Origin: Thermocladium sp.
GTDB taxonomy: Archaea; Thermoproteota; Thermoprotei; Thermoproteales; Thermocladiaceae
Length of the DNA: 64,000 bases
NCBI GenBank assembly: GCA_023269935.1
Contig: JAGDXC010000009.1
Coordinates: forward strand, 30,045 to 94,044
Reading direction: 5' to 3'
The notes under the pieces are model-generated. The model did not search any database and was not told the origin of the DNA. It saw nothing but the letters and a program-made list of their open reading frames with translations. A program made the position numbers and the translations under genes. This document shows, one piece after another, positions 1 to 64,000 of this stretch; the stretch's first letter is position 1, and each line of letters opens with the position of its first letter.

Positions 1-1189
1 CCCGTAAGAATAATGACAATTCTTTCTCCAATTCCCAACGCTGAGAAACTACCCTGGACCCATATATTGCTGCAGGCGCAAAAGTGATTATTAACGTGAT
101 GCCAACAACCTCGGTAAAATCAACGGGGTAACCAAACAAAAGCACTCTATTAGCTAAATCACCATGGAACCACTCAACGAAGAAAAATATTGATGCTACT
201 CCAGCAATTGCTGCAGCTATGCCGCCTACCTTATATGGACGATAATCCGTGAAAGGCGTCTTAAAACCAGAAACCTCGCCCAAGTACATGAATGCGAGGG
301 TTATCATTGGAGTTATTAATAGACCAAACATGAAATTGGAATTAATTGCTTGGTTAACGGCAGCTAAGGCATTTCCATTAGGAGTCACCGTTTGGGCTAG
401 GTACATCACATCAAGCCCTATTAATAATATGACCGCGGAACCTATATATGATTCCATTAACGTCCCCAGCATCTCTGCGCCCCGTCTGGCGCGCTCCACC
501 GTGGCTGATACTATATCATGAAGCTTAGTATTAACGAAGTGAAGCACATCTCCACCCGTTCTTACATTGGTCACATAACCCGTCATGAATTCCATGAAGC
601 TCTTGCTTGGAGATGATAATGCAACATCGTTTAAAGCCGATATTGGATCCTCCCCAAACGCCTTGAATCTCATGTATGCTATCCTAGAAACGCGGGCGGT
701 CGTGTCCAGTATAGAGATGGAGGCCACTCTCTCTACGGCCCTAAACACCGATAAGCCGGAACTAACCATCATGGATAGGTACGCGGAGAAAAATGGAAGT
801 TCCGTATCTATCTTAAATGCTAGGTCAGATGATGATATCTTAGGCATATTATAAAGCATTAAGAATATGAGGGGAGGCACCGCCAATATCGAGAAACCAA
901 TTAATACCTTAATTGTGAACGGCAAGAAAGCCGAGTTAAAGGCCATGCCATTTCTAAATGATACAATGAAGAATTCGTAGTTTGGAATTATCAATACCAA
1001 TGATAATGAAACCACAATGGCGGTAATTATTAATGTAACTAATAGTATGCGTGCTAAGAATCTCTCCGGCGCCGTGAACGATAACGAGGAGGAAAGCAAT
1101 CTCTCTAATTCAGCTCTTCTTTTTCCATTCTTTAACATTAATCTAACCAATGGCATCATACTGGATAGAGCCACATCATCAAATCCCAT
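1..1189 (-). CDS. TadC/ArlJ-like type II secretion F domain membrane protein, truncated by window edge
   Basis: The frame stays open from the ATG at 1187-1189 to the left edge, giving about 396 residues without a stop. The translation has membrane segments near residues 45-66 and 86-108. They are followed by the T2SSF-type stretch ELPFFSAYLSMMVSSGLS (about 130-147) and a soluble helical region. A second membrane block then ends in another WELEKELSLFL motif at the edge, which looks like the start of a second T2SSF repeat, as in archaeal TadC/ArlJ proteins. These proteins form the inner-membrane platform for pilus or archaellum assembly with a secretion ATPase. A TATA-like GGTTAAAAATCC lies at 1211-1222, 26 nt upstream, so a leaderless start is likely. 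The partner ATPase and pilins are not in the window, so pilus versus archaellum cannot be decided. Confidence 0.8.
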   Translation of the reverse strand, partial: MGFDDVALSSMMPLVRLMLKNGKRRAELERLLSSSLSFTAPERFLARILLVTLIITAIVVSLSLVLIIPNYEFFIVSFRNGMAFNSAFLPFTIKVLIGFSILAVPPLIFLMLYNMPKISSSDLAFKIDTELPFFSAYLSMMVSSGLSVFRAVERVASISILDTTARVSRIAYMRFKAFGEDPISALNDVALSSPSKSFMEFMTGYVTNVRTGGDVLHFVNTKLHDIVSATVERARRGAEMLGTLMESYIGSAVILLIGLDVMYLAQTVTPNGNALAAVNQAINSNFMFGLLITPMITLAFMYLGEVSGFKTPFTDYRPYKVGGIAAAIAGVASIFFFVEWFHGDLANRVLLFGYPVDFTEVVGITLIITFAPAAIYGSRVVSQRWELEKELSLFLR

Positions 1190-1236
1190 ATCCTAATTAA
1201 GAATGAGTTGGATTTTTAACCTTTTTCGAATGGAAT

Positions 1237-2556
1237 TCAAGTACCAAGGGCCCACGCTGATACATACTTCCTCTGTTCCTCAGTTAGTTCATCAATCCCT
1301 ATTCCCATAGCCTTAAGCTTTAATCTGGCTATTTCCGTGTCAAGATCCTCGGGCAACTTATATACAGCTGGCAGCATTCTACTCCGATTTCTAACTATGT
1401 ACTCAGATGCCAAAGCTTGATTCGCGAATGATAAATCCATAACTTCCGACGGATGGCCTTCTGCCGCCACTAAATTAACTAGCCTCCCCTCACCCAATAA
1501 GAATACAACCTTGCCGCTAGGTAATTTGTATTCAACCATGAATGGCCTTATTTCACGCCTTCTAACGGCATTTCGTTCAATGGCATCAACATCTATCTCT
1601 ACATTGAAGTGGCCAGCATTGGCCAATATAGCTCCATCCTTCATTTTAAGAATGGTTTCATAACTTATGACACGCATATCGCCGGTGGCCGTTATGAATA
1701 CGTCACCTTCCTCTGCAGCCCTGGATATAGGCATGACCTCAAAACCATCGAAGACCGCCTCCAGAGCCCTTACTGGATCAACCTCCGTCACAATGACTCT
1801 CCTCGCACCGAGTCCACGAGCCCTAGCCGCTATACCTCTCCCTACCCAACCATAGCCTGACACGACCACTACCTTTCCAGCTATCAATATATTCGTGGCA
1901 CGCAAGACGCCATCCCAAGTACTTTGACCAGTGCCATATCTATTATCAAATAAGTGCTTTGTATATGAATCATTAACTGCTATTATTGGGTAAAGAAGAG
2001 TCTTTTCGCGCTCCATTGCCTTAAATCTAAGCACACCCGTGGTAGTCTCCTCGGTTCCTCCATAAATATTCTTGACCATTGACTTAAAGTCGATGTTACC
2101 GGTCATCTCCCTAGCATACCTTATAGAATCATCATTTATATCCATGGCCAACTTATGCAGTGTTATCGTCAAATCACCTCCATCATCAAGCGTTACCTGT
2201 GGGGAATGAGATATTGCTGCACCAATTGCATTATAATACTCCCGTTCATTCATTCCCTTCCAAGCATATACTTTTATGCCCTCAGCAGCCAATGCAGCGG
2301 CCACATCGTCCTGGGTAGATAATGGATTCGATGGAGATAAAAATACGTCGGCCCCCCCAGCAACTAAGGTCCTGGCGAGAACGGCGGTCTCCTTAGTTAT
2401 GTGAAGACTAGCAGATAAACGCAACCCAGCAAGCGGCTTCTCTCGTTGAAATCTCTCCCTAATTAGAAGAAGAACAGGCATATTACGTTCAGCCCACTCT
2501 ATCTGCATTCTTCCGCGATCAGCTAATCCTGGATCCCGTACCCTAGATTCAACCAT
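1237..2556 (-). CDS. ahcY: S-adenosylhomocysteine hydrolase (adenosylhomocysteinase)
   Basis: Hydrolyses S-adenosylhomocysteine to homocysteine and adenosine, relieving product inhibition of methyltransferases; cytosolic and NAD-dependent. The translation shows the family N-terminal block ([16 protein letters not shown]), the substrate region [25 protein letters not shown], and the Rossmann motif GYGWVGRG near residue 235. The conserved C-terminal [21 protein letters not shown] tail is also present. The reading frame stays open 24 codons further upstream, to 2628. I chose the ATG at 2556 because GAGGAG and a TATA-like GTTAAAAATAG (26 nt upstream) precede it and because archaeal SAHHs begin with this block. 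It gives 439 residues, close to the usual 410-440. The gene stands alone, convergent with no neighbour. Confidence 0.95.
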
Positions 2557-2639
2557 GGGACTCCTCTCCTCATCTATTTTTAACTTTTGGGGTTTAAGGG
2601 AAGAGGAAGACCCATGTAGGATAGCCACATAGAAATGCC

Positions 2640-2830
2640 TTTATACGTGGGCATGTAATTGATTTAGCCTTGGCTGCTAGTAATGGACTTGCACCCTCGG
2701 GACTGGGGGATCCATGCCTATGAAGTAACACATAGTAACCCCGCCCTGCGGAGAATAGAATCCAAGTAAGAGAAAAACTCCGAGCTCCGTGACGAAGATG
2801 GTTCACCTACTCTGTTTCATCATTAGTTTA
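2640..2830 (+). other. Structured intergenic region, possible ncRNA
   Basis: The 240-nt gap between divergent ahcY and tdk has no convincing ORF. On the + strand a TATA-like CCTTTATACG at 2638-2647 is followed by GC-richer sequence than the flanks. That sequence contains ATGGA...TCCAT around 2681-2712, CTATG...CATAG around 2717-2734, and GGAG...CTCC around 2750-2793. This could be a small RNA or the outer leader of one of the two genes. I could not match it to SRP RNA, RNase P RNA or a riboswitch by eye. Confidence 0.25.
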
Positions 2831-2870
2831 GTTGAGTAATCATTATTAAGGGGAATGAGAGAAAAACGAT

Positions 2871-3512
2871 ATGGTTGGATCATTTGAAATAATAATAGGG
2901 CCTATGTTTTCAGGAAAAACTGAGGAATTAATACGTAGATTAAAGAGGCATGAAATTAGACGGAGGCATGCTCACTTATTTGCGCCAATTAACTCAAAGG
3001 GGAGATATGGGGGAGAAGGGGAATGGAGAAGCCTAGGGGGACTCAGTTATGGTGATGTAAGTTTCGTAGGTGAAGATGATAAGGGAGTAATTGCATTGGT
3101 TAACGAAACGCTGACAAAGGGCTTCGACATTATCGGAATAGATGAGGTGCAATTCTTTACTCTTGGAAACGAGGAGCCGCCGCTAATAGTTGATGCAATA
3201 CGATTGCTTAATGAGCATGGAATAGATATAATAGCCGCTGGCCTTAACATGGATTTCCGGGGAGAGCCATTTGGGAAAATGGGATATCTCATAGCTATTG
3301 CGGATAAAATTACTCAATTAACAGCCGTCTGTGATGTATGTGGTAAGGAGGCTTATTATACTCAGCGATTATTGAATGGAAAACCAGCACCGTATGACTC
3401 ACCACTCATAATGATTGGAGCAAGGGAAACCTATCAAGCTAGGTGCAAGGATCACCATGAAGTACCTAATAAACGAATTAACAGGCTCCAGAATCACCAA
3501 ATGAGAATTTAA
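2871..3512 (+). CDS. tdk: Thymidine kinase (type II, TK1-like)
   Basis: Phosphorylates thymidine to dTMP in nucleoside salvage. The 213-residue protein has the P-loop GPMFSGKT (residues 10-17), the Walker B-like DEVQFF (91-96), the fold-typical ITQLTAVCDVCGKEA zinc ribbon half and a later C-K-D-H-H that could supply the remaining zinc ligands. The lasso-loop Y-x-R region is also recognisable (ETYQARCKDHH). Length fits the TK1 family (about 190-230). The ATG at 2871 lies about 25 nt after a TATA-like ATTATTAAGG (2842-2851), consistent with leaderless expression. It is divergent from ahcY. Confidence 0.93.
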   Translation: MVGSFEIIIGPMFSGKTEELIRRLKRHEIRRRHAHLFAPINSKGRYGGEGEWRSLGGLSYGDVSFVGEDDKGVIALVNETLTKGFDIIGIDEVQFFTLGNEEPPLIVDAIRLLNEHGIDIIAAGLNMDFRGEPFGKMGYLIAIADKITQLTAVCDVCGKEAYYTQRLLNGKPAPYDSPLIMIGARETYQARCKDHHEVPNKRINRLQNHQMRI

Positions 3513-3566
3513 TTCCTCATGGCTGGCCTAGCCCAATATGCCAACATATTAATGGAATATCATTCA

Positions 3567-4001
3567 TTAATCCGTGTGTGGCGATGGTTCTTCTTGCTTG
3601 GGTACGGTGCTTTCCGCTAATATCCTTAACCTAACCGTTTCACCAACTACATCCCTTATAGATATAACGCCACGTAATGAACCATCTCTTCCCATGACCA
3701 CCAAGTGTCGTACATTATTTCCATGCATGAGCTCTGCCGCCCTATAGATATTCTCATCCTCGTTTATTGTTATAACGCGTTTTGAGGCTATGTTTATCAC
3801 CGGATCATTTAAATCGGCACCGGAGGCAACCGCCTTCATTATATCCCTCTCGCTTACTACGCCGATTACTTTATTTCCATCAAGAACCACCAGCAGCCCT
3901 ATATTTTCCTTAGCCATTAGGGAAGCTGCTTCCTTAATGGATTTATTCGGGGCTATCCCTATGGGTTGTTTCTTTATTATCTGTTTTGTCGTAATTGACA
4001 T
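3567..4001 (-). CDS. Tandem CBS-domain protein
   Basis: A 145-residue protein made almost only of two CBS modules (about residues 10-65 and 75-130). Each has the VIGVVSERDIM / LRGVISIRDVV signature that ends a CBS motif. Paired CBS domains bind adenosine nucleotides or SAM and act as energy or ligand sensors. No catalytic domain is attached, so the regulated partner is unknown. The frame is open 13 codons further upstream, but a TATA-like GTTTATTTA at 4023-4031 sits 25 nt from the ATG at 4001, so I use that internal start. The nearest same-strand gene upstream (ecfT) ends about 90 nt away. Confidence 0.85.
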   Translation of the reverse strand: MSITTKQIIKKQPIGIAPNKSIKEAASLMAKENIGLLVVLDGNKVIGVVSERDIMKAVASGADLNDPVINIASKRVITINEDENIYRAAELMHGNNVRHLVVMGRDGSLRGVISIRDVVGETVRLRILAESTVPKQEEPSPHTD

Positions 4002-4091
4002 AGGCGATAAACGAAAGTCCAGTAAATAAACTTTGTTCACTATTTTAATTACAGAATATATTGCGGAATAAATTATATATATTATATTTAT

Positions 4092-5138
4092 TTAAGGATT
4101 ATAGGGAACAGCGCCCATACCTGGAAGACCAGACACATAGATCCCGATGATTAGTATAACCACCAGCATCACCATCACCAACAGATCAAGCCTTGTTAAT
4201 TTAAGTTCATGATAATACGTCCTATACTTATTTGCCCTGAAGCCCCGAAGATCAGCGGCTATGGCTATTTCCCTAGCATTCCTAAGAGTTAATATTATTA
4301 TCGCTGTGAGAGAGAGCACTACTACCCTAAAAGAGGTACCAAGTCTCTTCAAGATCACGATGGGGTTCCGGGATCCCCTTGGCACAACATCAACACCTCT
4401 TGCCTTCAATGCATTTATTACTATCATGGAACTCTCCAATACCTTGGGTATGGAGGAAGCGGCGAGAAGCAAGGTAAAGCCCAACTCGATAGGTAACTTC
4501 GACTTCTCAAGAGACCTAAGTATGTCTGATGGGGAGGCAGAGAATATGAGGAGCAGGCCAGATGCTATTGATGCAGTCGCACGGAATGATATTTGAAGCC
4601 CATATATTAATCCTTCCCATGTTAATCCAACCGGCGATGCCGTGCTTCCCAACAAAAATACGGATGCCGAGGAATTTCCTTGGGTAACCCCCAGCGAGCT
4701 TAATACAGGTGGAAGCAAGTAAATGAAAGTTACATGGTGGTTAAATATTGCATATAGATACGTGAATGGAGCAAATAAGCTCTCGCTCCATGCAGTACCT
4801 ATGAATGCCGATAATATAAGTGGGCCTGCAACCCGCATTTTAGCCGCTGGATCCCTTAAGAATAAGTAAAGTATTAATACGCCGGCTAGGAATATGGCCG
4901 ATATCCACCAAATAGTCATTGCAGCAACTATGGTTAGTATGATGGCTAGTAATATCTTTGTTCGTGGGTCAAGTCTATATATAAACGAGTCGCCGCCAGC
5001 ATACTTAAAAAGAGACATATAGCCCGTGAAGCCAAGTACCTTATAGATCAATATTATTATGAGAACAGGACCATAAAATAATAGCAATATTGCTATTATC
5101 CAATTTATGAGAGGATTATAGAGCAAGCTTGAGATCAT
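4092..5138 (-). CDS. ecfT: ECF transporter transmembrane component (EcfT)
   Basis: Energy-coupling subunit that transmits ATP hydrolysis to the substrate-binding S component in the cell membrane. It is 348 residues with hydrophobic segments throughout. It carries the two EcfT coupling motifs in the C-terminal half, seen here as LKARGVD and DLRGFR, which contact the ATPases. The N-terminal part contains the DPRTKILLAI stretch typical of CbiQ/EcfT proteins. It overlaps the upstream ATPase gene by 4 nt (ATGA-type junction at 5135-5138), so the two are translationally coupled in the S-A-T operon 7632-4092. Substrate is unknown. Confidence 0.88.
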   Translation of the reverse strand: MISSLLYNPLINWIIAILLLFYGPVLIIILIYKVLGFTGYMSLFKYAGGDSFIYRLDPRTKILLAIILTIVAAMTIWWISAIFLAGVLILYLFLRDPAAKMRVAGPLILSAFIGTAWSESLFAPFTYLYAIFNHHVTFIYLLPPVLSSLGVTQGNSSASVFLLGSTASPVGLTWEGLIYGLQISFRATASIASGLLLIFSASPSDILRSLEKSKLPIELGFTLLLAASSIPKVLESSMIVINALKARGVDVVPRGSRNPIVILKRLGTSFRVVVLSLTAIIILTLRNAREIAIAADLRGFRANKYRTYYHELKLTRLDLLVMVMLVVILIIGIYVSGLPGMGAVPYNP

Positions 5139-6793
5139 CTAGCATCACCTATTACTGCACGCAAAGAGGTAAATGGTTTAAGACCCAGTAACTTGCTTAT
5201 CATAAACACTTGAGGCGGGGAGACCGCCCACTCCTTATGATTAAGCGCCTCGGTGAATACATTCTCGGCGGAGTCGGTCATCACTATTTTTCCGCCATTC
5301 ATGACTATCACCTTATCGCTATATTCACCTACTTGCTTCATGTTATGGGTAACCATGAACACCGTTAGACCATGCTTTAATTGAAGCTCCTTAACGTAGC
5401 TCATCACGGCCTCTCCTGTATCGTAATCTAGACCCCTCGTTGGCTCATCCAGCATTAATACTAACGGCCTAGCCACCAGCACGGCAGCAAGGCTAACTAA
5501 TCGCCGTTGACCCACAGATAAGCGATGCGGGGACTCCTTTAGTAGCTCGCTTAGCTTAAACATGCTAACCACATCATTAAATACGGACTCATCCTTGACC
5601 CCAACTGCATTCATGGTGAATCTTATCTCGTTCTCCACCGTGGAATTAAATAACATGTAGTCAGGATCTTGAAAAACATAGCCCACCAACGAGGCAAGGC
5701 GATTACGGGGAGTCCTAGAAACATCAACGCCCGCTACCAATATCTTACCTCTCTGTGGTCGATAAATGCCACTGATTAGATTCATTAATGTACTTTTTCC
5801 ACTGCCATTGGGACCGATCACGCTCACGAATTCTCCACCCTTAATCACAAGATTAATGCCATTCAATACCCAATCACTATTCCTTTCATACCTAAAGAAT
5901 AAATCCTCAATTATTATTCTGGGTTCATCACCGCTTGAGTGGGTAATGTCATGGATATTTAACCGCTTTACTGCATGACTATCGACTTCTATGAATTCAT
6001 CGACTGTTATCGGCATGAATTCGGAATTACCTTGAAGCGCCTTATGGAGAAGCGTGACCTGTGGTTCTTCAAGTCCATACTTAGCTATGCCAGCCTTAAG
6101 AACTTTATGGGGCTCATCATCCATTATTATGGATCCATTATCTATAACCACTATCCTATCAACCATATTAATCACTCGCTCCAATTTATGCTCAGACATT
6201 ATCACCGTGAGCCTATGATCCTTGTTAAGGGACCTAATTAAGCCAAAAACCTCCTCGGTACCCACGGAGTCTAATTGAGAAGTTGGTTCATCTAGTACAA
6301 GCAGCTTGGGCTTTAGTGCCAATGCATTTGCAAATGCTAATCTCTGTTTTTGGCCGCCGCTTAATAGGAAGGTAGGGTGAGAACGCTTGCTCCAGAGATT
6401 AACTAGCTGCAGGGAATCTTCTACTCGTTTCACCATTTCATCACGTGGAACGGCCATGTTCTCCAACCCAAAGGCCACATCATCCTCAACTATTAGGGAA
6501 AATATTTGGTTCTCCGGCGTCTGATATACGGTGCCAACCATTGTGGATAATCTATGAAGCGGGGTTTCCCGTGTCGATTGCCCAAATACGCGAACCGATC
6601 CCTCCATTTCAACGCTAATTATGTGGGGAATTACGCCATTAATTGCATTGAGGAGCGTTGATTTACCTGAGCCCGTTTTCCCCGTTAATAAAATGAATTC
6701 CCCCTCCTCTATAGATAAGGATACATTGCGTAAAGCTAATTCATGCTTCCCGAAATATGCCACCGAGAGATTCTCTATCTCAACAGCCTTCAT
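5135..6793 (-). CDS. ECF transporter ATPase, fused A and A' halves
   Basis: A single 552-residue chain with two ABC ATPase domains, supplying both nucleotide-binding sites of an ECF importer. Domain 1 (about 1-235) has Walker A GKTGSGKST, Q-loop VYQTPENQ, signature LSGGQKQRLAFA and Walker B LLVLDEPTSQLD. Domain 2 (about 290-535) has GPNGSGKST, VFQDPDYMLF, a modified signature LSVGQRRLVSLA and VLMLDEPTRGLD. In most organisms these are separate EcfA1/EcfA2 genes, so the fusion fixes the pair in cis. The ATG at 6793 lies about 28 nt below a TATA-like TTTTAATG. The S component is 41 nt upstream and ecfT overlaps downstream. Confidence 0.92.
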   Translation of the reverse strand: MKAVEIENLSVAYFGKHELALRNVSLSIEEGEFILLTGKTGSGKSTLLNAINGVIPHIISVEMEGSVRVFGQSTRETPLHRLSTMVGTVYQTPENQIFSLIVEDDVAFGLENMAVPRDEMVKRVEDSLQLVNLWSKRSHPTFLLSGGQKQRLAFANALALKPKLLVLDEPTSQLDSVGTEEVFGLIRSLNKDHRLTVIMSEHKLERVINMVDRIVVIDNGSIIMDDEPHKVLKAGIAKYGLEEPQVTLLHKALQGNSEFMPITVDEFIEVDSHAVKRLNIHDITHSSGDEPRIIIEDLFFRYERNSDWVLNGINLVIKGGEFVSVIGPNGSGKSTLMNLISGIYRPQRGKILVAGVDVSRTPRNRLASLVGYVFQDPDYMLFNSTVENEIRFTMNAVGVKDESVFNDVVSMFKLSELLKESPHRLSVGQRRLVSLAAVLVARPLVLMLDEPTRGLDYDTGEAVMSYVKELQLKHGLTVFMVTHNMKQVGEYSDKVIVMNGGKIVMTDSAENVFTEALNHKEWAVSPPQVFMISKLLGLKPFTSLRAVIGDAR

Positions 6794-6834
6794 GAAATAC
6801 CCACTGATTTTATTTTCATTAAAAGCAAATTAAA

Positions 6835-7632
6835 TTATATTGCTCCCTTCACTACTCGCTTTATATACGCTACAAAGGGCAACGATATAAGGCCCATAAC
6901 TATGCCGCCGCCCACGCTCGCTATCGTTGTTACATATACTAGGCTTGGCTTATATACGAGACCACTAACGAATGTTGCAAAGAATCCTCTATAGAACAAG
7001 CTATAGGCCACCGCCATTGGAATAGCGCCAATCAAGGCATCTAGCACCATTAGCACGTAGCCAATGGTTGTGGCTTTGCTTGCCTGAGCCTTTATCCGCT
7101 CCTCTAAGGTAGCTCCCGTGGATATAGAGCCAGGCCTTGACTTAATGTAAGGCGAAAGGAATAACTCGCCACGATATGCCAGCCACATGTCCAATATGGC
7201 TCCATAAGCCAATATCTCATAAATGAAGTAGAACGGCTCGCCGCCAAACCCGTAATGGAATATATCGGACAACAGCGTATATATAAACATTGTTATAGCC
7301 ATAGTGCCCGGCTTACCGACAAGAGCTGCAACGGTTAATAAGAGGAAGATCTCGCCTATCATGGGGTAATAGAACCATGTGGTAATCGCCCCCACCTTGG
7401 GTATTATGGGCGATATAAAGAAGTTGTAGACTATCATTAAAGCCGCAATCAATGCTATATACACGAAGTCGATGGTCTTGAAGGATGAGAATTTACCGCT
7501 TCGCCAAATCCATGTCAATACACCCATATATATTAATCCATAAATCAATATCACATACCATGGTATCACGGAGTTTAGATTAAAGTGTACGCCATTCCAT
7601 ACCGCGCTTGATGCTAATATTATCAACTGCAT
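6835..7632 (-). CDS. Putative ECF transporter substrate-binding (S) component
   Basis: An integral membrane protein of 265 residues with about six to seven hydrophobic segments. It is the first gene of the operon that continues with the fused ECF ATPase (41 nt gap) and EcfT. Position, size and topology fit an S component, which binds a vitamin or metal and toggles in the membrane. I do not recognise a specific subfamily. Stretches such as FYYPMIGEIFLLLTVAALVG and GGEPFYFIYEILAYGAILD recall thiamine- or precursor-type S proteins, but that is a guess. A TATA-like TTTTAATAAAAC at 7652-7663 is 25 nt from the ATG at 7632, which I prefer to the in-frame start six codons earlier (7650). No riboswitch was seen upstream. 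Confidence 0.75.
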   Translation of the reverse strand: MQLIILASSAVWNGVHFNLNSVIPWYVILIYGLIYMGVLTWIWRSGKFSSFKTIDFVYIALIAALMIVYNFFISPIIPKVGAITTWFYYPMIGEIFLLLTVAALVGKPGTMAITMFIYTLLSDIFHYGFGGEPFYFIYEILAYGAILDMWLAYRGELFLSPYIKSRPGSISTGATLEERIKAQASKATTIGYVLMVLDALIGAIPMAVAYSLFYRGFFATFVSGLVYKPSLVYVTTIASVGGGIVMGLISLPFVAYIKRVVKGAI

Positions 7633-7650
7633 ATAGTGATTAGCTACCAA

Positions 7651-8081
7651 TGTTTTAATAAAACTTATTTACTGAAAATCCCGACAATATCTGTATATAT
7701 ATAGACATAATTATAGATACAATTGACACATAATAATGCCGCATCAATTCCATTAATTAAAGCAAAACATGTCTCATTAACCCCTCCCCAAGGTCACGAC
7801 TTCATTTGGAGACATATTTATTCATTTTCAATGCTGTCCAGTTTTTCACAAAGTATCAACGCTAAACCCCTCTTAAGGAGCGGGAAGCATAATAATTAAG
7901 GTGAGGAGACAAGACATGAATTATGAGTTACCGCAGATCTCAAGCTAACCTTACAGTGCAACCTAACCCACCGGTGAAGCGCATTTGCATGACGAGGCCC
8001 TTAAGGATTGGCTCGTGATTCTTCTAAATTAAACCTATCCTGCCTATATAACTAAGTATATTTTAAGATTAATGCAGGAAT
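7651..8081. other. 430-nt intergenic region, no gene seen
   Basis: It lies between the divergently oriented S-component promoter and the 3' end of tRNA-Ile. It is AT-rich for the first 150 nt, then contains a more mixed stretch. That stretch holds an ACGAG...CTCGT hairpin (about 7992-8015) and a CCTCTTAAGGAG palindrome (about 7868-7879). No ORF longer than 16 codons with a plausible start was found, and no C/D box pattern. Confidence 0.3.
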
Positions 8082-8194
8082 TGGTGGGCCCGCCGGGATT
8101 TGAACATCCCCCAAGCAACCGCTTGACCGGGGCCTTTGCCGCCCATTGGCATCGGTTATCAGCCGATCGCTCCACCATGCTGAGCTACGGGCCC
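8082..8194 (-). tRNA. tRNA-Ile(GAU) with two apparent non-canonical introns; CCA encoded
   Basis: The 7-bp acceptor is formed by 8188-8194 and 8086-8092, with discriminator A at 8085 and CCA encoded at 8082-8084. The D arm GCTC/GAGC is intact. The anticodon stem ATCGG/CCGAT (8163-8167/8151-8155) encloses loop CTGATAA with anticodon GAU (8158-8160). Between the anticodon stem and the T stem there are 20 nt (8131-8150) where about 5 are expected. The T stem 5' strand is split: CCGG (8127-8130) is separated from its last G (8105) by 21 nt (8106-8126). That insert folds as CAAGC-GGTT-GCTTG. Removing about 15 and 21 nt restores a normal 74-nt tRNA with T arm CCGGG/CCCGG. No intron sits at the usual 37/38 site. 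A TTAAAAA box (about 8217-8223) gives a promoter about 27 nt upstream. Confidence 0.9.
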
Positions 8195-8304
8195 GTTCGC
8201 CATGATTACCGCAAATGGTTTTTAAGGATTTCCGTGCTAAAAATAAGGCATTTTCAACAACAATAAACCGATAACATTTTTAAGCGGGAAAACGCATCAA
8301 CAGT

Positions 8305-8658
8305 GTGTCAATGCATTATATAAAAGGCTTCGAGGCATATATTCATGGCTTCTACGAAAAAGCTGTAAAGGAGTACGTCGAGGCAATAAAGGAGGAACCA
8401 AGGAATCCATTGTATCATAATTGCCTTGGTCTAGCACTAATGGCAATGAAGCTATATGATGAAGCCATGCATGAATTTGAGGAAGCAATAAAGGAGGAAC
8501 CAAGGAATCCAAGCTACCATGCTAATAAGTGCTTTGCATTAATTAAGCTCGGCAGGTGCACGGATGCCAAGAATGAGGCACAGATGGCAGAGCTGGATCA
8601 ATCATTTTCTGGCTTAAGCAATTACGTCGATGAGAACTGCCAACCACGGAGCTTATAA
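8305..8658 (+). CDS. Small TPR-repeat protein
   Basis: A 117-residue helical protein with two near-identical tetratricopeptide units: YIHGFYEKAVKEYVEAIKEE and KLYDEAMHEFEEAIKEEPRN. Each is followed by PRNP(L/S)YHxN, with a third degenerate unit after it. The repeated 22-nt block encoding AIKEEPRNP is identical in both copies (about 8384-8407 and 8486-8509). TPRs mediate protein-protein contacts; the partner is unknown. The GTG at 8305 lies about 25 nt after TTTTTAAGC (8276-8284), pointing to a leaderless transcript. ATG 8311 is the alternative. Its 3' end overlaps the convergent AOR gene by 37 nt. Confidence 0.8.
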   Translation: MSMHYIKGFEAYIHGFYEKAVKEYVEAIKEEPRNPLYHNCLGLALMAMKLYDEAMHEFEEAIKEEPRNPSYHANKCFALIKLGRCTDAKNEAQMAELDQSFSGLSNYVDENCQPRSL

Positions 8659-10355
8659 TATCTATCTAATAGCTTCCTAAGCTCATCATCGCTTATAGCA
8701 GTATTTAGGGGTTCATCCCCAACCCTACGCCTAACTATGGCTGGTACCCAATCCATGTCCTTCCTCCAACCCAGTTTCTCATTTATTTCCTTCTTCAAAT
8801 CAATTATACGCGACCCGATTTTCATCATTTCCTCCAATGTAAAATTAAATCCCGTGGCTAGGTTAATGGCCCTTAATAAGTCATCAGCAGGGGGATAACC
8901 ATAGGTACAAACTATCGCTGAATTCTGTACCTGCCTATAGTCTTGCGCCTTAATTAAACTAATTACCCTCTCATCGCTGTCTACATCCCATCTATCGCCG
9001 GCTTTTATGCCAATGTTTTCCTGAGATGCACCTATATCCACGGCATACATTTCTCCCTGTAAGTGACACGCCCCCCTGGTGGATGTAGCGTACGTTAATG
9101 CTTGCAACTTAAATGCCCTAGGATCATGAGCTGGAATCTCTAGCCCCTTGACTGTGGCAACTAGATCTCTCTCTATTCCATGGCTAGCCGCGAATCTCTC
9201 TAGACCATTGGCTAGCTCATCACCTATACCCCTTCTATGCGCTATATCACGTATTACTTGATCTATCGAATTTATGTCATAATTATCATTTAATAGACCA
9301 ATTTCACGAAAATAAATCACAGCTGATATGATGACCCCAGTCGAAATCGAGTCAAGCCCCAACGAATTGACCAAATGATTCCACTCCACAATACTCTTAA
9401 TATCATTATTGCCAAGCAAGGGACCAAACACTGCAACCGTCTCGTACTCCGGTCCATCTATCCTTAACCCATTCATCCTTATTTCCCTTCCACAAGAGAT
9501 AACGCAGCTAGCGCATGGTTTACTTTGAGGATTAAATAATTCCTTTAACTTAATTGAGCTGATCGAGTCATAATCAAAGGAGTGAGATGTAAAGTAGTGT
9601 GCTGGTACATCCCCTAAGGCGGAGCCCGCATCCATCCAAACAGAGCTCCCGAACTCCCTTAAGCTCACGCTAAATGCGGCCTCATGAAGATACTTAGCCA
9701 CATATTGGCTATGCCTAAGGAACTCCTCCCTATTAAATAATGGTACTTGCTTTCGCCCCCTCACTGCTATTGCCTTAAGTTTCTTTGAACCAAAGACCGC
9801 GCCCATACCTGTTCGTCCAGCTGCTCTTCCATTATCATTCATTACGGCGGCAAATAGAACCTTATTCTCTCCCGCTGGCCCAATTGCAGCCACGCTATAT
9901 CCGCCTTGAGATAATGCAGCTATTGTCTCATAAGTGGTGAGCCCCCAGTATCGCGATGCATCAATTAACTTGATCACACCATCATCAATCACTATTGCCA
10001 CGGGACTCTGAGCGGCACCTAGAATCACAACCACATCTAACCCGCTTCTCTTCATCTCGAATCCGAATCTTCCCCCCGAATTTGATTCCCCAAGTAATCC
10101 AGTTTGAGGACTTCTACTAACTACTTCATGACGCCCCGATTCTGGAAACGATGTCCCAACAAGCGGGCCCGCCGCTAGTATTACAGGGTTTTCAGGTGAT
10201 AATGCATCGCTTAATTTATTGAGTTTGCTGAAAAGGTATGCACCTACCCCTATACCGCCTAGGTAGTTCCTCCATGCTTCTTCATCAATCGATTCAAACC
10301 AAATCTCGCTTGACGTTAGATCTATAAATGCTATTTTGTTCCAATTACCCATCAT
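8622..10355 (-). CDS. aor: Aldehyde ferredoxin oxidoreductase family protein (tungsten/pterin)
   Basis: Oxidises aldehydes to carboxylic acids with reduction of ferredoxin, using a tungsten- or molybdenum-bis-pterin and one 4Fe-4S cluster. The family fold is recognisable from MGNWNKIAFIDLTSSEIW and LGGIGVGAYLFSKLN at the N-terminus. GRAAGRTGMGAVFGSKKLKA belongs to the pterin-binding domain. The cluster ligands appear as C-A-S-C-V-I-S-C (about residue 285-292), with a distal Cys in AIVCTYGYPP. Length (577) is close to the usual 600. The ATG at 10355 overlaps the last base of the upstream ADH stop codon, so the gene is coupled in the SCP2-ADH-AOR operon. A TTG two codons earlier is possible. 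The true aldehyde substrate is unknown; neighbours suggest aldehydes made from 2-oxoacids. Confidence 0.9.
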   Translation of the reverse strand: MMGNWNKIAFIDLTSSEIWFESIDEEAWRNYLGGIGVGAYLFSKLNKLSDALSPENPVILAAGPLVGTSFPESGRHEVVSRSPQTGLLGESNSGGRFGFEMKRSGLDVVVILGAAQSPVAIVIDDGVIKLIDASRYWGLTTYETIAALSQGGYSVAAIGPAGENKVLFAAVMNDNGRAAGRTGMGAVFGSKKLKAIAVRGRKQVPLFNREEFLRHSQYVAKYLHEAAFSVSLREFGSSVWMDAGSALGDVPAHYFTSHSFDYDSISSIKLKELFNPQSKPCASCVISCGREIRMNGLRIDGPEYETVAVFGPLLGNNDIKSIVEWNHLVNSLGLDSISTGVIISAVIYFREIGLLNDNYDINSIDQVIRDIAHRRGIGDELANGLERFAASHGIERDLVATVKGLEIPAHDPRAFKLQALTYATSTRGACHLQGEMYAVDIGASQENIGIKAGDRWDVDSDERVISLIKAQDYRQVQNSAIVCTYGYPPADDLLRAINLATGFNFTLEEMMKIGSRIIDLKKEINEKLGWRKDMDWVPAIVRRRVGDEPLNTAISDDELRKLLDRYYKLRGWQFSST

Positions 10356-11470
10356 TACCAAGCCTTCTCAAATATTGACTTAATATCATCTTCACCCGGT
10401 ATTACTGGGTTAAACGATAATTCACTGTCCTCAATTGCTTTCCTGGACATGGTGTCTATAGCTGAGAAATAGGCATCCTTATCAATGCCTAATTCCCTCA
10501 CAGCGATAGGTTGCTTGATTTCCCGGTAAAGCCTTAACAATCCCTCAATTAATCCATCTACGTCTCCCCCAAAACCTAGTAATCCACTGATGTATCTATA
10601 CTTCGCATTGGCAGTTGCGTCCACGCTATTGAACTTAATCACATGTGGGAGAAACAATGCGACCGATACCCCATGAACCACATGGAAAGTTGCGCCAAAT
10701 GCGTGACCTAATGCATGAGCCATGGCGGTACCGCTGTTTGAGAAAGCCATCCCAGCCATAGTTGCCGCTATATGCATAGCATCTTTGGCATCATCGTTAT
10801 TCATGATGGCAAGCGGAAGATTCCTAACAATGGTTAGAATCGACTTCTCAGCCAGAGCGTCTGTAAAGATCGACGCAGTATTAGCCACAAGCGCCTCAAA
10901 TGCATGCACTAAGGCATCTAGCCCAGTGGACCTCACTATATTTTCTTGTGATGGTGTAAATGATGGATCTAACACTATTATTAATGGAACTAAGTCATAG
11001 TTACCCATAGCCAGCTTTCGTCCATTATCCGTCAAAACAACGCCAAACGATGCATCGCTACCTGTTCCAGAGGTAGTTGGCACCGCTATTAAAGTAGTTT
11101 TTAGATTAATTGATTCAAATGGATTTATGGAACGTAAATCTCCATTTGGATTCGAAAGCAAATAAGCCAATGATTTAGCGAAGTCTATCACGCTGCCCCC
11201 ACCCACCGCCATTACTGAAGTATAGTCGCCCCTTATTTTCCCAAATGCATTTAGAACATCATTGACGCTGGGCTCCGGCGGCACATCACTCCAAACAAAG
11301 TACTCCAATCCCCTCAGCATTTCCTTTATTTTCTCTCCATGTATCCTCAAGACATTTGGATCAACTATTACCAGGACTCTTTTCCCCAAGTATGTCCTCA
11401 ATAAATCGCCGGCGTCCTTGTATATATCCCTCTGAAATATTATTTTTCGCGGTAATGTGATTATAGGCAT
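10355..11470 (-). CDS. Iron-containing alcohol dehydrogenase family protein
   Basis: Interconverts alcohols and aldehydes with NAD(P)H. The 371-residue chain shows AVGGGSVIDFAKSLAY (dinucleotide site) and PTTSGTGSDAS. It also has the metal-ligand region GLDALVHAFEALV and HALGHAFGATFHVVHGVSVA, where Asp and three His supply the iron/zinc site. Length matches group III ADHs (about 380). It starts 4 nt after the SCP2 stop and its own stop overlaps the AOR start, so the three are co-transcribed. In context it would reduce the same aldehyde that AOR oxidises, giving a redox branch point. That pairing is my inference. Confidence 0.9.
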   Translation of the reverse strand: MPIITLPRKIIFQRDIYKDAGDLLRTYLGKRVLVIVDPNVLRIHGEKIKEMLRGLEYFVWSDVPPEPSVNDVLNAFGKIRGDYTSVMAVGGGSVIDFAKSLAYLLSNPNGDLRSINPFESINLKTTLIAVPTTSGTGSDASFGVVLTDNGRKLAMGNYDLVPLIIVLDPSFTPSQENIVRSTGLDALVHAFEALVANTASIFTDALAEKSILTIVRNLPLAIMNNDDAKDAMHIAATMAGMAFSNSGTAMAHALGHAFGATFHVVHGVSVALFLPHVIKFNSVDATANAKYRYISGLLGFGGDVDGLIEGLLRLYREIKQPIAVRELGIDKDAYFSAIDTMSRKAIEDSELSFNPVIPGEDDIKSIFEKAW

Positions 11471-11474
11471 ACCA

Positions 11475-11894
11475 TCACTTCATGAACTGCGTTGGAACCT
11501 TCTGTGCAGCTTTTACCATCGCTATTGCCGCGGTAGAGTACCGAAGAAGCAGAGCCATATTGCCCTTGACCTTTAATTGCCCGGTCAACATTGCTTGGGT
11601 TGGATTTATCTTGCCCTCTATAACTTTCTTCCAGTTATCATATGATGCCTCTATAATGAATGGGGCAGTGGCATGCTCCTCCATTGGAAATTCAACTGAA
11701 AGGCATTTGCCATCCATTAACTTCAATATGAAACGTGATATCTCGAATTGTAATCCAGCCTCCTCATTTACCTTAAATAATATGGGATCCTTCCAACCCT
11801 TTCCGGCCTTATTATAGTCCTCCGACATGGATAACTCATTACAATATCGATTAACCCACTCACGGGAGGGGAAAACAATTTTTTGGTCGCTCAT
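11475..11894 (-). CDS. SCP2 sterol/lipid-carrier domain protein
   Basis: A 139-residue single-domain protein of the SCP2/Alkyl-sulfatase C-terminal fold, a hydrophobic-ligand carrier. The recognisable part is the second half: ATAPFIIEASYDNWKKVIEG followed by KINPTQAMLTGQLKVKGNMA, which is the classic SCP2 motif (P..A...G.....GD...). It is the first gene of the operon with the iron ADH and AOR. A TATA-like GTTTAAATATTAAG sits about 25 nt upstream of ATG 11894. Archaea often place SCP2 genes beside fatty-acid or aldehyde enzymes; here it may bind a hydrophobic acid or aldehyde. It is divergent from the 2-hydroxyacid dehydrogenase across a 78-nt region. Confidence 0.85.
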   Translation of the reverse strand: MSDQKIVFPSREWVNRYCNELSMSEDYNKAGKGWKDPILFKVNEEAGLQFEISRFILKLMDGKCLSVEFPMEEHATAPFIIEASYDNWKKVIEGKINPTQAMLTGQLKVKGNMALLLRYSTAAIAMVKAAQKVPTQFMK

Positions 11895-11972
11895 GATTGC
11901 AATATTTTAATACTTAATATTTAAACTTTGTTGTAAAACCTTTAATAAGTATTATATATTTATCTATACTTA
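11895..11972. promoter_or_regulatory. Divergent promoter region between SCP2-ADH-AOR and hydroxyacid dehydrogenase operons
   Basis: This 78-nt AT-rich gap holds back-to-back TATA-like boxes. The minus-strand GTTTAAATATTAAG is around 11913-11926. The plus-strand TATATATTTA at about 11952-11961 lies roughly 15-20 nt before ATG 11973. The tight spacing means one regulator could control both operons. No clear palindromic operator stands out beyond the AT-rich repeats. Confidence 0.5.
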
Positions 11973-12902
11973 ATGAAAGCACTAGCAATACTTCCTCCAT
12001 TCATACCAATCGAGCAGATAAAGGGAGCCGCGGCCCAAATACTTCCTGAGCTAGACATAACTACATCTGTAGATTTTGAGAGAAACAATGCGGATGTACT
12101 AATAGTAACAACCTTCACTAAAGTCGACTCAGAGCTTCTGAATAAGCTACCTAATCTGAAATTTATTCAAGTGGCTAGCACTGGCTACGACAATGTGAAT
12201 ATAGAGGAGGTCAAGCGTAGGGGCATTATGTTAAGCAATATTCCGGTTGCCAATAAAGAAGCCGTGGCTGAGCATGTAATAATGTTCGCTCTAGCATTGC
12301 TACGCAACTTGATTCAACTAAATTCTGAAATAAAGGCCAAGCGATGGCCAATACTAACTGGCGCACGCGAATTAAAGGGTAAGGTATTCGGCATAATAGG
12401 AATGGGTGCTATTGGAGTCAAACTCGTTGAGAGACTAATACCCTTTGAGGTGGGTATACTTTATTATGATGTGAGGAGACTACCTTCCGAGAAAGAGGAA
12501 TTCTACGGCATTAGGTATGTATCGTTAGATGATTTATTGAGGCTATCCGACATAATCTCCATACATGTGCCTCTAACTAATGAGACCAGACACATGATCT
12601 CCGAAAAACAACTAAGCTTAATGAAGGATGGAGCCATCCTGATAAATACTGCAAGGGCTGAGGTAATAGATGAGAAAGCACTGATAAAGGCCATCAAGGA
12701 AAAAGGAATTAAAGTCGGCATAGATGTTTATGAAACGGAGCCGCCGGATTTCAATTCCGAGCTTTTTTCAATGGATAATATAATTTTCTCGCCTCATATA
12801 GCTGGAGCAACAATGGAGAGCCAGGAAAGATTTCTTATGGAGACCATAGCAAACGTACTAAGGTATAAACAAGGATTAGAGCCTCAGTATCGGGTGATTT
12901 AA
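11973..12902 (+). CDS. D-isomer-specific 2-hydroxyacid dehydrogenase
   Basis: NAD(P)H-dependent reduction of a 2-oxoacid (glyoxylate, hydroxypyruvate or a branched/aromatic analogue) to the D-2-hydroxyacid, or the reverse. The 309-residue protein has the Rossmann motif GIIGMGAIG (about 141-149). Catalytic Arg is in INTARAEVIDEKAL, Glu in DVYETEPPD, and His in FSPHIAGAT. The N-terminal QVASTGYDNVNIEE belongs to the substrate domain. The following ThDP-enzyme gene begins at the very next base after its stop, so the pair is one operon. The exact substrate cannot be told from sequence. Confidence 0.9.
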   Translation: MKALAILPPFIPIEQIKGAAAQILPELDITTSVDFERNNADVLIVTTFTKVDSELLNKLPNLKFIQVASTGYDNVNIEEVKRRGIMLSNIPVANKEAVAEHVIMFALALLRNLIQLNSEIKAKRWPILTGARELKGKVFGIIGMGAIGVKLVERLIPFEVGILYYDVRRLPSEKEEFYGIRYVSLDDLLRLSDIISIHVPLTNETRHMISEKQLSLMKDGAILINTARAEVIDEKALIKAIKEKGIKVGIDVYETEPPDFNSELFSMDNIIFSPHIAGATMESQERFLMETIANVLRYKQGLEPQYRVI

Positions 12903-14444
12903 TTGAAGGGATATGAGGCTCTTAAAGCCAGCATAAAGGAGCTAGATATTTCGCCGGCCTTTGGCAATCCCGGAACCACGGAACTCCCGATGTTAAGGGG
13001 AATTGATCAATATTACCTGACCCTACATGACTCCATAGCAGTAGGCATGGCTGATGGTTATTCCCAATACTCGCTTAAACCAAGCCTAGTCAATCTACAT
13101 TCCGTTCCTGGTGTTGGCAACTCAATCGCATTTATCCATACATCACTAAAGAACCGAGCTCCAATAATAATCACAGCAGGCCAACAGGATACTAGGCATG
13201 CAGTGTATGAACCACTATTGTACGGAGAATTAACTGATATGGTTAATGGCGTAGTCAAGATGAGGTACGAGGTAAGGCACAGTAATGATATACCCATAAT
13301 CATGAGGAAGGCTAAAGCCATCGCCTTGACGCCGCCAATGGGGCCGGTCTTCATATCATTCCCCATGGATATAATGGATGAAGATGCCGAATATCTGCCG
13401 AGACAATACGCATATCGCATCCCAAACTTAATCGATGAGGATGCCGTGGATTATATAGCAAATGCACTGGATGCGGCGGAGAATCCCGCTCTAGTAATGG
13501 GGTACGAGATAGATGCATTCAATGCATTTAAGGAAGCAGAAGAATTAGCAGATGCACTTGGATGCCCAGTTTACGCTGAGCCATTAGCACATAGATCCCC
13601 CTTTAATTCCAATAGCAAGAGATTCGCAGGGGATCTACTTCCTGGATCAACATTGATAAATATGAAACTCTTGACCCATGATCTAATATTGATAATTGGA
13701 GGCGGAATAACTCTGTATCCCTACTTACCATCTCCCCTCCTTCCAGGCAAGCGCATAATCTCAGTGGGATTCGATGTAGACCCAAGACTGGGAGAAACAT
13801 TTATCATGAACCCACGAATGTTCATGAAAGAAGCAGCCAAGAAGATCACACATAAATGCAATTATGTGCGGGAGGATGATTTGCTATATATGAATAGAGT
13901 GGTTAGATCGAGGGCTGTAATGGGCATTGATTATGTCATGCATGAGGCACGGAAGGTCTTCCAGGATTTCACAGTTGTAGATGAGTCTATATCATATTCG
14001 CCAATAGTTAGGAGCGTGATGGGGTATGGCCATAATAAGTACTTCACAGCCAAGAGCGGCCAACTTGGTTGGGCATTATCGGCATCATTAGGTATCTCAA
14101 TAGTTGAGAAGAGGCTGCTCACCATGGTGGGAGATGGGTCCTTCATGTATTCAGTTCAAGGTTTATGGACAGCTGCTAAATACAAGCTACCCCTCAAGAT
14201 AATTGTGCTAAGCAATGGCGGATACAATATATTGAAGAGCTATGCCAAGAGCTACTACCCAGAACTCGAGACAGCTGATTATCTCAACATAGAGGCAAAA
14301 ATAACTGATATAGCTAAAGGCTTTGGCATTGAGGCAGAAACTGCTGGCAAGGATCTACAGGAACTTAAGTGGCTATATGAAGGCGAAGACCCGAAATTAC
14401 TCCTAATAAACATGGATAGAACAGTGCAGAAAATGTTCCTTTAG
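12903..14444 (+). CDS. Thiamine-diphosphate 2-oxoacid decarboxylase, benzoylformate decarboxylase-like
   Basis: Predicted to decarboxylate a 2-oxoacid to an aldehyde with ThDP/Mg. The 513-residue chain has FGNPGTTELPML with the ThDP-activating Glu near residue 26, HSVPGVGNSIAFIHTS, and QDTRHAVYEPLLYGEL. The C-terminal ThDP motif is GDGSFMYSVQGLWTAAKY, followed by the Asn ligand in SNGGYN. These features and the length favour the benzoylformate/phenylpyruvate decarboxylase branch over acetolactate synthase. Translation starts at TTG 12903 directly after the dehydrogenase stop. Together with the divergent ADH and AOR it suggests an Ehrlich-type amino-acid catabolic route, which is inference. 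Confidence 0.88.
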   Translation: MKGYEALKASIKELDISPAFGNPGTTELPMLRGIDQYYLTLHDSIAVGMADGYSQYSLKPSLVNLHSVPGVGNSIAFIHTSLKNRAPIIITAGQQDTRHAVYEPLLYGELTDMVNGVVKMRYEVRHSNDIPIIMRKAKAIALTPPMGPVFISFPMDIMDEDAEYLPRQYAYRIPNLIDEDAVDYIANALDAAENPALVMGYEIDAFNAFKEAEELADALGCPVYAEPLAHRSPFNSNSKRFAGDLLPGSTLINMKLLTHDLILIIGGGITLYPYLPSPLLPGKRIISVGFDVDPRLGETFIMNPRMFMKEAAKKITHKCNYVREDDLLYMNRVVRSRAVMGIDYVMHEARKVFQDFTVVDESISYSPIVRSVMGYGHNKYFTAKSGQLGWALSASLGISIVEKRLLTMVGDGSFMYSVQGLWTAAKYKLPLKIIVLSNGGYNILKSYAKSYYPELETADYLNIEAKITDIAKGFGIEAETAGKDLQELKWLYEGEDPKLLLINMDRTVQKMFL

Positions 14445-14802
14445 GAATAAAATCATAATTCCATTTACTTTTTGCTAGGAATCCGGAAACAAACTTATCT
14501 TCAAGTGAAAAAGAGACTAGTTCACTTAATTGTCTCCTCAAACTCCCTTGATGCCGGCGAGGTTCGGTTGGCGTACAAAATCAAAAACTCTAACCCAAGA
14601 ATCCTAGGAGAAGTATTTACCGTTTATTTTTATATACTTTTATGCTCTGCTTTCTTCTACTTAGTTGCCTATTATCTAAGTAAGAATAAGCCTACTTTAA
14701 GCCCTTAGGTTACATCCCTTTTTAACCTAGTGGAAGTTTCCATAGTGGAGCAAGGATATCATTATTGCCTAATTGGTTCTTCATCAATGCTATATTGACC
14801 AT
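14445..14802. other. Intergenic stretch of about 360 nt, no supported gene
   Basis: It lies between the 3' ends of the ThDP decarboxylase and elf1 genes. A 78-codon frame begins at TTG 14472 and encodes one hydrophobic segment near its end. It lacks a promoter at the usual distance and uses codons unlike its neighbours, so I do not call it. A TTAGGTTA...TAACCTAG inverted pair around 14706-14733 could be a 3' processing or termination structure for the convergent genes. Confidence 0.3.
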
Positions 14803-15237
14803 TCATAGTTCATTTTCATCCTTCTCATTCTCGTCATTATTTAGAGAATCACCCCGTAGATCTAAATCATCACTTGATTCATCATCAACAGGGAAATCCT
14901 CATACTCAACTCCCTCTATCTTATCGCTCTCGCCATTCTTCTGGTTATTGTTTGATACTTGAGGAACAACTGGAATAACCCCCTCCTTCTTTGGCTTTAT
15001 TTCACCTGCATAATACTTATCAGCGAATTTATTGAAGTAATCCACAGGTAAGTACCCCTCCACAACATTAAAGGCAGCCTCCAGTCCACAGTTGCTGCAG
15101 ATAACTGTTACGGTTTTTTCTTTTCTATTCAATATAACGTTAACGCTAGTCATGCCACAGTGCGGGCACTGAAATATCCTCGGCAGCTTCTTAGCGGGCT
15201 TGACCGCCAGCTTCCTACGCACTTTTCTCCTACCCAT
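14803..15237 (-). CDS. elf1: Elf1-type transcription elongation factor
   Basis: Archaeal Elf1 binds RNA polymerase and assists elongation through roadblocks. The protein starts with a strongly basic MGRRKVRRKLAVKPAKKLP tail followed by one zinc ribbon, C-P-H-C-G-M ... C-S-N-C-G-L (about residues 27-52). An EGYLPVDYFNKFADKYY helix region follows, all as in Elf1. Beyond residue 90 this copy carries an unusual acidic, low-complexity C-terminal tail of about 55 residues, rich in Asp, Glu, Asn and Ser, so at 144 residues it is much longer than typical Elf1 (80-90). I chose the ATG at 15237 because the canonical MGRRK start lies there; a start three codons earlier is possible. Confidence 0.85.
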   Translation of the reverse strand: MGRRKVRRKLAVKPAKKLPRIFQCPHCGMTSVNVILNRKEKTVTVICSNCGLEAAFNVVEGYLPVDYFNKFADKYYAGEIKPKKEGVIPVVPQVSNNNQKNGESDKIEGVEYEDFPVDDESSDDLDLRGDSLNNDENEKDENEL

Positions 15238-15375
15238 CAAGTTCAAGATTCTTGTTAAACCTATTTATTTCTTTTTCGGACGAATAAGCAAGTTTAATGC
15301 ATAGCTGTTGAAACCAGCAAAGCACAGAAGCTAGGCAAGAATCTTTATAAAAATCAAGATTATTCCGCGATTCAC

Positions 15376-16062
15376 ATGTATCAATTGATCTACCTATTCG
15401 GTGAAGCGATACTGCTCTACTTATTAACCGGTTGGGTGGTTTGGGTGAGCGGGAGGAGAAGCGATGATGTCTTGCTCCTCACCACGGGCGCTACCTACCT
15501 GTTCCTGCTAACAATGAGCCAAGTATTGGCTGTTAGGTTGCTAAATATTTCCCCGTTTCTTGTTCCTGGGGGGGTCATTAGTTATAGTGCGAGTGTCGCG
15601 GTGCTGGATATAGCTAGCGTGAAGTATGGGGCTAGGCTGGGGAGGTGGTTGGTGGGTATTGGTGCTGTCCTGCAATTGTCATACTTCATAATGCTTAACC
15701 TGGTGTCCATTACCCCTGGAACTGGGGGGTCTGGTGTCCTCAGCACCAGTGCGAGGATAGCCGTGGCGAGCGTCGTCTCATTCCTGGTCAGCGAGAATAT
15801 TGATGTGCACCTAGTTACTAGGCTGAGGCTGGGCGTGGTGAGGAGGGTTGGGGTCAGCGACCCCATCGCAATGACCATAGATAGCCTAGTATTCATACCC
15901 ACGGCGTTCCTGGGAGTCCTGCCCCTAAGCGTCCTCCTAAGCCTAATAATTGGGCAATTAATAGTTAAGTTCAGCTTCGTCCCACTCACGATGCTGACCG
16001 TAGGCATGAACAGGAAAATACTGAACTACGGACCAATAAAAACACCCACAACGAGCACATGA
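15376..16062 (+). CDS. VUT-family (YhhQ/DUF165-like) integral membrane protein
   Basis: A 228-residue protein with about six membrane segments and the VUT-like stretch FLVPGGVISYSASVAVLDIASVKYGARLGR, where a loop with conserved small and acidic residues follows the second helix (residue spans given in short pieces here only). The family includes queuosine/archaeosine precursor transporters. GC content is visibly higher (above 50% in the last third, with many GTG, CTG and AGG codons) than in the adjacent genes, which suggests different ancestry. ATG 15376 is about 30 nt below CTTTATAAAAATC. The gene stands alone between elf1 and a decayed-looking intergenic stretch. Confidence 0.65.
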   Translation: MYQLIYLFGEAILLYLLTGWVVWVSGRRSDDVLLLTTGATYLFLLTMSQVLAVRLLNISPFLVPGGVISYSASVAVLDIASVKYGARLGRWLVGIGAVLQLSYFIMLNLVSITPGTGGSGVLSTSARIAVASVVSFLVSENIDVHLVTRLRLGVVRRVGVSDPIAMTIDSLVFIPTAFLGVLPLSVLLSLIIGQLIVKFSFVPLTMLTVGMNRKILNYGPIKTPTTST

Positions 16063-16433
16063 AGCCTTTATGTGGTTAATGCAACATATTGAACTCATGA
16101 ATTAGTGAACTGCTCCTGTCCTTATGGATGGGTATCCTCGTCTCGTGGCGTGGTTTTCCTGTTTCCTTGGAGTGGTCTTGATCCTCCTTTACAAGGGGGC
16201 TTCATCTATTGGAACTCAGTCCTCCCCCACGGGGGAACCCACCGTAACCCCCAAAGAGACACTTGACCCAACAGCCAGAGACCAAAAATCACTTATAGCT
16301 ATTTCTATTTTTACCAAAATCTCTGATTCAATAAACCATGATGCAAAGGACGATAATGTTTATGGATTAGGCACTTGAGGGATTTTTAGATGGAAATATT
16401 TAATAATTGCTTGGAATCAACAATGAGAACGAA
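16063..16433. other. GC-richer intergenic remnant
   Basis: This gap continues the higher GC of the preceding VUT gene up to about 16290, then becomes AT-rich. An 84-codon frame (16124-16378) encodes a hydrophobic run, then a Pro/Thr-rich tail. It has no TATA at leaderless distance and looks more like the end of a broken gene or element than an intact one. A CCCCCACGGGGG palindrome occurs at about 16222-16233. Confidence 0.3.
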
Positions 16434-16886
16434 ATGGGGAGAAGAAGCTCAAATGAAGTGGAGTTAATTAATGTGACGAAGGAGTTAGAGGATAAATATA
16501 ATTATTTATTGGAGTTTATGAGCGGAACTAATTACCCGCTTCCAGATATCAGGGATGCATTGGTCACAGTCTCAGATAAGTTAAGTGAACTTAACATAAA
16601 TGTCCTAGCCCTCGTCGACAATATAAGAAGTGAAACAATAAAACGAAAACTAGAGACAAAGGAATTTGGAGAAATGGTTCGTTACATAGATGGATTAATA
16701 ACAAAGATACAAAGTGTGCTGAATGTCTCCAGCTCGCTCTGTATGTTGTCCGATAATAGTGAGGCAGTTAGGTTATGCATAACTGCATTATTCCAAGGAG
16801 CCGGCTTCTCCGGGATCAGCATAATAAAGGACTTAACGCTATTAACAAAGAACATAATTCTGCCATTAATAACATCCACAAAGTAA
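16434..16886 (+). CDS. Hypothetical alpha-helical protein
   Basis: I do not recognise a family. The 150-residue product is mainly helical with heptad-like spacing in VELINVTKELEDKYNYLLEF and LSELNINVLALVDNI. A weakly hydrophobic C-terminus (ISIIKDLTLLTKNIILPL) could lie against a membrane. Codon use (ATA, GGA, AGG, TTA) matches native genes and differs from the GC-rich stretch before it, which supports a real gene. I chose ATG 16434; a TTG nine codons earlier (16407) is the alternative. TATTTAATAATT at 16397-16408 is the nearest TATA-like box. Confidence 0.55.
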   Translation: MGRRSSNEVELINVTKELEDKYNYLLEFMSGTNYPLPDIRDALVTVSDKLSELNINVLALVDNIRSETIKRKLETKEFGEMVRYIDGLITKIQSVLNVSSSLCMLSDNSEAVRLCITALFQGAGFSGISIIKDLTLLTKNIILPLITSTK

Positions 16887-16924
16887 TTGAGCCTATATTT
16901 ATTGCCCTAGTCATTTTATGATGC

Positions 16925-17512
16925 CTATAAATTGATGCGACCCTCCATTTCCTCTAATGTCTGGATGAAATCCATTAATTTATCATTATCAAGTCTAGAA
17001 AGCCAATCTATCTCATTATCAATTGCTTCGCCATTTAATGCCCTAATTATCGTATCAATACACTCATCTGGAGATGACTTGCTTGTATCTACCTCGATTA
17101 CTTTCCCATCAAACAAATCGCGAGCAGCATATGATATAACGTTGAGGAGCTCGGATAATACATTAGAGGCAACCTTACTTAATGGCCAACCTCTCTTTTG
17201 AAGCTCATTCCATAATAAATATGGATCACGACGCAAAATAACGACTTTATCAATTATGGAGGAATCAAGCAACTCTACGGCAAGCGTCTCACAAACACAA
17301 CCACTTATTTTCCTAACCTCTTCATTAAGCATTGCAGAAACCTTCTCTGGATCCAACACATCAAAGGTATTGTTAAGCTGATTCCAAGATACTTGACCAC
17401 TGGCCAGAATCAATTCATTTAGATTTATGTATGGCACGCCAAGCTTCTTAGATAGCGCTAATGAGATAGTGGTTTTCCCAGTGCCTGGTGTTCCAGTCAC
17501 CAATATACGCAT
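16925..17512 (-). CDS. fap7: aFap7 / AK6-type adenylate kinase-like NTPase
   Basis: A 195-residue P-loop NTPase of the Fap7/AK6 group, which in archaea and eukaryotes binds ribosomal protein uS11 and acts in late small-subunit maturation. It starts with MRILVTGTPGTGKTTIS (Walker A GTPGTGKT) and has the short LSKKLGVPYINLNEL segment. CVCETLAVELL follows at the NMP-binding side, then VVILRRDPYLLWNELQKRGW, the L/I-R-x-P motif after the lid entry typical of this family. It begins one base after the AsnRS stop codon, so it is the last gene of that transcript. The interaction partner uS11 is encoded at 37.3 kb, not adjacent. Confidence 0.85.
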   Translation of the reverse strand: MRILVTGTPGTGKTTISLALSKKLGVPYINLNELILASGQVSWNQLNNTFDVLDPEKVSAMLNEEVRKISGCVCETLAVELLDSSIIDKVVILRRDPYLLWNELQKRGWPLSKVASNVLSELLNVISYAARDLFDGKVIEVDTSKSSPDECIDTIIRALNGEAIDNEIDWLSRLDNDKLMDFIQTLEEMEGRINL

Positions 17513-17513
17513 A

Positions 17514-18827
17514 TTAAGGCCTAATGCGCCTCATGTCTCGCGGAAACGGAAGCGCATCCCTCACATGGTCAAGTCCGCATATCCACATGACTAACCTATC
17601 CATGCCTAATCCAAAACCCGCATGCTGAACAGACCCAAAGCGACGCAAATCCAGATACCAACCATAACTGCTCGGATCAAGTCCAAAGCGGCGAATCTTC
17701 TCAACCAATTCATTGTAGTTCTCTATACGTTCTCCTCCGCCCACCACCTCGCCATAACCCTCCGGAGCAAGAATATCAACACTTAGGGTAGTTTCTGGTC
17801 TTTGTGGATCATTCTTATGGTAAAAAGCCTTAACCACCTCCGGGAAATGATGAAGATGAATCGGCTTATCGAACTGCAGAGTTAAAGCCCTCTCCTCATC
17901 GGCCCCAATATCATCACCCCACTTTAAATTAATGCCTTTATTCTTTAATAGCTCCAAGGCCTCATCATAAGAAACCATTGGAAACGGAGGCTTAACTCTC
18001 TCCAAATACTCCGTCTTACGACCTATGACACTTAACTCCTCTAAATTGTTTTGAAGCACTTTATTGACCGCATTACTTATGACGCCCTCCCCCACTGTCA
18101 TGACATCACGTAATCCAGCCCATGCCATTTCCATTTCAGCATGCCAAAACTCCGTCAAGTGTCTCCTAGTCCTGGATTGCTCGGCCCTGAAGCTAGGTGC
18201 TATCGTGTATACCTTTTCCAATGAATAAATCAGCGCCTCCAAGTAGAATTGAGCACTTTGAGTCAAGTAAACAATGTCATTATTGAAATAGTCAACTTTA
18301 AACAATGTAGAACCCCCTTCAACTGCCGCAGATATGAAGGTTGGCGCATGTACTTCATAAAAACCATTGGACCTAAAATAATCATGAACCGCGGCAAATA
18401 TAGTGCTTCGTATCTTGAGCACAGCCTGCATTCTCCTACTCCGCACCCAGAGATGCCTTAGATCCAGGAGCAGTTCAGAGTCAGCATTAGCCGCATCCTC
18501 ATTTATTGGGAATTGCTCGCCTACGAATTCCCATAGAATCTTATCCACATGAAGCTCGACGCCCCCCGGCGCACGATCCTCCCTCTTAGTAACTCCACTA
18601 ACATAGAGAGATGATTCTATATTTAACTTGGATGCTTCAGCTGCCAATTCATCTGTGAAGATTGATTGTATTATACCAGTGGAGTCACGTATAACCAAGA
18701 ATACCTTATTCTTAAGCACTCGCTTCCTATAAACCCATCCTCTAATCACTACATGGGATCCCTCTGGCAATGAAAAAACTAATCGTATGGGCGTGGGAGC
18801 TGCATTTGGCAATGACATAATCATCAC
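17514..18827 (-). CDS. asnS: Asparagine--tRNA ligase
   Basis: Charges tRNA-Asn. It is a class IIb synthetase of about 437 residues with an N-terminal OB anticodon domain (VVIRGWVYRKRVLKNKVFLV). Motif 2 is FRAEQSRTRRHLTEFWHAE, and SRTRRHLTEFW is diagnostic for AsnRS rather than AspRS (which has the NTTRHLNE type). Motif 3 is GFGLGMDRLVMWI, and the C-terminal PFPRDMRR ending is present. The upstream zinc-ribbon gene's stop overlaps the start region. GTG 18827, ATG 18824 and ATG 18818 are all in frame and cannot be separated by sequence alone. Having a dedicated AsnRS means Asn-tRNA need not be made by transamidation. Confidence 0.93.
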   Translation of the reverse strand: MMIMSLPNAAPTPIRLVFSLPEGSHVVIRGWVYRKRVLKNKVFLVIRDSTGIIQSIFTDELAAEASKLNIESSLYVSGVTKREDRAPGGVELHVDKILWEFVGEQFPINEDAANADSELLLDLRHLWVRSRRMQAVLKIRSTIFAAVHDYFRSNGFYEVHAPTFISAAVEGGSTLFKVDYFNNDIVYLTQSAQFYLEALIYSLEKVYTIAPSFRAEQSRTRRHLTEFWHAEMEMAWAGLRDVMTVGEGVISNAVNKVLQNNLEELSVIGRKTEYLERVKPPFPMVSYDEALELLKNKGINLKWGDDIGADEERALTLQFDKPIHLHHFPEVVKAFYHKNDPQRPETTLSVDILAPEGYGEVVGGGERIENYNELVEKIRRFGLDPSSYGWYLDLRRFGSVQHAGFGLGMDRLVMWICGLDHVRDALPFPRDMRRIRP

Positions 18828-19132
18828 TCCTTGGGCGTTTCCTTAGCAATAGCGGAAATCACTAATTGTGATCCATCATGAGGACACTTCTCTGCATCTA
18901 TCTTACCTACATAATCGCCAATGTTAAATGCCCTCTTCTTCTCAAAACCACATTGAGGGCACTTCAATACCGCGAACTCAATTAATTGAGGATGCTGAGG
19001 TTGAGCGGAGCCAGTTATCTTTGCCATAAGTGACTTATTGAAAACCAAGTAATATAATAGAATTACTAAGGCAGCGAATACAGTAATGGATACCGCAACC
19101 GAGTAACTCATCACAAATGCATCGAATGACAT
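18824..19132 (-). CDS. Membrane-anchored zinc-ribbon protein
   Basis: A 102-residue protein with one N-terminal membrane segment (about residues 8-30, SYSVAVSITVFAALVILLYY). It is followed by a linker and a C-terminal zinc ribbon, C-P-Q-C-G-F...C-P-H-D. No named family is recognised. It lies between a DUF1512 gene (upstream, 49 nt gap) and asnS (4-nt overlap). TTTTAAAC at about 19155-19162 is roughly 26 nt from ATG 19132, so I use that start rather than in-frame codons 20 residues upstream. A cytosolic zinc ribbon tethered next to DUF1512, itself membrane-anchored, hints at a shared membrane complex; that is inference. Confidence 0.7.
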   Translation of the reverse strand: MSFDAFVMSYSVAVSITVFAALVILLYYLVFNKSLMAKITGSAQPQHPQLIEFAVLKCPQCGFEKKRAFNIGDYVGKIDAEKCPHDGSQLVISAIAKETPKE

Positions 19133-19181
19133 AGATCGCAGCCCCTTTTTGAAGTTTAAAACTTTGCTGTAGCTCAAACAA

Positions 19182-20363
19182 TTATTGAGCAACTCCTATT
19201 GTGTTGCCTACCCCGATGACGAGAACCTCATCGCCGGAGGAGGTGTATGTATCTATTATTTTTCGCAATCTATCAATGGCTGAATTCACGGCATCATCTA
19301 TTTGCTTCGTCATGGTGTTCAGAGCCTCAGCTTCACTCATTTTTATCAGTATAGCGTATAGGGGTATATTATGTCTAGATACCGTGGTTTCTATGTTGAA
19401 TTTCTCAGCTCCTATGCCGCCCATTGCAACGCCAAGCCCATCAGTTATTGTGCCAGTCTTTTCTCCCTCAAGCTTCAGTGCTGCGTCTATGGTTATTACG
19501 AGCCTCGGCTTTAAATTAATGGTCTCCAACAAATAATTAACTGCATCATCTAAGTGACCCACTGTTCCACCCGGTCCTTGCGCCTTCACCAAATATATCT
19601 TTCTTTGATTATAAATGCATTGACCTATATAGGTATCTGGCACCACGCTATCCATGGATGCCTTGCCTTGGCATGAACTATTCATAAAGCGATAGATGGT
19701 CAATGGACCGGCAGCATCGCCTATTGGTTGCCCCTTCACGAATGACGTTATGGAACCACTTAATGCATTGACCGCCTCCTTTAGGAAGGGCAGCATAAAT
19801 GTTAATTGATACAGCAAGTAGTAGCTCTTGTACTTAGAACTTAGCTTATAGTAGTGATCCACTACCTTATATATATAGTTTAGATTCCGTAGAACCTCAA
19901 CTGCATTAGTCATATTTTGAACCATAGGTTTATCCAAGTTAGGCATCATTCTCTTCACGTCGCCCTCTAATCTATCGCTATACATGTTTATTAGATACTT
20001 CAACTTCCTAACTAATCCCTCGGTTTCTATATTTGTAGGGTCAATCACAACTAAGTCCATTAAATTGCGCAGTTCATTCTTGACCTTGTCGCTATCCACG
20101 GTAGAGCCATCCTTGGCCATGACTTGATTAACTGCGCCTAGGAATTGAGAGATACCATTTGTTATGGTGGCGCTCAACTGCTGTAAAAAACCATTTATTT
20201 GCATTTGAAAACGCATTAATTGTAGATACTCATAAAGAAATGGGAAAATACCGAAATACACAACGAATAATAGCAGGTTAAATATCCAGTACTCTGTTGT
20301 ACTAGAGCCGCCTCCGCCCAGCAACTGGAACGCCGCCAATATATACATTACTAATCGATTCAC
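19182..20363 (-). CDS. DUF1512 archaeal membrane-associated protein
   Basis: A 393-residue protein recognised as DUF1512, an archaea-specific family of unknown function. The N-terminus carries one membrane segment (about residues 24-45). A long helical region follows with several FLQQLSATITNGISQFLGAV-like amphipathic stretches. The C-terminal domain has the family-typical VKAQGPGGTVGHLDDAVNYLL, LVITIDAALKLEGEKTGTI and DGLGVAMGGIGAEKF blocks, ending near EVLVIGVGNTIGV. The Gly-rich motifs look like a nucleotide or metal-binding fold but no catalytic assignment is possible. The membrane zinc-ribbon gene and asnS follow on the same strand. Confidence 0.8.
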   Translation of the reverse strand: MNRLVMYILAAFQLLGGGGSSTTEYWIFNLLLFVVYFGIFPFLYEYLQLMRFQMQINGFLQQLSATITNGISQFLGAVNQVMAKDGSTVDSDKVKNELRNLMDLVVIDPTNIETEGLVRKLKYLINMYSDRLEGDVKRMMPNLDKPMVQNMTNAVEVLRNLNYIYKVVDHYYKLSSKYKSYYLLYQLTFMLPFLKEAVNALSGSITSFVKGQPIGDAAGPLTIYRFMNSSCQGKASMDSVVPDTYIGQCIYNQRKIYLVKAQGPGGTVGHLDDAVNYLLETINLKPRLVITIDAALKLEGEKTGTITDGLGVAMGGIGAEKFNIETTVSRHNIPLYAILIKMSEAEALNTMTKQIDDAVNSAIDRLRKIIDTYTSSGDEVLVIGVGNTIGVAQ

Positions 20364-20492
20364 AAGCTATAAACCGCTTAAAAACGTTACGATACTCAAT
20401 GAGAGAAATTAAGTTCTCCTTCTCAAAATGAGTTAACATACCAGATTAACGCAGCCCCTATATTTATTAATCATCTGCTACAATTAGATAAT

Positions 20493-21950
20493 GTGAAGCC
20501 TGCCTTCGTTTCCAGGAAGGGAGTAGTCACAAGCGAACACCCGTTCTCATCCATCGTTGGACTAAGCATACTCGAGAAAGGCGGTAATGCTATTGACGCA
20601 GCGGTGGCTGTGTCATTCATGTTAGCGGTTAGCCAACCGGCATTAAATGGATTGGGAGGTGACTTCATGGCAATGATATATAATGAGAAAAGCGGCAAAG
20701 TTGAATTCATTAACGGGAGTGGATGGGCGCCACGACGGTTAACTAAGGAAATTATAGTCGAAAAATTTAATGGAGATATGCCGCGTTATGGTCCATTATC
20801 AATCGTAGTGCCGGGCATGGTAATGAGTACATATTCTCTTTGGAAACAATATGGGTCAATGGAGTGGAAGAACCTCCTTCAGCCAGCAGCGCAAGTCGCT
20901 GCTAATGGATTGCCTGTATCGCCTAGGCTTGAATTAACCACGAGGAACATAAACGAGACATTTCACGACCATGAAACAATGAATGTGTATGCTGCGCCTA
21001 GGTGGGGAAGAATAAATATGCAGAGACTGGCCAATACCATACAAGCCATAGGAGAAAATGGACCCTCATTCTTTTATCGAGATGTGGGTCAAGCTATAAC
21101 CGATTACGTAAACTCAATGGGAGGCGTATTTAGCTATGATGACTTCACCGAGTACTTGCCTGAATGGAGGGAACCGCTTAGCATTGAGTATAGAGGCAAT
21201 AAAATATATGAATCGCCGCCAAATAGCCAAGGCATAACTACGCTATTGATATTGAAAGAGATAGATAGAAGAAATGCTCCTCTTCAAGGTTCAAGTAAGG
21301 TTAAGGTATTCACAGAGATTTACAGGCATGCATATTCCATAAGGGATTCTTATATAGGAGACCCCAGGTATGTAGATATTCCAATAAATAAGATACTCGA
21401 CGATGAGGTATTCCTGAGCAGCATGAAGCGGCTCCATGATGGGGACACCACGAACTTCGTTGTGACGGATGCGGAGGGAAATATAGTTTCAGCAATCCAA
21501 AGCCTTTATCATCCATTTGGCTCCAGAATAACTGAACCAACATATCAAGTAACGCTGAATAACAGGGCCAGCGACTTCAAGATGAGCGGCCCAAATGAGG
21601 TGGGACCACGTAAGCGGCCACTACATACTTTATCATCGATAATAGTTGAAAAAAATGGAAAGCCCACATTAGCTCTAGGAATAAGTGGAGGACACTTCAG
21701 GCCACAACAACATGCCATGCTATTAACAAACATCATAGACCTAGGAATGGATATTGTGGAAGCCATTGATGCACCTAGATTCCTATGGGATGGGACCGAG
21801 GTATTTGCAGAGGACGGAGTGGATGCAGAAGTTCGCAAGATTCGATATCCAGGTGCAACTGGTGTGGCCCATGCAATTCAATTCATCAATGATGAAAAGA
21901 TAGGTTATGCCGATATACGCGGCGATGGGATAGCCCTTGGCCAATATTAA
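20493..21950 (+). CDS. ggt: Gamma-glutamyltransferase family N-terminal nucleophile hydrolase
   Basis: Self-cleaving Ntn hydrolase that transfers or hydrolyses gamma-glutamyl groups. The large-subunit region shows GGNAIDAAVAVSFMLAVSQP and NGLGGDFMAMIYNEKSG. The predicted nucleophile is the second Thr in DGDTTNFVVTDAEGN (about residue 319), where autoprocessing would release the small subunit. SRITEPTYQVTLNNRASDF and LHTLSSIIVEKNGKP follow. At 485 residues it is shorter than bacterial GGT (about 550) and has no signal peptide, so it is probably cytosolic. GTG 20493 lies about 27 nt after TATTTATTAA (20461-20470). The physiological substrate is uncertain, since archaea of this group generally lack glutathione. 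Confidence 0.88.
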   Translation: MKPAFVSRKGVVTSEHPFSSIVGLSILEKGGNAIDAAVAVSFMLAVSQPALNGLGGDFMAMIYNEKSGKVEFINGSGWAPRRLTKEIIVEKFNGDMPRYGPLSIVVPGMVMSTYSLWKQYGSMEWKNLLQPAAQVAANGLPVSPRLELTTRNINETFHDHETMNVYAAPRWGRINMQRLANTIQAIGENGPSFFYRDVGQAITDYVNSMGGVFSYDDFTEYLPEWREPLSIEYRGNKIYESPPNSQGITTLLILKEIDRRNAPLQGSSKVKVFTEIYRHAYSIRDSYIGDPRYVDIPINKILDDEVFLSSMKRLHDGDTTNFVVTDAEGNIVSAIQSLYHPFGSRITEPTYQVTLNNRASDFKMSGPNEVGPRKRPLHTLSSIIVEKNGKPTLALGISGGHFRPQQHAMLLTNIIDLGMDIVEAIDAPRFLWDGTEVFAEDGVDAEVRKIRYPGATGVAHAIQFINDEKIGYADIRGDGIALGQY

Positions 21951-22056
21951 TTCAATGACAGAATCAACCTATTTTGGATCAGCAGCATTAAGCTCCAAAA
22001 TATGCAATAATAACTGAGGAAAGGTAAAGTATCTTACGTATCTATGGATATCTATA

Positions 22057-23253
22057 TCATATAATTGCGAGTAAGCCAATTATTCCCCCAATTATTATTA
22101 TGATAGTCATGGCCCAATATAGAGCGGATTCCCAGGATTTATATGGAGCGCCCTTCATCACTTTCGAATCTGCGACTAATCGACCCAACACGTATAGTGA
22201 TGGTATTATTATTATTGTATAAGATACCATTAGATCGAGCACTAGTTCCACGTAATTATTATAGGATATTACTAATAAAAGGGCTGGGAGGCTTTCAAGC
22301 AGGTAAATGATTAGAAATGATTTTCTAGATGTATGCCCGATTGCCTCCAGGACTCCCCAAGCAGAGGCCATAGAAATAACCACGAGTGCCAAAAAGCCAG
22401 CCGCCAAGAATCCGAACGCCAATATTAGGGGCGCCAGCGAACCGAATGGAGCTAAGGCATTAGATAATTCGGTTACGTTCAGAAAGTCATTAACCATATT
22501 TAGGTGTAAGCCATCTATTACTATCATGGCCATTAGTATTTCCGACACAATTGCTCCAATTAGCGTCTCCAATCTTTCCATTTTTAAATCACTCCTCCGC
22601 AATTTCTTTCTTGAATCAGCACCAGAGTGAAAATACAGCATCCAAGGCATTATTACTGCACCTATATTTGCAGCAAGCAAATAATCAAAGGATGGATTAC
22701 CATATGGTTGAAGAGGCGATAAGCCGCTTAGCAATAATGATGGATTCGGCCTAAATAATAGGGCAGAGGCAACTATGCTGGCGACAAGCATGAGACTTAT
22801 GGGAAGCATAACTATTTCAGCCTTTCTATAACTACTGAATAATACAACAATTGCATGAACTAAATATAATATCAATAACATTGGAATTAATGGAAGACCT
22901 AAAAGAAGTACTCCAATGGCCATGCCTGCATATTCGGCCACATACTCTAAAAAGTCGGCCACAGCCATGGGAATAGCCAATAAAGCCGCGACTCTACTAC
23001 CATATCTAGTCCTCACTGCTTCTCCTAGCCCAAGGCCACCAACAGTGCCTAGACGACCTGCAGCATCCTGAATTATAAATAATGGAACGGTCAGTATAAG
23101 CATCACAAAGATCATTCTATATCCCCAAGTGGCGCCAGACTGAAGCGCAGTGATTATGCTAGCTATATCTATGTCGGCCATCATGACGAGCCAAGCTGGG
23201 CCAAAGACATATAATTGGCGTCTTATTCCCTCCATATCCACGCGTAAATTCAC
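22057..23253 (-). CDS. NRAMP-superfamily transporter with altered metal-site motifs
   Basis: An 11-helix-like membrane protein of 398 residues whose N-terminal GPAWLVMMADIDIASIITAL aligns with the NRAMP TM1 region. In canonical members the DPGN motif binds Mn/Fe; here the corresponding residues read D-I-A-S. In the TM6 region the usual M-P-H is M-P-W (IGAVIMPWMLYFHSG). The rest (GWGYRMIF-like helix end, AAGRLGTVGGLGLGE, DFLEYVAEYAGMAIG) keeps the superfamily pattern. It may move a different ion, such as Mg, or a non-metal. GTG 23253 is used; ATG 23235 is possible. It is divergent from sdhA across about 190 nt. Confidence 0.8.
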   Translation of the reverse strand: MNLRVDMEGIRRQLYVFGPAWLVMMADIDIASIITALQSGATWGYRMIFVMLILTVPLFIIQDAAGRLGTVGGLGLGEAVRTRYGSRVAALLAIPMAVADFLEYVAEYAGMAIGVLLLGLPLIPMLLILYLVHAIVVLFSSYRKAEIVMLPISLMLVASIVASALLFRPNPSLLLSGLSPLQPYGNPSFDYLLAANIGAVIMPWMLYFHSGADSRKKLRRSDLKMERLETLIGAIVSEILMAMIVIDGLHLNMVNDFLNVTELSNALAPFGSLAPLILAFGFLAAGFLALVVISMASAWGVLEAIGHTSRKSFLIIYLLESLPALLLVISYNNYVELVLDLMVSYTIIIIPSLYVLGRLVADSKVMKGAPYKSWESALYWAMTIIIIIGGIIGLLAII

Positions 23254-23447
23254 GAAAAGGGTTATTGACTAAATGAAAATAAATGTTTCCCATGATACCG
23301 CTAACAGGAACACAGCCAAGGAGGTATAATTCCACCCATAGAACCAAATAAACCAAGCATGCCTTGGTGGAGATTACTTAGATATTCTACGATAGTTCTA
23401 TACTTAATCAATGCCAAGACGGAATTTTTATAAACAAGAATTAATGC

Positions 23448-25211
23448 GTGGCTGCTATGGTGGAGGTATTAAAGTACGACGTATTAATCCTTGGCTCCGG
23501 TCTCGCCGGATTACGAGCAGCATTTGAGGCCGCCAGGATATCCGGCGGAAAAATAAGGATAGCGGTTGTATCTAAGGTTCACGCCATGAGAAGCCACTCT
23601 GTCTCAGCGGAGGGTGGAGCCAGTGCAGTGCTTTATCCTAAGGAGAACGGCGATAGTTTAGACCTCCATGGATACGATACTGCTAAAGGAAGTGATTTCT
23701 TGGCCGATCAAGATGCTATAGAACTATTAGTACAAACGGCGCCTCAGGAAATAAAGTTCCTGGATCACTTGGGAGTACCATGGTCTCGCGATCCCCAGGG
23801 AAAAATCTTACAAAGACCATTTGGAGGCATGACCATACCAAGAACTACCTTTGCACAAGATAAAACAGGCTTCTTCTTGTTAAGCACATTATATGACAAT
23901 ACCTTGAGATTCGGCAATATAGATATGCTTCATGAACATTTCGCTACATCCATTATTCTTGAGAATGGGGTATTCAAAGGCATAACCGCTATTGACTTAA
24001 AGACCGGTGAATTCAAGGTGATATTAGCTAAGGCAGGTATAATAGCCACGGGGGGCAATGGCAGAGTATATGGATTCACAACCATGGCTCACTCCTCCAC
24101 AGGAGATGGTTATAGCCTCGCGTATAGGGCCGGCATACCGCTAAAGGACTTCGAGTTCCCTCAGTTCCATCCAACCGCATTAGTACCCAATGGAATATTG
24201 ATAACAGAGGGAGCAAGAGGGGAAGGAGGATACTTGGTTAATAAGGATGGAGAACGATTCATGAAGAGATACGCGCCAAGTAGAATGGAACTAGCACCAC
24301 GCGATATAGTGAGCCGTTCAATAATAACAGAGATAAACCAAGGACGAGGATTCATGGATGAGGAGAGCGGGCTTGGCTATGTATTGCTCGACTTAAGGCA
24401 CCTTGGGGAGGAACGATTAAATAAACGGTTGCCCATGATTCGCGAGATCTCTATAAAGACCATAGGCGTTGATCCTGTTGACGAACCTATTCCAGTCAGG
24501 CCGGCTATGCATTACATGATGGGTGGCATTCATGTGGATCTAAAGGGGCAAGTATATATTGATGCAGAGAAAAAGATACCCAACTTATGGGCAGCCGGAG
24601 AAGCAGCTAATGTAAGCGTTCATGGCGCTAATAGGCTTGGAAGCAATTCATTAAGCGAGTGCCTAGTTTGGGGTCACTTCACCGGCGAAGCAGCTGCTAA
24701 ATATGCAATGACTACATCCATCGAACTGGAATATAATGGATATGTTAAGGATGCCGCAGAGAAAGAGGAGAAGCGGATATTTGATGGATTGCTCCACAAG
24801 GAAACCAATGCGGAAAATCCGTATGATATCAAGCACGAAATGAATAAGATAATGGATACTTATGTATATGTATTTAGGGAAAAGAGCGGGCTTGAGGAAG
24901 CATACTCCTCTTTAAAGAAACTAAGGGAGAGATTCAATAATTCAAGGATAGAAGATAGAGGATTAATATATAACCAGAACCTAAAGGATCTAATGGAAAT
25001 AGACTTCCTACTGGAGCAAGCAGAAATAATAACGCTAGGCGCATTAAATAGAACGGAATCCAGGGGAGCACATGCAAGAATAGATTACCCGAAGCGTGAC
25101 GACGTTAATTGGCTAAAGCATACCTTGGCATTCTACACGAAGGAAGGCCCGAGCTTCTCATATATACCTGTAAAGATCACAAAGTGGAAACCGGAGGAAC
25201 GCAAGTATTAA
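23448..25211 (+). CDS. sdhA: Succinate dehydrogenase / fumarate reductase flavoprotein subunit
   Basis: The catalytic FAD subunit of complex II. The 587-residue chain has the dinucleotide motif [16 protein letters not shown] (residues 16-31). The [12 protein letters not shown] stretch contains the His that usually binds FAD covalently, and [21 protein letters not shown] and [16 protein letters not shown] are substrate-site segments. [20 protein letters not shown] completes the set. The other subunits (SdhB, C, D) are not next to it, which is unusual since they normally form an operon. GTG 23448 lies about 20 nt after TTTTTATAAAC (23424-23434); ATG 23457 is the alternative start. L-aspartate oxidase is a less likely reading because the C-terminal domain length fits SdhA. 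Confidence 0.92.
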
Positions 25212-25255
25212 ATGCAAAACCTTTTACAGTATATATTAAAATGGACGGAGATCTC

Positions 25256-26395
25256 TTACTGCTGATTGTCTTGTGCCTCCAATGTCGTTACTGGATATTG
25301 AAGTATTGCCGCGTATCCTCCGAATGTTTCGTCGAGCATCTTAGACTCCTCGACGGCTTTTGGAATGACCTCTACCTTTATTCCCTTCTTGTCTCCTTCA
25401 ACAACTAAGTTAAGTATTTCCTCTTCTCCCACGTTCTCGCTGACCAGTATTATCCTTGCGGCTCCATACTTCAAGGCCTTCATTGTGGACTCCTTGCCAA
25501 ATACGACATAATTGCTTTTGCGGACGGCGTACTCCATTAATGTTTCAAGAAGTTCCTTGGCGTGGACATATTCATTGTCCTTAATATGATCGCTAGCTTT
25601 CCTAATCGTCTCTATTACCCCATATTCATCCGGGCAACAAGCATCAACTATAGCTATTACTTTATCCTTTAATCTATAATCCAATGCATCCTCCTTCAGG
25701 AAATCCTCTTTTGTGGGACCAGGACCTGAGACTATTATTCCCTTTAAATCATTTATTTTAAGGAATATTTCATTAGCGGAATCGGCGAGCATTTTGTAGA
25801 ATACCTCGGCCAAGTGCTCTGTTTGTCTCTTGTATCTAAGCGCTGATTGCCCGCCTGCGCTATGCTTATTTGGGACAAAGAATTGAACTTTTTTCACTAT
25901 TTCCCAGTAGTTTCCGCGAAGTAGCGCTATAACGGCTTCTCCTCGTTCCACTATTATTATGCCGTATGTAGATGTAGTATTCGCGCCTTCCTCAAGAAGC
26001 TCCGTATGGAACGTCATATCACATATATATTTGAATGTGCTTATCTTGAATGGTGGAATCACAACATATGATACCCAAGTATAGTTGCCTGGAGATATCA
26101 TGTGGAAGCCGGCGAATACGACTAATCCATTTGGAGGGGCCTTAGGGGTTCCTTTAAGCATGCCTATTATTCTATCAATTGCATCCTGAACATGATTTCT
26201 TGTTGTTTTATCCTTTATATTACCTGAAACAGCCCACTCCTCTCTAAGCATGTTAACTATATCTGGTATGGGCCTATCTCCATTAATATACAGCGTGACT
26301 AAAGTGGTAGCGTATCCCCTATACTTCTTTAACATTGATATGAGGATCTTAAGCTCATTAATTGATTTTATTCCAGTGCATCCATCCTTAATCAC
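25256..26395 (-). CDS. prf1: Peptide chain release factor aRF1
   Basis: Recognises all three stop codons and triggers peptidyl-tRNA hydrolysis. The 379-residue protein keeps the catalytic GGQ in NKHSAGGQSALRYKR (about residues 175-189), and the central and C-terminal eRF1 domains with DACCPDEYGVIETIRKA. In domain 1 the stop-decoding NIKS motif reads NIKD (VSGNIKDKTTRNHV), a substitution at the fourth position. GTG 26395 is about 23 nt downstream of TTTATAAA (26413-26420), so a leaderless GTG start is likely. It is convergent with sdhA: stops are only 44 nt apart. Confidence 0.94.
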   Translation of the reverse strand: MIKDGCTGIKSINELKILISMLKKYRGYATTLVTLYINGDRPIPDIVNMLREEWAVSGNIKDKTTRNHVQDAIDRIIGMLKGTPKAPPNGLVVFAGFHMISPGNYTWVSYVVIPPFKISTFKYICDMTFHTELLEEGANTTSTYGIIIVERGEAVIALLRGNYWEIVKKVQFFVPNKHSAGGQSALRYKRQTEHLAEVFYKMLADSANEIFLKINDLKGIIVSGPGPTKEDFLKEDALDYRLKDKVIAIVDACCPDEYGVIETIRKASDHIKDNEYVHAKELLETLMEYAVRKSNYVVFGKESTMKALKYGAARIILVSENVGEEEILNLVVEGDKKGIKVEVIPKAVEESKMLDETFGGYAAILQYPVTTLEAQDNQQ

Positions 26396-26437
26396 ATTCG
26401 ATATATAGCAACCCTTTATAAACCTTACTAAACTCAG

Positions 26438-26483
26438 TCAGGGGTGAAACTATCACCACTCAAGCCGGAAACCTAATCATCAC
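26438..26483 (-). ncRNA. Candidate C/D box methylation-guide sRNA
   Basis: On the minus strand, box C GTGATGA (26477-26483) is followed by a 13-nt guide (26464-26476) and a degenerate D' TTGA (26460-26463). Then come a 3-nt spacer, C' GTGATAG (26450-26456), an 8-nt guide TTTCACCC (26442-26449) and box D CTGA (26438-26441). The total of 46 nt and this order are those of archaeal double-guide C/D sRNAs. A TATA-like TTTAATA (about 26508-26514) would start transcription a few bases before box C. The D guide is complementary to GGGTGAAA. From memory this occurs in the conserved GGGGTGAAAT segment of archaeal 16S rRNA near E. coli position 690. That target assignment is inference. Confidence 0.55.
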
Positions 26484-26547
26484 TAAATGGATCCGAGCAA
26501 CGCCGATTATTAAACTTTAATGAACCAAAGCGTAAATCTTGGGGCCG

Positions 26548-27252
26548 TTAACGGCCGAACCTCCTCTCGCGACCAGCATAGAAATTCAATGCATCAATTA
26601 GATCATCCCTACCAAAATCCGGCCAATACTTACTGGTGAAATACATCTCAGCATAGGCAGCCTCTAATGGAAAGAAATTGCTTAATCTATACTCGCCGCC
26701 CGTCCTTATCACTAGATCGATGGTGGGATATGGCATAAATGATGTAGGTAAGTACTTGAATAAGTCATTATCGCTTATCTCGCTCCTAGAACCAATAATG
26801 TTGTTAACCATATCCACCACAGATTGGATGCCGCCATATGCAATCGCCAAGTTAAGGAAATGATCATTATAATTGCTTGTTACCTTCATAGCAGCCATTA
26901 TCTCGTTGACCACGCCCTGAGGGAGATTCCTCCATCTACCTATTGCAGTTATCCGCACCCTATTATTATGGATCCTTGGATCATTTCTGGTCTTTATTAA
27001 TTTATTGATCAGCAATTCATACACTATATTCTTCTCAATTTCACTTCTATTCAACAGATTCTCCAGTGACAATACATAAACAGTAACGGCCTTTATCCCC
27101 ATCTCTATAGCCCAATCCAGGAAATCCTCCACCTTATCCGCACCTATTCTGTAAGCCGATAAGAAATCGGTATTATTCTTCTTTGCCCATCTCCTATTAC
27201 CATCAGGTATCACACCTATATGCAACGGAAGCTTCGAAAATCCTTGACCCAT
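26548..27252 (-). CDS. uppS: cis-Prenyltransferase (polyprenyl diphosphate synthase, UppS-like)
   Basis: Condenses isopentenyl diphosphate units in cis to make the long-chain polyprenyl phosphate carrier used in N-glycosylation. The 234-residue protein has the catalytic IPDGNRRWAKK (residues 15-25, Asp for diphosphate/Mg). It also has TVYVLSLENLLNRSEIE, NLAIAYGGIQSVVDM, and the IPP-binding IDLVIRTGGEYRLSNFF / EMYFTSKYWPDF region. Length matches the family (230-260). It is expressed alone, with TTTAAATTAATAAATT about 25 nt upstream of ATG 27252. Confidence 0.93.
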   Translation of the reverse strand: MGQGFSKLPLHIGVIPDGNRRWAKKNNTDFLSAYRIGADKVEDFLDWAIEMGIKAVTVYVLSLENLLNRSEIEKNIVYELLINKLIKTRNDPRIHNNRVRITAIGRWRNLPQGVVNEIMAAMKVTSNYNDHFLNLAIAYGGIQSVVDMVNNIIGSRSEISDNDLFKYLPTSFMPYPTIDLVIRTGGEYRLSNFFPLEAAYAEMYFTSKYWPDFGRDDLIDALNFYAGRERRFGR

Positions 27253-27344
27253 TATGCACGCATTGGCAATTTATTAATTTAAATGTTTTGCGCATATATA
27301 TCCATCCATACTTTAATACCTAAATTACTTACTGTATTAATCGC

Positions 27345-27458
27345 TTATTTAGATATACATGAATTAAAGCATTCCTCCATGCATCTCTCAACCAAGTAAG
27401 GCTCATCATCACTGCATTTAGAGCTGCACGACGATAAGCAACAATCCATAGATGCCAT
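27345..27458 (-). CDS. 37-residue cysteine-rich microprotein with CX3CX3C repeats
   Basis: A short open frame on the minus strand from ATG 27456-27458 to TAA 27345-27347. Cys is at positions 6, 7, 11, 15, 26, 30 and 34. C7-x3-C11-x3-C15 is separated by 10 residues (SDDEPYLVER) from C26-x3-C30-x3-C34, giving two matching cysteine ladders on what would be two antiparallel helices. Spacing of four residues places all Cys of a half on one helix face, ideal for cross-hairpin disulfides or metal binding. TTTAATA at 27481-27487 lies 26 nt upstream of the ATG, exactly the leaderless spacing of the other genes. A second in-frame ATG is at codon 4. No family recognised. The odds of this pattern by chance in an AT-rich gap are small, but no homologue has been checked. 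Confidence 0.6.
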   Translation of the reverse strand: MASMDCCLSSCSSKCSDDEPYLVERCMEECFNSCISK

Positions 27459-27738
27459 TCGCCATTAGGCGCATGCAGCTTATTAAATCTTACTGAAGTA
27501 GTCAATTAATAATATAAAATCTGAACCTAGAATAGATCGATCTAACCTCCTCGCCTTTATGGTATTTCTTGATTTGATCGCTTGCTCTGTGTTTTCCTTG
27601 ACCCTGCGAAGGGCCTAAATTGGAGACAATGGATTAAGCATACTCAACTTCACGACCCTAAAAAGGTCAGATACTATCCATATCTGATTATGCATAGTTA
27701 TGAGGATATTATTGAAGTGATTCATGCCAATTAATAAA
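27459..27738. other. Intergenic region with promoter, hairpin and a right-end-like scar
   Basis: It contains the microprotein TATA box (27481-27487) and a perfect 7-bp inverted repeat, TCAGATA-CTATCCA-TATCTGA, at about 27668-27688, downstream of the MBL gene stop. It also contains, on the minus strand, GGCGAGGAGGTTAG (27542-27555), which resembles the end of the TnpB-linked right ends at 46.8 and 60.6 kb. No further ORF is supported. Confidence 0.4.
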
Positions 27739-28728
27739 TTAATAGCTAGTTATATCGCCTTCATTGGTTGGCATTAAATGGGCATTCAAGCCATATTTGC
27801 GCCTAAGTGACTGAGCAAGCAATGCCGCATTTCCATATACAGTGTATATAGCCTTAGCACGCGACTCTAATGCGAACTTGACAAGAGATAAGTAATCGCT
27901 ATGATTACTTAGTTGAATTGAATTACCATAACCCCAACCTGTTACTCCTATCACATTTATTGGCCTCTTCAACTTAAACACATTACGGAACCTTAATCGA
28001 AGATCGCTATGAATACCTGTTATAGCCACTATCGGCTCATCATGATCGGCTTCCGGCACCATTATTGACCCCATGGGTTCCTTCAATAGTAACCTATTCA
28101 ATTTATATACATTATAATCAAGGAATGGCTTATATTTCCGAAGCAGAATCGCCAATTCCTGTCCCTTCCCCAAGGGGTGGCCACTAAATACCACATTATT
28201 ACCAAGGCTAATCGATCGCTCAACCTCATTAAGCAGCAAGTCATATAATTCATTTCTAGGCTTGAATATATAGCTCTCGCTCCCATATGTTCCCTCCATT
28301 ATCAAGATATCCACATCCCTCATAGAATCAGCGCCCCTCTGGACAACACTATCCTCCATATTGAAGTCACCGGTGACTCCAATTGATAAATCATTAAATT
28401 CCAGCAAATACATTGCACTACCAATAACGTGGCCCGCATTCATGGCTCTTATGCTCAGTTCATCTAGAACCAATAAATCGCCTATCTCAATCACAGTGGA
28501 TCCATCTAGTTTTAATCCATACATCTCGCTCAATATATCATGCGTCTGCCTCGTCATAATCAGATTATTAGCTTTGGTTATAGATGGAGTAAAATGATCG
28601 GTATGACCGTGGGTTATCAATACATAATCATACTTAGATGGATCGAACTTCCTATACGGATCAACCAATATAGATAAACCATTATGCTCTATCGATATGC
28701 CGCCGCTGAACCTTATCTTTAAATTCAT
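27739..28728 (-). CDS. MBL-fold hydrolase with RMMBL-like C-terminus
   Basis: A metallo-beta-lactamase fold protein of 329 residues related to RNA/DNA-processing nucleases. Metal ligands are visible in ITHGHTDHF (HxHxDH, residues 39-46), NAGHVIGSAMY and TGDFNMED. The C-terminus SNHSDYLSLVKFALESRAK...YTVYGNAALL resembles the RMMBL segment of beta-CASP nucleases, with S-x-H-S-D-Y in place of SAHADY. The beta-CASP insertion is short (about 100 residues), smaller than in CPSF73-like aCPSF proteins. It may be a compact RNase or a DNA-repair nuclease; substrate unknown. GCTTAAATAATTG lies about 27 nt upstream. Confidence 0.78.
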   Translation of the reverse strand: MNLKIRFSGGISIEHNGLSILVDPYRKFDPSKYDYVLITHGHTDHFTPSITKANNLIMTRQTHDILSEMYGLKLDGSTVIEIGDLLVLDELSIRAMNAGHVIGSAMYLLEFNDLSIGVTGDFNMEDSVVQRGADSMRDVDILIMEGTYGSESYIFKPRNELYDLLLNEVERSISLGNNVVFSGHPLGKGQELAILLRKYKPFLDYNVYKLNRLLLKEPMGSIMVPEADHDEPIVAITGIHSDLRLRFRNVFKLKRPINVIGVTGWGYGNSIQLSNHSDYLSLVKFALESRAKAIYTVYGNAALLAQSLRRKYGLNAHLMPTNEGDITSY

Positions 28729-28779
28729 TAATTGACTTGAAGCAGCATCAATTATTTAAGCATAGTTCCTAATTTAAGC

Positions 28780-28881
28780 TGGCGCCGGGGCCGGGATTTG
28801 AACCCGGGCCCCCATGCGGGGACGGGATGACTTGCTGCTGGGACTCAAGTCCCGCGCCTTGGGCCGCTCGGCCACCCCGGC
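28780..28881 (-). tRNA. tRNA-Ser(UGA) with intron at 37/38; CCA encoded
   Basis: Acceptor stem GCCGGGG (28875-28881) pairs with CCCCGGC (28784-28790); discriminator G at 28783; CCA at 28780-28782. The anticodon stem CGGGA (28850-28854) pairs with TCCCG (28823-28827). Loop bases before the break give C-T-TGA-G, so the anticodon is UGA at 28845-28847. A 15-nt intron (28829-28843) follows position 37 and its CAAGTC pairs with exon GACTTG, as in a bulge-helix-bulge substrate. The long variable arm has the stem CCCC-GCAT-GGGG, and G73 with this arm supports serine. The T arm is CCGGG-TTCAAAT-CCCGG. A TTAAAAA box lies about 30 nt upstream. Confidence 0.92.
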
Positions 28882-29152
28882 AACCATGAAGAAATGAGGG
28901 ACACCCTTTTTAAGGTTTCTCAATACATGTACCAATTTCTCTATGATTCAAACCTTAATATCTGACATTGTCCACTCTAAGAACTAGATCTCCTTGAATC
29001 CCTAAAAATTCAAAAATGATCGGGACTATCGACACAAGGCAAGTTATGATATCTTCTCTGGCTAGAGGCCCCGCCAATCAAGGCAAGGTGACTATTTTTA
29101 CTTTCTATGCTTAGTCAGATAAGGATAAATATAGATATGCATCTTAGGTCTA

Positions 29153-30196
29153 ATGGGCGTAACTGAGCTTGGTAAATTAATAGAAAAATCAAGGCAAGAG
29201 ATAGAGCTAGTTAGATTAAATGGGCGTATAGTTTCCATTGATGCTTATAATGCCCTCTATCAATTCCTTGCATCGATAAGACAGCCCGATGGAACGCCAT
29301 TAATGGATTCGTTGGGCAGAATCACGAGTCATCTTAATGGTTTGCTTTATAGAACTATTAATTTGCTTGAGAATGGAATTAAGCCGGTATATGTCTTTGA
29401 TGGGAAGCCTCCTCAACTAAAGGCAACCGAGATAGAAAGACGGAGGCAACGCAAGATTGAGGAAGCTCAAGCTGCAGAGGCAGCTCTTAGGCTAGGCGAC
29501 GTTAAGGAAGCGAAGAAGCACGTACAACGATCGATATTTCTTCGTGATGAGATGGTTAATGATGCTAAGGAATTGCTGAGGGCAATGGGAGTACCGTGGG
29601 TACAAGCACCCGGCGAGGGAGAAGCGGAGGCGGCCTTTATGTCTGCTAGGGGGATTTCATGGGCCACAGGCAGTCAAGATTATGACTCACTCCTATTCGG
29701 TTCGCCTCGATTAATTAGGAACTTGACAATTACAGGTAGAAGGAAGCTTCCGAATAAGAATGAGTACGTAGAGATAAAGCCCGAATTAATAGAATTGAAT
29801 AATGTATTATCGGAACTAGGATTAAGGGATAGAACCCAACTAATAGATCTAGCAATACTCATAGGTACTGACTATAATCCAGATGGCATTCCCGGAGTGG
29901 GACCTCAACGGGCATTAAAAATGATAAAGGAATATGGCTCAATAGAGAAAATCGTAAAAGTAATAGGAAGCGATAAGTTCCCAATGGATCCATTAAGCAT
30001 ACGCGATTACTTTCTTAAGCCTGACGTAGTAGAGGTTAAAACTGTATCATTCGGTAAACCCAATGAGAACGAAATAATCAATATACTAGTGAGGAATCAT
30101 GACTTTAACCCAGATAGAGTTAAGGGAGCTATAGATAGGTTAAGAAAAGCAATGAGCAAGGTTGGTGGATCATCAACTCTGGACTCATTCATGTAA
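29153..30196 (+). CDS. fen: Flap endonuclease 1
   Basis: Structure-specific 5' nuclease that removes flaps during Okazaki fragment maturation and repair. The 347-residue protein contains the N domain (GRIVSIDAYNALYQFL, YVFDGKPPQLK). It also contains the I domain with GEGEAEAAFM and GSQDYDSLLFGSP, and the helix-hairpin-helix IGTDYNPDGIPGVGPQRALKMI; acidic metal ligands are in place. The C-terminal PCNA-interacting motif ends S-S-T-L-D-S-F-M, differing from the usual Q-x-x-L-x-x-F-F at the first and last positions. GGATAAATATAG is about 26 nt upstream of ATG 29153. The next gene starts 11 nt after the stop and is probably co-transcribed. Confidence 0.95.
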   Translation: MGVTELGKLIEKSRQEIELVRLNGRIVSIDAYNALYQFLASIRQPDGTPLMDSLGRITSHLNGLLYRTINLLENGIKPVYVFDGKPPQLKATEIERRRQRKIEEAQAAEAALRLGDVKEAKKHVQRSIFLRDEMVNDAKELLRAMGVPWVQAPGEGEAEAAFMSARGISWATGSQDYDSLLFGSPRLIRNLTITGRRKLPNKNEYVEIKPELIELNNVLSELGLRDRTQLIDLAILIGTDYNPDGIPGVGPQRALKMIKEYGSIEKIVKVIGSDKFPMDPLSIRDYFLKPDVVEVKTVSFGKPNENEIINILVRNHDFNPDRVKGAIDRLRKAMSKVGGSSTLDSFM

Positions 30197-30206
30197 GGAG
30201 ACCAAT

Positions 30207-30857
30207 ATGAAGACATTTCCAGCATGGATGCTTGTAAAGAATATGTTCGAGCATGAATTAAGCGGAAGTCCACTTGATATATTATTTGGATCTATATTTG
30301 ATAAGGCCACGGTAAAAATGAATTACTACTACAAGCGAGGGGTCAATGATTTCCTTGAAGCGGCCTTGAAGTATATATCGTCCACATTAGATGATGAGGC
30401 CGCAATGCTAGGGATTCAATTGATGCAGAATCAAAGAAATAATATATTATCTAGAGGGAGGGCAATGCTAGATGCATTTAAATCCACGCCAGCCTTTGGA
30501 TTATTAAGACCAAAAACTAGGCTTATAGTCATTGATGACTTGGTTGGGATATATGTTCAACCTGACTTCTATGATGGGGAAAATATATATGAAGTGAAAA
30601 CCTTTGATCCACGAGGAGTAAATTACGTTAAGTACCAAGTAAGGCTCTTCCAACTAGGATACCCGGGAAGTAAAGCTATCTTGGTAGGATTTGATAAGGC
30701 CACAAATAAACCAATCATTTTAACCATTGACCCGATTAATGAAATGGATAAGAATGAAATACTGAGGCACGCATTGTCTTATGGATTAATAAATGGAATT
30801 GACGAGGAACCAAGAAATCACATCATTGTTAAATATAGCACTAAGGGCTCTACTTAG
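30207..30857 (+). CDS. FEN-1-linked protein with PD-(D/E)XK-like motif
   Basis: A 216-residue protein of unknown family. Its second half has VGIYVQPDFYDGENIYEVKT: a PD followed 9-10 residues later by E-V-K, the arrangement of PD-(D/E)XK nuclease active sites (RecB, Cas4, Holliday-junction resolvases). A YVKYQVRLFQLGYPGSKAIL segment follows, equivalent to the QxxxY helix of RecB-type nucleases. The N-terminal 100 residues are helical (FLEAALKYISSTLDDEAAML). The ATG at 30207 is preceded by AAGGAGACC, an unusual clear Shine-Dalgarno for this window, and lies 11 nt after the fen stop, so an internal gene of an operon. No cysteine cluster is seen, so it is not a Cas4-type iron-sulfur nuclease. Confidence 0.65.
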   Translation: MKTFPAWMLVKNMFEHELSGSPLDILFGSIFDKATVKMNYYYKRGVNDFLEAALKYISSTLDDEAAMLGIQLMQNQRNNILSRGRAMLDAFKSTPAFGLLRPKTRLIVIDDLVGIYVQPDFYDGENIYEVKTFDPRGVNYVKYQVRLFQLGYPGSKAILVGFDKATNKPIILTIDPINEMDKNEILRHALSYGLINGIDEEPRNHIIVKYSTKGST

Positions 30858-31029
30858 GGGACCATAAGCATAGCCCTTTAAAGCGGTAATTATTCAGTCC
30901 ATAATGTCCTCCTTGGAGCATCTCCCTCCTTCTTTGGGAACAGGAACATATACACGGCAGATAAGCCAGACCCTCGAAAATCCCAATAGGACGGAGGTTA
31001 ATTCCTTTGGAGCAAAGTAATCTCTCCTA

Positions 31030-32106
31030 TTAATGGCACTGCACTCCCCGCTGAGTGAGCCAATTAATTATGGTTGGGCCAAGTATTATGGGTAAATTCG
31101 ATAGATCATTAATGCGCTTGGAGCCTGTTAAGAACATCGCTATCCTGAATTCCTTTATTACCCTCTCAGCAAACTGCATTAATTGATCCCTACCATTAAG
31201 CGCATTTACCAGCATGGGCCTCGACATTGTGAAGGCGGAGGCGCCTAATGCAAGCGCCTTGGCTCCATCTAAACCTGAACGAATGCCACCAGATGCCAGT
31301 ATTATTCCATCAAAGACCGACTTAACTTCACAGATTGAAATGGACGTTGGTATACCCCATCCATTAAACACCGAGGAAAGCTCGCTTATATCACTTCTAT
31401 GCCACCTCTCTGCCTCTATTTTAATGAAGGAAGTACCGCCTATTCCACCTACATCAATGGCCGATATCATTGAATCTTTCAGCTTAGCCGCAACTTCCTT
31501 TGATATCCCATTGCCTACCTCCTTAACAATAACTGGCTTATTTATGGACTTGGCGATATATCTTATCTTATCGATAACTCCCTTGAACCATGGTTCACCC
31601 TCTGGTTGGAATACTTCCTGGGCTGGATTAAGGTGTATAGCTATCGCTGATGCGTCGATCATATCTATCGCTGCATTGACCCAATCAATTGCTTTGTTTT
31701 CATCCAGCTTAGATATTTGGGGAGCCCCTATATTAGCTATCTTAAGTGCAGATGGAGCTTTATCCCTTATTATGCTGAATGTCCACCTGGTCTCGGGCTT
31801 CTCTATTGCTATCCTCTGTGAACCAACATACATGCCTATCCCTAATCGTTCGGCGGCTTCTGCAAATATCTCGTTTATCTTTCCAGAAAGTGATGTTCCA
31901 CCCGTTATTGCCCCTATTATAAATGGGGCAGATAATGTTTTCCCAAACAATTGGGTTGACGTATCTACTTCGTCATAATCGAAGTCAGGCAATGCATTAT
32001 GGATTAGCTGAACCTCATCGAATAGGGTTGACCCCTCCTCTATATCTTTTTGGGCGGCTATCTTTATGTGCTCTATCTTTCTATCTTCAATGCTTATATC
32101 AATCAC
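31030..32106 (-). CDS. fni: Type 2 isopentenyl-diphosphate isomerase
   Basis: FMN/NAD(P)H-dependent isomerisation of IPP to DMAPP at the end of the archaeal mevalonate route. The start is assigned to GTG 32106, which gives the family N-terminus VIDISIEDRKIEHIKI and overlaps the upstream MEMO stop by 8 nt; an ATG 24 codons earlier would add an unconserved leader. Key segments: PFIIGAITGGT, GSQRIAIEKPE, HLNPAQEVFQPEGEP (the catalytic Gln region), VIVKEVGNGISKE, and GGIGGTSFIKIE. The flavin phosphate site is ASGGIRSGLDGAKALALGA. Length is 358. Confidence 0.93.
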   Translation of the reverse strand: MIDISIEDRKIEHIKIAAQKDIEEGSTLFDEVQLIHNALPDFDYDEVDTSTQLFGKTLSAPFIIGAITGGTSLSGKINEIFAEAAERLGIGMYVGSQRIAIEKPETRWTFSIIRDKAPSALKIANIGAPQISKLDENKAIDWVNAAIDMIDASAIAIHLNPAQEVFQPEGEPWFKGVIDKIRYIAKSINKPVIVKEVGNGISKEVAAKLKDSMISAIDVGGIGGTSFIKIEAERWHRSDISELSSVFNGWGIPTSISICEVKSVFDGIILASGGIRSGLDGAKALALGASAFTMSRPMLVNALNGRDQLMQFAERVIKEFRIAMFLTGSKRINDLSNLPIILGPTIINWLTQRGVQCH

Positions 32107-32950
32107 CCCTATAAAACGCAACGCTGGCGTAACCCACGGTCTCAACCCTATTAGTACTAGTGTCCCCTGATGTTGCATGTTTTAATAATTCAACATGCCG
32201 AACGCCCTGCAATCTTGAGTACTCCATTGCTGTTAGTATAGCTCCAAAGCCGCATACCGATACATTTAGTCTCTCCATGATGTCGAGAAAGCCCTCCGGT
32301 TCTAGTTTAAGAATTTGTTGGATTACCCACATATCCTTTTCCGTGGTAATATCGTGAGGTTCATAATGATTCAAGTCACTTGATGCAACAAAAAAGATAT
32401 CGCTAAACCTATCCCCAATTACGTGTTTTAATGCTAATGCCATGCGTCTAGCAACATCTATGGTCTGTTCCCAAACCACTATTGGAACTATCTTGGAGCG
32501 CGGGAATAAGTACTTTATAAAAGGCACCTGAACCTCGACCGAGTGCTCCTTCTCAAATGCATAAGTATCAACCTCTAAATCATTAAATGCATTTATTAAT
32601 GACTTGGCAACTTCACTATCGATCTCAACATCGCCAAGTGGAGTTTCCCATATTCCATCATCCATTATGGCCACCGGCGCGCCCACCCCATAATGATTAG
32701 GACCCATTATTATAAATGTAGATGGATCATAATGAGCCTTGATCTCAACATAGGAATGAGCGGCAATTGGACCAGAATATACATAGCCAGCATGAGGAAC
32801 TATCACAGAGACGAGGCCGCCGATTCTCGCTCGTTGGATTGTTCCAGGGCCGAGGGGATGGTTAATTGACCACTCTATTCTCCTTCTAAGCGATTCCGCA
32901 TCATCCTCATAAAAAGCGCCGGCTACGGCCGGCTTTCGTCTGATGACCAT
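32099..32950 (-). CDS. MEMO1 family protein
   Basis: A 283-residue MEMO-like protein (non-heme iron dioxygenase-like fold related to LigB). Characteristic segments are RRKPAVAGAFYEDD, VIVPHAGYVYSGPIAAHSY, MGPNHYGVGAPVAIM, EKEHSVEVQVPFIKYLFP and NVSVCGFGAILTAME. The last supplies the Cys ligand with the two His above. In archaeal genomes this gene often sits in mevalonate-pathway clusters. Here it overlaps the IPP isomerase gene by 8 nt, suggesting a linked function in isoprenoid metabolism, but its reaction is not established. The 72-codon membrane-protein gene lies 93 nt upstream on the same strand. Confidence 0.9.
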   Translation of the reverse strand: MVIRRKPAVAGAFYEDDAESLRRRIEWSINHPLGPGTIQRARIGGLVSVIVPHAGYVYSGPIAAHSYVEIKAHYDPSTFIIMGPNHYGVGAPVAIMDDGIWETPLGDVEIDSEVAKSLINAFNDLEVDTYAFEKEHSVEVQVPFIKYLFPRSKIVPIVVWEQTIDVARRMALALKHVIGDRFSDIFFVASSDLNHYEPHDITTEKDMWVIQQILKLEPEGFLDIMERLNVSVCGFGAILTAMEYSRLQGVRHVELLKHATSGDTSTNRVETVGYASVAFYRGD

Positions 32951-33043
32951 TTAGTTAAAGGCAAAGCCAATCTCCTTAATATATCTATCCGCCTCCAGCC
33001 TTGATTTAAGAATGATGTCCAAAACTGCTTAATCCTTTGCGAT

Positions 33044-33262
33044 TTATGAAACAGCAACTGTCTTTCTTGAAACAATGTCAGGATGCTGTTTAATGCGCTG
33101 CAGCTGATCACTGGCATTATTAAATTTGAGGCTACTAATTATTGCTGCAGTAAGCGAACCAATTAGTATTGTAGTAATCCAAAGAGGAGAATCAAACGCT
33201 ATCGACAATGCCACCAATATCCAGATCCCCATTATTGCAAGCATTACCATAATCCGTTTCAT
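33044..33262 (-). CDS. Small two-helix membrane protein
   Basis: A 72-residue product, start ATG 33262, with two hydrophobic helices (about residues 4-22 and 25-45: MVMLAIMGIWILVALSIAF and PLWITTILIGSLTAAII). A basic cytosolic tail containing DQLQRIKQHPDIV follows. ATTTAAATA (about 33279-33287) is roughly 22-25 nt upstream, so the shorter start is preferred over the 19-codon longer in-frame start. No family recognised. It precedes MEMO-IDI2 on the same strand. Confidence 0.6.
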   Translation of the reverse strand: MKRIMVMLAIMGIWILVALSIAFDSPLWITTILIGSLTAAIISSLKFNNASDQLQRIKQHPDIVSRKTVAVS

Positions 33263-33458
33263 GGTGATTGTGTATTGATCGTATTTAAATCCGAATCGGT
33301 TAAAAATCAAAGAATTCAATATCCTCTATTAAAAGTTTCAGCAATCTATTTAATAAACCCAAAGACAACAGGACAACTGGCGAAATACGACTAATGTTAA
33401 ATAGTTTTTGTACTATCACAGTAAAACCTAAAAATTAACCCACTCCGGGGAAATAATT

Positions 33459-35252
33459 GTGTCAAATGAAAATACAATCAAGCTGAGGAAAGCGCTGAGC
33501 TTCCAGGATCTAACGTTCCTCTCAGTGACTGGAATGGTTGGAAGCGGGTGGCTCTTCGCATCTCTAGGCGCTGCCACATATGCTGGTCCAGCGGCTATAA
33601 TCTCATGGATTATTGGCGGCATATTCTTCATTATAATGGGGTTCGCATTTGCCGAACTTGGAGGATTGCTACCATTCACTGGTTCATTAGTGCGCATAAA
33701 TCATTTCACGCACGGCTCCTTATCCAATTACTACCTAGGATGGGCATATCTAATAGGTGTGGCAACTACTGTACCCCTTGAGGCAGAGGCCGTGATTTCC
33801 TATACCAATAGATACTTGCCGATATTCAGCACCCCAGCCGGCGTATTAAATCCCCTAGGTATAATAGCTGCTGCAGCCTTAATCCTTGTATTCCTACTTA
33901 TTCAATTAATTGGGGTTAATGTGGCTGGAAAAACCAACACAATAATAACTTGGTGGAAGTTCATAGTACCGACCATAACCGCCATATTATTAATATCTCT
34001 CGCATTTCACATGGATAATTTCTCGCATTATGGTGGATTTTTCCCCTTGGGATACGAAGCCATATTCAGCGCCCTAGTTCCAAGCGGCATAGTCTTTGCA
34101 TATGAGGGATTCCGGCAAGCACTTGAATATGCGGGGGAAGCACGGAATCCGCATCGTGATGTTCCAAGAGCCATAATAATATCCATTGTATTAGTGATAC
34201 TATTATATGTTCTTCTTCAGGTGAGCTTTATTGGAGCAATTAATTGGTCAGCCATAAAGCTAGTGAATAGTGAAGGGCAAGTTACGGGACCCATAACGCC
34301 GGGAGATTGGGGCAACCTTATCAATTCAAATTGGGCGGGTTCGCCATTCTATAGTTCTCTACTATATAGCGGCGTCGCATTTTTGGCTTCCTTTGCTATA
34401 ATACTGCTGATAGACGCATGGATATCGCCCGCTGCAACAATGGGAGTATACTTGGGCACAACGGCTAGAAGCTTCTATGGCCTGTCTAAGCAAGGATACT
34501 ACCCCACCCTCTTTGGTTCATTGCATCCGAGATTCCAAACCCCATGGTTCTCATTGATATTTACATTTTTCTTATCGGTCATATTCCTGCTGCCATTTCC
34601 AAGCTGGTACTCGTTGGTATCACTATCCGCTTCAGCTACTGTAGTTAATTACCTAGCAAGTGGACCTGCATTAATAGTATTGAGAAGAACCGCAAAGGAA
34701 CTCAAGAGGCCCTATGAGTCTCCTGTTCCATGGCTTGTTGCATCATTAAGCTTTATTTTCTCATCAATGTTAATATATTGGACCGGATGGCCGGGCGTGG
34801 GCTGGGTATTTCTAGTGACCGCGTTTGGATTACCTCTGTTTCTGTTGGGTTATGGACGTAAATTGAATCTAAGCAAGCTAGAGGTAATTATATTCACTAT
34901 TATATTTTGGAGTTTATTGGGAGTGGATGCCTTCTTCGGGTTATATGAATCGCTTTGGTCATTCATATTAACATGGGGATTATTCAGCGCATTATTAATA
35001 ATAGGCACAGTATACCTATATTTAAAGAGCCATAGCATTGAAGTGAAGGCTTCTTCATGGTTTATTGCGTATATGATTCTCACAGGGATAATGGCTTACG
35101 CTGGATCTGGAGGAATGGATCTAATACAATATCCAGTGGATTATGTAGTAATGGTAATTATCTCCATAATAATTTTCATTATTGCAATTAAACAAGGATT
35201 TGAGACCGAGGAAATAAGGCAAATAAAGGAGCATGGATTACCCGTAGAATAA
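33459..35252 (+). CDS. APC-superfamily amino acid permease
   Basis: A 597-residue transporter with 14 or so membrane segments. The first helix carries the family motif VTGMVGSGWLFASL (G-S/G-x-x-F type broken helix TM1). GFAFAELGGLLPFTGSLVRI, PSGIVFAYEGFRQALEYAGEARNPHRDVPRA (the TM6-loop signature) and SALVPSG follow. It resembles the APC proteins common in Sulfolobales and Thermoproteales that take up amino acids or organic cations. The GTG start at 33459 has a GGGGAAA a few bases before it. A further gene of the same superfamily is at 62.3-63.8 kb. Confidence 0.88.
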   Translation: MSNENTIKLRKALSFQDLTFLSVTGMVGSGWLFASLGAATYAGPAAIISWIIGGIFFIIMGFAFAELGGLLPFTGSLVRINHFTHGSLSNYYLGWAYLIGVATTVPLEAEAVISYTNRYLPIFSTPAGVLNPLGIIAAAALILVFLLIQLIGVNVAGKTNTIITWWKFIVPTITAILLISLAFHMDNFSHYGGFFPLGYEAIFSALVPSGIVFAYEGFRQALEYAGEARNPHRDVPRAIIISIVLVILLYVLLQVSFIGAINWSAIKLVNSEGQVTGPITPGDWGNLINSNWAGSPFYSSLLYSGVAFLASFAIILLIDAWISPAATMGVYLGTTARSFYGLSKQGYYPTLFGSLHPRFQTPWFSLIFTFFLSVIFLLPFPSWYSLVSLSASATVVNYLASGPALIVLRRTAKELKRPYESPVPWLVASLSFIFSSMLIYWTGWPGVGWVFLVTAFGLPLFLLGYGRKLNLSKLEVIIFTIIFWSLLGVDAFFGLYESLWSFILTWGLFSALLIIGTVYLYLKSHSIEVKASSWFIAYMILTGIMAYAGSGGMDLIQYPVDYVVMVIISIIIFIIAIKQGFETEEIRQIKEHGLPVE

Positions 35253-35297
35253 AATAAATAAAACCGATCCACACTTCAAAAGCAAAAGGATTTCTTC

Positions 35298-36434
35298 CTA
35301 TTTCTCCATGAATTTATAAATAGTATTCAATATTATCTCGTTTGCTCCCTCATATATTTCGGTAACCTTGGCATCTCTATAAAGCATTTCAAGCACCGTA
35401 TCCGTGGAGAGACCCATGCCGCCCATCATTTGTATAGCTATCCTAGTGGAATCAACCCCAAGCCTAGAACCAAGTAGCTTGGCCGCATGCGCATAAAGCA
35501 GAAAATCCGAGGAACCCTTGTCCTTCATATATGCCGCTGTATATACAAGTGACCTAGTGGATTCTATCTGAGCATACATGTTAGCCGCGTAATGCTGAAG
35601 TGACTGGAAATCAGCCAATAACTTCCCAAATGCGTTTCTCTGTTTTATATAGTTAAGGGCTTCCCTAAAAGCCCTCTCCGCTATTCCTAGACCAATGGAA
35701 CCAACACATGTTCTTCCCAGGTTTAAGCTATTTATTGCTACATAGAAACCCTTATTGACCTCGCCTACCACAGATTCATCGCCTAACCTACAATCAACGA
35801 ATTTAACCTCCGCAGTGCCTGTACCTCGTAATCCGATCACATGAATAGGATTAGTCTCTACACAATTGTTTCTATCCACCATGAACGCAGTTATCGAGCG
35901 GTGTCTCTCCTCTCGTGGACCCGTTCGAGCAAACACTAGATAAGCATCAGCATTCATACCTGATGTTATCCACATCTTATGCCCATTAAGGATCCACTCG
36001 CCCCCTTCCCTCTTAGCGGTGCTTTCCAGAGCCGCTGCATCGCTGCCACAACAAGGCTCACTCAATGCATATGATATTATTAAGTCGCCGCTAATGGCCC
36101 TAGGCAAGTATTTCTCTTTAATGGCAGTACTTCCATATGTAGCTAATGTATCTACTATTAAGGAGCCCTGTATCTCCAGTATAGTTGCTATGCCTGGACT
36201 GTGCTTGGCCACCTCCTCGACAGTCAATATCTCAGATCTGAAATCAAGGCCGGGACCACCATAATCAGTAGGCCCCATGGGGGCCAATAAGCCCAATTTG
36301 CCCATGCTTCTAAGCGTCTCACGCGGATACTCATAATTCTCCATGTTTTTTATAATGGGATCTATTTCACGTTCAGCAAACTCTGCTGCGCTCTTTTTAA
36401 CCAGTTCGTGAGTTTCATCCAGCAATGGATGCAT
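35298..36434 (-). CDS. Acyl-CoA dehydrogenase
   Basis: FAD enzyme introducing the 2,3-double bond into acyl-CoA. The 378-residue protein has the N-terminal helical domain, YALSEPCCGSDAAALES (signature 1) and GHKMWITSGMNADAYLVFAR. It continues with HVIGLRGTGTAEVKFVDCRL, RNAFGKLLADFQSLQHY and QMMGGMGLSTDT. The C-terminal IYEGANEIILNTIY contains the Glu that acts as catalytic base. ATG 36434 is preferred over TTG 36446 because TTAAAAAAC lies about 28 nt upstream of it. The gene is isolated, with no ETF or thiolase nearby; an enoyl-CoA hydratase homologue occurs at 47.8 kb. Confidence 0.92.
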   Translation of the reverse strand: MHPLLDETHELVKKSAAEFAEREIDPIIKNMENYEYPRETLRSMGKLGLLAPMGPTDYGGPGLDFRSEILTVEEVAKHSPGIATILEIQGSLIVDTLATYGSTAIKEKYLPRAISGDLIISYALSEPCCGSDAAALESTAKREGGEWILNGHKMWITSGMNADAYLVFARTGPREERHRSITAFMVDRNNCVETNPIHVIGLRGTGTAEVKFVDCRLGDESVVGEVNKGFYVAINSLNLGRTCVGSIGLGIAERAFREALNYIKQRNAFGKLLADFQSLQHYAANMYAQIESTRSLVYTAAYMKDKGSSDFLLYAHAAKLLGSRLGVDSTRIAIQMMGGMGLSTDTVLEMLYRDAKVTEIYEGANEIILNTIYKFMEK

Positions 36435-36446
36435 AATATTGAGCAA

Positions 36447-37257
36447 GCATTAATAGTTTTTTAAGTTTACCTTTAGCCGTATACAATAGCATAAAGAGCA
36501 AATGATAGTTAACTATTTATTAAAACATTTATAAAAATCAATATAACTAAATTAATCATCCATTTTGGGAAAAATGAGGGCAAGCAAGTATGCAGGGGAA
36601 TCTCCTTCCCTAAAAGCAACGTGTAGAAATGAGTACTTGTAGCATCCTGAGGCCCGGACCCTAAAGACATCAAGCTCCATTTAGTTGATTGGAGTAACAA
36701 GGCTTATTCTAGTATTGGGAACCAGCATTATGCTTCTATCCTAGATTAACCTCGAAAGGCCAAAACAATATATTCACTATATCCTCCTTCAAACATCACC
36801 TAGTGAATTGCCTCGCCCTCACCGGACTGAGCATCCTCGCCTTGCGATGAGGATTTCCTGCTTCTTCAAACTTACTATACTGTCTCTTATTTTCCTGTCT
36901 TCTTTTCCATTATTTATCGCATTCAAAAGCATGTTGTACGCCTTGACTTCAATCTGCATCACTTTGAGGACTGCTTCCGTTTTCTCTCGTTGGGTAAATC
37001 CTATTGAGTGATAATTTTATGTTAATTTCCTTTTATTTCTAGCATTAGGCTTATTACTCGATCAATTCTATAAAAACATTTTATGAGGGACTATCCACCC
37101 CTCAACCCCAGTAAGTTAAAACCTCAGAGCTTGATGCTATTTATTGTGGGGAGTGATAAAAAATGAAAGCAATAAGCCGCACAAACTAATGGCTTATATC
37201 CCATTGGATAAGAAAACTATCGTTATAATAAATCTTTTTATCAAGAGTTTAAGATTA
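36447..37257. other. 800-nt gene-poor stretch with decayed coding
   Basis: No intact gene is supported. A TATA-like ACATTTATAAAAATC at 36525-36539 on the + strand precedes GC-richer sequence (36570-36660) that could be a short RNA. Small hairpins include TCCTCGCC...GATGAGGA (about 36833-36853) and GAGGG...CCCTC (about 37084-37102). A decayed frame on the minus strand is listed separately. Confidence 0.35.
36819..37016 (-). pseudogene. Decayed helical coding fragment
   Basis: A 66-codon open frame without a start codon in its first third. Its translation is protein-like: a charged helical stretch containing QREKTEAVLKVMQIEVKAYN and NGKEDRKIRDSIVSLKKQEI. It ends at a stop (36819-36821), with GCGAGG repeats near the end. 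It looks like the internal part of a lost gene, possibly a transposase-type accessory protein, but identity is not recognisable. Confidence 0.3.
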
Positions 37258-37731
37258 TTACACTCTACGGCCGCGTCTACCGCCTGGTGGCCTTATTGTG
37301 TCATGAGGTATCGGAGTTGTGTCCTCTATTCTACCTATCATTAAGCCAGCTCTAGCCAGAGCCCTAATAGCGGCGACAGCTCCTGGACCAGGCGTTTTAG
37401 GTCCATAACCGCCCGGCGCCCTTACCTGTATATGAACGGCAGTAACTCCGCGTTGAATAGCAACTTGGGCGGCCTTATATGCGGCCTGCATGGCTGCATA
37501 TGGACTTGGCTTATCTCTGTCAGTCTTTACTACTTGTCCACCGCTAACTCTGACAACGGTTTCTGCGCCAGTTAAGTCAGTAATTATGATTATTGTATTA
37601 TTATAACTCGCGTATATGTGAGCCACCCCCCAATGCATTTTTCTAGGCACTTGTACTTGGCTCAATTCTTGTAGTTGTTGAGCCTCACCTTGAGCGGCTG
37701 CTTGCTCTATGTTTTGCTGTTCTTCACTCAT
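37258..37731 (-). CDS. rps11: Ribosomal protein uS11
   Basis: Platform protein of the small ribosomal subunit. The conserved core [44 protein letters not shown] and [20 protein letters not shown] is complete. It ends with [21 protein letters not shown]. The first 28 residues are a Gln/Glu-rich extension ([18 protein letters not shown]) not seen in most homologues. It overlaps the uL13 gene by 4 nt, so it is the third gene in eL18-uL13-uS11. The usual archaeal neighbours (uS13, uS4, rpoD before; uS9, rpoN after) are missing. Confidence 0.96.
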
Positions 37732-38273
37732 TTCTGCTCACCCTTATTGCCCTCAGCTTTTTTAAGTTTATCATATGACTCACGCCAAGCAGACCAAGTC
37801 TTGGGATCAATACCTCTCCACAACTCCTCAAGAGTAGTATATGGAGAACCAGGAATCATGTGGAAATACGCTCCCTTCACGATATATTTTGTTCTCTTTT
37901 CATATATTGGAGGCATGCCGAGATAGACTTTAACTAGACTTAATGCTTTCTTGCCTTTTTCCTTATCATATGGCAACATCCCCCTTATTGCCCGTCTAAG
38001 AATTCTATCTGGCCTTCGAGGGGTCTTTGGGCCAGTTCTTTCTGGATTATAATGAGTCCTAACCTCCGTTAACTTCTTTTTGTATTGCTCAAGGATGGCA
38101 TTATAATCGCCGGTCACTATGGTTCTCTCTGCATTCACTATAATGACTCGCTTGCCCTTTAACGCCAATGAAGCAACTGTGCTGGCTAGCCTACCCATTA
38201 CGTGATTAGCGGCATCTATCACTATTTCATTTTCTTGCGGAGTAACCCCCTTTGAGATAACTTGTATCGACAT
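37728..38273 (-). CDS. rpl13: Ribosomal protein uL13
   Basis: Large-subunit protein of 181 residues. Recognised by [40 protein letters not shown] (here [14 protein letters not shown]), [21 protein letters not shown] and [19 protein letters not shown]-terminal extension follows, as in other Thermoproteales. It lies 10 nt downstream of eL18 and overlaps the uS11 start by 4 nt. The order eL18-uL13 is conserved across archaea. Confidence 0.96.
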
Positions 38274-38283
38274 TTCATTCGCC

Positions 38284-38649
38284 TCAGGTTATTATTTTCG
38301 CCCCAGTACCCTTTGGATTCCTCTTAACTAGCTCGGAAATATTTATGGCCTCGCCGCCCATGGTCTTTATCTTGTTAGCCGCGTCAGTTGAAAACTTAAA
38401 TGCAGCAACCGTGACTCGCTTCCGTAACTCACCGCCGCCCAATACCTTGCCGGGAACAATTACTACATCATTATCCGAGGCATACCTATCTATTTTGCTT
38501 AAATTAACCGACACCCTACTTCTTCTCGGCTTCTCCAATATATCAGCAATATATCTCCATATGGCGGCACCAGTCTGCGCAGATGCCTTCCTAAGAAACC
38601 TAATAAGCAGCCGTAGCTCCACATTACTTGGACCTGTTGGATTAGGCAC
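38284..38649 (-). CDS. rpl18e: Ribosomal protein eL18
   Basis: A 121-residue large-subunit protein, with GPSNVELRLLIRFLRKAS, RRSRVSVNLSKIDRY, VVIVPGKVLGGGELRKRVTVAAFKFS and NISELVKRNPKGTG, a good match to archaeal L18e. The palindromic TATA-like TTTTATAAA at 38671-38679 is about 26 nt from GTG 38649 but only 14 nt from the in-frame GTG 38661, so I prefer 38649. It leads the three-gene ribosomal operon. Confidence 0.94.
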   Translation of the reverse strand: MPNPTGPSNVELRLLIRFLRKASAQTGAAIWRYIADILEKPRRSRVSVNLSKIDRYASDNDVVIVPGKVLGGGELRKRVTVAAFKFSTDAANKIKTMGGEAINISELVKRNPKGTGAKIIT

Positions 38650-38670
38650 GAAAACAGCCACCGATTTGGG

Positions 38671-38679
38671 TTTTATAAA
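38671..38679. promoter_or_regulatory. Palindromic TATA element, possibly bidirectional
   Basis: TTTTATAAA reads almost the same on both strands. To the left it is positioned for a leaderless eL18 start at 38649. To the right it would start a transcript at about 38700, just before the three-hairpin element. Direction in archaea is set by the flanking BRE, which I cannot judge here. Confidence 0.4.
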
Positions 38680-38699
38680 TTTGATGAGAAAGAAATAAG

Positions 38700-38775
38700 C
38701 AACATAAGGGTACTAACCAGTACTACTTCGCCCTAGCGGAAGCCTCCAGCTGAGGAGATAATAATACTGGAGGTT
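38700..38775 (+). ncRNA. Candidate structured RNA with three consecutive hairpins
   Basis: Within 76 nt of GC-richer sequence in an AT-rich gap there are three stems. The first is GTACT-AACC-AGTAC (38710-38723). The second is CTTC-GC-CCTA-GC-G-GAAG with one bulged G (38726-38742). The third is a perfect 7-bp CCTCCAG/CTGGAGG with a 17-nt loop (38743-38773). It is followed at once by TTTT (38774-38777). An upstream TATA-like box (38671-38679) is at transcription distance. It could be a free sRNA, an H/ACA-like RNA, or the leader of the surface-protein gene (150 nt downstream). On the other strand it would lie upstream of the ribosomal operon. Confidence 0.4.
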
Positions 38776-38849
38776 TTCATATTCTCATTCAAGCAAGTAT
38801 TGATTTACGAAAAATTAATTAAGCCTTTGTAGAACTATTTAACGGTCAT

Positions 38850-41800
38850 ATGAGGATAATCATTTTATTGACCGTTATAATACTATTAAGCATTAGTTCC
38901 ATAGCTTTTGGATTAGAGCTAAAGAATGAGGAGTTAGTAGGTGTGGCAACCGGCGGTAATTATGTAGTAGCTGTTGGCTATACTCAATCCAATACTGGAG
39001 TAATAAATGTGTTTACCGTGAATAATGGCCAATTAACATTATTAAAAAGCATTACCTTACAAGGTGAATTATATGGTGTTGCATATGGAAATAACCAATT
39101 CATGATAGTGGGAACAAGCGGTAATGGGAAACCATTTGTAGGAATGTTCAATCCATCAACGGATAGCATCAATGACTTAAGCGGATCACTGGGAATTAGC
39201 CAGGGATCACTATATGGTGTTGCATATGGAAATAACCAATTCATGATAGTGGGAACAAGCGGTGGAGCGGCATTTGCTGCAATATATAATGGATCATTTC
39301 ATCAAATCAAGCTGCCAAGCGATTACACGTCATTATATTCCGTGGCTTATGGCGAGAATGAATTCATGGTAGGCGGATCAACAAATAGTGCTGGCGCTCT
39401 AGGCGTATATTATGATGGGGCTTTCAGGGATGATTCATCCATGTTGCCAAGCAACATGTTTGCCGTAACTGCGATAACTTATGGTAACGGCGAGTTCATG
39501 GTAGGCGGCTATATATCCTCAGGGAATTATACATATGGCGAGCTCGGGGAGATAATTAATAATAGCTTTAGCATAATTAGTCTATTTAATTCCCAATTTG
39601 CATCAATAAATGGACTCTCCTATGCTTATTATGAATTCCTCATCGAGGGAGGGTTGACTAATGGATATGGAGGAATAGGGTATTATGGAGCCGGAGAGGG
39701 CGGCACAGCACTTGAAGTCAGTAGCACGGAACCTCTTTTCCCAATGATAATATATGGAGCAGCGCCGATTGGGTCCGGATCATTCGCCTATGTAGGTAAT
39801 GATGGGATTAACAGCATAATCGGGATAGTTAAGCCGCCATCTATTTATAATGTAACTATAATAGTAAACTCATCTACTATCCCCACAGTAACCCTTGCCG
39901 GCATAATAATTAGATCTAATGTGGCGGAATTCCATTTGTTTCCGGGATCATATCAATTAGAGGTAGAAGCACCTGGATACTATAATTCGTCTCTGTCTCT
40001 CTATGTTAATAATAACTTAAATTACACAATTAACCTGCAAAGAATTAAGTATTGCTCCTTATCTATTAATGCTATCATAAATGGAACTCATATCCCTGCA
40101 AATATAACTATTAATATGGAAAGCCAACCTCCAAATCAAGATAGATATTCCTTCTCTATTAATGGCACCTCTATTCTATCAATAATTTGTAATTCATATG
40201 ATTACAAAATAAGTGGAAAATACTTGGAACCTATAAGCGGCTCAATCAGCTTAGTGGGCAATAGATCATTGAATATATCGTTAATACCCATAGTGACCTT
40301 GAAGATAATGGCTCCAAGAATTGAAGGGCAATATATAATTTACTTAAGGGGCATACTGAATGAGAACTTGACCCTAGGCAATGGTTCCAGCCTATTGATT
40401 TATATACATAAGATAGGAAATGAAACATATCAAGCGTATAGGCGCATAGATGGTGTTCTCCAATTCCTTGGTTCAACTAATCTAGATATACTTCCAGGCC
40501 AGCTTGAAATAAATGTGACTTGGCTAACACCAACGATAAGTTACTTTAACTCAACATCTATTGGTCCAGGCAATAGCAGCTTGATAATCAAATATGGATT
40601 ATCTCAATATGGAAATATCTCCATAATGCTTAATGGAACCAATATATTATCGGCAAGTGGAGTTAATGGTAGTGAATCAATATATTTCAATAAAAGCGGT
40701 AACTATGATATATGCATATATTCATGGGTAATCTCTAATGGGAAAGCGCAGCTAACATACGGCCCGCTTTGCATAGTGAAACATGTGGAGGTTTACTATA
40801 GGTTATTAATCATGGATGAATCAGGCCTCTTAACTAATATCAGCGGCTATTATGCGCCAAACTCCACAATTCCACTAAACATAACGAGCACGGTGAATCT
40901 TAATAACGGCACTAGACTGGTTTATAATGGGTCAATAATAAATGGTAAGGCAATTCAATCTAATCATTTCAATATAACCCTTAATTCTACAATAATCACC
41001 GCATATATAAGATGGATCAAGGAGTATTTGGTTAATGTGAAAATCTATGGAGGCAGCAAGATAATTAATACAACAACTAGTTGGAGTGTAAAGGGGACAC
41101 GCTTAGTTTTTTCTCCCTTGATAACGTACATGAATGGTACTAGGTTGGTTCTGCTTAATAAATCAAGTATATTAGTGAGTGAACCCATTGATGCATCTAT
41201 TTTATATGAACTAGAGTACTTGGTTAATGTTACTTGGAAGTCACCGTTAGGAATAATCAACATGACCACTTCATGGTTAGATAATGGAACCACATTGTCG
41301 CTGAGACCAGTGATTCTAACTTATATTAATGGGACAAGGCTTATATTTAACGAGACAAGAAATATAACAATAAATGAACCACTCAACATAAGCATTGATT
41401 TAAGGCTTCAGTATTACTTAGTTAATATCACTTTAATAGATGGACATATATGGATGAAGAAGGAGGCATGGATCAGTAAAGGGACAATAATCTCAAATGA
41501 GCCGCAAGGTATCATATATCAAGGTAATTACACAAGGCTCATATTAGTATCGACGAATGCATCTAGATTAGATATCTATAAACCATTCAACATAATAAAT
41601 AATTATGAGAGGCAATGGTTAATAAATGCCACAATCCTAGATTTAAACGGAACAAAAATAGGTGAATTAGTCAACAAGTGGATAAATGCCACAATGCCTA
41701 TAATTAATTTAACCAATATAGGAAATAACACAATACCATTGAAAAGTCTCAGAATAGATGGACCAGGCCAGTATCGAGCCGTTGCACTCATAATCGAGAA

Positions 41801-42044
41801 GAGACTTAAGATAAATGATGCACTTGGATTACCGGTGCCTCTAGCTAGAATAGAGATCCAATGTAATGGATACACCACCATGAATGAAACAAATTATATA
41901 GGATATATGTATGCAATGATCCCACTGAACGCGAAGTGCACAATAGCGAGACCAATACTTGGAGACTTCAGCATATCGTTAATCACTGCCATCGTAATAA
42001 TTGCCGCAATCATAATCATTATCAGAAGGAGAATCCATGCCTGA
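38850..42044 (+). CDS. Large secreted, membrane-anchored surface protein
   Basis: A 1064-residue protein with an N-terminal signal peptide (about 1-22, MRIIILLTVIILLSISSIAF) and a single C-terminal membrane helix (about 1040-1058) followed by RRRIHA. Residues 30-320 form about six repeats of roughly 47 residues with the core YGVAYGNNQFMIVGTSG, like blades of a beta-propeller. Residues 340-1010 are beta-rich. They include about four repeats of 75-80 residues with LVNVTW...TSW..NGT.L...P..I.YINGTRL, and dozens of N-x-S/T sequons. This is the layout of archaeal surface or S-layer-associated proteins. No protease or lectin signature was recognised. The direction and spacing suggest a group with the two coiled-coil genes that follow. 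Confidence 0.75.
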   Translation: MRIIILLTVIILLSISSIAFGLELKNEELVGVATGGNYVVAVGYTQSNTGVINVFTVNNGQLTLLKSITLQGELYGVAYGNNQFMIVGTSGNGKPFVGMFNPSTDSINDLSGSLGISQGSLYGVAYGNNQFMIVGTSGGAAFAAIYNGSFHQIKLPSDYTSLYSVAYGENEFMVGGSTNSAGALGVYYDGAFRDDSSMLPSNMFAVTAITYGNGEFMVGGYISSGNYTYGELGEIINNSFSIISLFNSQFASINGLSYAYYEFLIEGGLTNGYGGIGYYGAGEGGTALEVSSTEPLFPMIIYGAAPIGSGSFAYVGNDGINSIIGIVKPPSIYNVTIIVNSSTIPTVTLAGIIIRSNVAEFHLFPGSYQLEVEAPGYYNSSLSLYVNNNLNYTINLQRIKYCSLSINAIINGTHIPANITINMESQPPNQDRYSFSINGTSILSIICNSYDYKISGKYLEPISGSISLVGNRSLNISLIPIVTLKIMAPRIEGQYIIYLRGILNENLTLGNGSSLLIYIHKIGNETYQAYRRIDGVLQFLGSTNLDILPGQLEINVTWLTPTISYFNSTSIGPGNSSLIIKYGLSQYGNISIMLNGTNILSASGVNGSESIYFNKSGNYDICIYSWVISNGKAQLTYGPLCIVKHVEVYYRLLIMDESGLLTNISGYYAPNSTIPLNITSTVNLNNGTRLVYNGSIINGKAIQSNHFNITLNSTIITAYIRWIKEYLVNVKIYGGSKIINTTTSWSVKGTRLVFSPLITYMNGTRLVLLNKSSILVSEPIDASILYELEYLVNVTWKSPLGIINMTTSWLDNGTTLSLRPVILTYINGTRLIFNETRNITINEPLNISIDLRLQYYLVNITLIDGHIWMKKEAWISKGTIISNEPQGIIYQGNYTRLILVSTNASRLDIYKPFNIINNYERQWLINATILDLNGTKIGELVNKWINATMPIINLTNIGNNTIPLKSLRIDGPGQYRAVALIIEKRLKINDALGLPVPLARIEIQCNGYTTMNETNYIGYMYAMIPLNAKCTIARPILGDFSISLITAIVIIAAIIIIIRRRIHA
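39070..39263 (+). repeat. Perfect 53-nt direct repeat within the surface-protein gene
   Basis: 39070-39122 and 39211-39263 are identical over 53 nt, spaced by 141 nt (47 codons, one blade). Synonymous sites are also identical, whereas a third copy (from about 39330) has diverged, so this pair was homogenised or duplicated recently. Confidence 0.9.
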
Positions 42045-42107
42045 GGATTTGACCGATTGGTTCGAGTTGTTCAACATGTTTATAAAGGCAAATCCAAGTT
42101 TATTGCC

Positions 42108-42602
42108 ATGAGTAATGAGATAGATATTGAGTCAATTGAAGGACAGCTTAGACAAGTCCAACGAAGCGTAGCGGCTCTTAGCGACACATTAGCTAATATA
42201 AGTAAATCCCTCGAGGAAACTAAGTCCACCGTTAAGTCTCTTGAAGCCTCAATTCAAGCTGGTTCAAAGGTATCAATAACCGACCTTCTCCGCGAGCTTG
42301 CATATATAGAGACTGGATTACTTGCATACCGGGATCACATATCCAGGGCAAGCAATCAATTAAGCGAATTGGTGGCTCAATTATCTAATACAGCTAATGA
42401 GTTCAATGAAATAAAGGTAATGATGTTTAGCTCGTTGGATGAGATGAAGAATAGCATTGCGTCCTATGAGAAAACCATACGGGACACATTATTATTGGTT
42501 CAAGAGACTCAACTAGAGCTATCCAATAAATTAAGCAGAATAGAGGATTCGCTGGGCCTATTGAGGAACTATATAATGGAGCATCAGAATCAACAAAAAT
42601 AA
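42108..42602 (+). CDS. Coiled-coil protein of unknown function
   Basis: A 164-residue protein predicted to be coiled coil over most of its length. Heptads run through EGQLRQVQRSVAALSDTLAN and ISKSLEETKSTVKSLEASIQ. A less regular middle contains TDLLRELAYIETGLLAYRDHI, and a second coil contains MKNSIASYEKTIRDTLL. ATG 42108 is about 26 nt from GTTTATAAAGG (42077-42087), preferred over upstream in-frame codons. The following gene encodes a longer coiled-coil protein 28 nt downstream, so the two may form one complex. No enzymatic motif. Confidence 0.7.
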   Translation: MSNEIDIESIEGQLRQVQRSVAALSDTLANISKSLEETKSTVKSLEASIQAGSKVSITDLLRELAYIETGLLAYRDHISRASNQLSELVAQLSNTANEFNEIKVMMFSSLDEMKNSIASYEKTIRDTLLLVQETQLELSNKLSRIEDSLGLLRNYIMEHQNQQK

Positions 42603-42630
42603 TATATACCTGCTAGTAACTACTTAAGTC

Positions 42631-43977
42631 ATGTCTTTATTAGGCGGAGGAGGAAAGAAGTCGGAGCAAGCCATAAATAACATATTGCAGAGGCTAGAGA
42701 TGATAGATAAATCACTTAGCCAGCAAAACCAGACAATAAGCGTTGAATTAGGTAATATAAGGAAGATAATACAAGGACTAGCAATAGATTTGGATAGAAT
42801 TAATAAATCAATTCAGGACTCGATGAAACTTGTCAGGGACGCCATAACCGAGGAGACCAATAGGTTAAATGAATTAAATCAATTATATAAGCAATTCGCC
42901 ACTACTTCCGATTCATTGTCTAGTTCATTGATGCAGACACTTAATAAATCTGATGAATTAATCAACTCAATAGGTAAATATGTCAATGAAGTTCAGTCAC
43001 AATTGGATAAGGTTAAGGACACACTAAGCAGCATAAGCCCCACCCTTAATAGCATTGATATAAAACTAACCGATGAAGTCGATAAATCGACAAAGATAAT
43101 AAATGATTTATCTAGGGTAGATGCATTATTAACTGAGCTTCAGTCCCTTCATAAGCAATTAATGGAGAGACACACTGAGCTAGATAATAAATTGATAAAT
43201 ATATCAGCCAAGGAGGCCCAATTAACTGCTCAAGAAGAAGCCATAAAGAATGAGAAGGCCGAAATAGAGAGGCAACGCCAAGAACTGGAGAGGCAACGCC
43301 AACAATATGAGCAAGTCAGTAAACTTTACGCGGATTTAAGCAAATTAAGCACGGTATTGAATACCTCAGTGCAGGACTTGACACAACGATTACAGGATTA
43401 TGGCAATAAATTAATTGAGTTGAATGAGCGTGAGAAGCAATTAAAGGAGGAGGAGCTTAATCTTAAGTCTCTCGAGAGAAAACTGGAGCTGGAGGCAGCC
43501 AGGATAGAGACGGAAAACATGAGGCTAAAGGACCTAAATAAGAGGGAGGAAGAGTATAAGCAACGAGTGGAGGAGTTGGCCAAGAAGGAAGAGGAACTAC
43601 GGAGAAAAGAGGAGTACCTAAACTCAACACTACGGGAGCTAGAAAAGAGAAGCAGTGAGCTTAAGGAAACTGAGGAAAAATTAAACAAGCAAAATGAAGA
43701 GATAATCAAGAAGGAAGAGTACCTAAGGAAACTGGATGAGGAATTAACAATAAAGCGAAGGGAATTGGAGGAAAAACTAGAACCACTATTCACCAGGTTG
43801 ATAGAGGAGGAGCGGAAACTCATCGATTGGGAAAAGAGGCTAATGGAGAAGGAACGCGAATTAATGAACTACCAAAGAGCGCTAGTTGTTAGGGAAGGAG
43901 CACTAATAGAACTTCGGGAGAAACTGGAGGAAGAGAAAGAGAAACTAAAGGATTGCAAGCCATCGGAGAGCAATTAA
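42631..43977 (+). CDS. Long coiled-coil protein
   Basis: A 448-residue protein, nearly all coiled coil. The N-terminus MSLLGGGGKKSEQAINNILQ has a Gly-rich start. Residues 20-180 contain moderately spaced heptads (RLEMIDKSLSQQNQTISVEL). Residues 190-440 form an almost uninterrupted Glu/Lys/Arg/Leu coil (EEAIKNEKAEIERQRQELER and KREEEYKQRVEELAKKEEEL). No ATPase head is present, so it is not an SMC or Rad50. TAATATATAC about 26 nt upstream gives it its own promoter. Role unknown; an intracellular filament or scaffold is one possibility. Confidence 0.75.
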   Translation: MSLLGGGGKKSEQAINNILQRLEMIDKSLSQQNQTISVELGNIRKIIQGLAIDLDRINKSIQDSMKLVRDAITEETNRLNELNQLYKQFATTSDSLSSSLMQTLNKSDELINSIGKYVNEVQSQLDKVKDTLSSISPTLNSIDIKLTDEVDKSTKIINDLSRVDALLTELQSLHKQLMERHTELDNKLINISAKEAQLTAQEEAIKNEKAEIERQRQELERQRQQYEQVSKLYADLSKLSTVLNTSVQDLTQRLQDYGNKLIELNEREKQLKEEELNLKSLERKLELEAARIETENMRLKDLNKREEEYKQRVEELAKKEEELRRKEEYLNSTLRELEKRSSELKETEEKLNKQNEEIIKKEEYLRKLDEELTIKRRELEEKLEPLFTRLIEEERKLIDWEKRLMEKERELMNYQRALVVREGALIELREKLEEEKEKLKDCKPSESN

Positions 43978-44014
43978 GGCAAGGATTTATATAACCGTAG
44001 AAAAATTTTCCCTA

Positions 44015-45103
44015 ATGAGAGATGAATCCGATATAGCCGATTTCTATATAGATGAATTAACAGATCACGAGATATATAGGGCATTGGCATCAATGGAGAA
44101 AAACACGGAGATAAAGTCAACACTTAATGAGATAGCTGAGACGGAGCTACGGCACGCGGAGTATTGGAGAAGTAAGGCCAAGGAACTAAACATAGAACTG
44201 CATCCCAAGGTATCTCGCTTCAAGGTATTCACGTACAAATTATTGAGGAGATTAATGGGCCTGGGCATAGTGCTTAAGTTAAGGGAGAAAGATGAGGAGA
44301 AAGCAGTTAATAAATACATTGAGGCTAGATTGAAGAGCAATGATCCCACCATGGATCCCATATTAATGGATGAAGTTGTACACGAGGATTACTTCATAGA
44401 AGCAGCAACTGGCTTCAGTAAAAAACTCAGCAATATAAGGGACCTAATATATGGCATGAGCGATGGGCTTGTTGAGGTCCTCTCGGCAATAGCTGGATTA
44501 GTGCCGGTGATATCGAATCCGCTGCTAATAGGCATGGCGGGAGCCATAGTAGGTATAGCAGGCACATTATCCATGTCCATTGGAGCTTACCTAGGCACTA
44601 AAGCCGAGGAAGACGCTACTAAACATAGAATAGAGAATGCTAGGCTCGGCTTATCATTATTATCCATAGGCGCCCTCAAGGACAAGGCAGTGGAGATGCT
44701 TGTGAAAAGCGGCATTCCAGAGGAGGAAGCGACAACTATAGCAAGTAATTTACCGAATAATAAGGAGGCTATTTATAGTATTCTATCCATGAAGGAAAAG
44801 GAAAACATAGATGCATCTAAATCAGCCATCTATACTGGTTTATCATACTTACTTGGCGCATTTATAGTAACGATGCCATTCCCATCAATTGGACTCGTTG
44901 CCGGCCGATACATGGCGCTCATAGCTGCCGTAATCTTAATGATAGCTGCTCAATCAGTGTCAGGCTTAATTACATCACTATCAAGCAATACCGGCATACT
45001 TAGCAGCATGTTAAGGAACGCAGGCCTAAGCCTAGCCGCAACCGCGGGAACTTTCCTAATAGGAACGGCTCTACATGTATTAGCGCATATATCAGTAATA
45101 TAG
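44015..45103 (+). CDS. Ferritin-like / VIT1 fusion, putative iron or manganese exporter (MbfA-like)
   Basis: A 362-residue protein with two parts. Residues 1-125 are a rubrerythrin-like helical bundle with metal-ligand candidates in DELTDHEIYRALASMEK, AETELRHAEYWRSKA and MDEVVHEDYF. Residues 140-360 are a VIT1/CCC1 membrane domain with YGMSDGLVEVLSAIAGL, GIAGTLSMSIGAYLGTKAEED and five or so helices. In bacteria MbfA has the same order and exports iron under peroxide stress; here the role is inferred. ATTTATATAAC is about 26 nt upstream of ATG 44015. Confidence 0.85.
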   Translation: MRDESDIADFYIDELTDHEIYRALASMEKNTEIKSTLNEIAETELRHAEYWRSKAKELNIELHPKVSRFKVFTYKLLRRLMGLGIVLKLREKDEEKAVNKYIEARLKSNDPTMDPILMDEVVHEDYFIEAATGFSKKLSNIRDLIYGMSDGLVEVLSAIAGLVPVISNPLLIGMAGAIVGIAGTLSMSIGAYLGTKAEEDATKHRIENARLGLSLLSIGALKDKAVEMLVKSGIPEEEATTIASNLPNNKEAIYSILSMKEKENIDASKSAIYTGLSYLLGAFIVTMPFPSIGLVAGRYMALIAAVILMIAAQSVSGLITSLSSNTGILSSMLRNAGLSLAATAGTFLIGTALHVLAHISVI

Positions 45104-45123
45104 AACTAGTGCCATATTGCTGC

Positions 45124-45966
45124 TTATTCCAATATTCCATCATTATCCAGCATGCTTATCACGCGGCTAAGGGGAAGCACCCGCAATTTACCGTCACGAC
45201 GCGGCTTACCCTTGCTCGTGATGATTATCACGTTACGATAACGGGAATACTGCTTGGCCGGTAATTTAGGTACTCTATCCATTACCTTAACTAGATGCCT
45301 ATTAAACCCAATTATTTCAAGATCATATAGCTGCATACCTATTCGTGGGCCTGGAACAACGAGGTATTTCCTGCTTCTATAGAATCTCCAAATATTATAT
45401 AAAACCTCACTCCGTATGTTAAATCTTACTCCACGGATCCTATGACCACCCCGCAGCAAACTAAGGAATTTAGAAGCAAGCAGCATCTCGTAGTATGGGG
45501 GATCATTAAGGAATTCCACAATGAAATCGGACTCGCTTGGCTTCTTTGGATTAAAATTTAAGTGAATTATGCCTGACCACGACTTAATTTCTTCTCCGTA
45601 AGTTAATGAAATGGGCACCCAAGTTGTTCCCCAGTGAATTAGAGCATCTATTCTCCTCTTGTTATAAACGCCATCTAATTCCACTTCCAATCCCTGTCTC
45701 TCCACTGCCTCCTTGAATAAATACGGTAGAGCCCTTCTTATGCCTGATTTACCTGGCATTGATTTACGTATATTACCGAGTATCGTGCCCATTATTTCCC
45801 GGGAATGAAGCATTACCACGCGATCAATTATGTCCTGCGTCACCGGTGCTCCACTTCGCTTTATTTCCTCTATATCACTCAGCAGCTCTTGAAGAACTGC
45901 TTGATCAATATCATCCACATAAAAGGCATTCCTTATACGATCCATCAAGTAGCCGGTATCTATCAT
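45124..45966 (-). CDS. Hypothetical protein, 280 residues
   Basis: Not recognised. It is soluble with mixed alpha/beta character. Residues 95-150 (EVELDGVYNKRRIDALIHWG, WVPISLTYGEEIKSWSGIIH) contain a D-A-L-I...P-I-S-L-T pattern reminiscent of a nuclease core, but without a clear D-(D/E)xK. The C-terminus is strongly basic (KPRRDGKLRVLPLSR). It is convergent with the VIT gene, and upstream lies a small gene and the TnpB remnant, so it belongs to the accessory-looking part of the window. Start ATG at 45966. Confidence 0.55.
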   Translation of the reverse strand: MIDTGYLMDRIRNAFYVDDIDQAVLQELLSDIEEIKRSGAPVTQDIIDRVVMLHSREIMGTILGNIRKSMPGKSGIRRALPYLFKEAVERQGLEVELDGVYNKRRIDALIHWGTTWVPISLTYGEEIKSWSGIIHLNFNPKKPSESDFIVEFLNDPPYYEMLLASKFLSLLRGGHRIRGVRFNIRSEVLYNIWRFYRSRKYLVVPGPRIGMQLYDLEIIGFNRHLVKVMDRVPKLPAKQYSRYRNVIIITSKGKPRRDGKLRVLPLSRVISMLDNDGILE

Positions 45967-46010
45967 TTATCAATACCGACAGTCTAGACCCAGATATTTG
46001 AATCTTACCA

Positions 46011-46178
46011 CTAGATACTTGAAACCTTGCCTTTTAAGGTGGAGATACGCAATCTTCGAATACTATCATGCATATATTCATTCCCCCTCAGCCTCTTCAA
46101 CGCCTCCACATCCCCCACGTAAATATACGCATCTCCACCCATGATTTGCTTCACTATTATTGTCTCCATCGTCAGCAC
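46011..46178 (-). CDS. Small hypothetical protein, 55 residues
   Basis: An open frame of 56 codons including stop. Its translation contains METIIVKQIMGGDAYIYVGD and VEALKRLRGNEYMHDSIRRL, a plausible beta-beta-alpha-alpha start-to-end protein. The TATA-like ATTTATATAAAA at 46201-46212 is about 28 nt from GTG 46178 (37 nt from ATG 46169), so the GTG start is preferred. GC is higher than around it. The same AT-rich box also faces the TnpB remnant on the other strand. No family recognised; small antitoxin-like or element-linked gene are both possible. Confidence 0.45.
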   Translation of the reverse strand: MLTMETIIVKQIMGGDAYIYVGDVEALKRLRGNEYMHDSIRRLRISTLKGKVSSI

Positions 46179-46257
46179 TGGCAATAGACGCCTAACTTAA
46201 TTTTATATAAATCTAGTCAAGAGAATGAGTTATTAACTCAAAAGGATTAGGCATATT

Positions 46258-46740
46258 ATGGCCATTGATGGTGAGGGGCCACTAACCCTAACCGCCTCGT
46301 GGAGGGTTAGCCCTGAGCCAGCGGTCATAGACCTCATGAGGAGGTATAGAACAGCCCTAAACACGAGCATACAAACTAGTGACTAATAAAACAATAAGCA
46401 TAAGCAGGGTTAATGCCCTCTTATACGATTGGTTGAAGAGTACGTTTAACCTACCGTCTAGAGTAGCAATGGATTGTTATAGGGAAGCGTTGAGTATTGT
46501 TAGGTCTTGGATGAAGAATCCAAATAAAGACAAGAAACCTAGAGTCAAGACACTCAGAATGTGGCTAACCCCCAACACTGGTTTATAGGGTAAGAGGTGA
46601 TCATGTGGAGTTAATTGGAGGTTATAGACTTAAGGTAATCGGTAAGGACCCCAGGTACGCTAATATAGGCAATAGGGAAGCGAGATTCGTGTATAAGAAT
46701 GGTGTGATGCAGCTCAAAAATTATGATGCAGGCTGAGGAA
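46258..46740 (+). pseudogene. tnpB: Degenerate TnpB (IS605-family OrfB), RuvC domain lost
   Basis: Three frames give consecutive parts of a crenarchaeal TnpB N-terminal region. From ATG 46258 it reads TASWRVSPEPAVIDLMRRYR, stopping at 46384. After a one-base shift near 46380 it reads NALLYDWLKSTFNLPSRVAM, then DCYREALSIV and RVKTLRMWLTPNTG. After a second shift near 46583 it reads YRVRGDHVELIGGYRLKVIG and NREARFVYKNGVMQLK. The nuclease (RuvC plus zinc finger) half is missing: the frame passes straight into the 3' right-end structure. So this is an internally deleted, double-frameshifted copy that cannot make an active RNA-guided nuclease. No tnpA is nearby. Confidence 0.8.
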
Positions 46741-46761
46741 CTGTAGAGAAAGTACTTACTT

Positions 46762-46853
46762 TCCTCGTACTTCATGACCGAGTAGCACCCGTAAAGGGGT
46801 GTAACCCCCTAGACCTCGGGGAACCCTCGCCCTGAAGGGCGGGGAGTAGGTCA
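46762..46853 (+). ncRNA. TnpB right end, omega-RNA-like 3' scaffold
   Basis: Downstream of the tnpB remnant is a compact structured tail: CACCC-GTAAA-GGGGTG (about 46787-46802), CCTCGGGG, then the hairpin CGCCC-TGAA-GGGCG (46828-46841) and GGGGAGTAGGTCA ending at 46853. Archaeal TnpB elements keep this terminal hairpin because it is the scaffold of the guide RNA, with the guide reading into the flanking DNA after GGTCA. The following bases GCGAACC would be the guide start. The same hairpin with a different loop occurs alone at 60590-60603. Confidence 0.6.
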
Positions 46854-46887
46854 GCGAACCAAAGGAAGTAGTTTCGAGTAATAATAG

Positions 46888-47703
46888 TTAAGCCACAATT
46901 TTCCTGCCGCTATGTAAATTAATAATTATCATTTTATCTAGTTCAGGACTCAGAAGCTCTTTATCTACCGTCTCTAAACCATAATCAACCAATGTAGGAG
47001 AGGCCACAATCACATTATCCTCATCCTTCAACAGGTACATATCAAGATACTTCCGTTTCGACTCATTGCTCCACGTATTCCTATTATACATTGAAGCTGC
47101 AAATAATTCCTCGCCTTTCTCCGATACATGCATTACACCTATATTGAGTGAGGTCTTTATTATTCCTAAATCACGCGATAATTGGGCTAGTTCCATCAAT
47201 GAATCCTCAAGACTCTGTGTTTTCTCATATATTGCAGATAATAAGATCAAAAGGGCTTTAGTATCGCTTATTTCATCTATGTTTATCTTATATCCAAAAT
47301 TATCAGCCATATGTCTGGCTATCAGCGATTTATCCACGCTACCATTATGAACTAAATACAGGAAGCCATCGCCCACAAATACCTCATGGGGATGCGATGA
47401 ATCCACGTTTTTAGGTTCACCATCGCTGGCCTTTCTTGCATGGATCATACCGCTGATTGGACCTGGGCCAACGATACTGCGAATCCATGAGGTGTCCTCA
47501 TCAAAGATGGGCTTAGTGGATTTATAGAATAACTTGGTTAACGATTCTGGCCCGCTATTTACTAATATAATGCCCCAACCATCATTATGCATATGATCAC
47601 TCCAAGTTGCCCTACAGTCATGCCTTGCCGCCTTAACTAATTTATCAACAATGTTAATGAAAACTTCAGTGCTCCTCACATAGAAAATAGCTTGACGGCA
47701 CAT
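46888..47703 (-). CDS. Class II glutamine amidotransferase (GATase_6) domain protein
   Basis: Starting at ATG 47703 the protein reads M-C-R-Q-A-I-F-Y; removal of Met exposes the N-terminal Cys nucleophile of Ntn-type glutaminases. DGWGIILVNSG, MIHARKASDGEPKNVDSSHPHE (spanning the Arg and substrate loop) and LYLVHNGSVDKSLIARHM fit the YafJ/DUF3700-like small family. No synthase domain follows in 271 residues, so it either acts alone or partners with another protein. TATTTAATAA is about 25 nt upstream. An in-frame ATG two codons earlier would bury the Cys and is rejected. Confidence 0.87.
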   Translation of the reverse strand: MCRQAIFYVRSTEVFINIVDKLVKAARHDCRATWSDHMHNDGWGIILVNSGPESLTKLFYKSTKPIFDEDTSWIRSIVGPGPISGMIHARKASDGEPKNVDSSHPHEVFVGDGFLYLVHNGSVDKSLIARHMADNFGYKINIDEISDTKALLILLSAIYEKTQSLEDSLMELAQLSRDLGIIKTSLNIGVMHVSEKGEELFAASMYNRNTWSNESKRKYLDMYLLKDEDNVIVASPTLVDYGLETVDKELLSPELDKMIIINLHSGRKIVA

Positions 47704-47806
47704 ATTCATTGATCGATACAGGCTATTATTAAATATTTACTTACAAATATAATGCAAGGGATTTTTGCTCACTAGACTTAATTGGGCGCGATGAGTTGCT
47801 TGCTTT

Positions 47807-48547
47807 ATGGCTGTAGCGATATCCATGCAGGATGGCATTGGCATAATTACGCTGAATAGGCCGGAGAAGAGAAATGCATTCAATAAAAACATGTTCATGG
47901 AAGTAACAAATGCGGTGAATTATCTGTGCAGCAAGGCTACAGGCCTAGTTCTGACCGGAAACAAGTATTTCTCTGCTGGATTAGACCTAGTTGAAATATA
48001 TGGCTTCACATCGGTGGAGCAAGCTAGGCAATACTTTAATGAATTAATAAACATGATCAATTCATTCACTAGGTGCGAGAGGCCCGTGGTTGCCTTGGTT
48101 AATGATTCGGCATATGGGTTCAGCGTTGAATTATTGTACTTCATGGATAGGGTAATCGCCTTGCGATCAGTTCAGTTCTCGCTGCCCGGCATTAAGTATG
48201 GAATAGTGCCTGTGACCCCGGCGTTTGCACCCTATCTAGGCATACGGGCAAGGGCATTCATGGATCCTGGATTTATCATGACTACACAAGATGCTTATGA
48301 TCTCGGATTAATTAATGAGGTAGTAGATACAATAGATGAGGGCTTCAAAGCTGCATTAAACGCAGTGAAGAGATTAGCCTCTATACCTGGTTCAGCGTTT
48401 AAATTGTATAAATCATTCATTATCGGCAATGCACTACGTAATATCATGGAGAATGAGGATAAGCTGTTGAATGAACTGGCCCGTTACGTGACTAGCGAAG
48501 AAGCCAAGAATAGATTACGGAATTTTGCAGAAAGAAAAAAGGCTTAA
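47807..48547 (+). CDS. Enoyl-CoA hydratase/isomerase (crotonase) family protein
   Basis: A 246-residue crotonase-fold protein. It begins GIGIITLNRPEKRNAFNKNM, followed by the oxyanion-hole region GNKYFSAGLDLVEIYGF and the second G-x-x-x region NDSAYGFSVELLYFMDRVIA. The catalytic Glu of true hydratases, expected in the GVVPxxG/E loop after FSLPGIKYGIVPVTPAF, is not clear here. The reaction could therefore be another crotonase reaction. It has its own promoter (GACTTAATT about 28 nt upstream) and is divergent from the amidotransferase gene. Confidence 0.8.
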   Translation: MAVAISMQDGIGIITLNRPEKRNAFNKNMFMEVTNAVNYLCSKATGLVLTGNKYFSAGLDLVEIYGFTSVEQARQYFNELINMINSFTRCERPVVALVNDSAYGFSVELLYFMDRVIALRSVQFSLPGIKYGIVPVTPAFAPYLGIRARAFMDPGFIMTTQDAYDLGLINEVVDTIDEGFKAALNAVKRLASIPGSAFKLYKSFIIGNALRNIMENEDKLLNELARYVTSEEAKNRLRNFAERKKA

Positions 48548-48551
48548 GCTA

Positions 48552-49124
48552 TTAATTAATGTTCATCTTAAGTACACGCGCTAGATCGTCCTCAGTATCT
48601 ATATCAATTAATATACCTGGATTACTGCTTTCCACAATAAATGGTTTATGCAGGCTTAACAAATGCTTTAGGCCACCGTCATCATCGCTTAATCCAAGAA
48701 CCTCATCAAAAAATGCGCGGCCAATCAGGAGTGGATGGCCAATTCTATCCTGGTATGCCAATGCCACTAAGTTATGGCCATCAATATAATTCTTTATTAA
48801 TAGATCTATATCTTTACTGCTTATTAATGGGTAATCACCTGGAGTTAACACCACCGCATCGGCATCAATTGATCTTGATATACCCAATTTAACGCTCTCA
48901 AGCATGCCTTTCTCTGGCTGTTCATTAATCAATATCTCGATGCCGCTTAATTCCTTAATTAATGGAAAATATATTTTATTAGTGACCACTATCACTCTCT
49001 CTAATTGAGAGCCAAGAAATGCATCGATAACCCTATGCAGTATGGGTTTTCCCCATAACTCCTTCATTAGCTTACCAGGGAATCGCCGTGATAATCCGGC
49101 GGCAAGTATAATTCCGTTAATCAT
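48552..49124 (-). CDS. mocA: Molybdenum cofactor nucleotidyltransferase (MocA/MobA-like)
   Basis: A 190-residue nucleotidyltransferase that would convert molybdopterin to the dinucleotide form needed by the hydroxylase encoded upstream. It shows GIILAAGLSRRFPGKLMKEL (nucleotide-binding signature LAAGxSxRxG, here with FPGK), ALTPGDYPLIS-like (VVLTPGDYPLISSKDID) and GHPLLIGRAFFDEV. It overlaps the xdhC stop by 4 nt and is the last gene of the five-gene operon. MocA (CMP) is more likely than MobA (GMP) given the partner enzymes. Confidence 0.85.
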   Translation of the reverse strand: MINGIILAAGLSRRFPGKLMKELWGKPILHRVIDAFLGSQLERVIVVTNKIYFPLIKELSGIEILINEQPEKGMLESVKLGISRSIDADAVVLTPGDYPLISSKDIDLLIKNYIDGHNLVALAYQDRIGHPLLIGRAFFDEVLGLSDDDGGLKHLLSLHKPFIVESSNPGILIDIDTEDDLARVLKMNIN

Positions 49125-49948
49125 TTCACATTACTCCCAGCAATTCTATTAACCAGATCTAAATGCATGCCCCAATCTTTTACTCCCTTCTTTTTCCTAA
49201 TTATCTCGGCAATAATGCTTACAGCTATTTCCTTGGGATCATCAGAACCTATGTCTAGACCGGCCGGCATAAATACTCTACCCACTAAGCTCGCCTCAGT
49301 TATACCATCCTCTCTCAGTTTCTTAATGAATTCAGATACTTTTCGTTTACCGGCTAATACTCCAATATACCGAGCCTTTGTCTTGATGGCTTCCCGTAGG
49401 GCCAAGTAATCGTAATCTATATCGCCATGAGCAATAACTATTGAATCCGCCTCATTAACAATGGAGAAAGCCTTGCGCAAGGCATCCTCGATATTATCAT
49501 CACTTATAGTTTCAATGCCTAGCTTCGCCACTTCCCTGAGGGAATCCAGATTATCATCAATGCATATGGATTTCATGCCCACTGCAGCAGCTAATGACCC
49601 TAATGCACGAGCAACATTACCACTGCCTACTATCATTAATTTCTCAATGGGCAAAAGAAAAGTAATCAATACAGTGAATTTCCCCCCACATATGTGACTG
49701 GTCAGCACCTCTTCGTTGGGCGATGAGGCGTTGGTGCCGAAATTAATGACCAGCCTCTTAGCAGTGTATTCGCCTTTCTTTATGGAGGTCATAACCGTAT
49801 TTATTATTGGCTCCTCGGTTTCGTATCCACCTATTGTCCCTATTTTCTCTCCATCGGAGGTTACGGCCATCATTGCACCAACATCACGTGGGGCAGAGCC
49901 CACCTTATCCACGACTACGCATAGCGCCACTATTTTTCCATTCTCCAC
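49121..49948 (-). CDS. xdhC: XdhC/CoxI family maturation factor
   Basis: Helps insert sulfurated molybdenum cofactor into xanthine-dehydrogenase-type enzymes. The 275-residue protein has an N-terminal VVDKVGSAPRDVGAMMAV and GTIGGYETEEPI (normally GTIGGGxxE). ICGGKFTVLITF and a C-terminal Rossmann part with MIVGSGNVARALGSLAA follow. It ends with the family-typical GRVFMPAGLDIGSDDPKEIAVSI. It starts 4 nt after the small-subunit stop and overlaps mocA by 4 nt. Confidence 0.9.
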   Translation of the reverse strand: MENGKIVALCVVVDKVGSAPRDVGAMMAVTSDGEKIGTIGGYETEEPIINTVMTSIKKGEYTAKRLVINFGTNASSPNEEVLTSHICGGKFTVLITFLLPIEKLMIVGSGNVARALGSLAAAVGMKSICIDDNLDSLREVAKLGIETISDDNIEDALRKAFSIVNEADSIVIAHGDIDYDYLALREAIKTKARYIGVLAGKRKVSEFIKKLREDGITEASLVGRVFMPAGLDIGSDDPKEIAVSIIAEIIRKKKGVKDWGMHLDLVNRIAGSNVK

Positions 49949-49952
49949 TCTA

Positions 49953-50444
49953 TTAAGAGCTTCCCTTAGTATTTCCGTTGAGATACTCGCTCGCCCTCTT
50001 GATTGCTTTGATTATTGACGTATAACCTGTACAGCGGCATATATTTCTTATGCTCTCGCTAATTAATTCCGGATCTGCTTCCTTGCTAATATTCGTGAGG
50101 AAGTCGTATGTAACCATTATGAATCCATGCGTGCAGTAGCCACACTGCATTGCATACTCCTCCAGAAATGCTCGCTGAATTGGATGTAACTCACCCTCCT
50201 TTGTTAATCCTCGCACCGTAGTCACTGAGCCGCCATCAGCTTGAACAGCGAGAACCAAGCATGACTTTACCGACTTACCATCCAGTAATACAGTGCATGC
50301 CCCACACTTACCTTCATCGCATCCCCTATGCACCTCCGTATAACCATGATTCCGCAGAAAATCCAGTAACGTAACCCTTGGCTCCACCTCATCGGTTATT
50401 TCTACGCCATTAACTCTTATAGTAACATTAACTCTCTCGCTCAT
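49953..50444 (-). CDS. Molybdenum hydroxylase 2Fe-2S subunit (CoxS-like)
   Basis: The electron-transfer small subunit, 163 residues. The plant-type cluster ligands are in [20 protein letters not shown] with a following SCLVLA (C-x4-C-x2-C...C). The second cluster's are in [11 protein letters not shown] and [12 protein letters not shown]. Length and order match CoxS/CutC. It shares one base with the medium-subunit stop (50444), so translation is coupled. In the cytosol it passes electrons from the Mo site to FAD. Confidence 0.95.
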
Positions 50445-51325
50445 TAGGAACCACCTAGAGCTGACTTCATGGCCTCCAGAGAGTATGATTTAGCGGCTTT
50501 AATTCTATACTTCTCCGATGCATGCCTATCGCCCAACAATCTGGCTTCCCTTATTGACTCATCTATACTAGACTCAATAATAGATTGCAGTTTGTTTTCG
50601 ACTTCCTTTACCGATGCGCCCCTTAATTCATTCATTTCAATAAGCAGTGGATGAGACGATATTCCGCCTATGCTAAGCCTAAGCTCCTCGATTACGCCAT
50701 TACTAATCCTACCGGCAACAGCCGCTATTACTATGGGAAATGCATTGCCTCCCCTCTTTAGTATCGAGTAACCAAACGCATTGTACTTTATTGGAATATC
50801 AACCTCAATAACTAACTCATTTGGTTTAATATTTGTTGTATATGAGTCAACCACGAAATCTATTAATTTAATTTTTCTTCGTCCTTCTCTGCTGGCGAGA
50901 AGTAACTCCGCATCCATGGTCATTAATGGCGGCAAGTAATTGGCTGCTGGGTCTGCATGAGCTAGGGAACCGCCAATGGTACCCCTATTCCTTACTTGTA
51001 GATCAGCTATGGTCCAGGCTGCTCTAGTCAGTGTGGGCATTGCCTTAGCTATATCCACGCTCATAGCTATTTCCTGGTGCGTAGTTAATGCACCTATCTG
51101 AACTAATTGATCCCGTACATTTATGTATCTTAGTTCATTTATTCTATAAATATCTATTAACTTATCTAGAAAGGACATCCTTAGTCTCATCATGGGCATA
51201 AGGCTCTGACCCCCCGCGATCACCTTGCCTTCTTCTCCTATCTCGCGCAACAAATCAAGTGCCTCCCCCAATGTGTTTGCTCGGTAATACTTAAAGGGCC
51301 TTGGATATCCTCCTATATACATCAC
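50444..51325 (-). CDS. Molybdenum hydroxylase FAD subunit (CoxM-like)
   Basis: The 293-residue FAD-binding medium subunit. FAD motifs: [15 protein letters not shown] (AGGxS) and [20 protein letters not shown] (TIGG). The middle [18 protein letters not shown] and C-terminal [13 protein letters not shown] are standard for CoxM. It overlaps the large-subunit stop by 4 nt and the small-subunit start by 1 nt. Confidence 0.94.
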
Positions 51326-53676
51326 GAATCACCCCATAGATCTAGCAAATCATCCAAGTGTAGAGGCAATTTATTTATTGGCTTGCCCAACGCATTAGCA
51401 ACTGCATTAGCTATGGCAACGGGACTACCCATCATGGGACCCTCGCCGACACCGGCTGCCTTAGATGGAAAGATTTCTAGAGGAGTCTCCATATGAAGCA
51501 CATCCATTGTTGACATCCAGAGCGCATCGCCAAGCGATGGCGATTCGTAATCGCTCCATGTGAGCACCATGGGTTGCCCATCATTTCCATAAGCCAATTC
51601 CTCATAGAGAGCGGCGGCTATTCCCTGAAATACCCCGCCATGTATTTGCCCATCAACGAATTCCTTCTTATACATCTTGCCGCTATCATGGATCACAATG
51701 TATTTCAACAGCTTCACATCCCGCGATTCTGGATCTATCCTCACTACGGCCATATGCGCCTGAAATGCGTACATCGCTGATGAGTTTATCTTATCCCCAG
51801 TTGCAGCCTTAACTGTGGGCGGTTGGTAGTAAACAGTAACACTGAGGTTTGCATCGATATCCTTCGGAAGGGAACCGGGATCCCATTGAGCCGCCGCCGC
51901 TATTTTGCGAATATCCATTTTCTTGCTTGGATTATCTGAATCGTAGAAAACGCCCTTTTCATACTTTACATTGCTTGTGCCCAACATTACTGATGCTAAT
52001 TTACCTAATTTATCCTTGAGCTGCCGCGAAGCAAGGACAGCCGCACTTAAAATAACTGGAGCAAAACGACTGGAGTAACTACCGCTCGATATGCTCCAGG
52101 GATGCGATGTATCTATCTTAGATTCCACGCTAATCATGGATGGATCAATGCCCAACTCGCTCGCTATCACTTCAGAGAGCGATGTTTCATGCCCCAATCC
52201 TTCATTTGATGTATTTACAAAGACATGAATCACGCCGCTAGAATCAAGCGTTAAAGTAATATAGTCACCAGCGCCGGAGTGTGGATGTTCCCTTTCTTTG
52301 GGATCAACGGCTAAATCAACATACCCCAAATTAGTTACCGATGGCTCTATGAATGTGGCTAGGCCTATGCCTATATACTTGTCCTTCTCCTTCTCATTGA
52401 TCCATCTTCTATATTCCCTGGCCAGTAACTCTAATGCAGCCGAGTAGTTCTGCATTGGGTAAAGACCACCGGTTGGAGTCTCATAGAATCGCTGCCCATT
52501 TAGGACGACAGGAAAATCCCTTATCAAATTTCTATACCTGATTTCGAGCGGGTCCAACCTTAATTCCCTAGCTAATTCCTCAATGCCTCTCTCCAATACG
52601 AAATAGAACTGAGGCGAGCCATAGGCTCTATTCAACCCCGTGGGCGACTTATTAGTTAAGACGGCATAATACTCTGCCTCCAATGCCTTGACATCATATG
52701 GACCATTAAGATTGCCATGGTTTCTAAACAACGCCCCAGGCTCGGGCGGTCTTGGATATGCGCCTTCATCATCATAGAATCTCATTCGAATGCCCCTTAT
52801 CTTGCCATCCCTTTCTGCAGCTATCTCTATGTATCCCTTTCTGGCCGAACCAGCACTGCTAGCTATGAAGCTCTCCGTCCTGCTCTCTATCCACTTAACA
52901 GGCTTTCCGCTTAACGTAGATGCAGCCGCCGCAAGCACCATATATGGATAAATCTGGTACTTAGAGCCAAAGCTTCCACCTATGTCTCGCGGCGATGATA
53001 AATGAATCTTTGAAGTTGGCAGCGATAATGCTCTTGAGATGAAATATACCTGTAACATGGGTCCCTGGGAGTTCGCCGTTATATCTACCTCATCGCCACG
53101 CCTATGTGCTATTACGCCATATGTTTCTAGGGGAAGCGCGAGATGCCTATGATAATACGTCTCAGTCTTCACAATTATGGGAGCGTCCCTAAATGCAGAA
53201 TCCACATCACCAAACCTGGTTACCCTATGCATGACAACATTAGAGCCGGCCGATTCATGTATTAAAACATCTTTTTTCTGTATGGCATCATCAATGGTAA
53301 CTATGGGCTCTAAGGGTTCGTAATCCACATTAACCATCTCAGCTAAATCAACGGCCTTATATTGATCACTGGATAATACCACGGCTACGGGTTCCCCAAC
53401 AAATCTGACCTTATCAATTGCGAATGGGTAATATTTCAGTGGAGCATTCACAGCTACCGGGAATGGATTTTTAATTACCTTAGATAATTCAGTGGGGCCA
53501 TAAGCATAACCACCATGCCTAACCACATCACTGGTATCAATTGACTTTATTCTTGCATGAGGATATGGACTCCTCACTATAGCCATATAGAGCGTGCCCC
53601 GGGGGACCGGCATATCATCAATATACTGGGTGAAACCCGTGACTGCTCGAAGTCCCTCCCTATAATGTACACTCAT
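51322..53676 (-). CDS. Molybdenum hydroxylase large subunit, CoxL/XdhA type, substrate unknown
   Basis: The 784-residue catalytic subunit carrying molybdopterin. Early GTLYMAIVRSPYPHARIKSI, DIGGSFGSKYQIYP, HPWSISSGSYSSRFAPV and the active-site Glu region AAGVGEGPMMGSPVAIANA are present. The substrate loop reads SPTGLNRAYGSPQFYFV. It lacks the AYxCSFR of CO dehydrogenases and the AYRGAGR of the form II/glyceraldehyde-oxidase type. It may therefore be an aldehyde or N-heterocycle hydroxylase. A GTTTTAAAGGG box about 27 nt from ATG 53676 makes it the first gene of the L-M-S-XdhC-MocA operon. Confidence 0.92.
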   Translation of the reverse strand: MSVHYREGLRAVTGFTQYIDDMPVPRGTLYMAIVRSPYPHARIKSIDTSDVVRHGGYAYGPTELSKVIKNPFPVAVNAPLKYYPFAIDKVRFVGEPVAVVLSSDQYKAVDLAEMVNVDYEPLEPIVTIDDAIQKKDVLIHESAGSNVVMHRVTRFGDVDSAFRDAPIIVKTETYYHRHLALPLETYGVIAHRRGDEVDITANSQGPMLQVYFISRALSLPTSKIHLSSPRDIGGSFGSKYQIYPYMVLAAAASTLSGKPVKWIESRTESFIASSAGSARKGYIEIAAERDGKIRGIRMRFYDDEGAYPRPPEPGALFRNHGNLNGPYDVKALEAEYYAVLTNKSPTGLNRAYGSPQFYFVLERGIEELARELRLDPLEIRYRNLIRDFPVVLNGQRFYETPTGGLYPMQNYSAALELLAREYRRWINEKEKDKYIGIGLATFIEPSVTNLGYVDLAVDPKEREHPHSGAGDYITLTLDSSGVIHVFVNTSNEGLGHETSLSEVIASELGIDPSMISVESKIDTSHPWSISSGSYSSRFAPVILSAAVLASRQLKDKLGKLASVMLGTSNVKYEKGVFYDSDNPSKKMDIRKIAAAAQWDPGSLPKDIDANLSVTVYYQPPTVKAATGDKINSSAMYAFQAHMAVVRIDPESRDVKLLKYIVIHDSGKMYKKEFVDGQIHGGVFQGIAAALYEELAYGNDGQPMVLTWSDYESPSLGDALWMSTMDVLHMETPLEIFPSKAAGVGEGPMMGSPVAIANAVANALGKPINKLPLHLDDLLDLWGDS

Positions 53677-53868
53677 ATTACGTTTATTCTATCATTACCC
53701 TTTAAAACAATTGCTTCTTATTATAATGATGAACGCCTAAAAAAATTATTAGTTATCAGCAATGATGCCGAAATTATACCTAAGTAAAACAATAACTATT
53801 TCTAAACCAATGATAAAACAAATAACAAACCTAGCCCTTTAGGATCTGGAAGAGGTTAGAAGCAACCA

Positions 53869-54657
53869 TTACTTTATCAGCGAACGCTCGAGTCTCCGCA
53901 TTACTTCTAGAGCCATCGGCGTCAATTCAATGCCTAGCAACTGGGATAACTGCAATGCATTGAGAACTGCTCTACCTCCCGGGTGATTATTAAATAATAT
54001 ATAAAGCTCTCCATTAGAACCTAACTCCAATAATTTAGGTAGCTTATCACGTAGCTCCTCAATCGAGTAAAGATAATCATACCATATATTCTTACCATGA
54101 CCATGAAACCTCACATATGATAAGCCGCCCGTCTTCCTAGGTATGAACGGCATGCCGGGCTCATCAACCACTACATACGATATATCGTATTTCTCCAATA
54201 ATCTAAATGTCTCATTCCTGATCCACGAGATGTGTCTGAACTCAATTGCCCAAGATATGCCGCTATTCATTGGTAACATTGATATGAAGGACTCAAGCCT
54301 ATCCTCATCAAAACGTAGGCTTGGAGGTAATTGAATTAGAAGCACCTTAAGTAGTCTCCCCATTAGTGGCTTAACTAAGTCAATAAATTTATTGATGTCA
54401 TCAATGACATTCATATTAACCATTAATCGCTTATCATGAGTCACCGTGCGGGGAACCTTCATCGTCACATGAAATCCATTAGGGAATCTACGTAACCAGG
54501 ACTCAACCATCTGTTTAGATGGCATGCTATAAAATGTAGAGTCGATTTCCACTAACCTAAATAATTGAGTATAGGTAGATAATGCATACTTAATATCTCT
54601 ATATACTGAACCAACCCAATCTCTATAACTATATCCACATGTGCCAACCAAGACCAC
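53869..54657 (-). CDS. DUF72 family protein
   Basis: A 262-residue TIM-barrel-like protein of the DUF72 family (function unknown). Recognised by GTCGYSYRDWVGSVY, STFYSMPSKQMVESWL, FHVTMKVPRTVTHDKRL, AIEFRHISWI and GLSYVRFHGH...YNWY-type (here KNIWYDYLYSIEELR). ILFNNHPGGRAVLNALQL also belongs to it. CTTTATTAAGC lies about 25 nt upstream of GTG 54657. The gene stands alone between the molybdenum operon and an RNA-like gap. Confidence 0.88.
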   Translation of the reverse strand: MVLVGTCGYSYRDWVGSVYRDIKYALSTYTQLFRLVEIDSTFYSMPSKQMVESWLRRFPNGFHVTMKVPRTVTHDKRLMVNMNVIDDINKFIDLVKPLMGRLLKVLLIQLPPSLRFDEDRLESFISMLPMNSGISWAIEFRHISWIRNETFRLLEKYDISYVVVDEPGMPFIPRKTGGLSYVRFHGHGKNIWYDYLYSIEELRDKLPKLLELGSNGELYILFNNHPGGRAVLNALQLSQLLGIELTPMALEVMRRLERSLIK

Positions 54658-55135
54658 AACAGCAGTTTTTACCCTGCTTAATAAAGTGAGCTATCCATGC
54701 TAGAGATCTCGCCCTAAAGCTCCAGGCCTTGCAATTACTCTATAGTAATTGCAACTTACTTAACCCAACGGGAATTAATGGAACAGATGCTCCATGATGA
54801 AAAAGGAATAGCTTTCCCATAGAAACGTTTCTATAACATAGCAATAATAATTAGGGCTGGGCGATGGAATTGTATCTATCCTCGGGGATATTCTTGTGGA
54901 GAAACCTGCCGTAATCTCATTCTCAATATTGGATATAATGGAGTGCTTCGATGAAACCTCCTAGGTTGAGGGGAATCGATGTAAAAGAAGCGCGAGATCC
55001 ATATAACTAGGTGAAGTTGCCATAACCTATGAGGGCCAAGGTAGTTCACAGATTCAGTGCCTACCCATACAGCGTAACTCTTTTCCTTCTGCATATTATG
55101 GAATGATTTTTAAGCGTCCGCTCACTAATATTACT
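54658..55135. other. 480-nt gap with hairpin; possible ncRNA
   Basis: No convincing ORF. On the + strand TTTCTATAAC (54827-54836) could drive an RNA from about 54855, where GC rises (GGGCTGGGCGATGG). The segment ends at a clear imperfect hairpin, GGTAG-TT-CAC-AGATTCA-GTG-C-CTACC (55040-55065). The minus strand holds a 72-codon frame that overlaps this, but it is rich in Pro, Arg and Trp and lacks a promoter at the right distance. I could not match it to RNase P or SRP RNA by eye. Confidence 0.3.
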
Positions 55136-55642
55136 ATGCAAGATAAAACCATTGAATTATCGACCCAAGCAATTAACTTATTGAGAGATTTAGAGACAGC
55201 AACCTATGAATTATTGGATTCATTGAAGGAGAAGACAGGTATAGGTAATCCAAGAATACTAGCGACTATGAATAAGATACAGGAGGACCCGGAATCAAAG
55301 GTGATGGGAAAGTATTATCCGAGTAACGCAATAATAGCATTAAACTATGGCGCTGAATTGCCAGACCTAATTCATCTATATTCCCATCATATCCAAGCAC
55401 ATAGGTTAGGACAAGATAAATACGGGGCCTTGGCTAATGAAGATGAATTCAGGCTGCCCTGGATAATGCGTAGGCTAGAAATAGATGCAATGCGGCTAAC
55501 AGTAACTATAATTACTCAATTGCTTGATCAAAAAACAGTGAGTGAGTGGGAACATGCGCATAGATCCATCTCTAAGTCATTGGAGCAAATAAGATCAAGC
55601 ATAGAATTTAGGCAAAAGTGGAGCACCGCCATAGCTCCATAA
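55136..55642 (+). CDS. Hypothetical protein with His-rich motif
   Basis: A 168-residue helical protein of unknown family. The middle part LPDLIHLYSHHIQAHRLGQD has four His in a helical register, and EDEFRLPWIMRRLEIDAMRL follows. This could be a metal site (H-x4-HH-x3-H) but there is no known signature. ATTTTTAAGCG at 55106-55116 is about 26 nt from ATG 55136, hence the preferred start over 11 codons earlier. It has no same-strand neighbour in an operon. Confidence 0.6.
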   Translation: MQDKTIELSTQAINLLRDLETATYELLDSLKEKTGIGNPRILATMNKIQEDPESKVMGKYYPSNAIIALNYGAELPDLIHLYSHHIQAHRLGQDKYGALANEDEFRLPWIMRRLEIDAMRLTVTIITQLLDQKTVSEWEHAHRSISKSLEQIRSSIEFRQKWSTAIAP

Positions 55643-55717
55643 GATTAACGCTACGCGATAATTAACCATTCGTTCCTCAGGTATTGCCCCTAATAAAAGG
55701 TAAGCAAGCATATGTTT

Positions 55718-56989
55718 CTAATTACCTAGTATCTTAGATATTGGGATCTCCTCTTCTTGCCATAACTCCATGTCTCTTACCTTAATGGAACCGCGTTGAG
55801 CCTCGCGTTTACCGAGTATTATGAATTTAAGGGAGCCTAATCTGGAGGCGTAATCCAAGGCAGCCCTTAGGCTTTTATCTCCTAGATCCATAGCGACCCT
55901 GAAACCGCGGAGTCTCAATTTGTTTGCTATTTTTATGGCAGTATCAAGCAATGATTGATCGGTCACATATACATAGTAATCAATAATGCGAGGCGATTGT
56001 ATGGTGTTCATGGCTAAAAAAACTCTCTCGATGCCTATGGCAAAGCCGGTGGCCGGTACATTCTGCCCACTGTAGATGCCTATTAAATTATCATACCTAC
56101 CTCCACCGCCTACCGATAAATTGAAGTCACCCATAAATAATTCGAAAATAAAGCCAGTGTAGTAATCGAGACCCCTCACTATGCCAAGGTTAAGCCTAAC
56201 TACTTGCGATACCCCGTAACTATCTAGTAATTGCAGGAGCGACTCATGGTAATTAACTAGCTCGCTACTTATACCTAGCTCCTTTAGTATGGAGCCGGCC
56301 TCTGATATGGGAACCTCCGTCCCAGCAACATTAACTAGCTCCGAAGCCGTTTCCCTTGAAATGCCCTCATTAATTAGCAACTTGATTATATCCTCGTACT
56401 CTATCTTGCCTCGTTTATCCAGGGCCCTTAAAACCCCGGCACGGGCCTGTATTGGTACCCCCTTCTTATCCAACAAGTAATCGATTACACGCCTATCACT
56501 TACCTTAGCTAGCACATTAACTGCACCTGCATTTCTCAGCGATATTATTGAGAGCGATAGCACTTCAGCGTCGGATGCAGTGGTTGATGATCCTATTAAT
56601 TCAACGCCATATTGATGAAACTCCCTATATCGACCTTGTTGCGGCTCATCGTATCGCCATACCTTAGTCGTATAATAAAACCTGATGGGCTTAGGTAGAT
56701 CCGGCCTATAAGAGACGACTCTAGCCACTGGAACAGTCATATCAAATCTAAGGCCAAGTTCTCTACCTGCCTTATCCTTAAAGTAATATATTTCATTGAT
56801 TATATCGGGTCCAGCCTTTGCCTTAAGTATCTCGAAGTTTTCAACAGCTGGAGTCTCTATGCGTCTATAGCCGAAGCTCTCCGCGGTTAATGCGAATCTC
56901 TCCATTAAATCTACCAATCCATCATACTGTGGCGGCAACCAATCATTCATGCCCCGCGGCGGATGTAAGCTTCTTTCATCAATTGACAC
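55718..56989 (-). CDS. hisS: Histidine--tRNA ligase
   Basis: A 423-residue class II synthetase. It has PPRGMNDWLPPQYDGLVDLM, RFDMTVPVARVVSYRPDLPK and motif 2 WRYDEPQQGRYREFHQYGVE. The His-specific motif LGIVRGLDYYTGFIFEL and GGGRYDNLIGIYSGQNVPATGFAIGIERV (motif 3, given in parts) follow, and the C-terminal anticodon domain ends in EIPISKILGN. Start is GTG 56989. The TATA-like CTATTTAAGG at 57010-57019 is about 25 nt away and is shared with the divergent EamA gene. Confidence 0.95.
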   Translation of the reverse strand: MSIDERSLHPPRGMNDWLPPQYDGLVDLMERFALTAESFGYRRIETPAVENFEILKAKAGPDIINEIYYFKDKAGRELGLRFDMTVPVARVVSYRPDLPKPIRFYYTTKVWRYDEPQQGRYREFHQYGVELIGSSTTASDAEVLSLSIISLRNAGAVNVLAKVSDRRVIDYLLDKKGVPIQARAGVLRALDKRGKIEYEDIIKLLINEGISRETASELVNVAGTEVPISEAGSILKELGISSELVNYHESLLQLLDSYGVSQVVRLNLGIVRGLDYYTGFIFELFMGDFNLSVGGGGRYDNLIGIYSGQNVPATGFAIGIERVFLAMNTIQSPRIIDYYVYVTDQSLLDTAIKIANKLRLRGFRVAMDLGDKSLRAALDYASRLGSLKFIILGKREAQRGSIKVRDMELWQEEEIPISKILGN

Positions 56990-57009
56990 TTACTGGCAAT
57001 AAACTGTAA

Positions 57010-57019
57010 CTATTTAAGG
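57010..57019. promoter_or_regulatory. Single TATA element between divergent hisS and EamA genes
   Basis: CTATTTAAGG is the only good TATA-like box in the interval. Its centre is about 25 nt from the hisS GTG (56989) and about 27 nt from the EamA GTG (57041), the leaderless distance for both. It either works in both directions or hides a second element in the A-rich flank. Confidence 0.5.
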
Positions 57020-57040
57020 TTGACTAGAAAATGCGCAATC

Positions 57041-57904
57041 GTGCGACCATCTGCCCTAGCATCATTAGCTGTGGCTGCGGTGGCAATCTCATGGGCCTCG
57101 ATATTAATATTGCTATCAAGCGCTAATCCTATTTCCATTTCTTTTTGGAGACTGGCAATAGCATCATTAATTCTAATGCCCCTAGCAATGACGCGGCTCA
57201 GATCAATCGTTAAGAACAGCATTAAGTGGGTAATCATATCTGGAGCAGGATTAGCACTGCACTTCGTGACTTGGATTACCTCCCTATTTTATACTACAGT
57301 GGCCGCAAGCACCACAATAGTATCCACATACGTTATATTCGTAATACCATTAGCTTATATGACTGGACATAGAGAGATCAGCAGGAATACATTGATCAGC
57401 GTATCCATGGCTATGATGGGAGTATTCATAATAGCTCTAGGCGATTATGGAGGGGGATTGGGATCCATATGGGGAGATGCATTGGCATTATTCGGCTCCA
57501 TAAGTGGAGCCATCTATTTCGCATCAGGAAAAGCCGCGAGGGAAACCATGGATACCGCATCCTACGGAACACTGGTCTACGGCTTTGGCGCGATAATTGT
57601 CCTCATAATATCCTTAATGCTTCACATAGACGTGTTTAAGGTTGAGCCAAGATCATGGTCTTATATAATTCTACTAGTGATTGGACCAATGTTGGGCGGC
57701 CACACGTTATTGAACTATTCAATGAAGTACTATAGATCAGTCACGGTAGCCACATCGACTTTAATGGAACCTGTGGGTTCAACCATAATTGCCTACTTCC
57801 TACTGGGTCAGCGACCTCCACCATTATCTTATATAGGTATGGCATTAACGCTTGCAGGTACCTACATGATTGTTAGGGAGGAAACTAGAATTGGCCTAGA
57901 TTGA
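57041..57904 (+). CDS. EamA/DMT-family transporter
   Basis: A membrane protein of about 287 residues with ten hydrophobic segments in two EamA repeats. The repeats are SALASLAVAAVAISWASIL...SFWRLAIASLILMPLAM and SGAIYFASGKAARE...LMEPVGSTIIAYFLLGQRPP. The last is the RhaT/EamA C-terminal signature (EP...A.....E/GQ). Such proteins export or import metabolites, often amino acids. I prefer GTG 57041 to TTG 57020 because of the distance to the shared TATA box. It is divergent from hisS. Confidence 0.82.
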   Translation: MRPSALASLAVAAVAISWASILILLSSANPISISFWRLAIASLILMPLAMTRLRSIVKNSIKWVIISGAGLALHFVTWITSLFYTTVAASTTIVSTYVIFVIPLAYMTGHREISRNTLISVSMAMMGVFIIALGDYGGGLGSIWGDALALFGSISGAIYFASGKAARETMDTASYGTLVYGFGAIIVLIISLMLHIDVFKVEPRSWSYIILLVIGPMLGGHTLLNYSMKYYRSVTVATSTLMEPVGSTIIAYFLLGQRPPPLSYIGMALTLAGTYMIVREETRIGLD

Positions 57905-57975
57905 AGATAACGTTTTACCTCATCTTAATTGGCCCTGAAGGATACGACTTGCTCACCCATTTAACTCAGAGACCA

Positions 57976-59295
57976 TTAATTATGATTGACTTTTCTCACT
58001 GTTACCGATAAGCCGTCAAAGTCAACCACGACTATTGAGTCGCCCTCAGATATGTCCTCTAATGCTTTTGCCTTCCAATATTCTCCCTCTACCTTAACCA
58101 TGCCTATGGAGCCCGCCTTAATGGAGTCCACGGCCACCCCAACCTTTCCTGTGGGCAATATTAATCTGCGCGATATTGGCCTGTGCCTAAATGCGCGGGT
58201 TATTATATATATTATGTAAGCGGAGAGCAATACTATTATTGCGATTTCCACAAATAACACTATATTTAGGCCGGATGGAGCATATCGCAACTCATAGGCT
58301 GGAGCACTCAGGTTAGGCGTGATTAATATTAAGCCTATCACTATAAGCACAGCGCCCATACCCATTAATATGCCGTGCGCCTTTCCTCCCCCATGCCACT
58401 CAAACGCTATTAATCCGATACCTATTATGAGGAAAGCCAAGGCAGCATAATTAATAGATAAACCAATCAACAGCGGTATAAGGAATAGCACTGCACCGAT
58501 AGCAGATAAGTATAGGTGCATAGTTATCACTCCCACTAATATTAGGAGAATCGCCAGAAAAATCAATACGTCGGCAGTGACGGGGTTAGATAGAGCCTCA
58601 TATACTTGAAATGAGAGGGGAGGAGATAATTCAATTATTTCCGGTGACCTAATCACGATTAATCTGCCATTAATGCTGGTCCCATTTATTTCCTGCAGAA
58701 GATTAGTTAGATTACTAGCAACTACATTTACTACGCCATAGCGTAAAGCTTCGCTAGCGTCCAAGTTAGTATCATTATATACACAAGCCGCCGCGAACGT
58801 AGCGTTACGGCCCCTATATTGAGCGGTTTCCTCGAAGTATTTAGCAACGGCATTGATTATTTTAGGTTCCGTTATGAACGTTTCTTGACCTGTCAATGGA
58901 TTTATCTCCACAGGTTGGCACGAACCTATTACCGTGCCAGGAGCCATTGCAGCTATGTTGGTGGCCAGCAATACCAGCGTGCCTCCAGACCAAGCATATG
59001 AACCACTGGGGTACACGTAGCCAATGGTAGTTACATTGGCTGTCTCAAATAATTGAACAATATCTAGCGCAGCATCTAGAACCCCGCCTGGAGTCTTCAT
59101 CTCTATCACTATCATGGAACCATTAGGTAAACTTGAATAGATGCTGCTTAATTCTTCATATGTAACACTTGTTATTTCGCCATTAAGCTCATATACATAT
59201 ATGGTAGAGGCATGGAGCTCAACGGCAATGGCTAAGGCAAGAATCAGAAAGGCGAGGAGCGATGTAAGGGCGCGGCTACTCACTAGGAGACCCAC
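57976..59295 (-). CDS. nfeD: NfeD-family membrane serine protease
   Basis: A 439-residue NfeD1b-type protein. An N-terminal signal-like helix is followed by a ClpP-class protease domain (about 35-215): IVIEMKTPGGVLDAALDIV, YPSGSYAWSGGTLVLLATNI (Ser nucleophile in GSYAWSGG) and AAMAPGTVIGSC. The Lys base is probably in EPKIINAVAKYF. Four membrane helices (about 235-350) come next, and a C-terminal OB domain with GKVGVAVDSIKAGSIGMVKV. Archaeal NfeD cleaves the C-terminus of its stomatin partner. The stomatin gene overlaps by 20 nt upstream, and GGAGGTGGG lies before GTG 59295. Confidence 0.9.
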   Translation of the reverse strand: MGLLVSSRALTSLLAFLILALAIAVELHASTIYVYELNGEITSVTYEELSSIYSSLPNGSMIVIEMKTPGGVLDAALDIVQLFETANVTTIGYVYPSGSYAWSGGTLVLLATNIAAMAPGTVIGSCQPVEINPLTGQETFITEPKIINAVAKYFEETAQYRGRNATFAAACVYNDTNLDASEALRYGVVNVVASNLTNLLQEINGTSINGRLIVIRSPEIIELSPPLSFQVYEALSNPVTADVLIFLAILLILVGVITMHLYLSAIGAVLFLIPLLIGLSINYAALAFLIIGIGLIAFEWHGGGKAHGILMGMGAVLIVIGLILITPNLSAPAYELRYAPSGLNIVLFVEIAIIVLLSAYIIYIITRAFRHRPISRRLILPTGKVGVAVDSIKAGSIGMVKVEGEYWKAKALEDISEGDSIVVVDFDGLSVTVRKVNHN

Positions 59296-60091
59296 CTCCG
59301 CCGGTCTCCTTCTTGCTTAGCGACATCGCAAGCGCCGAGAGCGATGTGGTCTCCATGGTATTTGGAACAACTATTATCATGTTATGTTCCTTCGCGATTT
59401 CAACCAATGTATCTAATTGCCTCAACAATAATGATACGGTATTCTGGGAGTATTGCTGAGCGGCTTTTAGATATAGTTGGCCGGCCTCATAATCTGCCTG
59501 GGCAAGTATTATCTTGCTTCTCCTAATCCTCTCCGCCTCTGCTTGAGCAGCCATTGCCCTAATCAATGTATCCGGCAATCTAATGTCCTTTATAGCCACC
59601 GCATTAACCTTTATTCCCCATGGCGAAGCATGCTCATCAACCATGCTTGCTATTCTCTTAGCTATCTCCTCTCTCTGGGTTAACAATGTATCCATATCAA
59701 CCATGCCTATTACATCCCTTAACGTAGCGGCAGCGATAGTTGATGTTGCGCTTCTATAATCGGAAACGGAAACCACCGTTTTCAATGGATCAATTATCCT
59801 TAGATAGACCGCCGCATCAACTGTAACTTCCACATTATCCCTCGTCAAGCCTTTCTGAGATGACATATCTATCGTTATTATCCTTAAGTCGATTGTCATC
59901 ACTCTATCTATTATCGGAACAACAAATACCACTCCTGGTCCATAAACGCCTATTAACTTGCCTAGCCTGAACTTAACAAGTCTTTGATACTCCGGCACTA
60001 TACGTATGGCTGATACAAGTATTGGAATAACAATTATTAGTATTATAATGGTTATTACCGCATCTATTATCAGCCCAATTGGCGATGCCAT
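59276..60091 (-). CDS. Stomatin/prohibitin (SPFH) family protein
   Basis: A 271-residue SPFH protein with one N-terminal membrane helix (about 4-28). It has the stomatin segments IRIVPEYQRLVKFRLGKLIG, PGVVFVVPIIDRVMTIDLRI and TRDNVEVTVDAAVYLRI. It continues with RSATSTIAAATLRDVIGMVDMDTLL, WGIKVNAVAIKDIRLPDTL and an ERIRRSKIILAQADYEA coil. TTTTAATAATG is about 28 nt from ATG 60091, so longer in-frame starts are rejected. It forms the usual pair with NfeD, which processes the hydrophobic C-terminus. Confidence 0.93.
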   Translation of the reverse strand: MASPIGLIIDAVITIIILIIVIPILVSAIRIVPEYQRLVKFRLGKLIGVYGPGVVFVVPIIDRVMTIDLRIITIDMSSQKGLTRDNVEVTVDAAVYLRIIDPLKTVVSVSDYRSATSTIAAATLRDVIGMVDMDTLLTQREEIAKRIASMVDEHASPWGIKVNAVAIKDIRLPDTLIRAMAAQAEAERIRRSKIILAQADYEAGQLYLKAAQQYSQNTVSLLLRQLDTLVEIAKEHNMIIVVPNTMETTSLSALAMSLSKKETGGGGSPSE

Positions 60092-60172
60092 GTACCTACT
60101 GATTCGATACTCATTATTAAAAGTTTTGGTATTAACATAACACACTTAAATAGGAATCGTTTAGAAAAATCA

Positions 60173-60478
60173 ATGCAGAGAATAGAGGTAAATATAAGGA
60201 GTTATATAATGGAGCGGGAGAGAGTCCAAAAAGCAGTGATTAATTACCTACTTAACCAAGTTAATACCGCAAGAGGCGAATGCATAACCATAACTACCAC
60301 TAAAATAATGAATGCATATAATCTACCAAAGAATGACCTGCTCATACTTCAATTAATGCTGGGAGACATAATGAGAAGAGCCGGTGCAATTATTCAAAAA
60401 AGCAAAAGGAATACGTATAGATACATAATATGTGGATCAGCAATTAATGAATTAGTTCAAATAATAGAAAGTCAATGA
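60173..60478 (+). CDS. Small hypothetical protein, possible winged-helix
   Basis: A 101-residue basic protein, not recognised. The pattern RVQKAVINYLLNQVNTARGE, ITTTKIMNAYNLPKNDLLIL, LMLGDIMRRAGAIIQ then KSKRNTYRYIICG looks like three helices followed by a beta-wing, as in small archaeal winged-helix DNA-binding proteins. ACTTAAATAGG (60145-60155) lies about 25 nt upstream of ATG 60173. It is divergent from the SPFH gene. Confidence 0.55.
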   Translation: MQRIEVNIRSYIMERERVQKAVINYLLNQVNTARGECITITTTKIMNAYNLPKNDLLILQLMLGDIMRRAGAIIQKSKRNTYRYIICGSAINELVQIIESQ

Positions 60479-60586
60479 ATTACTCGACCTCTGCTTTAAA
60501 GAGGAAACCCACTAATCCACGATTTTCAGCAATGGATTGGAATGCATATTAATTTACTTCGCATTTGCGATAAAGCGAACGACAAA

Positions 60587-60616
60587 CCTCGCCCTTCAGG
60601 GCGGGGAGGAGGTTAG
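60587..60616 (+). repeat. Solo copy of the TnpB-type right-end hairpin
   Basis: CCTCGCCC-TTCA-GGGCGGGGAGGAGGTTAG (60587-60616, given as its two halves) matches the 3' end of the TnpB element at 46.8 kb: the stem CGCCC/GGGCG (60590-60594/60599-60603) and the GGAGGAGGTTAG end are kept while the loop differs. No tnpB reading frame lies upstream. So this is a scar or a stand-alone omega-RNA-like end, whose guide would begin at ATCTATGAATC. Confidence 0.6.
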
Positions 60617-60651
60617 ATCTATGAATCTCTGGATGTGGGTGGCTATGTCAA

Positions 60652-60972
60652 TTAAATTAGTGCTTCTGCGTGTTCCTCGCTTATCTTTCCTTGAAGCAAC
60701 TCATGGGCATAACATGCAGTATATACGGCGCTCAACACATCCATTGACGACGCCCTATACTTCAAGACCACTAGGGGAAACGCGTATTTATTCATGTCCC
60801 ATATTTCAATGAATATCATGTTATTCTTGCCTATTACATGCACTTCCGATCCATCGCTATAACTTCTTAATATGTATCGCACTCCGCTGCTGAATCTATG
60901 TCTCTCGATTGACCCATCAATGCATTCCATTGCGATTGAATTAATCACGTTCCCAGCAATATCTATATGCAT
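60652..60972 (-). CDS. Small hypothetical protein, 106 residues
   Basis: A soluble, beta-rich protein with no recognised family: MHIDIAGNVINSIAMECIDG and SGVRYILRSYSDGSEVHVIG are strand-like. They are followed by FPLVVLKYRASSMDVLSAVY and a helical C-terminus ending in ISEEHAEALI. TTTTTAAGCA (about 60997-61006) is roughly 28 nt from ATG 60972, the leaderless spacing, so the gene is probably real. It sits between the solo right end and a decayed stretch. Confidence 0.55.
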   Translation of the reverse strand: MHIDIAGNVINSIAMECIDGSIERHRFSSGVRYILRSYSDGSEVHVIGKNNMIFIEIWDMNKYAFPLVVLKYRASSMDVLSAVYTACYAHELLQGKISEEHAEALI

Positions 60973-60978
60973 TGTCAA

Positions 60979-61464
60979 AAATCATAATGATGCTATGCTT
61001 AAAAAGTTGCCTCCAGTTCCCCTGGCGAATCCTATCCCAAATGTCTTTCTTCATAAAACTCCATTACCATACGGAAAAGAGACCTAGATGAATAAGATCC
61101 GCAACTTGGTGGGCCATATGTTAATCTTGATCCTACCCTTGATGGAGAGGATTATCGAGTTTGAGAACCAGCCTCTCCTTTATGAGAACCACTCTCCCAA
61201 CCACCCTCTCCCCCACAAGCCTGTTATCCACACCTAGAAATTGACAGTGAGAAGCACGGCAAGGTTAATTCAAGGTATCCTGCTTACATGGAGGGACTTA
61301 CCATTCCTTATTAGAAGCCCTGAAGAATCCGTTCAATCGAAATAATTGAACTAAGAATAGGCAATAGCCCTCTAGGCTCATAGGATTTCAAATAGTTTAT
61401 TAAACCATTTTGGCCATGATAGGATATACGAAAGAAATAAATAAGTCCAATAGTACTGTAATGC
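60979..61464. other. 490-nt gap with decayed coding sequence
   Basis: Between the small hypothetical gene and the aldolase there is no intact gene. The minus strand of about 61130-61310 holds protein-like pieces in shifting frames (listed separately). The last 80 nt contain the aldolase promoter, AAATAAATAAG, at about 61434-61444. Confidence 0.4.
61133..61310 (-). pseudogene. Frameshifted coding remnant
   Basis: Reading on the minus strand, one frame gives NGKSLHVSRIP and the next LELTLPCFSLSI. The third gives LGVDNRLVGERVVGRVVLIK then ERLVLKLDNPLHQG, ending at TAG 61133-61135. The parts join into a plausible beta-rich domain only if two frameshifts are repaired, so this is a broken gene. 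The family is not recognised; its closeness to the solo TnpB right end may mean it belonged to the same element. Confidence 0.4.
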
Positions 61465-62334
61465 ATGAATGAGGTACTAGTCGCATTATCAACTCCTTTC
61501 CTAAATGGCAAACTGAATAAAGAGGGATTAATTAATCATGTTGAGTCATTGATTAAGGCTGGAGTGGATGGGTTCTTCCTATTAGGAACCACGGGTCTTG
61601 GCATGGTTATGTCTACCGATGAGAAACGGGAGGTAATGAATGCAGTTAAGGAGGTGGCTGGACGAAAAAAATTGATAGCCCATGTGGGCGCAGCAGTAAT
61701 TGATGATGTAATTAAGACAGCGCAAGATGCGGCTAAGCTTGAATTGGATGCAGTAGCATCAGTGCCCCCAATATATTATAAACCAGATGAGCCTACATTG
61801 ATTAAGTATTACACTAAGATAAGGGAAACCTCCGGTCTACCTGTATACATCTATAATATACCACAAAACAGTGGATTCAATGTGACCCCAAGTCACGCTG
61901 CCCAAATGCGGACAATAATAGCTGGGGTCAAGGATAGCACTGGAGATATTGGGCAAGTAGCCGGTTTTGTGGATCTAGGTCTCGAGGTGTTTAACGGAGC
62001 CGATCATGCTATACTTCCATCCCTAGTTGTGGGTGCTCATGGAGCTGTATCCGCTATGGCTAATGTGGTTCCAGAGCTAGAGATAAAGCTATTTAGGGAA
62101 TATAATGCAAATAATTTTAATAAGGCAATGGATATTCAACGCACAATAACTAGGGTACGCGATATAATAAAGAAGTACCCCACCCCCGCGGCTTATTACT
62201 GGGCAGCTTCTGTGCTTAGGGGATACGAATTAGGGGATGTCAAGGAACCACTTAGGGTTTTGAGCGATGAGGAGAAAAATGCATTGAAGAAAGAATTAGA
62301 TGATTTAACTCACTCTGGAGGAATCTCCTTATAG
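61465..62334 (+). CDS. kdgA: 2-Keto-3-deoxygluconate-type aldolase (DapA/NAL family)
   Basis: A 289-residue class I aldolase. It has ALSTPFLNGKLNKEGLINHV and GFFLLGTTGLGMVMSTDEK, where the archaeal KDG aldolases read GTTGLGPxLS. The catalytic Tyr is in YIYNIPQNSGFN and the Schiff-base Lys in IAGVKDSTGDIGQ. The tail HAILPSLVVGAHGAVSAMAN matches as well. This favours KDG/KDPG aldolase of the branched Entner-Doudoroff pathway over dihydrodipicolinate synthase. AAATAAATAAG is about 25 nt before ATG 61465. Its 3' end overlaps the convergent permease gene by 25 nt. Confidence 0.85.
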   Translation: MNEVLVALSTPFLNGKLNKEGLINHVESLIKAGVDGFFLLGTTGLGMVMSTDEKREVMNAVKEVAGRKKLIAHVGAAVIDDVIKTAQDAAKLELDAVASVPPIYYKPDEPTLIKYYTKIRETSGLPVYIYNIPQNSGFNVTPSHAAQMRTIIAGVKDSTGDIGQVAGFVDLGLEVFNGADHAILPSLVVGAHGAVSAMANVVPELEIKLFREYNANNFNKAMDIQRTITRVRDIIKKYPTPAAYYWAASVLRGYELGDVKEPLRVLSDEEKNALKKELDDLTHSGGISL

Positions 62335-63803
62335 GCAAGCGATATATCTATGCCTTCCTTCTTAGAATAATGCCTACGCATTACAGCATATATGCCTAGT
62401 CCAGCTATGAATGTGGCTATCTCCACACCATAAGCCAACCAATTGCCTCCCCATATGCTGGGATATTCAAGGAATTGGTAAGTTATGAACGCGAACACTA
62501 TTGCCGTCAGGGCACCGGCTATTATTAGCAATTTATGGCCACTGCGTAACCCATGCTTTACAGCAGCTGCGCCAACCGCCAAGTAATATATCATTGCTGC
62601 GACCACGGCTCCATATAATGCGGTAAATGTTCCATAAAAATACGCCGCGGCAATTATCAATACCGTAGTTATCGCTAGATCCATAATATGGGCAGCAATC
62701 GGCGAGTGGAGTCTAGGGCTAACATATGACATGACCTCAGGCAAGTACCTGTCGAGGCCCATGGCCATTATATACCTCGCCACTACGACTACTCCATATG
62801 CTAATACCGCTATCTCCCAAGTGAAGGACCCAATAATTAATAGCCAGGACACAATTGGATTATGGGCGGCAGCTATCGCCACTGTCCAGAAATTAATTGC
62901 ATAGTTAACATTTGAATTAGATAAGGCAGCCGTCACAAATGGATAACTTAGGCCATAATACATAGAGGCTATTGCCATCGTCAATAAAATGAATGTTATC
63001 ACGGATGCGAGCACTACATTGAGTTTCAATGCTCCTTTACCCCTTATCTCGGATGAGATGGATGGACCAGCTTGTATCCAGGGATAAATGAATATGGCAA
63101 AGAATGGGATCATCATGATGGTATTAAATAGATTAAAGGTTGATCCATTATATGACCCAGCAATGCTCTGATAATTATAACCGCTGGGCAACAATGAATT
63201 AACTGCATTAACTAAATTAGTTCTGCCAGCAGTAATATAGATTATTATCGCCGCTATCAATGCGGCCAGTGAGACTAATGTGAGGGCCGTGATTAAGCGG
63301 AATCCATATCTTGGCTTAAAAATATTGATTAATACTATTGCTGCAAATGATGCAACTCCAACCAGTATAGTGCCAAGCGTGCTTGTTAGGAATGGTATAT
63401 TTACTCCAATTGCAAGGAGTGAGCTATAGAGCGTCGGCGATGCGGATAAAGAAACTAGTGCAAAGTATGCCAGAGACTCCACGACAAATGCTAAGGCGAG
63501 TGAGCCTCCTATGGCGCCCCCGAATGCACGTGACAACCAGATGTAATCTCCCCCGGCTCTAGGCATCTTAGTTACCAGTATCGTATATACTATTATTTGC
63601 GGAATAGATAATGCAAATGCAATTATTGAGGAAACAATTAGGTTCACGCCCTCTATGCTGGGCAGAAGCATCATTGTATAGCCGAGAACCGCTAGAGCAA
63701 CTCCCATTGACATATCTGAGATATTTATTGAAATGGCATCCAAGAGGCCGGCTTCCTTCACCAAGCCCGTGGATTCGCGAGCAAAGATTTTCTTATTATC
63801 CAT
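62310..63803 (-). CDS. APC-superfamily amino acid permease
   Basis: A 497-residue transporter with about 12 to 14 membrane helices. The family pattern is seen in MGVALAVLGYTMMLLPSIEG, TKMPRAGGDYIWLSRAFGGA (the conserved P-R-x-G-G-x-Y of TM2-3) and the TM6 region FAIFIYPWIQAGPSISSEIRGKGALK. It differs from the 33.5 kb permease in lacking the long C-terminal extension. TTTAAAAACC (about 63823-63832) is 25 nt from ATG 63803. It is divergent from the glycosyltransferase at the edge. Confidence 0.88.
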   Translation of the reverse strand: MDNKKIFARESTGLVKEAGLLDAISINISDMSMGVALAVLGYTMMLLPSIEGVNLIVSSIIAFALSIPQIIVYTILVTKMPRAGGDYIWLSRAFGGAIGGSLALAFVVESLAYFALVSLSASPTLYSSLLAIGVNIPFLTSTLGTILVGVASFAAIVLINIFKPRYGFRLITALTLVSLAALIAAIIIYITAGRTNLVNAVNSLLPSGYNYQSIAGSYNGSTFNLFNTIMMIPFFAIFIYPWIQAGPSISSEIRGKGALKLNVVLASVITFILLTMAIASMYYGLSYPFVTAALSNSNVNYAINFWTVAIAAAHNPIVSWLLIIGSFTWEIAVLAYGVVVVARYIMAMGLDRYLPEVMSYVSPRLHSPIAAHIMDLAITTVLIIAAAYFYGTFTALYGAVVAAMIYYLAVGAAAVKHGLRSGHKLLIIAGALTAIVFAFITYQFLEYPSIWGGNWLAYGVEIATFIAGLGIYAVMRRHYSKKEGIDISLAYKEIPPE

Positions 63804-63846
63804 ATAATTAACTAACTAAATTTGGTTTTTAAAATTTTTGAATAAA

Positions 63847-64000
63847 ATGAAAATATTAATCTTTGATAACGTTGATCCAAATAAGATAGGTGGAGCTGAA
63901 ATGAACTATCATAAAAAAATCACTATTCTTACAGAATTAGGATATGATGTATACGCGCTTTTCCCATTGAGATCTTCTAATATGCCACAAATAAATTCAA
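63847..64000 (+). CDS. Glycosyltransferase (GT-B, family 4-like), truncated by window edge
   Basis: The first 51 codons from ATG 63847: MKILIFDNVDPNKIGGAEMN followed by YHKKITILTELGYDVYALFP. An N-terminal beta strand, a glycine-rich turn (IGGAE) and a helix are the usual start of GT4 glycosyltransferases (G-G-x-E motif). The composition is more AT-rich than its neighbours. TTTTTAAAAT lies about 21-24 nt upstream. It may open a polysaccharide or N-glycan cluster beyond the window. Confidence 0.65.
   Translation, partial: MKILIFDNVDPNKIGGAEMNYHKKITILTELGYDVYALFPLRSSNMPQINS

Follow-up and report, generated by a model that had tools for sequence, protein, structure and literature searches.

Small Tim proteins are hexameric mitochondrial chaperones that carry CX3C pairs on two antiparallel helices; they have four cysteines and longer helices than the archaeal peptide described here. 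Six-Cys α-hairpinins are defined by the class motif C1X3C2X3C3X4-20C4X3C5X3C6, and the most widespread plant form in the available text of a survey is C X3 C X3 C X10 C X3 C X3 C, with 558 of 1057 six-Cys predictions (PMC11591084). In α-hairpinins that inhibit trypsin, an Arg P1 residue lies within the loop (PMC7191063). Fungal and insect Hairpin Loop Peptides, as far as the accessible part of a 2026 report describes them, have three nested disulfides formed by mirrored Cys on two helices; they are ∼85 aa long with a signal peptide, have a 15-residue loop, and are hydrophobic and generally uncharged (PMC13357843). Among the titles listed in searches of open-licence literature, none reported an archaeal six-Cys hairpin. 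Here we describe a gene, real and conserved, that encodes 37 residues in a thermophilic archaeon of the Thermocladium type; its product is probably a tiny two-helix hairpin with three disulfides.

A conserved 37-codon gene

We analysed a 64,000-nucleotide stretch of Thermocladium sp. DNA (contig JAGDXC010000009.1, positions 30,045 to 94,044; hereafter the window). As a sequence-only reading had claimed, positions 27345-27458 of its minus strand hold an ATG-started frame of 37 codons followed by TAA, which translates to MASMDCCLSSCSSKCSDDEPYLVERCMEECFNSCISK. The seven Cys of this 37-aa peptide stand at residues 6, 7, 11, 15, 26, 30 and 34, and the mirrored arrangement proposed earlier can be read directly in the translation, i.e. 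two CX3CX3C ladders (Cys 7, 11, 15 and Cys 26, 30, 34) flank the acidic 10-residue turn SDDEPYLVER, with Cys 6 as an extra residue. The features of the locus are:

27345..27458, minus strand, stop codon included: gene of the 37-aa Cys-ladder microprotein; syntenic conservation in T. modestius (G001), G012 and G013, nonsynonymous far below synonymous change
27414..27440, minus strand: ladder 1, CX3CX3C (Cys 7, 11, 15), within predicted helix 1 (residues 2-15); Cys invariant in 9/9 sequences
27384..27413, minus strand: acidic 10-residue turn SDDEPYLVER; equal length in 9/9 sequences, residues varying between the Thermocladium and Caldivirga groups
27357..27383, minus strand: ladder 2, CX3CX3C (Cys 26, 30, 34), within predicted helix 2 (residues 20-36); Cys invariant in 9/9 sequences
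27481..27495, minus strand: conserved promoter block CAGTAAGATTTAATA; identical in 4/4 Thermocladium-type loci
26548..27252, minus strand: downstream neighbour, cis-prenyltransferase (undecaprenyl diphosphate synthase family; Pfam PF01255, E 3e-60); context
27739..28728, minus strand: upstream neighbour, metallo-β-lactamase-fold protein (Pfam PF13483, E 3.3e-8); synteny conserved; context

The prenyltransferase neighbour is 86% identical to that of Thermocladium modestius, the nearest named genome, in which the same frame lies between the same two neighbour genes. A search of 25 genomes of the T. modestius family gave strong matches (E 3e-23 to 5e-15) in T. modestius, G013 and G012; those in G002, G003, G004, G005 and G006 were weak (E 0.05 to 0.6) and proved to have identical Cys spacing. 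Nine sequences were aligned, four of them Thermocladium-type (the window, G001, G012, G013) and five Caldivirga-type; alignment A1, from which the first structure model was made, is short by one end residue in rows L007 and L013, and A2 is complete. Throughout the nine, the six ladder Cys are invariant and the loop is X10. All four Thermocladium-type sequences have Cys 6, which the five Caldivirga-type ones lack, and the turn reads SDDEPYL[VA]ER in the former versus YD[NS]D[VI][RG]VNES in the latter.

Importantly, the coding sequence has diverged under constraint. The window and T. modestius differ at 26 of 108 bases (8, 1 and 17 at the three codon positions), corresponding to nine amino-acid changes, none at a Cys, and to 16.5 synonymous changes on 20.0 sites versus 9.5 nonsynonymous changes on 88.0. 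When 26 substitutions were simulated at random, nine or fewer amino-acid changes arose in 0/20000 runs, and all Cys were kept without a stop in 22/20000. Likewise, over the first 34 codons of the five Caldivirga-type genomes, pS was 0.33-0.86 as compared with a pN of 0.02-0.10 in all ten pairs. Conserved Cys spacing with synonymous drift, which had been named in advance as support for the gene, was thus seen between the window and T. modestius; the outcome named as counting against it, absence of conservation or frame-breaking indels, was looked for in the relatives, where the frame proved to be conserved. A chance open frame, which a length of only 37 codons might suggest, can hardly be entertained: the four Thermocladium-type loci conserve the frame with third-position drift (17/26 differences between the window and G001) and retain all seven Cys and the promoter, and the 6C motif (X4-20 loop), which occurs once across the six frames of the window, was absent from each of 150 dinucleotide-shuffled versions of it. 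In practice, conservation has already refuted this explanation. An overlapping TTG frame of 58 codons (27329-27505) was rejected because a stop interrupts it in G001 and G013, two genomes in which the +1 frame is closed. The claim that the frame escapes usual annotation held only in part, since public protein sets list the T. modestius form (40 aa) and one Caldivirga form (51 aa), both as 'hypothetical protein'.

A profile search of the order gave matches at E < 1e-12 in 8 of 45 genomes; five further matches were listed at E 0.008-0.1, one being a second match in G004. Among 398 Thermoproteota genomes drawn from a larger group, strong matches were confined to the same eight carriers. These fall on one side of a branch (support 100/99) in an rpoB tree of 29 genomes, rooted at the midpoint for drawing only, and the other 21 genomes of the tree gave no strong match in the profile search. 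Of 45 genomes searched, 43 had an rpoB match, and the 29 come from these; 30 loci were obtained, and G018 was left out for its different start motif. At the weak-hit loci that were fetched (e.g. G006:C170, G025, G021, G045, G007, G010, G072, G255), several of which contain stops, the six-Cys motif was not found; some of the weakest hits of the 45- and 398-genome searches had no locus to inspect. A virus origin was rejected as well: a profile scan of IMG/VR returned 44 pattern stretches, none of them a relative, and tblastn against a phage collection gave no match. Aligning the Thermocladium and Caldivirga proteins with each other yielded an hhalign P of 6.3e-5, and 13 of 150 column shuffles with the Cys columns fixed were equal or better; their homology therefore rests on the Cys spacing and on the single group in the tree.

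Promoters and genomic setting

A TATA box had been claimed ahead of the frame, and a TATA-like TTTAATA was indeed found at 27481-27487, i.e. −29 to −23 from the ATG. The spacer from CAGTAAGATTTAATA to the ATG sets the window/G012 pair apart from the G001/G013 pair. In the Caldivirga-type genes, a TATAAAA-like box precedes the ATG by ∼30 bases; given such spacing, both gene forms look leaderless. The gap between the peptide and prenyltransferase genes is 92 bp in the window, ∼135 in G012, 351 in G013 and 374 in T. modestius, and an operon with the cis-prenyltransferase was rejected because a gap of such variable length argues against any fixed operon. The best explanation is a gene that stands alone under a leaderless-type promoter of its own and encodes an acidic protein of 37-40 aa.

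Two irregularities in the T. modestius draft may be assembly errors: the metallo-β-lactamase gene (L001 3439-4433) and rpoH (G001:C27:15804-16077) are each split across frames. Elsewhere on the minus strand of the window, two tRNA genes at 28783-28881 and 8085-8194, spanning 99 and 110 bases, were Rfam positive and missed by ARAGORN; the one at 8085-8194 especially may hold an intron.

In all five Caldivirga-type genomes the frame ends 12 bases before the GTG of rpoB (rpoB and rpoH were assigned by Pfam PF04563 and PF01191 respectively). A metallo-β-lactamase gene lies upstream of the prenyltransferase gene in these genomes (4/5 gave the locus; in one pair the metallo-β-lactamases were compared and share 45% identity along most of their length, and the other three were judged by eye), and no six-Cys frame lies between those two genes in the four loci. 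Absent there and found beside rpoB instead, the gene occupies different places in the two genera. The last nine codons of the Caldivirga peptide, encoding EMKVYKPTQ, show 0-1 synonymous change on 4.7 sites in 10/10 pairs, and TTTATAAA lies within them at −32 to −25 of the rpoB GTG in each of the five genomes (L035-L039). Being near-frozen as DNA and holding TTTATAAA, the tail resembles a promoter belonging to rpoB itself; the Caldivirga peptide appears to have an overprinted tail, with its last codons doubling as that promoter. The EMKVYKPTQ segment is also of low confidence in the structure model, so that adjacency to rpoB need not mean joint function, and functional coupling of the peptide to rpoB was rejected with the tail conservation explained as promoter. 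Of the 30 loci examined, 20 have an rpoH-like core upstream of rpoB, including the three Thermocladium-type but none of the five Caldivirga-type ones. Loss of rpoH from the latter was rejected, because the gene was located in all five, either on another contig or, in G002, ∼1.4 Mb away.

Predicted fold, putative disulfides and candidate functions

AlphaFold2 placed helices at residues 2-15 and 20-36 (mean pLDDT 84.2), predicting an antiparallel α-helical hairpin. The best solved structural match was the six-Cys plant hairpin nigellin-1.1 (PDB 2NB2; Foldseek E 0.91, alone not significant). The helical hairpin of the sequence-only reading is thus upheld as a prediction, chiefly by the model. Three disulfides are plausible, in view of the six ladder Cys invariant in 9/9 sequences and of the PDO-type family in the eight carrier genomes. 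Specifically, the PDO family TIGR02187 matched in every carrier, above cut-off in four; three others scored 178-181 bits versus the cut-off of 185, and the G001 match covers only positions 35-208. TIGR02187 was also above cut-off in G014 and G186, genomes given without a 6C peptide, and matched 13 of 14 controls at a loose threshold, three of them above cut-off.

We hypothesize that Cys 7, 11 and 15 of helix 1 face Cys 34, 30 and 26 of helix 2, and that the six would be oxidized in the cytosol to nested rungs 7-34, 11-30 and 15-26, the host carrying PDO-type disulfide oxidoreductases. The product would be a hyperstable rod resembling, via convergence, a plant 6C α-hairpinin. Its turn and outer helix faces, kept within each genus and differing between genera, could form a genus-specific contact surface, and Cys 6 may serve as a free thiol for dimerization or mixed disulfides. 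The least certain step is the last, in which the hairpin would be a small scaffold for binding, inhibiting a partner protein or serving it as an adaptor. Taken as a whole, the disulfide-stapled hairpin is the reading that we favour with moderate confidence; the binding role taken alone we propose tentatively.

The strongest rival, which we nevertheless consider unlikely, is that the small protein binds metal (Zn, Cu(I) or Fe-S), with the ladders as thiolate sites in a reduced hairpin that would buffer or sense the metal. Soft metals could be ligated by six Cys spread over two helices, and the Pfam family of the nearest four-Cys relatives, matched weakly and below cut-off, is named 'Tim10/DDP family zinc finger'. 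Against this, the spacing is that of disulfide-stapled hairpins, and the Cys spacing of zinc knuckles differs from that of the ladders. The two genes flanking the peptide in the window include none for transport or storage of metals, though the product of the upstream one does have a metallo-hydrolase fold. No Pfam family was reached at cut-off and none was listed by NCBIfam; for the TIL domain PF01826 (gathering score 24.5), the window peptide scored 14.4 bits and the orthologue 15.7.

More doubtful is a redox-active or small-Tim-like helper, whose ladder would switch between its dithiol and disulfide states and serve as thiol reservoir, PDO substrate or holdase for other proteins. In its favour, 4/4 Thermocladium-type sequences carry Cys 6, which would be a free thiol, and there are weak profile matches to small Tims (TIM8 E 0.021, TIM13 E 0.17; in a separate search TIM13 E 0.061). 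However, RIG-I chains top the PDB profile search that gave TIM8 at E 0.021, so Tim matches of that level are not telling; the RIG-I match, and a peptide match to 4fs7, were taken as chance. On PF02953 (zf-Tim10_DDP, gathering score 22.3) the T. modestius orthologue scored 9.4 bits and the window peptide was unlisted at E ≤ 1. The helices also look too short for a Tim-like hexamer, and the two immediate neighbours include no redox gene.

An antimicrobial or secreted defence peptide, i.e. a true functional α-hairpinin directed at competitors, is very improbable: the Cys motif and predicted fold are as in plant peptides, 95% of the 6C peptides in the available survey text being predicted antimicrobial, but the window peptide has a net charge of −4 and a pI of 4.2 (−3 to −4 in all nine distinct sequences) versus the positive surface charge described there for AMPs (PMC11591084). 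Its acidity, and a length of 37 aa into which a signal peptide would not fit, speak against a secreted antimicrobial, and the immediate neighbours include no export or immunity gene.

If the disulfides of the favoured stapled hairpin form, three covalent rungs would do most to hold this minimal cytosolic protein together, and PDO could be tested on a very small substrate. The host group has long been argued to rely on cytosolic disulfides for thermostability. The peptide would then also be a clean case of convergence, its six-Cys spacing being identical to that of plant hairpin peptides, and the encoded 37-residue scaffold is an attractive heat-stable framework for protein design.

Relation to other Cys-ladder peptides

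A second microprotein family, with four Cys (CX3C-x12-CX3C) and 42-55 aa as aligned, was seen in Ignisphaera-type Thermoproteota and includes Igag_1125 (loci L077:4956-5102, L079-L086, L088, L092, L093, L095, L097). Matches at E ≤ 0.1 occurred in 16/18 genomes of one family, and at ≤ 0.001 in 12/398 of the phylum. Nine aligned rows share an invariant Y, H and CRE plus the four Cys, and the family scores below cut-off on Pfam PF02953. It resembles the 6C peptides in its paired CX3C and differs from them in having four ladder Cys and other residues. It was chosen for comparison because L067 scored; the score between all 6C rows and this family was reached by 0/200 shuffles. With the Cys columns fixed, 0/150 shuffles reached it for the Caldivirga rows, 5/150 once the family's two closest rows were left out, and 16/150 for the Thermocladium rows alone (17/150 minus those two). 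Homology was not established, the score of the Thermocladium rows being matched by 16/150 shuffles. We would call it speculative, and rather unlikely, that Thermoproteota possess a whole class of PDO-oxidized, cytosolic, disulfide-stapled hairpin microproteins (6C in Thermocladium/Caldivirga, 4C in the Ignisphaera type). Such a class would parallel, in archaea, the twin-CX3C proteins of mitochondria with their oxidative folding, and the hairpin scaffold of plants and fungi would have been invented here independently.

The small Tims (PF02953, twin CX3C) show weak profile matches to the archaeal peptides. With 37 aa, a 10-residue loop and a net charge of −4, the window peptide departs in size, loop and charge from the Hairpin Loop Peptides as the accessible part of their report describes them. 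Plant 4C α-hairpinins (BWI-2c, VhTI, EcAMP1, the Ara h 1 leader) have four Cys and two rungs, whereas the archaeal peptide has three ladder rungs plus an extra Cys, and the loop chemistry differs. Its loop Arg is single and last in all four Thermocladium-type sequences and lies mid-loop in four of the five Caldivirga-type ones. By phmmer, neither EcAMP1 (E 0.065) nor nigellin (E 2.1) was significant, and the nigellin loop, counted in the alignment, has 11 residues as compared with 10.

The plant 6C α-hairpinins come closest. The window peptide has their 6C motif and, as predicted here, their helix-loop-helix in ∼37 residues; relative to the plant form in the available survey text, it shares the two mirrored CX3CX3C ladders and exactly the X10 loop. 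It differs from them in being acidic, probably cytosolic and without a precursor, it has no significant sequence similarity to them, and its disulfides are inferred. X10 may be read as the loop length whose geometry best suits three rungs spanning a tight turn; this weakens the case for homology between the two archaeal genera, and it makes convergence with the plant peptides the simpler reading and our default.
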